Virus record (IMG/VR): IMGVR_UViG_3300045738_001357
Coordinates: 1 to 33,704 of that record
Source of the DNA: a virus
DNA length: 33,704 nucleotides
Reading direction: 5' to 3' (one strand)
Shown: in pieces, positions 1 to 33,704 of the stretch
Numbering within the stretch: position 1 is the stretch's first letter
Layout of the letters: each line of letters opens with the position of its first letter
Made by a program: the position numbers and the translations under genes
Notes under the pieces: generated by a model
What the model was told of the DNA's origin: nothing
Databases searched by the model: none
The model's input: the letters and a program-made list of their open reading frames with translations, nothing else

Positions 1-3
1 TCA

Positions 4-231
4 ATGACACGTGCTGTGGAAACGGTACGGACACATAGAAGGGCTAGGCTTGCAGATGAAGCCATCCCTGCCCATCTGAATCCACAGACTTGCTTAGACC
101 ATCGGGTGGAGTGGTGGATTGATGATCCAGACTGGGATGTGATATTAGAGCGTAAACCAGCCTGCCCGTGTTGCTCTGGCGATATGCCCATAGGCCTCCT
201 GTTGGCCTTGGAGAACCTTCGCACTCAATGA
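4..231 (+). CDS. small hypothetical protein with CxCC motif
   Basis: A 75-residue protein of unknown function. It carries a cysteine cluster CPCC near residue 53 that could bind zinc, together with C30 and H33. Its last bases overlap the start of the next gene by ATGA, which supports translation as a coupled pair. If the window is circular, the gene running off the right end stops at base 7 and overlaps this start by ATGA as well, and the AGGG at the very end of the window would be its ribosome site. No family recognised. Confidence 0.6.
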   Translation: MTRAVETVRTHRRARLADEAIPAHLNPQTCLDHRVEWWIDDPDWDVILERKPACPCCSGDMPIGLLLALENLRTQ

Positions 232-380
232 GCCCTCTACGCTGTCCGTACTGCAATAAGAAGCTCGCTGAGCGCATTGAGGGTGTATTCCTCTACGAGG
301 CTACCTGTGTCCGGTGTAAGCGCTGGGTCATCATCGATACGCGCAAACTTGACAAGCCTAGAATCGCTGTTATAGGCTGA
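228..380 (+). CDS. Com-like zinc-finger regulator (Mu Com family)
   Basis: A 50-residue protein with the pattern RCPYCNKKL, about 17 residues, then CVRCKRWVIID. This is the layout of the phage Mu Com zinc finger (RCxxCNKLL ... CPRCKRxII), an RNA-binding translational activator. The start chosen is the ATG in the ATGA overlap with the preceding gene. An earlier in-frame ATG at 168 would add 20 residues that overlap the upstream gene. It is the last gene before a strong terminator at 423-450 and a hairpin in the scaffold leader. Mu Com opens a hairpin in the mom message; there is no mom gene beside it here, so its target is unknown. Family assignment is from motif recognition only. Confidence 0.72.
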   Translation: MSPLRCPYCNKKLAERIEGVFLYEATCVRCKRWVIIDTRKLDKPRIAVIG

Positions 381-422
381 ACCCTAGCCGCCGGTAACTG
401 AATAGGCGTTTTTAGTGCGCAG

Positions 423-450
423 AGTCGCCTGAACAGGGCGACTTTTTTTT
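423..450 (+). terminator. rho-independent terminator
   Basis: The arms AGTCGCC (423-429) and GGCGACT (437-443) form a perfect 7-bp stem with a 7-base loop, followed directly by a run of eight T (443-450). This is the only textbook intrinsic terminator seen in the window. It separates the Com-like gene from the scaffold/capsid genes. Confidence 0.88.
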
Positions 451-486
451 GTGGAAGCTCCCGGTCTGACATCGGGACGGCTCCAC
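451..486 (+). promoter_or_regulatory. stem-loop in the leader of the scaffold gene
   Basis: GTGGA (451-455) pairs with TCCAC (482-486), and inside it TCCCG (459-463) pairs with CGGGA (473-477). The structure ends just before the GGAGG ribosome site (490-494) of the scaffold gene. It could stabilise the 5' end of the message or be the target of the Com-like protein encoded immediately upstream. The pairing is visible; the role is inferred. Confidence 0.45.
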
Positions 487-499
487 GCAGGAGGTCGAG

Positions 500-1324
500 A
501 TGGTCGCTCAGAGGGAAGAGGACAGACAGGTAGTCTCGGATGGTGCCCCACTCGCTACGATTCCATCGCTAGAGGCCGATCAGGAACAACCTGAGCCCCC
601 TCCGGCAGAGAAGAATGGTGCAGAGGCAGCCCCCGGAACGCCTAACGTAGAGGCCCTCACGGCGCAGCTCGAGGAGCAGAAGGCCGAGAACGCCAGGTTG
701 GAGCAGGCCCTTCGCTCTCGTGACGGCAACCGGATGAAGGACCGGGAGCGGGAGGAGTTGCTCCACGAGTTGGCGGCTGGGCAGAAGACTATGGAGAAGG
801 GCTTCGGCATCCTGGCCAGTGTCGTTACCGAGGATGACCGGGACAAGCTCCCGGCACAACTTGGCAAGACACTGCAAGAAGGCCAGACGGCGCAATCGGC
901 GAGTCGGGCACAGAGGGTTCACGATGCTCTGCTTGAGGACATGAGGGCAGACATAGCCGATGTGAAGGGTGCCGACGGCAAGCCGGTAGTAGACATCGAC
1001 AACTCTCCTGAGTTTGACGATTGGCGTACCCAGTGGAACGCCGCAGCGCATGACCCGAGAGGCATCGACATGGCCCGACTACATGAGCTTCGCAACGAAG
1101 CCACCCGGAAAGCCTATAAGGCTGGCCGGGCTTACGACCAGAGACGGGCGGCAGAGGACGCCAAGGGGATTCGCAAGAAGGTGTTGGACGAGACTGGCGC
1201 CCTAGACCTCGATACCGGCCCCGGCAGTTCTGGAGGCGGCTCCATGACGCCAGGAGAGGCGGCCGTGGCCTACAACAAGGGCGAGATCGACGCAGTTAAG
1301 TACAAGAAAATCAGGGGCTACTAA
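500..1324 (+). CDS. capsid scaffolding protein (putative)
   Basis: A 274-residue, strongly charged protein just before the major capsid gene. Residues 1-50 are acidic and proline-rich. Residues about 50-95 form a predicted coiled coil (VEALTAQLEEQKAENARLE). The tail is helical and basic and ends in a glycine/serine stretch followed by a short basic C-terminal segment (YKKIRGY). Position, composition and coiled coil fit a phage scaffold, which directs coat assembly and leaves the procapsid; the basic C-terminus would be the coat-binding part. GGAGG lies 5 bases before the ATG. No protease motif is visible. Confidence 0.75.
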   Translation: MVAQREEDRQVVSDGAPLATIPSLEADQEQPEPPPAEKNGAEAAPGTPNVEALTAQLEEQKAENARLEQALRSRDGNRMKDREREELLHELAAGQKTMEKGFGILASVVTEDDRDKLPAQLGKTLQEGQTAQSASRAQRVHDALLEDMRADIADVKGADGKPVVDIDNSPEFDDWRTQWNAAAHDPRGIDMARLHELRNEATRKAYKAGRAYDQRRAAEDAKGIRKKVLDETGALDLDTGPGSSGGGSMTPGEAAVAYNKGEIDAVKYKKIRGY

Positions 1325-1346
1325 GCCCGTAAGGAAGGAATAGACA

Positions 1347-2222
1347 ATGGCAGGAGACACAACTGTTGCCGACCTGAACTCAATTATTCAGGTCATCGTG
1401 GCCGATGTACGGCTCACGGCGCGGCACGCTACTCCTATGGCCAATCTCGTGACCCGCATCAGTATGCCGGAGCACCGGGGGTCGCCCATCGACGTCCCGA
1501 AGCTCGGCACTCTGACAGCGGTTGAGCTGACTGAAGGTACCGACTACACCTCATTCGAGACGGCCACGGACTCTGACGTGTCCATTGACCCGACCGAAGT
1601 GGGGGTCTTCACCAAGCTCACGGACAGGATGCTCAGAAGGGCGCCTGCGGGATTCGAGAGGGTACTGGCCGGTGAGGCAGGGCGTGCTTACTCCTACAAA
1701 CTCGACCTGGACCTGTTGCGACAGCTCGACAGCTTTTCCACCTCCCTGGCGGGAGCGAGTAACGTCTTGCAGATAGGCCATCTTTCCGCAGCGCGTGCCC
1801 GCGTCAAGGGCGGCACGGAGCCAGGGCAGGGGCCTGTTCACGTGGTGGTCCACCCATACGGCATCAAGGACTTGGTGGATGACCTGGTGCCGGCGGCGGC
1901 TAACGCCATCCCAGCGGGGATCACCGACGACATCACCCGCCAGTACCTGACGGAAAACTACGTCGGGACCACCAAGCTCTATGGAATGACGGTCTGGGAA
2001 GACGGAAATATCGAGATTGATGCATCTGACGACACCAAGGGAGGGGTCTTCTGCGAGAACGCCATCTTCCTGGCCATCACGCTGGAGCCTACCGAAGAGA
2101 CTCAACGTGATGCGTCCGCCCGGGGCGACGAGGTCGTCGTGGTGGGCGAGTACGGTTACGCCGAATGGCTGGACGCGGCTGGGGTCGAGCTTTACAGCGA
2201 CGCCAGCGCACCCACGGTGTAG
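1347..2222 (+). CDS. major capsid protein, HK97-fold type
   Basis: A 291-residue protein of the size and composition of HK97-fold coat proteins, right after the scaffold gene. It starts with a helical segment (VADLNSIIQVIVADVRLTA), then a basic/proline stretch, then alternating beta segments. The segments VHVVVHPYGIKDLV and VGTTKLYGMTVWE are typical of the A-domain and P-domain of coat proteins in environmental podovirus-like phages. There is no N-terminal delta-domain or prohead-protease site. AAGGAAGG provides the ribosome site. Confidence 0.82.
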   Translation: MAGDTTVADLNSIIQVIVADVRLTARHATPMANLVTRISMPEHRGSPIDVPKLGTLTAVELTEGTDYTSFETATDSDVSIDPTEVGVFTKLTDRMLRRAPAGFERVLAGEAGRAYSYKLDLDLLRQLDSFSTSLAGASNVLQIGHLSAARARVKGGTEPGQGPVHVVVHPYGIKDLVDDLVPAAANAIPAGITDDITRQYLTENYVGTTKLYGMTVWEDGNIEIDASDDTKGGVFCENAIFLAITLEPTEETQRDASARGDEVVVVGEYGYAEWLDAAGVELYSDASAPTV

Positions 2223-2229
2223 GTAACTG

Positions 2230-2286
2230 ATGCCAAAGGGTAAAGGCTACCCGAACACCGGCAAGACGAAGAAGCGCAAAAAGTAG
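2230..2286 (+). CDS. 18-residue lysine-rich micro-protein
   Basis: ATG to TAG encodes MPKGKGYPNTGKTKKRKK, about half of it lysine or arginine. It starts 7 bases after the capsid stop and lies between the capsid gene and the next structural gene. Very short basic ORFs of this kind (MPxxKGY...KKxKK) occur beside head genes of other environmental phages, as I recall. A role in DNA condensation or capsid-wall binding would fit its charge but is a guess. The ribosome site is weak, so expression would rely on coupling to the capsid gene. Confidence 0.5.
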   Translation: MPKGKGYPNTGKTKKRKK

Positions 2287-2308
2287 GCCAAAAGAAGGGC
2301 CTTGGCTG

Positions 2309-2350
2309 GGGGGAGTTTCCTTATGGCGCTCCCCTTCCAGGCACGCCTGG
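2309..2350 (+). other. tandem hairpins between capsid and next gene
   Basis: GGGGAG (2310-2315) can pair with CTCCCC (2329-2334), and CCAGGC (2337-2342) pairs with GCCTGG (2345-2350) across a 2-base loop. No T run follows, so this is not a standard terminator. Hairpins after a coat gene often stabilise its message or lower expression of what follows; that role is inferred. Confidence 0.4.
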
Positions 2351-2375
2351 GGGACGCTATTAAGGAGCAAGCAAC

Positions 2376-3140
2376 ATGAGCGGAACCATAAACGGAAAGT
2401 CCGGAGAGCAGTTCCAGGAGCACCAGTACAAGCGGCATAACTTCGGTACCAAGATGGTGATCGGTGACTCCACCTGGGTATATGCCCAAATGGGCGCGAC
2501 CGTTGGGGTGGCTGGCCACGTGTACCAGTCAGAGGTGCCGACTTCGACTTGGATGACCGTAACGGCAGACGTGGCCCAGGCCATTGGGTCTACCACGATT
2601 AGCGCTACCCTCGGTGCAACCAACGCGACGCTCGAGGACGAGTTCGATGAGGGAATGGTGGGGATTGAGGACGATGCCGGAGAGGGCTTCCTTTACCACA
2701 TCGCCCGGGCAGGCCAGACCGGTGCGGCTAAGGCCAACGCCGCAGCGGCAGCCTCGGCTGTCCAGACGGTCAACCTGGTCTCTGGCGAGTCGATCCGGGT
2801 GGCCCTGACCACGGCCTCCACCCTGGGGTTCTTCAAGCATCCCTTGGATGAGGTCATCATCCACCCATCGCCGCCCACGGCGGCCGTCGTAGGGGTGGCG
2901 ATGCTGGCTGTAACCGCCTCCTACTACTGCTGGTTGCAGGTTGGCGGCCCCGCGATGGTGATGGCGGAAGGAACGTTGGTACTCCTGGCGCCCGTCAGGG
3001 CATCGGAGACGACCGACGGGGCCGTAACGACCATCGACTGGGACGAGGCGGGCAAGAACGACCCGCAGCTTGGCACCGTTATAGACATCGGCACCACTGC
3101 GGAGCACTGCTGCATCAAGTTGAGTATCCCCGGGTACTAA
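2376..3140 (+). CDS. structural protein downstream of capsid (putative decoration protein)
   Basis: A 254-residue protein with a polar N-terminus, then alternating beta strands. It includes an alanine-rich stretch near residue 118 (AAKANAAAAASAV) and the segment YYCWLQVGGPAMVMAEGTLVLLAP. I recall proteins with this YCWLQxGGP segment next to the capsid gene in environmental podovirus-like genomes, where they are listed as virion proteins. A decoration or head-vertex protein is likely but not shown by any motif. AAGGAG at 2362-2367 sets the start. Confidence 0.6.
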   Translation: MSGTINGKSGEQFQEHQYKRHNFGTKMVIGDSTWVYAQMGATVGVAGHVYQSEVPTSTWMTVTADVAQAIGSTTISATLGATNATLEDEFDEGMVGIEDDAGEGFLYHIARAGQTGAAKANAAAAASAVQTVNLVSGESIRVALTTASTLGFFKHPLDEVIIHPSPPTAAVVGVAMLAVTASYYCWLQVGGPAMVMAEGTLVLLAPVRASETTDGAVTTIDWDEAGKNDPQLGTVIDIGTTAEHCCIKLSIPGY

Positions 3141-3145
3141 GGGGT

Positions 3146-3181
3146 CCGGGAGTATCTGGCTAACCAGCTGGGTACTCCCGG
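3146..3181 (+). other. nested stem-loop between structural genes
   Basis: CCGGGAGTA (3146-3154) pairs perfectly with TACTCCCGG (3173-3181), and within the loop CTGG (3156-3159) pairs with CCAG (3164-3167). There is no T run. It may act as a terminator without a U-tract, a processing site or a stabiliser for the 3' end of the capsid-region message. Confidence 0.5.
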
Positions 3182-3206
3182 CATGGGCAAGTGAAAGAAG
3201 GGCCTA

Positions 3207-3791
3207 ATGGTACAGCAGACTGAAAAGGGCATCCCGGGTCTTAGGATCAACGAAGGCCAAAAGTACCGGTACTGGGACCCACGTGACGGCCAGTACACCC
3301 ATCCGCTGGCCGCCAACCCGTCGGCCAAGATCTTCTACACCGAACGCAAGGGCTTCCTTATGAAGCCGCCTGGGCGCCTGGCCTGGTACGTCAACCCTAA
3401 GAAGCAGGACAGCCACCACCCCGACCCGGTGGAACGGGAGCGGGAGAAGTCAATCGCTGTGGTAGGTCCGTTCCCCACCGGGGAGAAGCTAACTATCTGC
3501 CGGTGTGCCCAGAACTGCAAGAACTGGCCCGAGCACTATAAGAAGCAGGACCTGGAGTTCCTGCGGTTCGAGGATGAGCCTGAAGATCCCAAGGAACTGT
3601 CCGATATGGAAGTCGATTCCATCCTCAAGTCCCTGGAGCGCCGAGGGTACCGGATGGAGAAGGTGCCTGTAGAAGAGGAGAGTCATGGCGATAACGATAA
3701 TAGTCAAGAGGGATCTGGGAAAGAGCCGGAGAGTGGCGCGGTTCGACGCACGGCAGGTGCCCCCCGCAAAGCAGTACGAGGAGCGGTCTAA
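3207..3791 (+). CDS. hypothetical virion-region protein
   Basis: A 194-residue protein of unknown function in the head-gene block. Residues 1-60 are basic and aromatic (KYRYWDPRDGQYTHPLA, GRLAWYVNPKKQ). A small cysteine group follows at residues 97-103 (CRCAQNC), and the middle is acidic (FEDEPEDPKELSDMEVD). The last ~36 residues are low-complexity and overlap the start of the next gene in another frame by 107 bases. They may be poorly constrained. The start at 3207 follows a modest GAAAGAAGG site. Confidence 0.6.
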   Translation: MVQQTEKGIPGLRINEGQKYRYWDPRDGQYTHPLAANPSAKIFYTERKGFLMKPPGRLAWYVNPKKQDSHHPDPVEREREKSIAVVGPFPTGEKLTICRCAQNCKNWPEHYKKQDLEFLRFEDEPEDPKELSDMEVDSILKSLERRGYRMEKVPVEEESHGDNDNSQEGSGKEPESGAVRRTAGAPRKAVRGAV

Positions 3792-4011
3792 CGTCTCGAG
3801 CCGGCAGCTCGCTGTCGTCATCCCTGTAGTAGAGGGGATGGAGCGAAGCGAGCTGAAGGAGTACGCCCACGAGCTCCGCGAGAAGCTCAAGCGGGACGAT
3901 ATCACCGAGGACAGCGTTGCCGCTCAGATCGACCGGCAACACCATCCTGAGCCGAAGGCGAGCATCAAGCCCTACTGGGAGAAACGCCGCCGAGAGCAAG
4001 GACTCCGCTAG
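3685..4011 (+). CDS. hypothetical basic protein, overlapping start
   Basis: A 108-residue, highly charged and probably helical protein (SELKEYAHELREKLKRDDI). Its ATG lies 107 bases inside the preceding gene and has a strong AGAGGAGAG site just upstream. The N-terminus MAITIIVKRD is beta-like. Function unknown. The long overlap is odd in a genome where most overlaps are 1-8 bases. Confidence 0.6.
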   Translation: MAITIIVKRDLGKSRRVARFDARQVPPAKQYEERSNVSSRQLAVVIPVVEGMERSELKEYAHELREKLKRDDITEDSVAAQIDRQHHPEPKASIKPYWEKRRREQGLR

Positions 4012-4079
4012 TACAAATCCAATAGATGGGTGATGAGCCGCTTCGTCATTGGGCGGTGAGCCCTGGAAGGGAGTAAACA

Positions 4080-4367
4080 ATGTCGAACCTTGTGAGTAAG
4101 GGTATGGGGTCTCCCCCCACCCTATCTGTCTCAACCGTCTCTGTAGCCCTGCCCGCTATTCCCAGCGATGCCAAGCGTGCCGTCGTTCGGGTGACTGGCG
4201 CTGATATCCACATGGAGAACGATGGGAGCGCTGCGCTCACGACCGACCTACTGGTGCGAGCGGAGGAGATCATCCACCTGGACGACCACCGGTACAACCT
4301 CGTGGACTTCCGGTTCATCCGCAATGCGTCGGTCAACGCAACTCTGTACATCTCTTACTTCAACTAG
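4080..4367 (+). CDS. small beta-rich structural protein (putative)
   Basis: A 95-residue protein made of alternating hydrophobic strands (AKRAVVRVTGADIHME, ALTTDLLVRAEEIIHL, NATLYISYFN). The pattern, length and position directly before a fibre-like gene suggest a small virion protein. The ribosome site GGAAGGGAG is good. No specific family is claimed. Confidence 0.6.
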   Translation: MSNLVSKGMGSPPTLSVSTVSVALPAIPSDAKRAVVRVTGADIHMENDGSAALTTDLLVRAEEIIHLDDHRYNLVDFRFIRNASVNATLYISYFN

Positions 4368-4376
4368 GCGGTACTT

Positions 4377-5882
4377 ATGAGAATAGAATCACCACCCGCC
4401 TTCCGTAGTAACGGCTCCCGCTATGTCCCCAGAATTGACCAGGCGGTCAACGTCGTCCTTGACGATGCCCTACTAGAATTCGGCACCGACCAGGACGCCG
4501 TTATCGTCCTGCGCTCCACCACACTGGCGGCCAACACGACCCTGACCGGCGTTCTTATTGGCACCCCCGTCACGTCTGCCCTTGCTGCTAATTCCCTCAT
4601 CATCGCTAATGTTACTTCTAACGGTGACATTCTCATTGCCGCTAACCGAGGCGGCAACTCTGAAGAGTACATCTTCATAGATGCTTCCGCTGGGACGCTG
4701 CGCCTTGTGGCCCCGCTGGGTGATATAACTATCGACCCCGCTGCCAGCCTGAACATCACCTTGACGGACGATGATCAGGATTCCCTCGACTTCTCTAACT
4801 CCGCTGTACAGTGGTACCGGATAGACACCCGGAATACCATCTCCACGGTGGTTGCACACTCCTTTGATACCGAGGATGCTGTGATAGTTGATGGGGCAGG
4901 GGCCTCCTATGGTCTATTCAGGTTTGAGGGCTATACTTTAACACTTCAAGGTCAGACTCAAGTCACGACCCAGTCTAACAACGTTGAAATATCGCAGATG
5001 ACTATAAACCAGTCAGGCGGTGCAGTGACGGTAGACAGCGCAGCTACGCTGAGAATTGCGGGCGCTCCCATTGCTGGGTCGAGCGTCACCATTACGACGC
5101 CTTTCTCTTTTGATGTAGCCGCTGGGCTGAGCCACTTTGGCGGCAGCATCTTTGTGGACGAAATAAGCAATGCCAACATGACCCTCGGTCTAACGATAAA
5201 CCAGGGCGCTAACGACGACGACGTTATTGGCCTCAAGTCCAGTGACGTTGGTCACGCCATGACCGGGATAAGAGAGGCCGATACCTTCGGGGCCTTCGCT
5301 AAAGTCCAGCCAGGTGGCGGCCTCCACATCAGGGGTCTCAAAGATGGAGACGAGCTTGCGGGGCTCGCCCTGATACTGGAGGGGGATTTGGGCGAGGCTG
5401 CCGATACAACTGACACAACGGGCAGCCATGCCGTAATTGCGCTCCGGGCAGGAGTTACAGACGCAGGCACAAGCGTCACTAATGTCGCAGCGACCGGCAA
5501 CCTTTTTTACGTGGGGAATCAGGCTACCGTAAGACTTCTCATCAAAGGCAACGGCGACATGCACGCGACTAACATCACGGCTGGAGGCGGCGACATGAAC
5601 GCCGTGGTCCTTGACGCTGAAGACGATGTTGGCCTGCTGCGGACTATGCAGCGCTATCAGCACGATGATGTCGGTGTCATAATGACCAAGTGGGATGAGA
5701 CGATTAAGGCTAACGAAGAGGACCTCCGCAGGGTAGGTGTTCTGACAGGAGACTTCTACAGCCTGCAACGAATGGACACCTTGCTCGGCGGTGCGGTCTG
5801 GCAGCTCCATACCCGGCTGCAAGAGACTCTGGAGCGGCTCACGGCCACGGAATCTAAACTCCTGGCGTTGGAGGAGGCGTAA
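4377..5882 (+). CDS. tail fibre/appendage-like protein
   Basis: A 501-residue protein rich in Asn, Thr, Asp and Gly with short beta repeats (about residues 60-250), as in trimeric fibre or spike shafts. Around residues 270-330 it has the segment NDDDVIGLKSSDVGHAMTGI, followed by GGLHIRGL. I remember this pattern from uncharacterised fibre-like proteins of environmental phages. The last ~40 residues (LHTRLQETLERLTATESKL) form a heptad-like coiled coil ending at the stop. Host attachment is the likely role, by architecture only. Its stop overlaps the next start (TAATG). Confidence 0.6.
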   Translation: MRIESPPAFRSNGSRYVPRIDQAVNVVLDDALLEFGTDQDAVIVLRSTTLAANTTLTGVLIGTPVTSALAANSLIIANVTSNGDILIAANRGGNSEEYIFIDASAGTLRLVAPLGDITIDPAASLNITLTDDDQDSLDFSNSAVQWYRIDTRNTISTVVAHSFDTEDAVIVDGAGASYGLFRFEGYTLTLQGQTQVTTQSNNVEISQMTINQSGGAVTVDSAATLRIAGAPIAGSSVTITTPFSFDVAAGLSHFGGSIFVDEISNANMTLGLTINQGANDDDVIGLKSSDVGHAMTGIREADTFGAFAKVQPGGGLHIRGLKDGDELAGLALILEGDLGEAADTTDTTGSHAVIALRAGVTDAGTSVTNVAATGNLFYVGNQATVRLLIKGNGDMHATNITAGGGDMNAVVLDAEDDVGLLRTMQRYQHDDVGVIMTKWDETIKANEEDLRRVGVLTGDFYSLQRMDTLLGGAVWQLHTRLQETLERLTATESKLLALEEA

Positions 5883-6112
5883 TGGCGAAGCTAACGGGAA
5901 CCCGAGAATACACGACGGTGCAAATGACCAAGATACGGGCGGCGTTCTCGTTCCTGAACAATGGAACGGATAATGAGGGTAGCCCTGCCACTGCTGCCCA
6001 ACTTAACGCCTGGATTGATCGGCAGGTAGAGGCTAAGGTTCTCCAGTACTACCAGCGCGTTGAAGGCGCAAAGGCTGACGCGGTTGCCGCCACTGCCGTA
6101 GAGAACCTCTAG
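5882..6112 (+). CDS. hypothetical small helical protein
   Basis: A 76-residue protein, mostly helical (MTKIRAAFSFLNNG; WIDRQVEAKVLQYYQRVEGAKA). It begins inside the stop of the fibre-like gene (TAATG), so it is translationally coupled to it. It might be a chaperone or small partner of the fibre; no motif supports this directly. Confidence 0.55.
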   Translation: MAKLTGTREYTTVQMTKIRAAFSFLNNGTDNEGSPATAAQLNAWIDRQVEAKVLQYYQRVEGAKADAVAATAVENL

Positions 6113-6113
6113 T

Positions 6114-6521
6114 GTGGCTGGTCGAAGCCGCCAGCAACGAGACTACAATCGGAGGCATCCAGTGCATTATCTGCAAGACGGCCCGTTCCAAGGCCATGAC
6201 AAGAAGGCGGACCCCCAGATGGTCGGCGTGACCCTTGCCAGCCTGGTGGGCAAGTATATCCCGATACCGAACATGACGCTCAAGACGGCCGAGATTCGCA
6301 AGCTCAACAAGGCTATCGACATTCTGGAGGCGGAGCCCGACGACGGCTGGTTTGCTTTCGAGGACGAGGACTTCAAGGTGCTGCAACGGGTGGCCGTGGG
6401 GCTGATCGAGGCCACCAATATGGCGCGGTCGGCCCCGATGATCGAGGACTTGCTGAACGAGGCCACGACCGAGAAGCCCGAGAGCAACGTGGTGGACATC
6501 AAGAAGGCGGCTGGGGAGTAG
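6114..6521 (+). CDS. hypothetical protein in tail region
   Basis: A 135-residue protein starting with GTG one base after the previous stop. The N-terminal 30 residues are basic. The rest is a helical domain with acidic patches (KLNKAIDILEAEPDDGWFAFEDEDFKVL; VAVGLIEATN). A later start at the ATG of MVGVTLASLV is possible. It has the look of a small tail-assembly or scaffold partner but nothing identifies it. Confidence 0.55.
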   Translation: MAGRSRQQRDYNRRHPVHYLQDGPFQGHDKKADPQMVGVTLASLVGKYIPIPNMTLKTAEIRKLNKAIDILEAEPDDGWFAFEDEDFKVLQRVAVGLIEATNMARSAPMIEDLLNEATTEKPESNVVDIKKAAGE

Positions 6522-6547
6522 AGCAAATTCCGAATGTCGCGTGGTCG

Positions 6548-7888
6548 GTGTTAAGAGATGAAATCAGCCGCCCTCTGGGCTTCCAGGACTTCGCCGTCAC
6601 GACGGCCATCAATGCCGACACCCTGGTCATCTCGACTGCCCTCTCTGACCGTTATCCTAACGACGACCAGCTCAATGGATGGTATCTCATCATCGAGGAC
6701 CGGACCAATGCGGGTGTCATCAGGCGGGTTCAGGACTACAACGGCGAGGTCACGACCCCGATAGGGCAGATCACCGTCCGTGGCGCCGATCTGTTGGACG
6801 ACAGTTCCAACCTGGCCAACTGCGCCGTACACCGATTCCATCCGACTGATATCCAGCGTGCCTTCAACCGCGCTCGCCAGGACGTGTTCCCTGACATTGC
6901 CATAACCCGAGACTATCAGCTCTTGGTGACTGGTCCTGACCAGCTGAGGTATACCGTTCCCAGTTCCGTCCGGCGCATCCGCCGTGTCTATCTGGGTAAC
7001 CGGCTGCGGGCGACTCATCCTGGAAACATCTATCAGAACAACAATCCCGACCTGGAGTCCTGGGGCAGCGCAACCAGCCCGACCGACTGGACTATCACGG
7101 GTGCTGGAGGCAGCGTCAATAGGGAAGAGCAGACCGCGGCTCCCCTGAACCTTGCCGTGCTGGAGGGCTCCAGTTCAGCACGCATCACCGTCACGACCAA
7201 CCTGGTCACATTTTTACACGACTCACCAACGCTAGACGTTGCCACCGAGGGGCTCGAAGTCAATATGTCCGTCTGGGTCTACTCTATGACGGCTAACCGA
7301 GTGACCCCCAGCTTAGCCGGTACTGCAATCGGCAGCCACACTGCGGGCCTCCACACTGGTACAGGGTGGGAACGCATAGCGGCCGCAGGGAACACGGACT
7401 CCGATGGCGGAACCCTCACGTCGGGCGTCTCCATCTCGGCCGGCGCAGCAATGTCGTGCTACGTCGATGAGCTAATCTGCATCATCGGTCCGTCCGAGGC
7501 GCTGGAGGGCCACTGGAGCCCCGTAACGGGCTATGAGCATGTCCCGGCCATTGACGGGGCCAGCGATGGCGGCAGGCTCTATCTCCCAGCCGCTCCACGC
7601 GAGAAGCAAGTCCTCCGGCTGGTAGGCGCCAACACGCTCTCATCGGTATCAGCCGATACCGATACCGTTGAGTACGACGGAGAGGTGCTGGAGCCTCTGT
7701 ATGACAAGACCCGGGAGTACCTCTGCGCCGAGAGGGCTGACAGCTACGGTTTCGGCTCTGACGGCTACACCGAATGGAAGTCCAAAGAGCGCGACTACCG
7801 TGATCGGTACGACCAGTGGGTCGCGGGGAAGGCCCGCTCCTTGGCACCGATGCCTGGCCCGAAGGTCCCTTACGTGAGGGTGGTCTAG
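6548..7888 (+). CDS. head-tail adaptor-like protein with inserted beta domain (putative)
   Basis: A 446-residue protein. Residues 95-170 (DIQRAFNRARQDVFPDI ... RRIRRVYLGNRLR) and the last ~70 (YDKTREYLCAERADSYG ... YRDRYDQWVAG) resemble the helical parts of podoviral adaptor/tail-tube-A proteins. Between them, about residues 170-320, lies a Ser/Thr/Gly-rich beta domain like a carbohydrate-binding insert. It sits directly before a beta-propeller nozzle-like protein, the T7 gp11-gp12 order. The start is GTG at 6548 with no clear ribosome site. Assignment is by architecture and order. Confidence 0.5.
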   Translation: MLRDEISRPLGFQDFAVTTAINADTLVISTALSDRYPNDDQLNGWYLIIEDRTNAGVIRRVQDYNGEVTTPIGQITVRGADLLDDSSNLANCAVHRFHPTDIQRAFNRARQDVFPDIAITRDYQLLVTGPDQLRYTVPSSVRRIRRVYLGNRLRATHPGNIYQNNNPDLESWGSATSPTDWTITGAGGSVNREEQTAAPLNLAVLEGSSSARITVTTNLVTFLHDSPTLDVATEGLEVNMSVWVYSMTANRVTPSLAGTAIGSHTAGLHTGTGWERIAAAGNTDSDGGTLTSGVSISAGAAMSCYVDELICIIGPSEALEGHWSPVTGYEHVPAIDGASDGGRLYLPAAPREKQVLRLVGANTLSSVSADTDTVEYDGEVLEPLYDKTREYLCAERADSYGFGSDGYTEWKSKERDYRDRYDQWVAGKARSLAPMPGPKVPYVRVV

Positions 7889-7889
7889 G

Positions 7890-9923
7890 ATGTCTGTCGG
7901 CCCCGTTAGCCTGAACGGCGTTGGCTACGCAATCAGACCCTTTAAGGGTGGCGAGTGGGTTAAGCGTGAGCAGATCGAGATATTCGCCCCCGTGGTCAGC
8001 CCTGGCGGTCAGCAGCGCCAGGAACGGATAACCAGCTACTCCGCCCGCACCCTCGGTCCCTTCACGGGCGGTTTTGGCCGCAACCGCATCCTTGCTACCG
8101 ACGCGGACGAGCCGGAAGAGTATCGACGCTTCCGCGACGCCACCGCCGACACCCGCTGGCGGACCGCCCGAGCCCCCATCCTAGAGACCGACACAAACCA
8201 AGGGGGCCTAGAGGTAATCGGCGCCTCGGTGCAGTGGCGTGGGGCACTCTGGGCACTCTGGACAGACGACACTGGTACTGACGTCGTTGCCAAAACCCTG
8301 AGTGGAACTACCTGGGGTGGTGGTGGAAACGTCAACATCCAGACGAATGCCAATGAGCCAACAAGCCTCTTCCCTTACCGTCAGTGGCTTGTTGCCCTGG
8401 GTGCTGGCGGGGCCGTCCTGACGGATCACTGGACACGATACTCGGAAGACGGCATCACATGGAGCACCCCTGCGGGCGGCGAGATCACGGCTGGGCTGCT
8501 GACAAGCGATGTGGAAGTGAATGCCTTCCAGTTTGATGGGCGGCTAGCCGAGATAGGGGGCGAGCTTGTCGCGGCGGTCTACCACGAGGACCGGCGAACC
8601 ATTACATTCTTCTCCGCCACCGATATGACGGCCAACCCCGTCTGGACCGACGAGGCAATCGATATCCCGTCGAACTTCGGGGTGAGCGGTATCGCGGTCT
8701 ACCCTGACATTGACGGGGCGGACAAGCTGTACGCTGCGACAGATACGGGTGTCTGGATGATCGATACGGCCCCGGCAACGTGGACATTCCGGCACATCCT
8801 TCCCATGCCTTTCCACGGAGATAACGGCATCCACATGACGGTACATGATGGCAAGCTCTGGGTGCCCTCTAGCAGAGGAGAGGACGGGGCTTTTGCGATG
8901 GTCACGCTGGAGGTTGCTGGGGACTCCAGGATAGTGACTTCTGGTCTTGGGCTTGATGCTGGCGACGGCGTGGTGGCCGAGATGCTCGGTTCGGTCTATT
9001 GGATGATATCCGCAGGGGAACGGCTGTACGTGGCGGTAGGTGGTAGTGGGGCATCGCGGAATGGCCGCATTCTCTGCATGATGAAGGACGAGCAGGGTCG
9101 CTACAGCTGGCACTCAGTGCGCCGGTACGATACGGCAGCCGAGCGGGCCGAGTGGGTCGATATAGACGGTAACGATATCTGCTACTCCGTTCGCACGGGC
9201 GGGAATGTCTCGGACGTGAAGCAGCTGCAGAACGGAGACATTGATCCGGAGTCGGGCATCTCGATTACGCGGGAGACATCTGGCTATATCGACCTGCCCT
9301 ACATTGATGGTGGGATGCCTACCACCCCGGCCGTCTGGGTGCGTGTGGGGGTTGACGCCTCCGGTCTGACGGCCGGGGTGGACGGCTCTGGGGTCAACGG
9401 CACCGACGAGTACATTGACGTTACTCATGGGGTGGACAACGCCGTCAGGACGACGACCGATCTGGGCGACATCCTATCGGGCCAGCTCGTTGTGGACTAC
9501 GCCAGTGGCGCCGGTGCTGACGGTCGGAACGATGGGCTCCGGCTGGTACTGAACCGTGGGGCCACGAATACCAACACGCCGCAGTTGCGGTCGGTCGAGA
9601 TGGACTTCCTCAAGCAGCCTGGCGTTCTTGACCGCTACATCTTCCAGGTCGACCTGGAGGCGACAGTCGCGTTGGCGGGTAACGATGGGCACGGGAACGT
9701 CGAGGGCGTCATCACGACCCTTGAGGCGGCCCGGGATCTCGGCACGCTGCCCACCTTCATGTACGCCAACCTGAACGGCGGCACGGACATCCATGTTAAG
9801 GTGCGGGATATCCGGTGGGGCGAGAGCATTGAGGTCGAGGGCGGTGATCGCCCGACGGCACCGAGCGCAGACGCCCAGCGTAAAGGGATTGCGGTCGTGA
9901 CGGTAGAGCGTGTTATAAGATGA
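7890..9923 (+). CDS. beta-propeller tail protein, nozzle-like (putative)
   Basis: A 677-residue protein with repeated blade-like units from about residue 110 to 430 (for example WRGALWALWTDD, GRLAEIGGELVAAVY, GADKLYAATDTGVWMI, GERLYVAVGGSG). This is the repeat spacing of a beta-propeller, followed by a C-terminal beta region. Short-tailed phage nozzles such as T7 gp12 also carry a propeller platform. It follows the adaptor-like gene with a one-base gap and overlaps the next gene by ATGA. It could equally be a tail-side receptor or capsule-contact protein. Confidence 0.5.
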   Translation: MSVGPVSLNGVGYAIRPFKGGEWVKREQIEIFAPVVSPGGQQRQERITSYSARTLGPFTGGFGRNRILATDADEPEEYRRFRDATADTRWRTARAPILETDTNQGGLEVIGASVQWRGALWALWTDDTGTDVVAKTLSGTTWGGGGNVNIQTNANEPTSLFPYRQWLVALGAGGAVLTDHWTRYSEDGITWSTPAGGEITAGLLTSDVEVNAFQFDGRLAEIGGELVAAVYHEDRRTITFFSATDMTANPVWTDEAIDIPSNFGVSGIAVYPDIDGADKLYAATDTGVWMIDTAPATWTFRHILPMPFHGDNGIHMTVHDGKLWVPSSRGEDGAFAMVTLEVAGDSRIVTSGLGLDAGDGVVAEMLGSVYWMISAGERLYVAVGGSGASRNGRILCMMKDEQGRYSWHSVRRYDTAAERAEWVDIDGNDICYSVRTGGNVSDVKQLQNGDIDPESGISITRETSGYIDLPYIDGGMPTTPAVWVRVGVDASGLTAGVDGSGVNGTDEYIDVTHGVDNAVRTTTDLGDILSGQLVVDYASGAGADGRNDGLRLVLNRGATNTNTPQLRSVEMDFLKQPGVLDRYIFQVDLEATVALAGNDGHGNVEGVITTLEAARDLGTLPTFMYANLNGGTDIHVKVRDIRWGESIEVEGGDRPTAPSADAQRKGIAVVTVERVIR

Positions 9924-10129
9924 ACTGGTGGACCCGACAGAGCCGAACGAACGCCTACTTCCGTGATGGTCATGCCGAGTCGATGCTCAGGGCAATGGCG
10001 AACATCCGCAAGCAGGCCAAGGCGTTCACCAAGGAAGACCCCCTGTCGAGGGCGCTTGAGAGTGCTAAGGCGGACGAGGCTCGGCTGAAAGAGGTATCGG
10101 ACCTGTGGACTGAAGGTGGCGAGGGGTAA
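9920..10129 (+). CDS. small hypothetical protein, end of tail block
   Basis: A 69-residue charged helical protein (SMLRAMANIRKQAKAF; ALESAKADEARLKEVS) joined to the propeller gene by an ATGA overlap. Function unknown; it probably acts with the tail proteins. It is followed by a hairpin at 10136-10159 and 128 bases without a gene. Confidence 0.6.
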   Translation: MNWWTRQSRTNAYFRDGHAESMLRAMANIRKQAKAFTKEDPLSRALESAKADEARLKEVSDLWTEGGEG

Positions 10130-10135
10130 AAAGCA

Positions 10136-10159
10136 GAGGCCACCTCGTAAGATGGCCTC
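10136..10159 (+). terminator. terminator-like hairpin without T run
   Basis: GAGGCCA (10136-10142) pairs with TGGCCTC (10153-10159) across a 10-base loop. No T stretch follows, so termination would be weak or factor-assisted. The remaining bases to 10257 hold no gene. GATAAT at 10247-10252, five bases before the next ATG, could be a -10 box, but no -35 is seen. Confidence 0.45.
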
Positions 10160-10257
10160 GCGCCCTGCCAGCGAAGTGACAGGGGTGGATTGGTTCAATG
10201 TTATCCCCGGCGGGCCAAGATGTCAACGGGGCTTGGAACCTCGTGAGATAATAAGGT

Positions 10258-11334
10258 ATGTTCACGCTTCCTAGGCCAAGACGTGCTTGGTTACTGTCGG
10301 TTCTCCTCCGCTGGCAATGGTTCCGCAGCGGCGTGCTCTTAGCAGTTAGAGGCGCACGGTGGTGCCTGCGAGAACCCCTACGCTGGCTCTATGCTCAGGC
10401 TCGTGCCCAAGCTCGCCTTCTGAGAGCCTCCCCGATAGCGTTCTACCATGCGGTGGGCCGTCGTCGGGACTGGGTGCAGGCGAAGATGACCTATATCCAA
10501 GAGGAATCAAGTAAGTGGCGCAAGCTGCTCACTACGCTCAAGGCCCCGTACATGTTCCTTCGCATGATGGGTCTCTCGCCGCAGCTGGCTATAGGGCTGC
10601 TAACAGTTGGCTCTACTGCGGGGGCAGCCGTGGTCGTGAATGAGACCCTATTGTCCGAGCCATCATTCTCGAGGGGCGACCACGGAGTCTACACGGCGCC
10701 GTCGGATGTACCGGTAGTTTATAGCGATGCCGATAACACCTTGAGGGTGGACTTAGGCACTACTCCGGTGGGAGAGATAGTGATTGCCAGCGTTCATGTA
10801 GGAACCACATACGCTGGCTCTGCTCTGCCTTCAGGCGAGACCAATGTGGTGGAAATCGGCGGCGTAGCCAGCGCCGGGACCTACCTGGAGGTCGGTACCC
10901 TCGTCATTGATCGATGGCGCTGCACGACGTTTGAAATGTCGGACGTGGAAACGCATACGCTCATAATATCCGGCAACGCCTCTGATGGCCACTCGATAGC
11001 TCCTACGCCCGGGACTCCAAGGAGGAGGGGTATCGGGGGTGGGAATCGTGCTGCTTCGATGACGACCAGGGGCGGCACCTACGACCAGATCAAGATACAG
11101 GCGCCCACAGCAGGCGTGAACGGCAAGGTTGACAGGTTGACACTCACCAACCTCTACACCTCGGGCGGCCCATGTAAGTTCAGCCGGATTAAGGCTGGGA
11201 GCATCGAGGTCCGCCTAATGGAAACAGGCTCAGACTCCGATTTCTCGACGAAGGATTTCGTCATTGCCTCGTCCACTATCGCCTCCGTCATAACGGTAAT
11301 AGATAACGTGGAAGAGTCTATTAGCCCACCGTAG
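10258..11334 (+). CDS. basic-helix plus beta-domain protein, possibly virion-associated
   Basis: A 358-residue protein in two parts. Residues 1-105 are arginine- and tryptophan-rich amphipathic segments. Residues 109-128 form a glycine/alanine-rich hydrophobic helix (AIGLLTVGSTAGAAVVV). From residue 133 to the end it is a soluble beta-rich domain with conserved-looking turns (DVPVVYSDADNTLRVDLGTTPVGEI; TPRRRGIGGGNRA). I recall similar C-terminal domains in uncharacterised phage proteins. A membrane-active or DNA-ejection role would fit the N-terminus, but this is inference. No good ribosome site is present. Confidence 0.5.
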   Translation: MFTLPRPRRAWLLSVLLRWQWFRSGVLLAVRGARWCLREPLRWLYAQARAQARLLRASPIAFYHAVGRRRDWVQAKMTYIQEESSKWRKLLTTLKAPYMFLRMMGLSPQLAIGLLTVGSTAGAAVVVNETLLSEPSFSRGDHGVYTAPSDVPVVYSDADNTLRVDLGTTPVGEIVIASVHVGTTYAGSALPSGETNVVEIGGVASAGTYLEVGTLVIDRWRCTTFEMSDVETHTLIISGNASDGHSIAPTPGTPRRRGIGGGNRAASMTTRGGTYDQIKIQAPTAGVNGKVDRLTLTNLYTSGGPCKFSRIKAGSIEVRLMETGSDSDFSTKDFVIASSTIASVITVIDNVEESISPP

Positions 11335-11345
11335 GGAGAAGCGCC

Positions 11346-11507
11346 ATGAATTTCGTGGGGAAGATACGGCCACAGATATTCCTCGCCTTGAGCATCCTCG
11401 GGGTCATAGCTTTCATTGGCGTCCGAACGGGGAACATGGAGGTTGCCATCGGTTGCATCACCGGGATCGTGGCGCTGGCAAAGGATGTGCTACAGTCAGA
11501 CGTGTAG
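11346..11507 (+). CDS. small membrane protein, holin-like
   Basis: A 53-residue protein with an AGGGAG ribosome site. Two hydrophobic helices are visible: residues 11-24 (IFLALSILGVIAFI) and 31-44 (MEVAIGCITGIVAL), joined by a short RTGN turn and ending with a charged tail (KDVLQSDV). This size and topology fit a class II holin or a small inner-membrane protein. No endolysin was found next to it. Its last 50 bases are overlapped by the end of the convergent gene on the other strand. Confidence 0.6.
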   Translation: MNFVGKIRPQIFLALSILGVIAFIGVRTGNMEVAIGCITGIVALAKDVLQSDV

Positions 11508-11814
11508 CGCTGAGAGCAGGCCTAGAATACCCACCGCGAGGGGCTTCTCTTGCCTGACGGCGTTCCTCGTCTGTAGCTTCTAGTCTAGCCCTTAGTTGAG
11601 CCCTATCACACGTCCCGCAGACCATTGTATCTCTCTCATCTTCATAGTAAGTGCCCTTGTCAAACACCATAGAGAGGAGCTGGAAATCTTCGCCGATATT
11701 GATAGGGTGCTCACAGCCGTGACACTCAGGTGTGCAACGGGCAAATTTAAATAGCCGCTCTAGCTCGATGGTCATTGTGAAGATTTGATCGGCGGGAAGC
11801 TCATCGAGTGTCAT
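11458..11814 (-). CDS. zinc-ribbon hypothetical protein
   Basis: A 118-residue protein with C-x3-C-x2-C (CTPECHGC) near residue 27 and CGTC near residue 66, enough for one zinc site. It is the last gene of the long - strand operon starting at 16692. Its basic C-terminal tail runs 50 bases into the convergent holin-like gene, so the final residues may be unconserved. AAGGAG lies about 10 bases before the ATG. Function unknown. Confidence 0.6.
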   Translation of the reverse strand: MTLDELPADQIFTMTIELERLFKFARCTPECHGCEHPINIGEDFQLLSMVFDKGTYYEDERDTMVCGTCDRAQLRARLEATDEERRQAREAPRGGYSRPALSATRLTVAHPLPAPRSR

Positions 11815-11821
11815 GTGTCCA

Positions 11822-12148
11822 TTACTCCTTCCCTATGAATTCCCAGAAGCCGGGGTTGTCCCGTATGGCGGTGAAGAGGCCTAGCGCAAGAGTCCTGACC
11901 TGCCGCTCGTCTGCCTGGTCGTCTGGCGGTAGCGTGTAGTTTGCGCCGTGAAGAACCTCGTGTAGCAGCGTCTCGCGCTGTCGCTCCCGCTGCGCGCCAG
12001 AGTCTAGTGTTATCGTCAGGGCGTTTGCGTCAGTAACGCCCCACCGCCCATCTACCAGCAGCGTGCGGTTATCGTCAACCACCACCTTGTAGTCGAACCC
12101 GCCTAGCCTCAGCACCTTTGGGATCTCCGGCAGCGTGTCGTCGTTCAA
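11822..12148 (-). CDS. small HExxH metalloprotease-like protein
   Basis: A 108-residue protein with the zinc-protease motif HEVLH at residues 63-67 (ERQRETLLHEVLHGANY). The start is TTG at 12148 because AGGAGG sits 7-8 bases before it. Longer versions starting upstream would overlap the previous gene. It belongs by appearance to small phage proteins with a folded strand region, HExxH, and an acidic C-terminal helix. The third zinc ligand is not obvious. Substrate unknown; it may be a structural relic of the peptidase fold. Confidence 0.65.
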   Translation of the reverse strand: MNDDTLPEIPKVLRLGGFDYKVVVDDNRTLLVDGRWGVTDANALTITLDSGAQRERQRETLLHEVLHGANYTLPPDDQADERQVRTLALGLFTAIRDNPGFWEFIGKE

Positions 12149-12167
12149 TAGCGTCCTCCTAATTCGT

Positions 12168-12383
12168 CTAATCCTCCAGTTGCCTTGAACAGTACTGGCA
12201 CCGGCGCCCATCATCCCCCGCCGTGACCCGCACTCCCTCGAAGTCCACGGCGCCTTCAAGGCTACAGAGCGTCCCTGACGGACCGCCCGGGTGCCGGTAC
12301 AGGTGCGCCACCAAGCGAGCCTTCGCCTGGCGTGGCTTGGGCCGCAGCTCCCACGGGATGATCTGCCACACGGGGGTGGTCAT
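12168..12383 (-). CDS. small zinc-binding hypothetical protein
   Basis: A 71-residue protein with C40 and a CQYC pair near the C-terminus (RRCQYCSRQLED) plus two histidines near residue 28. The ribosome site GGAGG is formed by the last codons of the upstream gene. Function unknown. Confidence 0.6.
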   Translation of the reverse strand: MTTPVWQIIPWELRPKPRQAKARLVAHLYRHPGGPSGTLCSLEGAVDFEGVRVTAGDDGRRCQYCSRQLED

Positions 12384-12384
12384 T

Positions 12385-12567
12385 TCACCGCCTCCTCACG
12401 GGCGCCCGAATCCCCGTCGCGGCCGAGCGCTCGGCCCGCTTGTCCCAGCAGTTGACACAGAGCCCTTGGCCCAGCTCACCGAATTGATGGCACCGTCGAC
12501 AGGCCCCCCAATTCCCAGGGGGTGCCTGGACGTTCTCGTGGGGTTCAAGGTGTACGCGCCTCGTCAT
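12385..12567 (-). CDS. small zinc-ribbon protein
   Basis: A 60-residue protein with CRRC and CVNC pairs separated by 12 residues (ACRRCHQFG ... GLCVNCWDKRA), a clear treble-clef or ribbon. The tail is very basic. It overlaps the upstream gene by ATGA and precedes the next by one base. Likely a nucleic-acid-binding or adaptor protein; target unknown. Confidence 0.65.
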   Translation of the reverse strand: MTRRVHLEPHENVQAPPGNWGACRRCHQFGELGQGLCVNCWDKRAERSAATGIRAPVRRR

Positions 12568-12977
12568 GGGGCCGCCTCCAGCGCCATGATGGCCTCGACC
12601 CAGGCGTTGGTAAGCTTTCTGTAGGCGCCGTCACTGTTGAAACCCAGGTTCCTGGCCAAGAGATAGCCTAGATCCAGTGTCTCCAAGCCTTGCTCGAAAC
12701 TACCGAAGACTTGCCCCAGTACGCACCTATCGCAGTTGCTAAGGTCTAGCTCGGCTAAAGAGATGCGCTTGCTCCACCCGGGCTGGTGCTCGTTCAGAAA
12801 CGCCACGCCTGCCTGTACTCGCTCCTGTACCGTTGTCATGGTGCCTCCTGTCCTATGCCAGGCTTCGTCAGAAGAAAGCATCGCGCTATCGGGAGTCTCC
12901 AAGGACTTTATGAGCTTTGCCTCTACTTCGGGGCGAAGCTCTAAATCCTCATCGGGATCTTGGTAGTACGGGATCAT
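12564..12977 (-). CDS. CDRCVLGQ-family protein, with two possible starts
   Basis: An open frame of 137 residues from an ATG (12977) that overlaps the RusA-like gene's stop by ATGA. A second in-frame ATG at 12839 has a near-perfect AGGAGG site four bases upstream and gives a 91-residue protein (MTTVQERVQAG...). The 91-residue part is a familiar small phage family with the block LDLSNCDRCVLGQVFGSFEQGL, function unknown. The 46-residue N-terminal extension is acidic (DPDEDLELRPEVEAKL) and may be a separate piece fused in frame. Both products could be made. Confidence 0.6.
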   Translation of the reverse strand: MIPYYQDPDEDLELRPEVEAKLIKSLETPDSAMLSSDEAWHRTGGTMTTVQERVQAGVAFLNEHQPGWSKRISLAELDLSNCDRCVLGQVFGSFEQGLETLDLGYLLARNLGFNSDGAYRKLTNAWVEAIMALEAAP

Positions 12978-13390
12978 GTTGCATTGAGCCCCCATAGCTT
13001 GATGATCGTCCCGTCGGTGGCCCCCCACGTGCGGCTCGCCTCGATTACCGCGACTTGTTTATCGTTGTGGAATGCGATGCCCTGGAGCCCGTCGCAGATA
13101 CCCGACACGATGTTGTTCAAATCAGGGATCGTGGTGACTGGCTTGCCCCACATGGCGTTGGCCTTCTTCTTAGACCAAGAGGCGGGGATACGTCGCAAGA
13201 TCGTGACCTGGAGCTTGATCGGGCTGTCCACCTCACGGAGGCCCGCAGTGTGGGCGTAGTCCGCCACCCGCGCCTTGAAGCCACCCACGTCGGGGGAGTA
13301 GAAGTGGCTCCCGCCTAGACGTGGGCGGGCTAGACCGGACGGCGCGCCAGGGACCACGACCTCCCCCAGGAACTGCGGTTCTGCCGTCAT
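12974..13390 (-). CDS. rusA: RusA-like Holliday junction resolvase
   Basis: A 138-residue protein with the RusA signature KPVTTIPDLNNIVSGICDGLQGIAFHND at about residues 83-110. RusA is a homodimeric endonuclease that resolves branched DNA using Asp residues. D90 and D110 are present, but the second Asp of the usual PDxDN block is Asn here (N92). The enzyme may therefore have altered or reduced activity. In phages this protein helps resolve recombination or replication intermediates before packaging. It overlaps both neighbours by ATGA. Confidence 0.85.
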   Translation of the reverse strand: MTAEPQFLGEVVVPGAPSGLARPRLGGSHFYSPDVGGFKARVADYAHTAGLREVDSPIKLQVTILRRIPASWSKKKANAMWGKPVTTIPDLNNIVSGICDGLQGIAFHNDKQVAVIEASRTWGATDGTIIKLWGLNAT

Positions 13391-13614
13391 TTGAGGAACC
13401 TGCGCGGTTCAGTAATGATCGTGAAGATTCCTAGAGCTATGGCTTCCAGTTCCATGATGGTCAGATCAATTGGGAGATGGCGAAGCAATAAGTTGTTAAT
13501 GGCGGCCTTTAGTAAGTCCACGCGGACTTCTGAGTTGCGGTCGTCTTCTTTCAGTTCTTGTTGGAGTTCCTTGGCCCGTAGGTTATCAAGGATTTCTGCT
13601 CGCGCCTCTTCCAT
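13387..13614 (-). CDS. hypothetical helical protein
   Basis: A 75-residue, charged, all-helical protein (ARAEILDNLRAKELQQELKED; VDLLKAAINNLLLRHL). The start at 13614 is chosen because AAGGAGG lies 7 bases upstream; an ATG five codons earlier has no such site. It overlaps the RusA-like gene by ATGA. Unknown function. Confidence 0.6.
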   Translation of the reverse strand: MEEARAEILDNLRAKELQQELKEDDRNSEVRVDLLKAAINNLLLRHLPIDLTIMELEAIALGIFTIITEPRRFLK

Positions 13615-13631
13615 TGTCGCCTCCTTCACGC

Positions 13632-13841
13632 CTATCCCGAGTCTATCTTGCCCTTACCCTTCATGCTGGTGCCGAGGTGATAGGGAGAGCCTGGCTCACG
13701 CCATATCTTCTCCCAGGCCCCGTAGTCCTTTTCCAGCGAGTTGTACATCACCCTCTCGGCAGGACAGCCGGTGCAGGTGCCTAGCGTCTTGCGCTTACCA
13801 TTCGGCCTCGGGATCAGCCACGTGTGGCGGTGCTCGGTCAT
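13632..13841 (-). CDS. small hypothetical protein with CxGC motif
   Basis: A 69-residue protein starting in an ATGA overlap with the methyltransferase gene. It opens with MTEHRHTWLIPRP, has CTGC near residue 23, then an aromatic, basic segment (YGAWEKIWREPG). H4, H6 and the two cysteines could form a zinc site. Function unknown. Confidence 0.6.
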   Translation of the reverse strand: MTEHRHTWLIPRPNGKRKTLGTCTGCPAERVMYNSLEKDYGAWEKIWREPGSPYHLGTSMKGKGKIDSG

Positions 13842-14473
13842 GCGCCTGCTTCTAGGTGGTTCATCAGCTGGAGGCCCAGGAACTCGGAGTAGGCGGGCGG
13901 AATAGCCTGGGTTATTTCGCTGTGATTCATCCAGTCTATTTGCATAACGGATGCAGCAATGTCTTTTCGTGGCGAATGCCCAGCGACAGAGATAAAGCCT
14001 TTTGGGCTAAACTTCCCGTCCTGCTTTTTCATGTGGTCATAGTGCTTCTCATGCGGCGGGGCAAGCATGAAGACACTAGATTCAAATAGTCGGTGTCGAT
14101 AGACTCGCAGCCCAAACATCTTGCCGCAGAGCATGACGTGTGGCTGGACAGGGGCGTTAAGCACATTCTCTATAACCCAGGGTAGCCCAGCCTGTAAAAA
14201 CCTTTCCCTTGTGGGCGTAATGAGGTCTGGGTAAGTTCGGCCCTGGGCGCGAGCACCATTCCCGGCACGTGTCCATCGCTGACACGGCGGGCTGGCCCAC
14301 ACGGCGTCGAAGCTCGACAGGTCGACGTTCAAGGCGTCCTGCTGGTGGAACTCGAAGGGGTACCGCGGCTGCGGCGCAATGTCGAAGCCCACCACCTCGA
14401 AGCCTGTCCGGGAAAGGCCCATGCCACTTCCGCCGGCGCCACAATATAGATCGGCTATGCGCGGCTTACTCAC
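13838..14473 (-). CDS. DNA (cytosine-5) methyltransferase
   Basis: A 211-residue C5-cytosine methyltransferase with its motifs in order: motif I DLYCGAGGSGMG (8-19, AdoMet binding), motif IV SPPCQ (61-65, catalytic Cys64), motif VI IENV (101-104), motif VIII RHRLFE (126-131), and the closing IPPAYSEFLG (191-200). It is shorter than typical enzymes of 300-400 residues, so the target-recognition region is minimal. No restriction partner is beside it, so protection from host restriction or epigenetic control is likelier than an R-M system. The start is GTG with GGAGG 7 bases upstream. Confidence 0.88.
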   Translation of the reverse strand: MSKPRIADLYCGAGGSGMGLSRTGFEVVGFDIAPQPRYPFEFHQQDALNVDLSSFDAVWASPPCQRWTRAGNGARAQGRTYPDLITPTRERFLQAGLPWVIENVLNAPVQPHVMLCGKMFGLRVYRHRLFESSVFMLAPPHEKHYDHMKKQDGKFSPKGFISVAGHSPRKDIAASVMQIDWMNHSEITQAIPPAYSEFLGLQLMNHLEAGA

Positions 14474-14497
14474 AACGCAACCTCCAGGTGAGGAAGA

Positions 14498-14881
14498 TCA
14501 TGAGTCGAACCGATGGGATTCCGTACTCAGACTGGAGATTAGCTGTTTAATGTGGCGCACTTCCGCGCGCAGTCGTTCGGCCTTCTGCTCAAGAGCGAAG
14601 TGGTCAATAAACACGACGGCGGAAGTGTTGCCTGGTAGCGTGCGCGACCCCCAATCCAAGCGACCCGGCGGCTCAAAGCTGATCTCGCCACCTCGTACTA
14701 CGTAGAGCTTCGAGATCGTTACGCTCTCCACGACGGCGGCGCCCTTCGCAAGCTCGGCTGCGGCATGAAGTAGTCGCCTAGACTCAGCGTGGTCAGCGCC
14801 GATAACAAGCACAAAGGCGCCCTCCTTTGCCACAGTGATAGCCTTTGCGAGCATCCGGGTAGTCCTGCCAGTCTGCATCAT
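14498..14881 (-). CDS. P-loop-like GRTTRM protein
   Basis: A 127-residue protein of a common small phage family that opens with a degenerate nucleotide-binding loop (MQTGRTTRMLAKAI). It continues with a beta strand and helix (GAFVLVIGADHAESRRLL) and a Walker B-like strand SAVVFIDHFAL near residue 92, then ends in a helical tail. The lysine of the usual GKT/S loop is missing, so ATP hydrolysis is doubtful. It starts in an ATGATG overlapping the upstream stop. Role unknown, perhaps DNA metabolism. Confidence 0.6.
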   Translation of the reverse strand: MMQTGRTTRMLAKAITVAKEGAFVLVIGADHAESRRLLHAAAELAKGAAVVESVTISKLYVVRGGEISFEPPGRLDWGSRTLPGNTSAVVFIDHFALEQKAERLRAEVRHIKQLISSLSTESHRFDS

Positions 14882-15084
14882 GGCATCAACCTCACGAGGT
14901 CGGGATGGAACTGCTTCTGGTGGTCGATGAGTGCGTGGAGGGCCCCGGTCCGGTCCCGGTCGGGCTTGGACTGGTCATTCCACACGGTCAGAATCCACGC
15001 GCCGGCGGGACAGCACTCGGGCACGGACAGGCCCGTGACCGGCTCATCGTCAAGATCCTGTGGTTGTGCGGAAGGGTGCGTCAT
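14878..15084 (-). CDS. small hypothetical protein
   Basis: A 68-residue protein with ECCPAGAWILTVWN in the middle and a helical, histidine-rich end (ALHALIDHQKQFHPDLVRL). Both ends overlap neighbours by ATGA, which supports it being translated. No family recognised. Confidence 0.55.
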   Translation of the reverse strand: MTHPSAQPQDLDDEPVTGLSVPECCPAGAWILTVWNDQSKPDRDRTGALHALIDHQKQFHPDLVRLMP

Positions 15085-15284
15085 TCCTCCGCCTCCTGTC
15101 TCCTGTACTCCGCCAGCACATCACCCTCGAAGCCCTCTGCTGGCCCCTTGGGGCTTCTCTTCGCAATCCATGCGCGGAAGGCCGCGACGTAGTGCTCGGC
15201 GGGATGGAGGAACCCCGCTCTCCAGTATTCCTCGCACCACTGCCGATACAGCACCAGGACCTCAGCGTCGCTCAGTTGGGTCAT
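15081..15284 (-). CDS. small helical hypothetical protein
   Basis: A 67-residue helical protein (AEVLVLYRQWCEEYWRAGFLHPAEHYVAAFRAWI). The start at 15284 overlaps the upstream stop by ATGA and has AGGAGG 4 bases upstream; a much longer frame to 15494 would run through the neighbouring gene. Function unknown. Confidence 0.6.
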   Translation of the reverse strand: MTQLSDAEVLVLYRQWCEEYWRAGFLHPAEHYVAAFRAWIAKRSPKGPAEGFEGDVLAEYRRQEAEE

Positions 15285-15787
15285 GGCGCCTCCTCTGCGA
15301 AGTCCTCCAGCTCTTCGACCAGGTTCTCTCGTAGCTGTTCCTTCGACCCTGGTGGGGTAAGGCCCACAGATAGGGCAATGACCTTCGTGCTGTCCGCGGC
15401 GTCCAGCAGCGCATCGGTTGAGGCGTTCACCGTCCAGTCTCGGCTTTGGCACTGTGGGCTTAGGCACTCCAGCCGCAGCGGCGGGTACATCCATACGGTG
15501 CCGGTGCCGTGGCAGTCCCAGCAGTCACGCTCTTTAGTCTTGTGAGGCTCTGGGCTAACCACGAGAACCTTACCTTGGACGCAGGCTCCTCCAGAGCACG
15601 ACTTGGTCCTCTCGGCCAGCGCCTGGATGCGGTCCGCCAGGCTCTTGATTTGTGCGGCCTCATATTGCCCACAGTCACAATCTCCGATTGCGCACCTACC
15701 ATAGCCATGAGGTGCTTCGTGTTCGTCTTGTTCGTCACCACAGATACATAGGGTGCGGTCCGCCAGGCTCTTCTGTGTCGTCGTCAT
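15281..15787 (-). CDS. cysteine-rich protein with DnaJ-type CxxCxGxG
   Basis: A 168-residue protein with several cysteine groups: CICG, CAIGDCDCG, CSGGAC, CWDCHGTG (a DnaJ zinc-finger-type repeat) and CLSPQC. The N-terminal segment SLADRTLCICGDEQDEHEA is similar in type to short phage zinc fingers. SLADR occurs twice (residues about 7 and 48). The C-terminus is acidic and helical. The start is the ATG at 15787, set by GGGAG and an ATGA overlap with the gene upstream. Function unknown. Confidence 0.6.
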   Translation of the reverse strand: MTTTQKSLADRTLCICGDEQDEHEAPHGYGRCAIGDCDCGQYEAAQIKSLADRIQALAERTKSCSGGACVQGKVLVVSPEPHKTKERDCWDCHGTGTVWMYPPLRLECLSPQCQSRDWTVNASTDALLDAADSTKVIALSVGLTPPGSKEQLRENLVEELEDFAEEAP

Positions 15788-15945
15788 GGTGTCGTCTCCC
15801 TTAACTGATGCAGATTCGCATAGCTCCCGCAAGACTTGCACCGGATGTGCTGCCGGTCAGCCCGATGCTTGAACCGAGCGCCGCAACCGCACTGAATCAG
15901 CAGCATGTTCACCACCGAAGTCCACTCGGCGCCAATGATCTGCAT
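15784..15945 (-). CDS. 53-residue zinc-ribbon protein
   Basis: A short gene with strong support: GAGGAGG precedes the ATG, the start overlaps the upstream stop (TAATG) and the stop overlaps the downstream start (ATGA). It encodes C-x-C (CGC, residues 19-21) and CKSC (36-39) about 14 residues apart, flanked by basic residues (RFKHRADRQHIR). It is a classic nucleic-acid-type ribbon. Function unknown. Confidence 0.7.
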   Translation of the reverse strand: MQIIGAEWTSVVNMLLIQCGCGARFKHRADRQHIRCKSCGSYANLHQLRETTP

Positions 15946-16232
15946 TACGCCGTCCTCCTCAGCCGGAAGCGTGCTGGCTGTACCAGCTTGCCTGCGTCAA
16001 TCCTCTTCATATACTGACCCATCCTGTGGCTCGCTGAGTAGAGTGCGGCCTTGTCCCTCCAGTGTCTAACGCAGAAGTAGTTCGGCAATACAGCGACCCT
16101 CAGCCCAGGGAATCTTCTTCTCCCCGCGAGAGCTAGCGGGCACTTATGGGCGTCCTCCGCCCTGCCCCGCTCAATGTCCTCTGCCGTCACGTCCAGCACG
16201 ATGCTGTCTGGGTATGTTGGTACGTCGGTCAT
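15945..16232 (-). CDS. hypothetical protein, CPLALA family
   Basis: A 95-residue protein of a recurrent phage family marked by DIERGRAEDAHKCPLALAGRR (residues 19-39), followed by a strand pair and a basic C-terminal helix (MGQYMKRIDAGKL). The function of the family is unknown to me. ATGA overlap upstream, TAATG downstream. Confidence 0.65.
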   Translation of the reverse strand: MTDVPTYPDSIVLDVTAEDIERGRAEDAHKCPLALAGRRRFPGLRVAVLPNYFCVRHWRDKAALYSASHRMGQYMKRIDAGKLVQPARFRLRRTA

Positions 16233-16447
16233 CCAGGCCCCCTGCGTTCCCAGTCTTGGAGTATTCGGCGGCAGAAGCTAGGCACGCAGTCACGATGGAA
16301 AAAGATATCCCCCTGTGATCCCATCCAATGGATGACAGGGTTCCCCAACGAGGGTTCCCCTAAGTCTACTGCGCACAGAAAGCAAGGCTCATCTCCGGTT
16401 ATGCCAAGGTACTCCGTTATGAAGGCCCGTTCAGTGAGGAGTGACAT
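16229..16447 (-). CDS. small treble-clef zinc protein
   Basis: A 72-residue protein with CFLC (22-25), then IHWMGSQGDIFFHRDC with His and Cys ligands, and a helical end (FCRRILQDWER). The layout CxxC ... W-G ... LHxxC is a family I recall from actinobacterial phages, where it is unassigned. TGATG overlap with the regulator gene upstream. Confidence 0.65.
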   Translation of the reverse strand: MSLLTERAFITEYLGITGDEPCFLCAVDLGEPSLGNPVIHWMGSQGDIFFHRDCVPSFCRRILQDWERRGPG

Positions 16448-16692
16448 CAGCGCTTCTTTGCGAACGTGTATTGGCCGAACGCCACGCGGTGGATAAAGCC
16501 TCGGCGTTCCAGCTCGGCATAGGCTCTCGCAACGATTACTCGTGAGTAGCCCGTCGCCTCCGCCACCTGCGTCTGGTTGACCCTAATGGTGCCGTCTTCG
16601 GCTGCCCATGACGCAAGTTCCCTTAGCACTGCTCTCTCACTCTCACTAGACCACCCCGACTCCGGATGCTGCTCTAGGGGCTTGACGACCAT
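16447..16692 (-). CDS. winged-helix transcriptional regulator (operon leader)
   Basis: An 81-residue protein with a helix-turn-helix at about residues 37-66 (VNQTQVAEATGYSRVIVARAYAELERRGFI), followed by a short wing (HRVAFGQYTF) and a basic tail. This is GntR/MarR-like winged-helix architecture without a ligand domain. It is the first gene of the - strand operon to 11458 and lies beside its promoter, so autoregulation is likely; the palindrome at 16704-16719 is a possible operator. CAGGAG sits before the ATG. Confidence 0.72.
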   Translation of the reverse strand: MVVKPLEQHPESGWSSESERAVLRELASWAAEDGTIRVNQTQVAEATGYSRVIVARAYAELERRGFIHRVAFGQYTFAKKR

Positions 16693-16762
16693 GACTTTCT
16701 CCTGTAAGGTATGCCTTACGTCTGATGTGCCGTACGATACACCACTAACCCATGAATGTCAA
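16693..16762 (-). promoter_or_regulatory. divergent control region with - strand promoter and palindrome
   Basis: On the - strand TTGACA (16762-16757) and TATCGT (16739-16734) are 17 bases apart, a good sigma-70-type promoter for the regulator operon. Just downstream the palindrome GTAAGG-TATG-CCTTAC (16704-16719) covers the predicted transcript start region and could be an operator. No clear promoter is visible for the + strand primase gene, whose ATG abuts the -35 box. Confidence 0.65.
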
Positions 16763-17641
16763 ATGCCAGATTTCTTAGCTGCCGGGCTCCAGTACCTTGA
16801 GCGCGGGATAATGACGCACCCGCTTGCCCTAGACGGTGGCGGATACCCGAAGCGCCCAGTCGTGATGGACTGGAGCAACTTGGAGCGGGACGAAGGGGTT
16901 CTCCGGTCTCTCCCCTGGGGCCGCGCTGCTGGCATCGGGATAGTTCTGGGTAAGGCCTCGAGCAACCTGGCGGCCATTGACATCGACTCCGTACCGCTGA
17001 CCGAGACCCTGCTTTCAATGCTCCAGGGAGCCAAGCCGCCCTTGATGATCAGGACGGCTCGGAACCGCAGCCATCTGTACGTGCAGGAGCAATCGCCTTC
17101 CCCTTCGTCCCGTATGGAAGTCCGTTGGGACGGGGAAGTGATCACGATAGAGCTCAAGGCGCAGGGAACCCAGATAGCGGCGCCCCCGACGCCTGGCTAC
17201 CGAGTTGCGTTGAAGGGCAAGCCGCATCCCGAGGTCTCCATCGGCACAACCTGGGCCACAATCGCGGACTTCCTCATGCGGAAGCAACCTGGGCGGTTCG
17301 AGATGGCGAACACCCGAGCACCGGCCAACTACCCTACGCCGTGGCAGGGACAGGTTGGGAAGGAGTTCCGTAACAAGTCGCTGTACGTCGAGGCCCACAA
17401 GCTCAGGGAAGCGAAGGTCTCGTACCGCGACGCGCTGGAGATGTTGCAATTCCGAGTTGAACGACACTATGCCAAAGGGGATTTCAGCCCTAACGAGGTA
17501 GAGCGAACAGTCCAATCAGCCTATCGCAAGGGGGTACTGCCAGATGCCAACGCTGGAGGAATATCTGACGGACTTGAAGTTCTCGGCTCTCGGCGTGAGC
17601 TGGACCAAACAATTGGGGAGCAAGACCGAGATAGTCTATGA
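16763..17641 (+). CDS. primase-polymerase (bifunctional N-terminal type)
   Basis: A 292-residue archaeo-eukaryotic-type primase. It shows the order expected for phage prim-pol domains: the GGYPKRPVV-type loop (26-34), strand and catalytic acids AIDID (D73, D75), SHLYV with H104, and ITIELKAQGTQIAAPP (127-142). It makes primers for phage replication together with the helicase that follows. The start at 16763 begins the domain; upstream in-frame ATGs would cross the divergent promoter. The last ~30 residues overlap the helicase gene by 98 bases and look unconstrained. Confidence 0.75.
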   Translation: MPDFLAAGLQYLERGIMTHPLALDGGGYPKRPVVMDWSNLERDEGVLRSLPWGRAAGIGIVLGKASSNLAAIDIDSVPLTETLLSMLQGAKPPLMIRTARNRSHLYVQEQSPSPSSRMEVRWDGEVITIELKAQGTQIAAPPTPGYRVALKGKPHPEVSIGTTWATIADFLMRKQPGRFEMANTRAPANYPTPWQGQVGKEFRNKSLYVEAHKLREAKVSYRDALEMLQFRVERHYAKGDFSPNEVERTVQSAYRKGVLPDANAGGISDGLEVLGSRRELDQTIGEQDRDSL

Positions 17642-18797
17642 CATCAAGGATATCCGGCGAGAGAAAACCGGCCTACACGGGATGCTCGGCATCTCAAACG
17701 GCACTGGACCCCTAGGCTTCACCGAGTGCAACATCAAGCGGGACGGGGACCGCCGTGAGCTGGCCCGCTGGTCCCATAAGAGGCTTACACAGCTAGACCA
17801 AGCGGCGTACCCCATTGAGGATATGTACACCGACCTGGACCGGGTGTGCTTGTGGACCATTGCGAATTGGGAAACGCGAACGGTAGAGGTGGGACAGTTT
17901 GACCCCGACGCCAAGATTGAGCCGCTCCAACCGTTGCTGGATCCCTACATCTATGACGGCACCGGCACCATCATGTTCGCCCCCCCAGGCGCCGGCAAGT
18001 CCTACATCATGCAGCTTATGGCTGTCTGCCTATCAATGGGTCTTGAAACCCCTTGGAAGTGCGTGCCTTCACCAGTCTTGTACGTTAGCCTAGAGCGGTC
18101 ACGGAGGTCGCTCGAGCTGCGGGAACAGGCGATCCGTCGAGCTCTTGGTATTGAGGGCCGCTCCCATGTGGAGTACATCCACGCACGGGGGAGGGCACTC
18201 CGTTCCCTCGCCCCCCAGATGCGACAGCGGGCGAACGACACCCCCGGCTTGGTGACGTTCCTCGACTCCGTGACCCGCGCTGGCCTCGGCAAGATGGTGG
18301 AGGACTCGACAGCGAACAGCTTCATTGACGAGATGAATGCCTTGCCCTGCTGGTTCGCCGTAGGCCACACGCCCAAGTACGATAGCAGCGTTCTATACGG
18401 CAACATCGGCTACACGGCGGGAGAGGACATCGGGATCCGTCTACAGGGCGAGACCCGAGATCATATACTCGGAGTCAAACTGGAAATGGTGAAGGCAAAC
18501 GACGTTGCGTTCAGCAAACCAGAATACCTTGCGCTGGAGTTTGCCGAGGACCGCTCGGGACTCCAGGTAATCCGTCGAGCGAACGGGAAAGAGTTCCCCG
18601 AGTTGTCCTTGAGCACCGAAGAGCTGATTGATGGGGTACTGCTCTATGGGAAAGCCAGTCCAGTAGAGATCAGCAAAGAGACCGGGGTGCCAACCAGCAC
18701 AGTGGACCGGCACCTGAAGAAGAACTCAAAGAAGTACATGGTGGTGGATACCGTTGGCCGTCAGATTTTCTACGGCATCAGAGCCCAGAAAAGCTAA
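17544..18797 (+). CDS. RepA-like AAA/RecA-fold replicative helicase
   Basis: A 417-residue ATPase of the RepA/DnaB-like helicase group: Walker A APPGAGKS (146-153), YVSLERS (180-186), Walker B LVTFLDS (236-242) and the sensor-like VGHTPK (273-278). Residues 1-125 are an N-terminal domain with primase or DNA contacts. The C-terminus (about 370-400, SPVEISKETGVPTSTVDRHLKK) is a helix-turn-helix that could bind origin DNA. AGGGGG lies ~10 bases before the ATG. The neighbouring iteron array downstream supports a replication-initiation role. Confidence 0.8.
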   Translation: MPTLEEYLTDLKFSALGVSWTKQLGSKTEIVYDIKDIRREKTGLHGMLGISNGTGPLGFTECNIKRDGDRRELARWSHKRLTQLDQAAYPIEDMYTDLDRVCLWTIANWETRTVEVGQFDPDAKIEPLQPLLDPYIYDGTGTIMFAPPGAGKSYIMQLMAVCLSMGLETPWKCVPSPVLYVSLERSRRSLELREQAIRRALGIEGRSHVEYIHARGRALRSLAPQMRQRANDTPGLVTFLDSVTRAGLGKMVEDSTANSFIDEMNALPCWFAVGHTPKYDSSVLYGNIGYTAGEDIGIRLQGETRDHILGVKLEMVKANDVAFSKPEYLALEFAEDRSGLQVIRRANGKEFPELSLSTEELIDGVLLYGKASPVEISKETGVPTSTVDRHLKKNSKKYMVVDTVGRQIFYGIRAQKS

Positions 18798-19036
18798 TTC
18801 CCACGGTGGGTGTTCAGCAGGGCCATTCTCAGATAGGCAATTCCCATTTGATTCCCACTTTTTGCGCATAGGTGGGTGAACCATAAATGGGAATTGAATG
18901 GGAATTGGGAACCCGGGAACCGCAGTACCATGCGGTGGAGCCAATTCCCACGGGGGTGATTCTCAACATCTAGATGCGCCAGGGAAGTGGGTCTAATTCC
19001 CACTTTCCTGTCTCTATAGGGTGGGAATTGGGAATT
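18796..19036. repeat. iteron-like array, candidate replication origin
   Basis: Eight exact copies of AATTCCCA or its complement TGGGAATT occur in 241 bases: as AATTCCCA at 18796, 18839, 18943 and 18995; as TGGGAATT at 18888, 18899, 19022 and 19029. A ninth site at 18850 is GATTCCCA. Extended consensus YAATTCCCAY. Between them lie ACCGCA/TGCGGT arms (18919-18924, 18931-18936) and the direct repeat GGGAACC (18907, 18914). The array starts on the helicase stop codon and fills an otherwise empty intergenic stretch. Repeated initiator sites next to replication genes are typical of phage and plasmid origins; an operator array is the alternative. Confidence 0.72.
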
Positions 19037-19071
19037 AGGTACGAATTGGAACCGAGGTCAGGATCACAATA

Positions 19072-19206
19072 ATGGTATCTTCATCAACGATGTGCCCCCG
19101 CTGCGACACCCCGCTGACGCTCTCGCCTTACACTGGCCAGGAGCCGTATTGTGTCGTCACTTTGGGACATACCAACGAGCGCCCCCGGTCTTTAAGTGGT
19201 CAATAA
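19072..19206 (+). CDS. possible 44-residue zinc-knuckle ORF
   Basis: An ATG frame with MCPRCDTPLTLSPYTGQEPYC near its start. This looks like the first half of a zinc ribbon of the kind also seen in the gene at 19394 (CPRCG ... EPLCPICG), but the second CxxCG is replaced by CVVTLG. It overlaps the convergent gene at 19157 by 50 bases and has only a distant AGG. It may be a decayed zinc ribbon. Low confidence. Confidence 0.3.
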   Translation: MVSSSTMCPRCDTPLTLSPYTGQEPYCVVTLGHTNERPRSLSGQ

Positions 19207-19345
19207 CCTTCCTGCTTATCAGGACTACGCCACCTATTGTCTCTGCCTCTAGCTTGCCAGCGGCTATCCACCGCCGGATGGTAACGCGGTTTACCCCAAG
19301 TACCTCAGCAGCCTCCGTCAGGGTGTACACCTGGTCACGTATCAT
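19157..19345 (-). CDS. excisionase-type helix-turn-helix protein
   Basis: A 62-residue MerR/Xis-type DNA-binding protein: YTLTEAAEVLGVNRVTIRRWIAAGKLEAETIGGVVLISRKVIDHL. Helix-turn-helix is at about residues 8-30, with the following beta wing. Such proteins act as excisionases or small regulators. No integrase is seen, so a regulator or origin-region binder is more likely. It is divergent from the gene at 19394 and sits beside the iteron array. Confidence 0.75.
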   Translation of the reverse strand: MIRDQVYTLTEAAEVLGVNRVTIRRWIAAGKLEAETIGGVVLISRKVIDHLKTGGARWYVPK

Positions 19346-19393
19346 GGAGCCCCCTAGCTTGAACGGGATGTCGCACTATGATACACTACCTCT
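19346..19393. promoter_or_regulatory. divergent promoter region
   Basis: TATGAT at 19377-19382 reads as a -10 box toward the + strand gene, 11 bases before its ATG; the overlapping TATCAT reads as a -10 toward the - strand gene. The stretch TATGATACACTAC matches TACGATACACCAC at 16733-16745 in 11 of 13 positions, so both divergent regions share an element. -35 boxes are weak (TTGGCC on the - strand, 19-base spacing). Confidence 0.4.
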
Positions 19394-19729
19394 ATGAAAA
19401 AGGGCCAACGTATACCGCTTGAAGTTCGCTTCCTCGCAAAGGCAGTGGCGTGTCCTAGGTGCGGAGCCAATATGGTGCAGCGTGGTGATGAGGAACCTCT
19501 CTGCCCTATTTGCGGCTTTCACGACTACGGCTCGGCAACCGCCATTGCGACCAAGGTGGTGGAGCGCAAGACCGAGACGCGGGGCCGCCCGGGCCATCAT
19601 AGGCCCACGACTAGGAAGGGGCGGCATGTACGGCAGCCACCCTGTGGTGCCCCGACACCGGAGCACGACCAGGGCTGCCAGAACCCCGCCATGTGGGGCG
19701 TGGACCGCTGCTGGCGTCATACGGCATAG
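19394..19729 (+). CDS. double zinc-motif hypothetical protein
   Basis: A 111-residue protein with a zinc ribbon at residues 20-44 (CPRCG ... EPLCPICGFHDYG), a very basic linker (KVVERKTETRGRPGHHRP), and a C-terminal second motif CGAPTPEHDQGCQNPAMWG ... RCWRH. The last block is a family I recall as a small stand-alone zinc domain in phages. There is no ribosome site, so translation probably starts near the 5' end of a short-leader transcript. DNA or RNA binding is likely. Confidence 0.65.
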   Translation: MKKGQRIPLEVRFLAKAVACPRCGANMVQRGDEEPLCPICGFHDYGSATAIATKVVERKTETRGRPGHHRPTTRKGRHVRQPPCGAPTPEHDQGCQNPAMWGVDRCWRHTA

Positions 19730-19739
19730 CTCCTCTCGG

Positions 19740-19994
19740 CTACGGCCACAGTTCCTTGCTAGGGGAAAGTAGCTCTGCCTCAGCACTGTCCCCGAGGACC
19801 TTCCGTAGTAGTATTGTGGCCTCTTGTTGTAGCGAGACGGGTGACTTGATTTCAACATCCCCCTCGAAGTAGAGGGCGTAGCCGCAGGCGAAGAAGATGC
19901 GGACCTGTCGGGGGATGTCGCCCTGTGCCACTGCCCGGATGTGGCAGTCCGCAAACTTCTTTAGGTCGTTCTCTGAATGCTGGTGAAGTTCCAT
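19740..19994 (-). CDS. hypothetical protein, last gene of second - strand operon
   Basis: An 84-residue protein starting at 19994, chosen for the TAAGGAGG site 8 bases upstream. Helix plus strand pattern: ENDLKKFADCHIRAVAQGD, IFFACGYALYFEGDVE, then EATILLRKVLG. No family recognised. It converges on the gene at 19394 with a 10-base gap and no terminator. Confidence 0.55.
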   Translation of the reverse strand: MELHQHSENDLKKFADCHIRAVAQGDIPRQVRIFFACGYALYFEGDVEIKSPVSLQQEATILLRKVLGDSAEAELLSPSKELWP

Positions 19995-20007
19995 TAGGGT
20001 GGCCTCC

Positions 20008-21033
20008 TTAGAAATCATTGGTCTTGCCCGTGCGCGACGCTATGAGCTTGTCCCAATGGACGTTGAGGTCGTCTGTGGCCTTGAGTGCCCTGGTGCCAAG
20101 CAGATCCCACACCGCGCTAGGCGATAGGCCGAGCACCTCCTTGGCGTGGTAGTAGAGAAGGCCCGCCTTGCTCTTGAAGTCCGGGCGCCCCTTTCCTGCC
20201 AGCCACGCCCGCTTCTCCTCCTCGTCCACTTCGGCCTGACGCTGGATCGGGTCGGGGGCGTCCACCGGGTATGGGCCTGGCGGCGGGTCGGGGGGCTCAG
20301 GGGGCTGCCTGGGCGGTTGCGTTGGCCCTGGGGCCTGTTCTGTCGCAGCCTGGGGGCGTTGGGGTGCGTCGGCAGCAGGGTCTGGCGCTATGTCCTGGGT
20401 AAAGATGTCGGAGAGGCGACCGGCCTCAATTGCGGCGTCGCGGAGTGCGCGTGTCTTGGCCATCTTGAAGATCGTGTTGACCTGGTCCGCGATGTCCTCG
20501 TTCAGCACCCGTTCAACCGACTGCTTCTCTATCACGTCGGCGCCGTCGGGCCACTTTGCGCCGCAGCCGCCGCGCTTGTTCCAGCAGAGCCAGCCGCCGC
20601 CCCACTCCGCTTTGCCCTTGATAATCGCCTCCGCGTTACAGTTGGGGCATCGTCGGCTACCCTGCCGCCAGCGATACCGGGACTCCATTGAGTTGCACTC
20701 TCCCACGCCCTCGGCAATCACGACGGGGGGCTCAGTGCCCGGGATCACGATCTGGCAGATGACCTCATACGAGAAGAGCCCCTGTGCCCAGTCCTTCTCG
20801 ATTACCATCAGATCTCGGGGGTAGGTGGCGGTCAGCCCCATTAGCTTGACGATCTTCTGGGCGCCAGGCTTCTTCAGATCCATGCGGATGTCGGTTCCCT
20901 CAATGAGCCCGAAGTCCACGCCCTCCTGTAGGTGCTCTCGGACCAGTTGTTGGAATCGCTCGAGCTGCCGCTTCCGTTCCATGAACGTCTCTTCGTCTGG
21001 TAGCTGGTTCACTAGCGCGATCTCGTTTGCCAT
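20008..21033 (-). CDS. conserved phage DNA-metabolism protein with zinc finger, possible ssDNA-annealing type
   Basis: A 341-residue protein. Residues 30-130 hold a conserved core (GVDFGLIEGTDIRMDLKKPGAQKIVKLMG; IAEGVGECNSMESRYRWR). A four-cysteine finger follows (CPNC ... GGWLCWNKRGGCGAKW). Then comes ADQVNTIFKMAKTRALRDAAIEAG, a helix of the type found near the end of Rad52/ERF-like annealing domains. The C-terminal third is proline-rich, then helical. I recall this family from phages near recombination genes, without an assigned activity. CAGGAGG lies before the ATG. Annealing function is inferred only. Confidence 0.65.
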   Translation of the reverse strand: MANEIALVNQLPDEETFMERKRQLERFQQLVREHLQEGVDFGLIEGTDIRMDLKKPGAQKIVKLMGLTATYPRDLMVIEKDWAQGLFSYEVICQIVIPGTEPPVVIAEGVGECNSMESRYRWRQGSRRCPNCNAEAIIKGKAEWGGGWLCWNKRGGCGAKWPDGADVIEKQSVERVLNEDIADQVNTIFKMAKTRALRDAAIEAGRLSDIFTQDIAPDPAADAPQRPQAATEQAPGPTQPPRQPPEPPDPPPGPYPVDAPDPIQRQAEVDEEEKRAWLAGKGRPDFKSKAGLLYYHAKEVLGLSPSAVWDLLGTRALKATDDLNVHWDKLIASRTGKTNDF

Positions 21034-21150
21034 CTCGACCTCCTGTTGTGATTCCCGCTCAGGCGGGATGAAACATAGGGAGCGGCGCTGACCGGTGGGG
21101 TGGAGGTGCGGCTTGGGGGCCACTCCCCGACCGGCCAGGCACCGCAGGAA
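21034..21150 (-). other. 117-base gene-free gap with hairpin
   Basis: No supported gene. On the - strand TCCCGC and GCGGGA (21068-21063 and 21058-21053) form a 6-bp hairpin with loop CTGA, about 10 bases before the ribosome site of the following gene. This could affect its translation. The in-frame upstream extension of that gene lacks a ribosome site and is not credible. Confidence 0.35.
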
Positions 21151-21288
21151 TTAGGACTCCTCTTCGTCGTCGGGGGCATCAAGGTCAAGGCACTCTGGAC
21201 AGCTGCATAAGGGACTGCACGGCGCGTCCACATACTCCCCACAGACTTCGCAGCGCTCAATGTCAGGGTCGCCTAGTTCTGTACTCAC
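21151..21288 (-). CDS. 45-residue cysteine-rich acidic protein
   Basis: Starts with GTG at 21288 in a GTGA overlap with the upstream stop and has AGGAGGG just before it. Six cysteines are grouped as CEVC, CSPLC and CPEC, a rubredoxin/zinc-ribbon-like spacing, and the tail is very acidic (DLDAPDDEEES). Function unknown. Confidence 0.6.
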   Translation of the reverse strand: MSTELGDPDIERCEVCGEYVDAPCSPLCSCPECLDLDAPDDEEES

Positions 21289-21461
21289 TCCGCCCTCCTG
21301 CGCCGTGGGGTCAGGTCGATGCGAAACCGGAGCCACGGCAGGTAGATGTAGATGACCGCGATTCGCTGCGGAGTGCCGTAAAGCACATCATGTCGCCAGA
21401 ACACCCCGATACCGCCGTGGATGATGTGGCCGAATTTGGACCTATCGCGTTGGATCTTCAT
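21285..21461 (-). CDS. small basic hypothetical protein
   Basis: A 58-residue protein with a basic start (MKIQRDRSKFGHIIHGG), a hydrophobic aromatic middle (RIAVIYIYLPWLRFRI) and an arginine-rich end. AAGGAG lies just upstream of the ATG at 21461. The hydrophobic stretch is short and could be a strand pair or a weak membrane segment. Function unknown. Confidence 0.55.
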   Translation of the reverse strand: MKIQRDRSKFGHIIHGGIGVFWRHDVLYGTPQRIAVIYIYLPWLRFRIDLTPRRRRAE

Positions 21462-21591
21462 GCTTCTCCTTTCGTCGGTGCTCATCAAGTGCCCGCCGCC
21501 ATGCGAGCCTAGCGGTGAGCCGAGCCTGCCCTGCGCCGGCGTGCAGCTCGATAGCGCGGAGATACCAGGCGCAGAGCTTACACGAGTTCAT
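21442..21591 (-). CDS. 49-residue CxxC protein
   Basis: The ATG overlaps the upstream stop by ATGA, and the end overlaps the next gene's start by 20 bases. The sequence opens MNSCKLCAWYLRAIE and continues as a basic helix (ARLTARLAWRRALDEHRRKEKHE). A single CxxC could form half of a zinc site or a redox pair. Missed by length-filtered gene calling. Confidence 0.55.
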   Translation of the reverse strand: MNSCKLCAWYLRAIELHAGAGQARLTARLAWRRALDEHRRKEKHEDPTR

Positions 21592-21782
21592 AGGTCGGAG
21601 GCCCTGAGTCCCTTGAGGTCGTTTTGCATGACCTGCAGCAGGGCGATAGCCGTGGTGATTGTGTCGGTAGCGACCTGTTTGGCATCGGCGAAAGCCTCAT
21701 ATTCGCCACCCTCCGAACGCTCAATAATGTCTGCGACATCCCAGATAATCAGTAGCTCTTCAGCCGCGTCGTAAGCCATCAT
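21588..21782 (-). CDS. small helical hypothetical protein
   Basis: A 64-residue acidic helical protein (AEELLIIWDVADIIERSEGGEYEAFADAKQVATDTITTAIALLQVM) with a strong AAAGGAGG site. No cysteine motif. Function unknown; it may be a small binding partner or inhibitor. Confidence 0.6.
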   Translation of the reverse strand: MMAYDAAEELLIIWDVADIIERSEGGEYEAFADAKQVATDTITTAIALLQVMQNDLKGLRASDL

Positions 21783-21791
21783 CCGCCTCCT

Positions 21792-21980
21792 TTAGGCAGG
21801 AGCCTGGTGCATGTGAGTAGCCCAGCACTTTGGGCAGAGCGCGATGGCGCAGAGACCGCAGACACGCCGCTCATTGAAGGCCGTGTCCAGCCGGACGCCG
21901 CAGCGACGGCACTGGCGCTCATCGAACAGCGCGATATGGAGCTGGCCTGCGGGTGCGGCGTCCGGTCGGTAGGCGTTCAT
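21792..21980 (-). CDS. small protein with three cysteine pairs
   Basis: A 62-residue protein, started at 21980 on the basis of CAGGAG. It carries CRRCG, CGLC and CPKC pairs followed by HMH, enough for a double zinc site of LIM/RING-like spacing (CRRC-14-CGLC-4-CPKC). Nucleic-acid or protein binding is likely. Confidence 0.62.
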   Translation of the reverse strand: MNAYRPDAAPAGQLHIALFDERQCRRCGVRLDTAFNERRVCGLCAIALCPKCWATHMHQAPA

Positions 21981-21984
21981 GTCG

Positions 21985-22158
21985 TCACTCCTGCCGGTCG
22001 TCCGGTACGTAGTAGCCCCAGAGGCTACAGTTTTGGTAATGTGGGTGCTCATTGCCATCATCATCCGCCACGCAGGCGCCGCACTCGCCGCACTCGTCGC
22101 ACGGATACCCTTCAAGGTCGTCAGCGTAGCAGTCGCCTGGGTCATGGGCCACGATCAT
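21985..22158 (-). CDS. 57-residue acidic zinc-ribbon-like protein
   Basis: Starts in an ATGA overlap with the upstream coiled-coil gene and ends 4 bases before the next start, with the next ribosome site inside its last codons. It contains CDECGECGAC, further Cys and His residues (HPHYQNC), and many Asp/Glu. No longer frame contradicts it. Function unknown. Confidence 0.6.
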   Translation of the reverse strand: MIVAHDPGDCYADDLEGYPCDECGECGACVADDDGNEHPHYQNCSLWGYYVPDDRQE

Positions 22159-22847
22159 TCCGAGTCCTCCGTCGCTTCTGGTAGGGTGCTAACAGTCCGA
22201 GAGGCGTCATCGGATGACTTCCGGGTGCCTCCTGACGCGCTGGTTGTCCAGTCGCTCCCTCTCCTGTAGGCGGCCTGGGCGAGGGGCGCCGCAACGTAGG
22301 CCGTCTCTAGCTTGTAGGTGTGGAGCATCCTGGCGATCCCCTTGTCGAGCTCGTCCAGCAGCTCGTCAGCCGAGGCGCCGCTGTCCTGGCCGTCGACCTT
22401 GAACTTCGGTGTCGGGACACCCTTGACCGTGAACGTCACGCTGGCGCTGTATTGGATGGGGCGGTACTCGGCCCGCATCTGTTCCATGACATCCATGCGG
22501 TTTCTGAGAGCCGTGTGAGCAGCGAGTAACCTCCTTACTGTGTCGTCTTGGGTGGCGATGCGCTCTCCGAGATCCGAACGAGTATTAAGCGATCTCCCTA
22601 CCGTGCTGGCATACTCCTTTTCCAGGTCAGAGATGCGGTCACGGAGCTTGTCAAGAACACTATCCAGGGCATTGCGGTAGCTCTTCGCATCGTCTGCTTC
22701 GTTGTCTAGCTGCTCTTTCAGGGCTTCGATGCGCTCTTGGAGGTCGTCCATGTCTGTGCCCCATTTTCTCAGCGCGTCCTCTAGCTCCCTAGCCATTACC
22801 CCGCCCTGAGCGCGGGACATCAGTTCCTGATCCTTGTCTAGCGTCAT
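22155..22847 (-). CDS. coiled-coil protein
   Basis: A 230-residue protein with a long predicted coiled coil at about residues 15-130 (ELEDALRKWGTDMDDLQERIEALKEQLDNEADDAKS ... DKLRDRISDLEKEY). A beta segment follows (YSASVTFTVKGVPTPKFKVDG), and the C-terminus is serine-rich. AAAGGAGG sets the start at 22847. It may be a structural or chaperone-like early protein. No family recognised. Confidence 0.6.
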   Translation of the reverse strand: MTLDKDQELMSRAQGGVMARELEDALRKWGTDMDDLQERIEALKEQLDNEADDAKSYRNALDSVLDKLRDRISDLEKEYASTVGRSLNTRSDLGERIATQDDTVRRLLAAHTALRNRMDVMEQMRAEYRPIQYSASVTFTVKGVPTPKFKVDGQDSGASADELLDELDKGIARMLHTYKLETAYVAAPLAQAAYRRGSDWTTSASGGTRKSSDDASRTVSTLPEATEDSE

Positions 22848-22858
22848 GTCATCCTCCT

Positions 22859-23035
22859 TTACGTGCTTGGATACCAGGTGTAATGTAGGTGCTGTTCGTG
22901 GCCGTGGCACCGGCAGAGCTTCACGCCCTTGGTGCCGTCGATGTCGAAGTCGATCACCTCGACCTGCACCTCGGTGGGCTTATGCGCCAGCCGGACGGTG
23001 CCGTTGCGCACCACCAGGACGACGGGCTCAGTCAT
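22859..23035 (-). CDS. 58-residue strand-rich protein
   Basis: Opens MTEPVVLVVRNGTVRLA, continues VQVEVIDFDIDG and CRCHGHEQHLHYTWYPS. It resembles short phage proteins with a VxVxVxDFDxDG core and a metal-binding tail. Its start overlaps the upstream stop by ATGACTGA. The first 25 bases are repeated at 23374-23398, at the start of a remnant ORF. Confidence 0.6.
   Translation of the reverse strand: MTEPVVLVVRNGTVRLAHKPTEVQVEVIDFDIDGTKGVKLCRCHGHEQHLHYTWYPST
23011..23035. repeat. 25-base direct repeat, copy 1
   Basis: Matches 23374-23398 with one mismatch. Both copies contain a start codon followed by MTEPVVL on the - strand, set in an ATGACTGA stop/start overlap. Together they bracket the gene at 23028-23258. 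Confidence 0.85.
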
Positions 23036-23258
23036 TCCTCTTGCCCTTCGGTTTATACGTGAAGTCGTGGTCGACTTCGACTAGTTTGTAGAGGTGGCCA
23101 CGGAAGGCGTCCCCCTCGTCGTAGGTTCCTTCCTCGTGCATCAACTGGGCTGCGACGTCTGCTAGCTTCGGTTCTGTCCAGATATGGTGATCTGGCTCGT
23201 CCGGTTCGTGGTAGATGTACCCCTCGCCGTTGCTCAACACGTACAAGTCCTTGTCCAT
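23028..23258 (-). CDS. hypothetical protein behind a shared leader
   Basis: A 76-residue acidic protein (MDKDLYVLSNGEGYIYHEPDEPDHHIWTEPKLADVAAQLMHEEG is its character: aromatic strands, then helix). The start at 23258 follows GGAGGTGCGCACG, part of a repeated leader. It lies between two 25-base direct repeats, as if inserted. Function unknown. Confidence 0.62.
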   Translation of the reverse strand: MDKDLYVLSNGEGYIYHEPDEPDHHIWTEPKLADVAAQLMHEEGTYDEGDAFRGHLYKLVEVDHDFTYKPKGKRND

Positions 23259-23300
23259 CGTGCGCACCTCCCGTGCCGGTAGTGTCAACGCGGCGTTACG
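23259..23300 (-). repeat. repeated gene leader, copy D
   Basis: On the - strand CGCCGCGTTGACAC, then 14 bases, then GGAGGTGCGCACG directly before the ATG. Shares CCGCGTTGACAC with the leader at 26090 and a 23-base identical block across the start with the leader at 25411. Confidence 0.75.
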
Positions 23301-23398
23301 TCCCTTTTAGCAACTTGCGCCTTTGAAGCGCCCGTGCATGGCGGGTGCAGTACCGTAGCGTCATAGGGCCATTCCAGCAGGACGACGGGCTCAGTCAT
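23285..23398 (-). pseudogene. 37-codon remnant of the MTEPVVL gene
   Basis: A frame starting MTEPVVLLEWPYDATVL, whose first bases duplicate the start of the gene at 22859-23035 and then diverge. It overlaps the upstream 38-residue gene by ATGACTGA exactly as that gene's true partner would. It is most simply read as the stub left when the gene at 23028-23258 was inserted at this junction. Confidence 0.5.
23374..23398. repeat. 25-base direct repeat, copy 2
   Basis: Second copy of the repeat at 23011-23035, one mismatch in 25. It forms the start of the remnant ORF. Confidence 0.85.
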
Positions 23399-23507
23399 CT
23401 GCACGGAACCATACCTTGACCCCAGGACAGAAGTAGACTAGCCGACCATTTTCCCATTGGTGGACACGGTGACGCTTCGGGCAATGGATGCATCTAAATA
23501 GGGACAT
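23391..23507 (-). CDS. 38-residue zinc-ribbon-like protein
   Basis: GGAGG stands 8 bases before the ATG, inside the end of the upstream gene (14-base overlap), and its end overlaps the next frame by ATGACTGA. Sequence character: FRCIHCPKRHRVHQWENG, then VYFCPGVKVWF, with cysteines 6, 9 and 27 and nearby histidines as ligands. Function unknown. Confidence 0.55.
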   Translation of the reverse strand: MSLFRCIHCPKRHRVHQWENGRLVYFCPGVKVWFRADD

Positions 23508-23760
23508 AGCCCGTACCTCCACATTCACAGTCTGAGTGGTGATTATTGCCTCCAGGGTCGGCGGGACATGACTTTTGGGCTATGTCCCTCTTCTGCATCG
23601 ACTCCAGGTATCGCACCAGGCTATCGCGCGTCACCCGCTGGCGTCGTGGGCCCAGGCGGATCGTCTCAAGCTGGCCCTCCCGGATGCGCTTGTATACCGT
23701 CCACTTTTTATATCCCAGGTACTCGGCGACCTCAGCGATTGACAGGGTGTAGTTGTCCAA
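23494..23760 (-). CDS. excisionase-type HTH protein with cysteine tail
   Basis: An 88-residue protein. Residues 5-52 form a MerR/Xis-like domain (SIAEVAEYLGYKKWTVYKRIREGQLETIRLGPRRQRVTRDSLVRYL). The C-terminal 25 residues add CPADPGG and CECGGTGYVP, a DnaJ-like CxCxGxG piece. The start is TTG at 23760 with GGAG 7 bases upstream. Probably a small transcription regulator; the cysteine tail is unusual for this family. Confidence 0.72.
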   Translation of the reverse strand: MDNYTLSIAEVAEYLGYKKWTVYKRIREGQLETIRLGPRRQRVTRDSLVRYLESMQKRDIAQKSCPADPGGNNHHSDCECGGTGYVPI

Positions 23761-23818
23761 TAGGTGTCTCCATTTCGTTTGGCGGTCTTGCGGCGTTACC
23801 GCCTGAGCCGGGTCGGTA

Positions 23819-24160
23819 CTATTGCGATGGCCCCGATGCCTGGCCAGCTTGACTCCGCGTTTTACGCCGGCGGGTAGGGCGCTTGTAGTCGTAGCCGTCG
23901 ACCTTGCCGTGCTCTTTCATAGTGAGGCAGCTACGTTTCCAGTAGGCGTTGCGGTCGCGGTCCTTTGCGTGCTCGAACACTCTAGCTTCAAACGTCGTGC
24001 CGGTCAGCCGCTCCCACCGGAGCCGGTTGCTGACTGGGTGCTGTCGGGCCATTGCGTCCGGTCGGATGGTGTACCGCTGGCTCTTGGCGAACTCGTGGGC
24101 GCCGGGCCATGTACGTTGCTTTGGGCTGCCGTTCCGGTATCTGTATCGTAGCTTTGCCAT
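23819..24160 (-). CDS. strongly basic hypothetical protein
   Basis: A 113-residue protein in which roughly 30% of residues are Arg or Lys (MAKLRYRYRNGSPKQRTW; RPTRRRKTRSQAGQ). AAGGATT precedes the ATG at 24160. Cys is single (SCLTMKEHGK). Likely a nucleic-acid binder; no family recognised. Its upstream region is long and structured. Confidence 0.55.
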   Translation of the reverse strand: MAKLRYRYRNGSPKQRTWPGAHEFAKSQRYTIRPDAMARQHPVSNRLRWERLTGTTFEARVFEHAKDRDRNAYWKRSCLTMKEHGKVDGYDYKRPTRRRKTRSQAGQASGPSQ

Positions 24161-24549
24161 AATCCTTGACACCTTGTCAGTAGTTTCGCGGCGCCCGCCC
24201 CGCTGACGGGGAGAGTCAGGCGCCGGGTGATTGTCTCGGTTTTCCCTACCGGCTAGCTGTCGTGATTGTCGTGCACGTGGGCACAGTGGGCTCACGTCAG
24301 CCTTTGGCCCTTTTCTCCCTGACATCTCCCGGGCAGTCGGTCCAGACCGTTCGCCCGTCCGGTGTCCGTCAGGTTCCCCGCTTATTGCTCCGGGCGGTCA
24401 ACGGGATCGCCGCCCGTGGTGAGCCTGGTACTTGTCCGGTCAGCCGTCAGCCACTATGTACACTTGCGGCCTGGGCCTTGCGGTCGTTCTTTTGGCTACG
24501 CCGACCCCTTGCGGGGTTTCGCCCTTGCCACGGGCTCTTCAGGGCGCTT
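24161..24549 (-). ncRNA. 389-base gene-free region, possible structured RNA or leader
   Basis: No credible gene on either strand. On the - strand it would be the leader of the basic protein gene. A compound stem is visible at 24189-24225: CGGCGC pairs with GCGCCG, and directly inside CTGAC (24203-24207) pairs with GTCAG (24215-24219). A second hairpin at 24505-24516 is CCCC-GCAA-GGGG on the - strand, a GNRA-type loop. GTCAG recurs about six times. It could be a regulatory RNA, a long leader or a decayed gene; type is uncertain. Confidence 0.3.
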
Positions 24550-24999
24550 CTAGAGGCGTTGCTGCAAGTGCTCGATCACGACGTTGGCAACCTCATAGAT
24601 TTCGTTCATCTGGCCTTGACCGAGGGCGGCGGTGATGGTCTCGGCGGTGCCTTGGGCTATGGCGTCATCGGCATAGCCCAGCCTGTCGCTATGGCTGGCG
24701 GCCCACTCTAGCAAGTCGCTAGTGTAGGGGTCGGGCTCCATCTCCTGGACGGCTTCGTGTGCATCATCCCCATTGTGGACGTCGCAGTCCGCCAAGTGGT
24801 CTAGCACGTCCAGAATGAGCCGGTAGCGGTGATCGTCGGGGAACATGGTGCCATGGGCGGCCTGACACAGGTCCTGTACCCAGTCCTCGGCTGTATCCTT
24901 GCGCCTAACGTAGCGTGTGCCGTCATCTCTGTCGGCCCACTCGAATTGCGCTGCCGTGTCCCTTGCTAGCTCGCCTAACGTCGCCGTTGCGGTGGTCAT
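24550..24999 (-). CDS. conserved hypothetical protein (EDWVQDLCQAAHG type)
   Basis: A 149-residue acidic helical protein. It has the block EDWVQDLCQAAHGTMFPDDHRYRLILDVLDHLAD (38-71) followed by EMEPDPYTSDLLEWAASHSDRLGYADDAI. I recognise this as a widespread family in phages and mobile elements with no assigned function. GGGG lies before the ATG, behind a variant of the repeated leader. Confidence 0.68.
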   Translation of the reverse strand: MTTATATLGELARDTAAQFEWADRDDGTRYVRRKDTAEDWVQDLCQAAHGTMFPDDHRYRLILDVLDHLADCDVHNGDDAHEAVQEMEPDPYTSDLLEWAASHSDRLGYADDAIAQGTAETITAALGQGQMNEIYEVANVVIEHLQQRL

Positions 25000-25034
25000 G
25001 GTGTACCCCTTTGCTTTGATTGTGTCGGCGCGTT
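25000..25034 (-). repeat. repeated gene leader, copy E (diverged)
   Basis: On the - strand GCGCCGACACAATCAAAGC, then AAAGGGGTACACC before the ATG. It keeps the GACACAATCA block of the other copies but has lost the GGAGGTGCGCA block. Confidence 0.5.
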
Positions 25035-25410
25035 ACGCCACGGCTTCGTACGAGATGGGGCGGTCGAAGTAGGTGTTGAGCATCTGGGCTTCGCCGCCCC
25101 GTTCGTGGACCTGGACGTAGCAGTTCCACGACGCCAGTGGGTGCCCCGACTCCCGGTCGGTCGACTGCGAGTAGACCAGCTGGAGTCGTTCGACGTGATT
25201 CTCACGGTCTAGCAGCGGCTTTAGGGTAGCTAGAACGGAGTCGATAAACTCCCGAGTGCCCGTCAGGCGGATACCATCTTGTGCGTAGGTGCTCCCTTCG
25301 TGCTTGTAAGGTACTTTGCGCATCGTCTGGGCTGGCGTGCGCGTGTTCCCCGGTAGGGCGCGCCAGTGCCCAAGTGCTTCGGCCTTAGTCAATCGTTTCG
25401 CCTTGTCCAT
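25033..25410 (-). CDS. conserved hypothetical protein (HERGGEAQM type)
   Basis: A 125-residue protein ending with NCYVQVHERGGEAQMLNTYF, preceded by DGIRLTGTREFIDSVLATLKPLLDREN and RLQLVYSQSTDRESG. I recognise this as a conserved family of phages and integrative elements without known function. The start at 25410 follows GGAGGTGCGCACG; the ATG five codons earlier lies inside the leader repeat itself. Confidence 0.68.
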   Translation of the reverse strand: MDKAKRLTKAEALGHWRALPGNTRTPAQTMRKVPYKHEGSTYAQDGIRLTGTREFIDSVLATLKPLLDRENHVERLQLVYSQSTDRESGHPLASWNCYVQVHERGGEAQMLNTYFDRPISYEAVA

Positions 25411-25437
25411 CGTGCGCACCTCCATGCGTTTGACGCT
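25411..25437 (-). repeat. repeated gene leader, copy C
   Basis: On the - strand GCGTCAAACGCATGGAGGTG, then CGCACG and the ATG. Together with the start of the gene (25401-25423) it is identical over 23 bases to 23249-23271. Confidence 0.75.
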
Positions 25438-25485
25438 TATCGACCCATTGCGGCCCGCCGTAACGAGCCGGGATGGACGGAGAAG

Positions 25486-25722
25486 CTAGACGGCGGCGGC
25501 CTCTAGCGCCCAGGGGGCCTTATCTGGCTTGTACCAGACGACGTAGGTGTCATCGTCCATTAGGCCGATAGATGGGTCCGTCTGTGGCGCTTCGGCCTTT
25601 AGGCGGCCGCATACCTTGACGGCCATTGGGTAGTAGAGGACGTTTACCCAGACGTGATAGCCTTGCGTGCGGCACCAGGCGATAAGTTCGCCCTTTGTTG
25701 CGGATGGCTTCAGCGCTTGCAT
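25486..25722 (-). CDS. hypothetical protein behind shared leader
   Basis: A 78-residue protein with a helical start (ATKGELIAWCRTQGYHVWVNV), then strands (MAVKVCGRLKAE; DDTYVVWYKPDKAPW). GGAGGTGCGCAC lies directly before the ATG at 25722. Function unknown. A 75-base gap with no gene follows up to the next leader. Confidence 0.6.
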   Translation of the reverse strand: MQALKPSATKGELIAWCRTQGYHVWVNVLYYPMAVKVCGRLKAEAPQTDPSIGLMDDDTYVVWYKPDKAPWALEAAAV

Positions 25723-25754
25723 GTGCGCACCTCCAGGTTTGATTGTGTTGACGC
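25723..25754 (-). repeat. repeated gene leader, copy B
   Basis: On the - strand GCGTCAACACAATCAAACCT, then GGAGGTGCGCAC before the ATG. Shares ACACAATCA with copies A and E and GGAGGTGCGCA with A, C and D. Confidence 0.75.
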
Positions 25755-26089
25755 TATCCCTCGCAAACGGCGCAAGCCTCGGAGTCGTCCTCGTGGATGT
25801 GCCAGAGGCCCCAGTCACCGAAGCCGTCCGAGTAGCCGAAGTAGTACCCTTCGGGTGCTAGCGCCTGCATGTACTCTTCAGCTTCGTCGGTGTCCCATGT
25901 GTACTCTTCGCCGTCGTCTGGCCCAGTGATTCGACCATTACCGTATCCGTGGGCTGCGGCTATGGCTTGGATGTGTTCGCCCATGTAGACGCCATAGACG
26001 CCGTCCACCCACGGTCCCATCTCGGATTCGTCTACTGCGTGCTTGGCGTCCGTCATCGTGCCTGTGCCGTCCGTCCGTATCGTGACCAT
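25754..26089 (-). CDS. acidic hypothetical protein behind shared leader
   Basis: A 111-residue acidic protein. The N-terminal part is helical (GVYMGEHIQAIAAAHGYGNG). The C-terminal block PEGYYFGYSDGFGDWGLWHI resembles conserved GYYFGxxxGDGxxxGWW proteins of phages and plasmids, and the tail ends ACAVC. GGAGGTGCGCAG precedes the ATG. Function unknown. Confidence 0.62.
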   Translation of the reverse strand: MVTIRTDGTGTMTDAKHAVDESEMGPWVDGVYGVYMGEHIQAIAAAHGYGNGRITGPDDGEEYTWDTDEAEEYMQALAPEGYYFGYSDGFGDWGLWHIHEDDSEACAVCEG

Positions 26090-26126
26090 CTGCGCACCTC
26101 CATGCGTGATTGTGTCAACGCGGCGC
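26090..26126 (-). repeat. repeated gene leader, copy A
   Basis: On the - strand GCGCCGCGTTGACACAATCA, then CGCATGGAGGTGCGCAG and the ATG. The most complete copy, carrying both the upstream GTTGACACAATCA block and the GGAGGTGCGCA block. Confidence 0.78.
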
Positions 26127-26506
26127 TACTCGGTTGGGTCGATGCCTAGGTACTGGCGGGAGTCAATGTGCTTGAACAGGTCGATGCCGTCAACGTCCGT
26201 CCCCATGTACATGTAGTCGCCGGCATACGGGAGCCAGCCACGTTGTGCCGAAAGCTTACCCTCGCGGATTGCGGCGTCGAACGCCTCTACTGGGTCGCGG
26301 AACGTCATTTGTTCCATTGCGTCACCTCCGTGATTGGCTGGCTCATACTCGGCACCATCACGGGCCTTGCGGGTCGGCTCGCAGTGTTTGCACCCAGGCA
26401 TAGCGTAATAGCCCATCCGCCTTGTCAGGTGACCATCGGCCTTGTGTCTTTCGCCAGCGTGGAATCGCCTGTTGAGCCTGAGTGTCCGATCTAGGTTGTT
26501 CGTCAT
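26126..26506 (-). CDS. first gene of second - strand operon, with internal start
   Basis: A 126-residue frame from the ATG at 26506, which has GGAG 8 bases upstream; an ATG at 26512 is too close to that site. Residues 1-60 are basic with CKHC near residue 40. From the in-frame ATG at 26317 (behind GGAGGTGACGCA) the last 63 residues form a recognisable small family (DPVEAFDAAIREGKLS ... YAGDYMYMGTDVDGIDLFKHIDSRQYL), usually a stand-alone protein of 60-70 residues. Either a fusion or two products are made. Function unknown. Confidence 0.6.
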   Translation of the reverse strand: MTNNLDRTLRLNRRFHAGERHKADGHLTRRMGYYAMPGCKHCEPTRKARDGAEYEPANHGGDAMEQMTFRDPVEAFDAAIREGKLSAQRGWLPYAGDYMYMGTDVDGIDLFKHIDSRQYLGIDPTE

Positions 26507-26537
26507 GTTCATTGCTCCTATCCTCACCGTCCTAGAT

Positions 26538-26567
26538 ACAATAACACGCGCTAACACACTGTGTCAA
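26538..26567 (-). promoter_or_regulatory. sigma-70-type promoter for the - strand operon
   Basis: On the - strand TTGACA (26567-26562) and TATTGT (26543-26538) are separated by 18 bases; TTATTG gives a 17-base option. It reads into the operon from 26506 to 19740. The best promoter match in the window. Confidence 0.75.
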
Positions 26568-26580
26568 CCCCTAATTGGGG
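26568..26580. promoter_or_regulatory. palindrome CCCC-TAATT-GGGG, possible operator
   Basis: CCCC (26568-26571) and GGGG (26577-26580) flank TAATT. It abuts the -35 box of the - strand promoter and lies about 50 bases before the ribbon-helix-helix gene, so it could be that protein's binding site. Confidence 0.45.
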
Positions 26581-26594
26581 TAATAGTTTGGCAA

Positions 26595-26630
26595 TTGGAC
26601 ATGGGTAAGGTGACGTGATAGAGTCTAGGT
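26595..26630 (+). promoter_or_regulatory. leaderless-type promoter for the RHH gene
   Basis: TTGGAC (26595-26600), 18 bases, TAGAGT (26619-26624), 6 bases, then ATG. With this spacing transcription would begin at or next to the A of the ATG. No ribosome site is present. The geometry is the same as before the small terminase gene. Confidence 0.55.
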
Positions 26631-27005
26631 ATGTCAAGAGAAATAGGCATGCGGGTATCGGACGAGTTCTACGGTGAATTGGCAGAGCTCGCGGAGTTGA
26701 ACAAGATGAGCGTTGCCGGTCAGGCGCGAATGCTAATCGCGGGTGCCCTCCGGTTAGCAGATAAGGCTTTCATGGCCCAGGATGCGCCGCCTAGGGTGCT
26801 ACGGGACCGTGGGCCTGCTGACAGCCAGTACGACGCCCGGTCAGGGGTTGACCAGTACATGAGAGACCGTGGTGCCGGCAGCGCCCAGCCCACGACGCTC
26901 CTAGACGGCGCCGTAGCGCCTGACCTATCGCTGCTCGGTAAGGCGCCAGACGATCAAGTCAGAGTATTCCAACAGGGGCGCCCAAAGCCCACTGGTAGCC
27001 AATAA
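26631..27005 (+). CDS. ribbon-helix-helix regulator (putative)
   Basis: A 124-residue protein whose first 42 residues fit an Arc/CopG-type ribbon-helix-helix: strand IGMRV, helix DEFYGELAELAELNK, turn, helix SVAGQARMLIAGALRL. The remaining 80 residues are polar and disordered-looking. It faces the - strand operon promoter across a shared control region, so it may repress that promoter and itself. It appears to be translated from a leaderless message. Confidence 0.62.
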   Translation: MSREIGMRVSDEFYGELAELAELNKMSVAGQARMLIAGALRLADKAFMAQDAPPRVLRDRGPADSQYDARSGVDQYMRDRGAGSAQPTTLLDGAVAPDLSLLGKAPDDQVRVFQQGRPKPTGSQ

Positions 27006-27386
27006 CAGGATAAACTGGCGCGCTGGTACATTGGCCGTCAATGCCAATGGCGCCGTCATATAGATGGCGTGGGTTACTGGGAACAGACCTCGTAACGAGG
27101 AAGGGGGCCACACGGCACAGGGGCCGTCACTGGCGCAGGTTGACCCAGTAGCGGGGTTGTAGGCATGGGCCAATACACCAACCTCCCCGTAAGCCCAGAT
27201 ATTCAGCAATCACCCCCAGGGGATTCTATTCCCCTTTGACCACCCTGAGCTATACCGTCCCGATGAACATAAGACACAGTCCAACGCTACGCCGCGTCGC
27301 CGGCCGTAGGCATAAGGCGACTGACCCAAGGGGTAGCGCTTGGACGACAAGGGCAAATACCACTCTCCCCTGCCCCCACGTAAGAT

Positions 27387-27452
27387 GGGGAGACGCTACA
27401 CCAAAGAGTTTGGCCCTATCCTACGGGGGCCAAAATGGCGTAGCGTCTCCCC
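27387..27452. repeat. two-tier inverted repeat (13 bp plus 8 bp stems)
   Basis: GGGGAGACGCTAC (27387-27399) is perfectly complementary to GTAGCGTCTCCCC (27440-27452). Inside, TTTGGCCC (27409-27416) pairs with GGGCCAAA (27427-27434) around a 10-base loop. This is the longest perfect inverted repeat noticed in the window. There is no T run. It could be a terminase recognition structure, an operator pair or a protective RNA fold. Confidence 0.75.
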
Positions 27453-27472
27453 AGACGGGGCGAAGCAACGGA

Positions 27473-27482
27473 GGGGGGGGGG
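27473..27482 (+). repeat. run of ten G
   Basis: G10 at 27473-27482, with GGGG at 27457 region upstream and GGG downstream, which could form a G-quadruplex. It lies between the large inverted repeat and the small-terminase promoter. Homopolymer length may be affected by sequencing error. Confidence 0.6.
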
Positions 27483-27495
27483 AAGGGCTCAAGAC

Positions 27496-27531
27496 TTGAC
27501 GGCGCCTTGACCAGCAGGGTAGGCTCTCACT
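27496..27531 (+). promoter_or_regulatory. leaderless-type promoter for the terminase operon
   Basis: TTGACG (27496-27501), 18 bases, TAGGCT (27520-27525), 6 bases, then ATG. Transcription should begin at the start codon, in keeping with the lack of a ribosome site. Same layout as at 26595-26630. Confidence 0.58.
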
Positions 27532-28020
27532 ATGTCAGGTATACAGAACCGTTACGGGCTTACAAAGAAACAAGAGGCGTTTGCCCATGCTGTGGTCCGT
27601 ACCGGTAACGCCTCCGAAGCCTATCGCGAGACCTACGATACGAAGGCAAATGGTAACGGTCTAAGCGTGGATGCCTTCCACGTTCTTCACGACCCTAACG
27701 TCACACTAAGAGTGGCTACTTTGGCTAAAAGAGTAGCTAGAGCCGCAGAAGCCGATACCGTTCTCGTGCTCTCTAGACTCGTTGAGGAAAGCGACCCATC
27801 CAACGACTACGCTGATAGCCCTTCAGCGCGTGTTAAGGCCCTGGAAGTGCTGGCCAAGGTCCAAGGCATGCTCATAGATCGCGCTGAGATAGCCGTAGCC
27901 GGTCGCATTGAGCACGTTCACCCGGAGATGGCCAACCTGAGCGAAAGGGAGTTACGCGCCTTAGCTGGATGGCCCCAGGCGCTCGGAGAAGGTAAGGCCG
28001 ATGGTGACCAGACGCAATGA
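27532..28020 (+). CDS. terS: terminase small subunit
   Basis: A 162-residue protein of the Terminase_2 type. The N-terminal helix-turn-helix region LTKKQEAFAHAVVRTGNASEAYRETY (10-35) is the usual DNA-recognition part, followed by helices (VATLAKRVARAAEADTVLVLSRLVEE; RVKALEVLAKVQGM) for ring assembly. It recognises phage DNA and hands it to the large subunit. It probably binds in the non-coding region just upstream. The next recognisable packaging gene is the large subunit at 28448. Confidence 0.85.
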   Translation: MSGIQNRYGLTKKQEAFAHAVVRTGNASEAYRETYDTKANGNGLSVDAFHVLHDPNVTLRVATLAKRVARAAEADTVLVLSRLVEESDPSNDYADSPSARVKALEVLAKVQGMLIDRAEIAVAGRIEHVHPEMANLSERELRALAGWPQALGEGKADGDQTQ

Positions 28021-28105
28021 AAATATCTTATCCCTTTGCGCGTCAAGGCGCCCTGAAGAGCAAGAACCCCTCCCCTCCCACGCGCGAGTAAGGGCTCTCT
28101 GACCA

Positions 28106-28130
28106 TTACGCGTAAGGCCGCGCATATATA
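28106..28130. promoter_or_regulatory. palindrome TTACGCGTAA and TATATA box
   Basis: A perfect 10-base palindrome (28106-28115) is followed 9 bases later by TATATA. It lies in the 210-base gap between the small terminase and the next gene. It could be an operator with a -10 box for the late genes, but no standard -35 is present. The rest of the gap holds nothing recognisable. Confidence 0.35.
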
Positions 28131-28230
28131 GCGATTCCCCCAGGCGAAGTACATGGAGGCGGACCCAGGGCCCGGGGAGGCTCATAGGGGTAGGATTCCT
28201 AGCATCCATTCCCATCGCTCTAAGCGCGTC

Positions 28231-28476
28231 ATGAACATCGAGGACATCGAGGCTGTGGAGTATGAGAGGGGCGACATCGTGAGTGAGCCCTGGGGGGTTG
28301 AGGTGGAGTGCCGAACGACAGTAAATGCTGTTCGCTGTTACGTTGCCGACCCAAGGTGCAGGACCGAGCACTATGAAGAGCACCTGTGCACGTATGATGA
28401 GGAGATCCACCCTGAGCTCTGGCACTTTGAGACAAGGGACGAAGGAGATGGGATCACCAGCATTGCCTGCCCCTAA
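28231..28476 (+). CDS. small acidic Cys/His protein between terminase genes
   Basis: An 81-residue protein (MNIEDIEAVEYERGDIVSEPWG...) with Cys and His residues spread through it (CRTTVNAVRCY; CRTEHYEEHLC; HPELWHF). The start is uncertain: an ATG at 28153 gives 107 residues with an unlikely N-terminus, and neither has a good ribosome site. It overlaps the large terminase start by 29 bases. Function unknown. Confidence 0.5.
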   Translation: MNIEDIEAVEYERGDIVSEPWGVEVECRTTVNAVRCYVADPRCRTEHYEEHLCTYDEEIHPELWHFETRDEGDGITSIACP

Positions 28477-29974
28477 CGCCGTACCTCCTACCCTGACCCC
28501 TGCATCTTCTCCAGAACCCTCTGCCGCCGAGAAGGCGATTAAGGGGAGGGCGGAGTTTGCCCTCTGCGGCCAGTCATTTCTCAACCTCCTCAAGGTGATC
28601 TTCATCATGGAGCCGCCGCCCCTGCGCGGTAAGGTCCGTTTTGAGGACTGGGCCTATCTCATTGAGGTCGCCCGAGCCTTTACTGAGCATCGCCAGCTTG
28701 TGGTCCTGAAGGCGCGGCAGGTCGGGTTCTCCTGGCTCGTCGCGGCCTATGTCGTGTGGTGGCTGCGCTGGCGGGAGGGGTCGGTCGTTCTGTTGCTGTC
28801 CAAGGGGCAGGTTGAGGCTTATGCCCTGTTGCAGAAGGTCAAGTTCATCTACCGTAATCTGCCCCAAGAGTGGCAGCTTCCGCTGACAACCGACTCCCGG
28901 TCCGAGATCCAGATAGGCGCCAACTTCTCCAAGGTGATCGCGTTGCCCTCCACGGAGGACGCAGGCCGTGGGGAGACCTCCTCGTTGGTTGTGCAGGACG
29001 AAGGCGACTTTCACGATCATCTGGAGCAGAACCTCATTGCGGTCGAGCCCACCGTCTCGGCCGGCGGTCAGATCATCGTTGGCTCCACGTCGAATAAGAA
29101 GGTAATGATAAGCCCGTTCAAGGAGATATACCGCAACGCTCCTCAGAACGGCTGGCATCGTATCTTCATCCCCTGGCACGCTCGGCCTGGTCGGGATCAG
29201 GCGTGGTATGAGCGCACTCGCGCCTCCATCCCCGCCACCACCGATATGACCCCCGACCTCTATATGGAGCAGGAGTTCCCCGGGTCGGACTCCGAAGCCC
29301 TCGCGCCGTCTGCCGCTCTATCTGCCTTTACCCAGGCGTATTTGCGCGACATGGAACTCGATTGCCGAGAGCCCGTGAGGACCAATGGCCCTGTCAATAT
29401 CTACCGAGAGTGGCGCGTCGGGGGGCGCTATATGTGTGGCACCGACACTTCTCACGGGGTTGGCGCCGACTTCTCCGCGTCGGTGCTGATCGAGGCCCAC
29501 ACGGGCTATGTCGTGGCCGACATCCTGGATAACCTGCTGTCTCCCGATATGCTGGCGTGGCACACAATGCAGATGCTCGCCGAGTTCCGAAACCCCATCT
29601 GGGCCATTGAGGACAACGAGTGGGGCGAGATCACGATCAAGGCGGCCCGGGCGGAGCGCTATCCCAGGCTATATCACCGGCAGGACCGGCGCGGCGGTCG
29701 GTATGTCGGGTGGCACGCCGACGAGCGCTCTCGGTACAGCCTCTGGGCTGGCGTTATGGAGGCGATCCACTCCCGCGCCCTCACGGTGCCCAACCGCCGT
29801 GGTCTGGATCAGTTCAACTCCCTCATACGGAACCCGAAGAAGAATGGTAGGATAGAGGCCATGACAGGCGCCCACGACGACTACCCCACTGCCGTTGGGA
29901 TCGCGCTACAGGCCCGAGAGCAGGTACACAGCTCTGGCGGGAGAGCCACACCGGCCCTCCCAGCGAGGTGGTAG
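28448..29974 (+). CDS. terL: terminase large subunit
   Basis: A 508-residue packaging motor. ATPase part: the degenerate Walker A LKARQVGFSW (87-96), then SVVLLLSKGQ and Walker B LVVQDEGDF (180-188) with its catalytic Glu. RNase H-like nuclease part: D333 in CGTDTSHG, E388/D389 in WAIEDNEWG, and D477/D478 in GAHDDYPTA. The start is the ATG at 28448, placed after AAGGG; a frame reaching further upstream overlaps the previous gene and has no domain. It translocates DNA through the portal encoded three genes later. Confidence 0.9.
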   Translation: MGSPALPAPNAVPPTLTPASSPEPSAAEKAIKGRAEFALCGQSFLNLLKVIFIMEPPPLRGKVRFEDWAYLIEVARAFTEHRQLVVLKARQVGFSWLVAAYVVWWLRWREGSVVLLLSKGQVEAYALLQKVKFIYRNLPQEWQLPLTTDSRSEIQIGANFSKVIALPSTEDAGRGETSSLVVQDEGDFHDHLEQNLIAVEPTVSAGGQIIVGSTSNKKVMISPFKEIYRNAPQNGWHRIFIPWHARPGRDQAWYERTRASIPATTDMTPDLYMEQEFPGSDSEALAPSAALSAFTQAYLRDMELDCREPVRTNGPVNIYREWRVGGRYMCGTDTSHGVGADFSASVLIEAHTGYVVADILDNLLSPDMLAWHTMQMLAEFRNPIWAIEDNEWGEITIKAARAERYPRLYHRQDRRGGRYVGWHADERSRYSLWAGVMEAIHSRALTVPNRRGLDQFNSLIRNPKKNGRIEAMTGAHDDYPTAVGIALQAREQVHSSGGRATPALPARW

Positions 29975-29978
29975 CGCA

Positions 29979-30170
29979 ATGCTTGATACTGTCGGCCCTC
30001 ACTTCAATGCCCTCGGAGCGCTCCTTGAGGCAGACCATAAGGGCGAGCGATACAGCGAGTGGCCCCGCCCATCGTGGTGGAAAAGGATTTTGCGCATCCG
30101 GCGTCCCAAGCCCAACTACGATGGAACCCCCATATACTGGTCGAGGAACATCGAGATAGACAATGCCTGA
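29979..30170 (+). CDS. 63-residue hypothetical protein
   Basis: Starts four bases after the large terminase with GAGGTGG upstream. Sequence: helical N-terminus (NALGALLEADHKGERYSEW), then a basic segment (WWKRILRIRRPKPNYDG). Its final codons contain the start of the next gene (ATGCCTGA overlap). Unknown function. Confidence 0.6.
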   Translation: MLDTVGPHFNALGALLEADHKGERYSEWPRPSWWKRILRIRRPKPNYDGTPIYWSRNIEIDNA

Positions 30171-30432
30171 CCACAAGGCGGAGCATGCGTGCCAGGTCTT
30201 CTGCAAAGACCGGACCCACCTCTACACTGACGAGGCGACCCAGATTACCTGGTGTATCTCGACTGGTCATGGATGGTGCTGGGGTTGTTTCTCCGTGCCA
30301 TCTGATGGCAAAGACCCGAACCCCCAGGTGCCCCACATGATAGAGGACTTCCTGAGCAAGAGAGGAGACCCGGTAGAGGCGTCGGTCTATATGCACCCAC
30401 CCTTTCCGGCGAAAGAGAGCTCTATTGCCTGA
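30163..30432 (+). CDS. small cysteine-rich protein, apparently inserted
   Basis: An 89-residue protein with Cys at residues 10, 14, 31, 39 and 42 and histidines nearby (ACQVFCKDRTHLYTD ... GHGWCWGCF). Both its start and the start of the portal gene read MPDHK and share the 14-base repeat TGCCTGACCACAAG. It therefore looks like a gene placed into an ancestral overlap between the 63-residue gene and the portal. Function unknown. Confidence 0.58.
   Translation: MPDHKAEHACQVFCKDRTHLYTDEATQITWCISTGHGWCWGCFSVPSDGKDPNPQVPHMIEDFLSKRGDPVEASVYMHPPFPAKESSIA
30164..30177 (+). repeat. 14-base direct repeat, copy 1
   Basis: TGCCTGACCACAAG, identical to 30426-30439. It spans the stop of one gene and the start of the next at both places. 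Confidence 0.9.
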
Positions 30433-32173
30433 CCACAAGAAGCGGCCCACCGAGCAGGACCTGACCGAGGCTGACGACTACCTTCAGGGCGTCTGGAACA
30501 AGGCCCATGCAGAGTGGGGGGATCTCGATAACTACTACCACCGGACCTTCCCCCTCTGGCCCGCCGCCGTCCAGGACCGGGAGACATATCGCCCGTCCAC
30601 GGCAACCAATATCATCGACCACGCCTCTAATGTCCAATTGGCTTTCCATCCACGCATTCGCCGAGAGCCTGTAGGCGACTCCGTGGCGCATAAGGAGGCG
30701 GCAGACCGCCTGGAGGTCGGCCTAAGCGCCGTGCTGGAAGATTGCGCTATCCACGACACTTCCCTCACGTGGAAGCAGGCTGGGCGGCACCTCATCCACT
30801 ACGGCTATACCAATATCGAAGGCCCGACCCTGAGCTATGAGGGCCAGCCCGTCCTGAAAGACCTGGAAGACGGCGAGTCCGACGATGACTACTCTGAGCG
30901 GAAGACAATCTACGGCGCCCAGACCCGAGACTGGAACCCAGTGCGGATAAGGGCCACTCACCCGTCTCAAGTCCTTATGGACCCGCTGGAGAAGCAGCCG
31001 TCCCTGGCGATCAAACACGAGACCTTCATGGTGGGCCGTCTCCACGAGCTCTCCCTGACCAAGAAGCGCCGGCTTCGCCAGTATGGTCATGAGCTCAACC
31101 TGACCGGTCGGGGCCAGTACGACCCTGTTGATGTGGTCCACTGGTGGACCCCTTACTGGCACGCCGTCATGACCGACGACCAAAAGCAGATGCTCTGGGT
31201 CGAGAAAAATGCGGCCCGGTTCGTCCCTTTCTCTCATGCCTTTGCCGGCTTTGGCATTGTGCCCTCTGGAAAGGAGTTCGATCCGGTCTACCTGGCCGTC
31301 GGGCTTCTGAGCCCCATTCGGGACAGCTTGAAGGTACAGGCCCAGGCCGCGTCTGCGAAAGTCACGTTGCTGATGCGGGCGGCCTACACCAACCTTGGGA
31401 CCAATAAGGACCCGTTTGAGCTGGCCAGGCAGATGGCGAACGAGGGGATCGTGGTGGGGGATGATGGCGACTACTGGCTCATGCCTACGCCGGCGATGCA
31501 GGGCTGGATGATGGAGGTGGGCCGGGAGCAGGCGCAGGACATTGAGCAGGGCAGCTATCCCAAGCCGCTGGGCGGCTACCGGGAGCCCGGCGTGACCACC
31601 GTTGGGCAGCAGGCGATCCTGAGCAATGCGGGCAACCGGACATTCGCCGGTCCCACTCGCCAAATGGAGCACATTGCCACCGTGACGACATCCCGCGTTC
31701 TGCGGCTCGTAGAGCTGCTGGAGGAGCCCATCGGGGTCGCGGGCCGAATGGTCAAGCCTGCTGATATATATCACACCCACGCGATTCGTGTCACATTCGA
31801 GAACCTCGACCCCGCCATGCAGCTCCAGCAACGCGAGCTAGGCATTCGGGAGTTCCAGCTCGAGCTCAAGTCCGACGAGACCTACTGGGAACAGGATGCG
31901 CGGCTGGAGAATATCTCCCAGGAGAGGGAGCGACTGGACAACCAGCGCGTCAGGAGGCACCCGGAGGTCATCCGACTCAGGGCTCTTGAGGCGGCCCGGC
32001 GCCTCGACGTAGACCCCGACGCCCTCGATGCCTCAATGAGCGAGGATGAGGAGACAGCCCAGCGGGACGGTAGACGTAACGGCGAATCGGGTAGCCCCAT
32101 GGGTCCAGAGTCCGCTGTGCGAGATCTGATGCAGCCACTCACCGACCAGGTGGCCAAGCCAGGGAGGCTATAG
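30425..32173 (+). CDS. portal protein
   Basis: A 582-residue protein in the portal position after the large terminase. Features fit podovirus-type portals: helical N-terminus with DYLQGVWNKAHAEWGDLDNYY, the crown/wing region with RIRATHPSQVLMDP and DPVDVVHWWTPYW, the long stem helix region VGLLSPIRDSLKVQAQAASAKVTLLM, and a charged C-terminal helical barrel region (IREFQLELKSDETYWEQDARLENISQERERLD) with a disordered tail. The start is TTG in an overlap with the previous stop; the ancestral start was probably ATG (see repeat). It forms the dodecameric DNA channel. Confidence 0.8.
   Translation: MPDHKKRPTEQDLTEADDYLQGVWNKAHAEWGDLDNYYHRTFPLWPAAVQDRETYRPSTATNIIDHASNVQLAFHPRIRREPVGDSVAHKEAADRLEVGLSAVLEDCAIHDTSLTWKQAGRHLIHYGYTNIEGPTLSYEGQPVLKDLEDGESDDDYSERKTIYGAQTRDWNPVRIRATHPSQVLMDPLEKQPSLAIKHETFMVGRLHELSLTKKRRLRQYGHELNLTGRGQYDPVDVVHWWTPYWHAVMTDDQKQMLWVEKNAARFVPFSHAFAGFGIVPSGKEFDPVYLAVGLLSPIRDSLKVQAQAASAKVTLLMRAAYTNLGTNKDPFELARQMANEGIVVGDDGDYWLMPTPAMQGWMMEVGREQAQDIEQGSYPKPLGGYREPGVTTVGQQAILSNAGNRTFAGPTRQMEHIATVTTSRVLRLVELLEEPIGVAGRMVKPADIYHTHAIRVTFENLDPAMQLQQRELGIREFQLELKSDETYWEQDARLENISQERERLDNQRVRRHPEVIRLRALEAARRLDVDPDALDASMSEDEETAQRDGRRNGESGSPMGPESAVRDLMQPLTDQVAKPGRL
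30426..30439 (+). repeat. 14-base direct repeat, copy 2
   Basis: Second copy of TGCCTGACCACAAG, at the start of the portal gene. Confidence 0.9.
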
Positions 32174-32175
32174 AC

Positions 32176-32619
32176 GTGACAAAAGAGAAGCCGGGCTACT
32201 TATACTGGCCCGAGTCTATGGAGTGCGGCGACTTGCCCTGGGAGGCTAGCGAGGTTGCCCTTGAATTACTCGCGGCCCTCCGAGGGGCTGGCCGCCCTTC
32301 CATCGGGCTAGCAAAGTGGTTCTGGCGAGTCAAAGTAGCTGCCCCAGGTTGCAGCTTCGATGATCGCTACCGTTGTGCAGCATGGCTATCGGCCTGGGAA
32401 CGGATTGGGGGCCGACCTATCGAAGGGGTCAGAGGGATCGAATGGTATCTCGCGTTTGCCCCCTGGCGCTCTGAAGAGGGTTCCGCAGAATATGAGTGCG
32501 CCCGTGAGGACACAGAACAAGGGTTGATTGAAAAGTGGCCCGAGTTCGAGGGTGTCCCGCCATTACCCCCGCCAGAAATCCCAGTTCCGCCCGGGAAAAG
32601 ACAGACCGTTCCTGTGTAG
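32176..32619 (+). CDS. YWPESM-GDLPWEAS protein, copy 1
   Basis: A 147-residue protein starting with GTG two bases after the portal stop (GGGAGG upstream). Its core is YWPESMECGDLPWEAS (10-25), then RPSIGLAKWFWRVKVAAPG, DRYRCAAWLSAWE and RGIEWYLAFAPWR. The C-terminus is proline-rich. It is clearly related to the gene at 32823. The family seems familiar from other environmental phages but no function is known to me. Position suggests a head or DNA-packaging accessory role. Confidence 0.62.
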   Translation: MTKEKPGYLYWPESMECGDLPWEASEVALELLAALRGAGRPSIGLAKWFWRVKVAAPGCSFDDRYRCAAWLSAWERIGGRPIEGVRGIEWYLAFAPWRSEEGSAEYECAREDTEQGLIEKWPEFEGVPPLPPPEIPVPPGKRQTVPV

Positions 32620-32631
32620 AGAGGGACCAAG

Positions 32632-32814
32632 ATGCCACTGAGCCAGCCTGAGCAGACAGTGCAGAACATCGTGGACGAGATACTGGAGCTCCGTAAGCGG
32701 CGGCCCCGGGCGGCGCCCGCCACTGCGGTTCCCGGCTCCCGACGCCGAGTTGACCCGCCGATGGCCGATCTGCTTCGCCGCCACAATGTCAGGCTCACTG
32801 ATATAGGGAGATAG
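32632..32814 (+). CDS. 60-residue hypothetical protein
   Basis: A small protein with a good GAGAGGGACC site. A short helix (QTVQNIVDEILELRKRR) is followed by an arginine/proline-rich linker and a second helix (MADLLRRHNVRLTDIGR). Its last codons are part of the GATATAGGGAGATAG repeat. Unknown function. Confidence 0.6.
   Translation: MPLSQPEQTVQNIVDEILELRKRRPRAAPATAVPGSRRRVDPPMADLLRRHNVRLTDIGR
32800..32814 (+). repeat. 15-base direct repeat, copy 1
   Basis: GATATAGGGAGATAG, forming the end and stop codon of the 60-residue gene. Matches 33291-33305 with one mismatch. Confidence 0.8.
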
Positions 32815-32822
32815 ATTCTGCT

Positions 32823-33284
32823 ATGCAGCCATCGATGATAACAATTCTGGAGAAGGCGGAGAAGAAGGTTGACGACCATAGGAAGCAAATAGCTGGGAAG
32901 GTTCCGTCTGCACGAACAGTTAGTCGGATTATGAAAGAGTTTGACCCCTCCCCGGAGGAAGAGAAAGCGCAGTACCGTCACTTCTACTGGCCAGAGTCCA
33001 TGGAGCGTGGTGACTTGCCCTGGGAAGCTAGTGCGGCTGGCCTGGAAATACTCGCTAGTTTGGGACATGCAAGGTGGGCAAGCGTGGGTCGTGGTCTCCC
33101 GGAGTCTGCCCGCCCCTCCATCCGGCTGGTAAAGTGGCTTTGGCGCATCACATTAGTTGCGCCTGGTAGCGGATTTACTGAGCGCTACCGTTGCGCCGTA
33201 CTCTTTTCAGATTGGGAAGGCGAAGGGGATAGGCCGTTGAGTGACGTTAGGGCACTTGAACTACAGTTTGCTCGTGGCTGGTAA
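32823..33284 (+). CDS. YWPESM-GDLPWEAS protein, copy 2
   Basis: A 153-residue paralogue of the gene at 32176. Shared blocks: YWPESMERGDLPWEAS (55-70), RPSIRLVKWLWRITLVAPG, ERYRCAVLFSDWE and VRALE. It has an extra ~50-residue helical N-terminus (ITILEKAEKKVDDHRKQIAGK) and a 14-residue insert before RPSI, and lacks the proline-rich tail. The ribosome site is poor, so the exact start is uncertain. It sits between two 15-base direct repeats. Confidence 0.6.
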   Translation: MQPSMITILEKAEKKVDDHRKQIAGKVPSARTVSRIMKEFDPSPEEEKAQYRHFYWPESMERGDLPWEASAAGLEILASLGHARWASVGRGLPESARPSIRLVKWLWRITLVAPGSGFTERYRCAVLFSDWEGEGDRPLSDVRALELQFARGW

Positions 33285-33290
33285 CTCCTC

Positions 33291-33305
33291 GATATAGGAA
33301 GATAG
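33291..33305 (+). repeat. 15-base direct repeat, copy 2
   Basis: GATATAGGAAGATAG, here serving as the ribosome-site region of the gene starting at 33307. Confidence 0.8.
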
Positions 33306-33306
33306 C

Positions 33307-33704
33307 GTGGACCCAGTAGAACTTGACCGTTTTCTTCAGTGGCTGAACGCCCTCATCGGCGCCCGCGCTCCGGCCGCTTCGAAGCTGGAGATTAGCGAGA
33401 TCCTCGGTCGGGAGGGACAGAGCCTCGCGCTACGAGCGGATCAGAAGAAGGCTCTCCCTGGGCGGCTGCTCTACGACCTGGACGACGCCAAGCGGATTGC
33501 GCGCGAGATTGAGTCTGAGGCTCGTCAGCGCATCTCGGCTGCAGGTCAGGCGATCCCCGAGACGGTTGAAGGCATACGCATCTCGGCCACAGGCCAAGCG
33601 TTCCCCGAGGGGATTGAAGGCATACCCGACTCTGACCCCTTTGTCCTGATTAACTTCATCCTGAACGATGTGCTGGAAGCTGATGGCCGGTTTAGCCCAC
33701 AGGG
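33307..33704 (+). CDS. hypothetical protein running off the window end (partial)
   Basis: A GTG-started frame of 132 codons open to the last base. Helical N-terminus (VELDRFLQWLNALIGARAPAASKLEISEILG; KKALPGRLLYDLDDAKRIAREIESEARQ), then an internal repeat of 16 residues, then DPFVLINFILNDVLEADG. Joined to the first bases of the window it would read Gly-Gln-stop, giving 134 residues. AGGAAG precedes the start. Function unknown; it lies just before the scaffold side of the head genes if circular. Confidence 0.62.
   Translation, partial: MDPVELDRFLQWLNALIGARAPAASKLEISEILGREGQSLALRADQKKALPGRLLYDLDDAKRIAREIESEARQRISAAGQAIPETVEGIRISATGQAFPEGIEGIPDSDPFVLINFILNDVLEADGRFSPQ
33529..33624 (+). repeat. 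48-base tandem repeat inside a gene
   Basis: Two adjacent 48-base units (33529-33576 and 33577-33624) encode RISAAGQAIPETVEGI and RISATGQAFPEGIEGI. They differ mostly at third positions, with four or five amino-acid changes, so the duplication is not very recent. Confidence 0.85.

Follow-up and report, generated by a model that had tools for sequence, protein, structure and literature searches.

Directly ahead of its terminase small subunit gene (terS), the viral DNA studied here carries 526 bases (27006–27531) rich in inverted repeats, and the question raised by this locus is whether the stretch is a DNA packaging site, as a preliminary description had proposed, or something else. The window, by which we mean the whole 33,704-base stretch analysed, is one virus record without terminal repeats. 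On the evidence given below, an RNA gene not described before is a likelier reading of the spot than a site for DNA packaging.

The gap ahead of the terminase genes

The gap is bounded by an ORF at 26631–27005, which stops at 27005, and by the TerS gene, which begins at 27532; these ends, together with stops in all six frames (short stretches excepted), bear out the earlier description of a non-coding region ahead of the small terminase, and no ORF within 27006–27531 was selected by coding score. The accompanying view that the genome has almost no spare DNA is too strong, as a rough gene model shows other gaps of several hundred bases in the window. Eight inverted-repeat pairs of at least 7 nt lie in the gap, and the whole 526 nt fold better than all of 100 shuffles (z −5.1). 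Comparison of the gap region with phages or relatives at the DNA level gave nothing useful; the 17 bases 27017–27033 exactly match the opposite strand of L021, L023 and L031 at a place just past terS (E=0.08; loci fetched in this work carry the prefix L), which may be due to chance. The small protein encoded by 26631–27005 has a start that resembles, by eye, that of a ribbon-helix-helix DNA-binding protein, and it matched nothing in PHROG or Pfam.

TerS is encoded at 27532–28020 on the + strand (PHROG_51, E=1.6e-14; a match to Pfam Terminase_2 falls slightly short of the cut-off at E=1.3e-4) and the large subunit, TerL, at 28463–29974 on the same strand (phrog_2, E=3e-20). The TerL start at 28463 was chosen by codon scoring in an ORF that opens at 28325, and most TerL relatives align from about residue 71 of that long ORF. 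The only closer relatives of the TerS protein are in L003 and L044, both of which are cut off at TerS. TerS types differ between the groups of loci defined below while TerL stays related, and TerS appears, as judged from these comparisons, to have been exchanged as a module. The TerS-like protein of L071, L087, L088, L197 and similar loci in group 2, with an N terminus such as PPWRKGQSGNPSGTP, is unlike that of the window.

An RNA family found beside terminase genes

Relatives of the window's TerL with 39–60% identity were fetched from viral contigs, and six loci (L021, L023, L025, L026, L027 and L118, the last from a TerS search), which we call group 1, have a recognisably common non-coding stretch ahead of terS. 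A covariance model built from these six (R1) picked up further members among other TerL relatives, with E-values from 4e-8 to 0.03, which like those that follow are rough owing to a short calibration. One set of these members, group 2, was aligned with MAFFT in seven rows, and only group 2, not the window, went into a second model (R2). Run against the window with filters off, R2 gave a full-length match to 27024–27205 on the + strand (45.4 bits, E=3.2e-13), and the next-best place in the window scored 12.8 bits. The case for membership of the window rests on R2, because R1 alone did not find it. As R2 also matches L100, L065, L090 and the group 1 member L027, groups 1 and 2 can be treated as one family; weaker, probable members are L010 (E=0.003) and L041 (E=0.016), the latter having the TerL most identical to the window's. 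Among the matches listed for 671 kb of related loci and 388 kb from other phages, every one that reached 37.8 bits fits the family. No clear match came from several relatives whose neighbourhoods are complete, e.g. L012/L051, L015, L016, L045 and L049, and the RNA may have been lost there or have diverged too far. Family members lie on either side of the midpoint root of the TerL tree, where the labels need only three changes, in a clustering that is inflated by near-copies; the simplest reading is early presence in this phage group, then loss or divergence in some lines. GTDB genomes were searched for hosts, with TerL and the RNA core as queries, and gave nothing.

From sequence comparison, 27022–27207 on the + strand probably encodes a member of an undescribed family of structured non-coding RNAs of ~170–200 nt, whose place in one group of uncultured tailed phages is beside the terminase genes, across several lineages of TerL. 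The R2 match, the unconstrained fold and the pairs themselves point the same way, all 31 aligned pairs in the window being standard (29 Watson–Crick and two G-U).

Fold, compensation and the neighbouring hairpins

The helices of the window RNA, all on the + strand, make up a multi-branched architecture, common to the family, and are as follows. The closing stem P1 (27022–27025/27204–27207) comes from the fold, with the same GCTGG/TCAGC in L100, and is the weakest and least secure helix, being short and differing in its pairing among groups. P2 (27030–27035/27043–27048; inverted repeat, R2 and fold) is a 6-bp hairpin with a 7-nt loop, and P3 (27050–27057/27063–27070; R2 and fold) is a hairpin with an AUAUA loop, as in group 2 members and L100. 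P4 (27071–27073/27194–27196; alignment and fold) is GGG/CCC in the window, a compensated change from the GCG/CGC of its relatives. P4 leads into the long arm at 27075–27150, closed by P5 (27075–27081/27144–27150; inverted repeat, R2 and fold), which encloses P6 (27087–27090/27137–27140; R2); within this arm also lie the conserved core AACGAGGAAGGGGG and P7 (27112–27116/27123–27127), a local hairpin seen in the fold and outside the model alignment. The P8 hairpin (27151–27156/27185–27190; R2 and fold) is followed in the window by UAAGCCCA, the counterpart of UUAAUCGCA in group 2. An unconstrained minimum-free-energy fold of 27020–27212 recovered P1–P5, P7 and P8, the P6 region folding locally instead, and the unconstrained folds of the window and L100 are much alike in shape.

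The RNA may extend further in the 3′ direction than modelled, as a stretch of the form TGGGAC...TACGT follows it in group 2. This stretch is conserved ~10–25 nt past the RNA in L076, L087, L118 and others, and in group 1 a stretch like it lies ahead of terS.

The fold is also supported by covariation. In the seven-row group 2 alignment 97% of the cells are paired and 15 of the 43 pairs changed on both sides, a figure reached in none of 500 shuffles; the signal is gone when partners are slid by one base. Across 17 members including the window, 40 of the 43 pairs changed on both sides with pairing kept, in an alignment biased towards the model to which it was fitted. These 17 members have 34 G-U cells against five A-C cells, and because the G-U cells would be mismatches on the opposite strand, what is under selection, we infer, is this strand in single-stranded form. 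Conservation of a pac or cos site as double-stranded DNA would be without strand polarity, which is not the pattern found.

The preliminary interpretation is partly supported, in that paired positions are conserved in relatives, but in another stretch: compensated pairing is present at 27022–27207, while the hairpin at 27387–27452 that the preliminary description had singled out has no counterpart in ~200 loci. This hairpin, B (27386–27453, +), lies outside the conserved RNA, 180 nt downstream. Its perfect 13-bp stem (27387–27399/27440–27452) is as first described and gains a T-A pair to reach 14 bp, its 18-nt arms being 94% complementary; the 8-bp stem nested within it (27409–27416/27427–27434) and the G10 run (27473–27482, +) are likewise present, the latter unremarkable at 60% GC (~0.4 expected by simple arithmetic). 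Hairpin B has the most extreme fold among 560 intervals along the genome (z −6.0). A perfect 14-bp stem with a loop of at most 100 nt was seen in one of 100 shuffles of the whole window, and the window contains one further 14-bp stem, at 9322–9381. A second two-part hairpin, A (27279–27345, +), shares with B the middle stem CGCTAC/GTAGCG, and the outer stems differ. Pattern searches of ~200 fetched loci found no counterpart of hairpin A, of hairpin B or of a similar pair, and a scan of viral contigs with the hairpin-arm pattern matched six contigs, none of them among the terminase-search results. On these sequence searches hairpin B looks specific to this phage, and A and B may represent one binding site present twice, or a phage-specific structure. 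The reading of hairpin B as an intrinsic terminator was rejected, as no T run follows it, and relaxed-threshold Rfam matches were chance ones only, to a microRNA family on hairpin B.

Possible roles and comparison with known phage RNAs

The best explanation overall, which we regard as probable, is that the window's RNA is a member of this undescribed family and works as a separate, trans-acting RNA with a protein partner; because its orientation relative to terS varies between lineages, such a stand-alone and probably trans-acting molecule is preferred to a leader of terS or to a pac site in double-stranded DNA. An RNA of ~190 nt would be made from its own promoter in relatives, and possibly cut from a longer transcript in the window phage. 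Its compact fold would present conserved unpaired segments, AACGAGG..GG.GG in the arm and UAA.CGCA after P8, to the protein partner, and the RNA would act in trans during infection. Because the RNA stays linked to terS while TerS type and orientation are exchanged, our tentative first candidate is a partner from packaging or another late stage; host RNA polymerase, a defence system and other host targets come after it, and even this candidate is by itself rather unlikely. The RNA lies close to terS in all lineages in which terS was seen, and this linkage alone makes a packaging role possible and an attractive guess. TerS/TerL motors are not known to need RNA, and it is unlikely that phages have in this family a second class of packaging RNA, unrelated to the first, acting in trans and working with such motors.

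We consider it unlikely that the RNA is instead a cis-acting leader of the terminase or late operon that, for instance, regulates translation of terS or works as a put-like antitermination element. It does lie on the same strand as terS and just upstream of it in the window, L100 and group 1 (~30–330 nt: 30–50 nt in group 1, 170 nt in L100 and about 325 nt in the window, which thereby shares the family trait of a place beside terS/terL). A promoter motif, TGnTATAAT, lies upstream of the first (5′) hairpin in group 1, where the order TATAAT, RNA, terS looks like that of promoter, leader and gene, and in all of these phages a cis role is possible. At most group 2 loci, however, the RNA is divergent from terS, with its 5′ end ~50–100 nt from terS and the next clear leftward gene several hundred nt on, and a promoter motif, TTGCAA-17-TAnCCT, stands directly ahead of the model start; in L065 an opposite-strand gene intervenes between RNA and terS, and in L041 the probable member sits downstream of terS. 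In the window there is no clear promoter match just upstream of 27022, the nearest promoter-like site on the + strand being at 26596–26624, before the upstream gene.

A role unrelated to packaging, with the RNA placed here by chance and serving as a ribozyme or as a decoy that counters host defence or host RNA polymerase, is improbable. The conserved unpaired core would suit such a role, and type-P5 twister ribozymes (RF02684, above gathering score) are found upstream of terS in two relatives, L049 (984–1054, −) and L041 (1747–1798, −), but no Rfam ribozyme model matches the RNA, and a link to terS that lasts across several TerL lineages would need another reason.

Very improbable, finally, is the original reading of the gap as a pac or cos site recognised by TerS: the gap lies directly before terS, its inverted repeats are strong, and pac sites occur in or near terS in several phages, but the strand-polar pairing, which double-stranded DNA leaves unexplained, and the promoters of the relatives indicate an RNA of one strand, the strong hairpin was not found in relatives, the RNA stays while the TerS type changes, and the contig is unbroken through the region, with its ends among structural genes.

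With Rfam 15 at the gathering threshold, no family was found in the window or in 10 loci with members, and the RNA family had no match in Rfam, GenBank phages or GTDB. No description of it was found in the literature, which is weak evidence of novelty since literature coverage was incomplete. We know of few phage RNAs with such conservation beyond phi29 pRNA, tRNAs and the large ornate RNAs. Like phi29 pRNA, the stand-alone RNA that we favour is small and compact, with a variable sequence and a conserved fold, a likeness that would be functional only if it serves packaging; unlike pRNA, it has no covariance match to Rfam (the phi29 pRNA model gave no match up to E=10 in 26950–27600) and its phage has a classic TerS/TerL pair. 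The put RNAs of HK022 are likewise structured phage RNAs at the start of an operon, as the present RNA is in some lineages, but they are shorter and act only in cis, whereas the present RNA is on the same strand as terS in some lineages and divergent in others. The large bacterial and phage RNAs GOLLD, ROOL and OLE, whose structures have been described (PMC12286853), are also ornate structured non-coding RNAs; the present RNA differs in being ~190 nt long and matches none of the Rfam models. The marine phage-associated motifs manA, wcaG and PhotoRC-II, too, are structured RNAs, identified through comparative genomic work on marine metagenomes and cyanophages (PMC2864571), from which the present RNA differs in its lack of an Rfam match and in having terminase genes as neighbours.

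The family is of interest as an Rfam-absent, strongly compensated RNA that recurs beside the terminase genes of varied phages and keeps this placement despite changes in TerS type and orientation. The family provides a ready model for finding the RNA in metatranscriptomes and cultured phages, and the question of RNA use by TerS/TerL phages becomes directly testable.

Two further observations concern individual loci. In L090 (1–1400), with TerL as the reference, TerS and the RNA have an orientation opposite to that in close relatives; the inversion is possibly real or possibly an assembly artefact, TerS being at the contig end. In the window, a second, weak R2 match at 18980–19082 (12.8 bits, E=0.006) covers only P2–P3 and the 3′ end, and adjoins other inverted repeats at 18838–18907.

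Follow-up and report, generated by a model that had tools for sequence, protein, structure and literature searches.

It has long been asked how phages acquire genes within tightly packed operons, where genes overlap, and yet leave the neighboring genes intact. Illegitimate recombination followed by selection is the explanation usually given, and few preserved joints are available for examination. The question is raised by an entire virus record of 33,704 bases (the window), in which the packaging genes lie at the end and a 14-nt sequence found at the start of a small gene, ORF89, recurs at the start of the portal gene immediately downstream. Was ORF89 inserted at this position and, if so, how were its neighbors spared?

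A direct repeat at the starts of ORF89 and the portal gene

The packaging genes include a small terminase (phrog_51, E 1.6e-14) and a large terminase, followed by ORF63, ORF89 and the portal gene (Table 1). The 582-aa product of the last of these has no sequence match in PHROGs, Pfam or the PDB. However, the first 32 PDB matches of its predicted model (mean pLDDT 61) are all phage portals (best E 8.7e-9), and portals are also among the best viral matches of this model; judged by predicted fold, the protein encoded downstream of ORF89 is a portal. No start codon other than its TTG was found in the open frame from the upstream stop to a point 30 nt inside the match, and in the alignment this TTG coincides with the starts of relatives. 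The portals of these relatives align from residue 1 with a consensus start of MPD, which identifies MPDHK as portal sequence by descent. Elsewhere in the portal gene, a 57-nt patch (31919-31975) recurs in inverted orientation at 22210-22266 with 98% identity, close to where a minus-strand ORF of 251 codons (22155-22910) ends, and in a different frame; judging by this patch, the genome does seem to undergo short copy-and-paste events. A tandem 48-nt repeat (83%) is located at 33529-33624, inside the large gene found at the window's end.

Table 1. Positions of genes, repeat copies and boxes in the window
Feature	Position	Strand	Remarks
Large terminase gene	28325..29974 (start approximate)	+	phrog_2, E 3.1e-20
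ORF63, 63 codons	29979..30170	+	Absent from L104; TGA stop within left repeat copy
ORF89, putative inserted gene, 89 codons, Cys/His-rich	30163..30432	+	No match at the terminase-portal junction of relatives
Left 14-nt repeat copy	30164..30177	+	Probable ancestral portal start region, now ORF89 start
Putative foreign insert, 248 nt between copies	30178..30425	+	Last base is the T of the portal TTG
Right 14-nt repeat copy	30426..30439	+	Provides ORF89 TGA and present portal start
Portal gene, 582 codons, TTG start	30425..32173	+	Aligns with 14 relatives from residue 1; portal fold match
ORF147	32176-32619		ORF153 paralogue on the other side of ORF60; absent from L104
ORF60	32632..32814	+	63% identical to L104 5789-5968; directly behind portal in L104
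Left copy of second junction repeat, GATATAGGGAGATAG	32800..32814	+	End of ORF60 (DIGR, stop)
ORF153, putative second inserted gene	32823..33284	+	Absent from L104; paralogue of ORF147
Right copy of second junction repeat, GATATAGGAAGATAG	33291..33305	+	1 base from GTG (33307) of next large gene
GGAGGTGCGCA boxes	23256-23271, 25408-25423, 25720-25734, 26087-26101	minus	Directly 5' of ATG

The original prediction placed a 14-base repeat at 30164 and 30426, and both copies of TGCCTGACCACAAG are indeed present there, identical and 262 nt apart; the whole 33,704-nt window contains no third site when up to two mismatches are allowed (0.31 chance matches expected). The copies fall exactly at the starts of ORF89 and the portal gene. 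Each also spans a stop/start overlap, as had been claimed: on the left, the 8-nt overlap ATGCCTGA between the ORF63 stop and the ORF89 ATG, and on the right, the 8-nt overlap TTGCCTGA between the ORF89 stop and the portal TTG. The left copy translates as MPDHK and the right copy literally as LPDHK, which becomes the predicted MPDHK by initiation with M. The portal start reads TGCCNRACCAYAARAARCG, and all reading frames remain open across both joints. When 22 hand-picked starts in the window were compared (231 pairs), the ORF89/portal pair was a clear outlier, with 14 of the first 15 nt identical against 11/15 for the next-best pair and a mean of 5.9. A different repeated sequence, the box GGAGGTGCGCA, lies directly before the ATG of four minus-strand genes, where none is expected; two of these genes share 23 identical nt extending into the coding sequence, and the box was not found in the other loci compared, the window itself (L002) apart.

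The codon usage of ORF89 is barely coding-like, at 0.02 bits per codon versus 0.26-0.32 for the terminase and portal genes, and one of its antisense frames scores slightly higher (0.04). ORF89 matches no PHROGs family and, like ORF153 (see below), no Pfam family, and its predicted structure is uninformative (mean pLDDT 38); that it encodes a small zinc-binding protein is a guess. Single-protein and two-sequence searches confirmed no ORF89 relative. An insensitive pattern search returned 69 matches, none of them confirmed, and also missed the best match, a tentative one in contig L019, to a segment of an ORF of 234 aa that lies upstream of the terminase. This match runs from residue 8, just past the five codons that ORF89 shares with the portal gene, and its score was equaled or exceeded by 2 of 300 shuffles. 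A diverged duplicate of a neighboring gene was considered as the source of ORF89 and rejected, there being nothing alike past the five shared codons. ORF63 has no match in the loci compared or in named phages; its origin as an older duplication was likewise rejected, for it has CAATGC and TGA in common with the ORF89 start, yet matches it at 7 of the first 15 nt.

The corresponding region in relatives

Among viral contigs, relatives of the terminase-portal family are numerous. A terminase protein search (query trimmed at 28514, which is not a start codon) gave 31 loci, the terminase alignment comprised the best 80 of 220 matches and the portal alignment the best 80 of 162. In all, 158 loci yielded 130 contigs once those on the same contig were merged, and 123 of these were scored; the other seven (L008, L024, L025, L033, L053, L085 and L099) had a terminase or portal without a match at E 1e-5 or without a usable start. 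Portal relatives were found neither by exact peptides nor by tblastn in 50,697 named phage records, and no relative of the family was confirmed in cellular genome contigs. The gap between terminase and portal is at most 50 nt in 114 of the 123 scored contigs, including 8 in which the genes overlap, and larger in nine: L003 and L004 (160 nt), L151 (192), L113 (229), L109 (250), L034 (324), L059 (436), L100 (581) and L120 (1631). ORF89 is present at this junction in none of the 123, and tblastn found no match to it there in any locus.

The closest relative among the matches listed is contig L104, whose portal is 72% identical (in the alignment of the best 80 of 162) and which pairs with the window with a local support of 100 in a FastTree tree. 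The original prediction had proposed a search for relatives without ORF89, and L104 is such a relative: its terminase stop is followed by 32 nt containing the ribosome-binding site GGAGGAAG and then directly by a portal ATG. The L104 portal begins ATGCCCAACCATAAGAAGCGGCCC (MPNHKKRP; ATG CCC AAC CAT AAG AAG CGG CCC) and that of the window TTGCCTGACCACAAGAAGCGGCCC (TTG CCT GAC CAC AAG AAG CGG CCC). Over the first 15 nt, ATGCCCAACCATAAG in L104 and ATGCCTGACCACAAG in the window are identical at 12 positions (MPNHK versus MPDHK), and AAGCGGCCC follows both the right copy in the window and its counterpart in L104. The two copies of TGCCTGACCACAAG agree fully with one another, and with L104 at all but 3 of the 14 positions. 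The left copy is preceded by A, which is also the first base of the presumed ancestral ATG, and the right copy by T, with which the putative insert ends. Relative to the empty site, the left copy thus retains the upstream flank and the right copy the downstream one, the pattern that insertion with a 14-nt duplication predicts. The empty site, together with the exact repeat, supports the original proposal of a small gene inserted by junction duplication; far from being carried by all relatives, ORF89 is at the junction in none of those scored, and the MPNHK of L104 resembles MPDHK.

A further part of that proposal is that removal of ORF89 would join ORF63 directly to the portal gene; L104 lacks ORF63 as well, together with ORF147 and ORF153. 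At least two window genes between terminase and portal are therefore missing in L104, and the exact repeat is found at ORF89 only. Parsimony favors a gain in the window lineage over an earlier gain followed by precise loss in L104; with one close relative known, this polarity is not proven.

The portal start had also been regarded as weakened by the insertion. Shine-Dalgarno pairing is moderate at the ORF89 ATG (-5.9 kcal/mol) and amounts to -4.1 kcal/mol at the portal TTG, compared with -9.5 kcal/mol at the portal ATG of L104; only 1 of the 16 window starts compared pairs more weakly than that of the portal. The TTG taken alone is not a scar, since 23 of the 123 scored relatives start their portal with TTG (99 with ATG and 1 with GTG), 20 of the 23 with a terminase-portal gap of at most 50 nt. 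From the sequence, it seems likely that ribosomes finishing ORF89 reinitiate across the 8-nt overlap to translate the portal. At the other end of this gene group, the 3' end of the large terminase gene, AGGTGGTAG, doubles as the ribosome-binding site of ORF63 (pairing -11.0 kcal/mol).

A second joint of this kind occurs approximately 2.4 kb from the first. In L104, ORF60 is directly followed by the next large gene, and a single sequence, GACATAGGTAGATAG, forms the end of ORF60, 1 base from the ATG of that gene. In the window, this sequence is present on either side of ORF153, as GATATAGGGAGATAG and GATATAGGAAGATAG, which are the same at 14 of 15 nt and each differ from the L104 copy at 2 positions. 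The doubled piece is in this case the end of the upstream gene, containing the ribosome-binding site of the downstream gene. ORF153 and ORF147 are 55% identical where aligned, and no duplication is visible at the ORF147 junctions. One homologue was found, in contig L163; that contig has no match to the nine other window proteins compared, which fits a gene that moves. The possibility that ORF153 is a diverged duplicate of the gene following it was set aside, as the 25-residue pairwise match (E 0.03) was not trusted.

Comparable insertions can be sought elsewhere in the family. The terminase gene of L023 is preceded by a zinc-ribbon-like ORF of 83 aa, whose Pfam matches all fall below cut-off; this ORF begins with the leader GACGGAGTAACGAAGT and ATG GTT AAT ATC GAT, two changes from the terminase start of L022 (GACGGAGTAACGAAGT ATG GTT GAT ATT GAT). 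The terminase of L023 has a changed start, ATG GCT ATT GAT CTA GCT, after a second copy of AAGGGGTTTT, and the insert was not found in the other loci searched. This arrangement matches that of ORF89, with a foreign body past codon five, the old start captured and the neighbor restarted. In L100, an acetyltransferase-like insert and the portal both begin ATGGCTGATGA, a weaker case, MAD being a common portal start in the family. GNAT acetyltransferase-like genes are inserted beside the terminase in two further lineages (L100 2823-3389 and L028 845-1306). A Mom-like DNA modification gene (phrog_1384, E 1.5e-36) lies between terminase and portal in L059 (5350-5790); L125 and L060 are without it, and the flanking DNA is 99% identical on both sides.

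A scan of the loci for clean insertions, with three window events added by hand (two of them chosen for their repeats), gave 24 distinct groups. With the window excluded, a junction similarity score of at least 9 was reached in 4 of 21 groups, whereas pairing the left junction of one event with the right junction of another gave such scores at a rate of 0.0091 (p 3.6e-5; all three window events are excluded from this value, while their junction windows stay in the swapped-pair null). One of the four, L087/L125, is probably a loss in L125, the gene being present in 17 loci (some on one contig), and the L028 match may or may not lie at a gene junction. Outside the window, L023 is thus a firm gain with duplication and L100 is one less surely. 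Most insertion groups in the family display no duplication above chance: the inserts of L059, L050, L094, L096 and L034 gave no convincing duplication, and L127/L142 scored 8, a value reached by 3% of swapped junctions. The duplication signature is recurrent, not universal.

Competing explanations and known systems

The main rival to an insertion that itself made the repeat is recombination at a gene boundary. An ORF89 cassette would have come from a phage already carrying a copy of the portal start and been joined within the shared 14 nt; the duplication would then be older than the insertion and inherited from the donor. A published model attributes mosaic joints to short conserved boundary sequences (PMC3029335, PMC3233612), one of two such models stated in PMC3233612, and the 29-bp repeat case in phage LRRHood is so read by its authors in the account given in PMC3029335. 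Nevertheless, no donor was found, the portal-start pattern matching only the contig of L104 among viral contigs, and no ORF89 relative was confirmed, one of the searches being insensitive. Moreover, the 14-nt and 15-nt repeats differ, and one shared element does not account for both. Boundary recombination is accordingly possible but doubtful. ORF89 resembles the boundary-sequence cases of those papers in having a short shared sequence precisely at the edge between genes, next to a gene that is variably present; unlike them, the shared bases here are the neighbor's own coding sequence and vary between sites, and no second phage was found to have this boundary, apart from L104 with its single copy.

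An old gene recently lost is unlikely. On this account, ORF89 and its repeat were present in the common ancestor of the window and L104, and recombination between the copies removed the gene from L104 and restored a single ATG start. Precise loss does seem to happen in the family, as the L087 gene is missing in L125 beside a repeated start. However, this history needs a gain and a loss rather than one gain, no other listed relative has ORF89 at this position, and loss between the copies would not remove ORF63, ORF147 and ORF153, all missing in L104. The origin of the repeat would, in addition, still need a duplicating insertion.

Direct repeats flanking an insert are the classic mark of insertion at a staggered cut, and such repeats are present on both sides of ORF89. 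A transposase or homing-type element generating a target-site duplication is nonetheless very improbable: terminal inverted repeats are not above chance at either insert, the two inserts are unrelated in sequence and without the family matches sought (Pfam for both, PHROGs for ORF89), and the two repeats differ in length as well as sequence. Still less probable is a start element selected for its function, with no insertion history, of the type of the start-associated sequences in cluster K mycobacteriophages. The window does have such an element elsewhere, in GGAGGTGCGCA, but the 14 nt extend from within the start codon into the bases beyond it instead of occupying the ribosome-binding site, there are two copies only, with the other starts among the 22 compared unlike them, and the portal copy matches the portals of relatives as coding sequence by descent. 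Chance or an assembly artefact is scarcely credible, for although the record is a metagenomic assembly assessed without raw reads, the outlying pair of copies is in register with start codons and overlapping stops, frames are open across the joints, and a second, different junction repeat flanks ORF153.

Insertion with duplication of the junction has relatives among described systems. Genes 43-46 of LRRHood are an insert between 29-bp direct repeats whose sequence is single in relatives (PMC3029335); repeat-flanked phage insertions are thus already known, and ORF89 is a variant of them. The common features are inserted genes between direct repeats, single in relatives, at a gene end, with no element of their own reported, and both ORF89 and ORF153 conform in being flanked by direct repeats that are single copy in L104. 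In LRRHood, though, four genes form a single 1.35-kb block and the repeat at gene ends measures 29 bp, while the window has single small genes, repeats of 14-15 nt and two events; in addition, the ORF89 repeat consists of the neighbor's start and first codons, so that the newcomer begins with the neighbor's codons. Morons, which typically carry their own promoter and terminator (PMC3029335), are similar as extra genes between genes that are adjacent in a relative, here L104 (where ORF63 is missing too), but ORF89 overlaps both neighbors by 8 nt, leaving such signals no room outside the genes. The cluster K start-associated sequences, a few bases upstream of many start codons (PMC3203893), are also repeated at gene starts; the ORF89/portal repeat, by contrast, is present twice, each copy starting within the start codon itself, and the minus-strand box GGAGGTGCGCA fits that description much better. 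The mycobacteriophage mobile elements (MPME; approximately 0.44 kb, with inverted terminal repeats and a 6-bp addition; PMC3029335) are likewise very small insertions in phage genomes, but neither inverted terminal repeats nor a 6-bp addition was seen here. Among titles and abstract openings, a sample with most subscription journals outside it, an inserted gene that captures its neighbor's start codon is not described.

A proposed route for gene gain

Insertion of ORF89 is well supported, and 248 nt of foreign DNA probably entered the portal start and left a copy of the 14-nt junction on each side. The basis for this reading is the repeats and their position, the empty site of L104, the ORF153 case and the L023 parallel. 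The point of entry would lie between portal codons five and six, in the lineage of this phage, and the ancestral empty site is predicted to be ATGCCTGACCACAAGAAGCGG. The left copy would retain the old ATG, any leader preceding it and the five codons MPDHK, now serving as the start of ORF89, and the right copy, with the terminal T of the insert, would supply both the ORF89 TGA stop and the new portal TTG. The portal, otherwise intact, would probably be translated by termination-reinitiation across the 8-nt overlap. The favored route to the joint is illegitimate joining or template switching that stepped back some 10-20 nt, followed by selection for events sparing both neighbors. The terminase-portal region has almost no intergenic space, and thus an insertion would survive only with the shared signals doubled, the newcomer keeping the old start or stop signals. 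We infer the molecular route and the coupled translation, as we would any function of ORF89.

It is tentatively suggested that start capture of this type may serve gene-dense phages in general as a means of acquiring genes. DNA would enter a few codons inside a gene and the junction would be copied back; the newcomer would take over the old leader and start codon, with some five inherited codons forming a chimeric N-terminus, while the gene entered would restart from the copy. In a mirrored form, the end of the upstream gene would be copied, as at ORF153. The window preserves an unmutated joint as well as a second one; the sister lineage has the empty site, and another lineage offers a parallel. 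Existing genome collections can be searched for the signature, namely adjacent genes with 10-20 nt in common where they start or end. If start capture does operate, the newcomer would be translated at once while the neighbor's protein is kept, and short repeats at the starts of adjacent genes would mark recent gains across phages.
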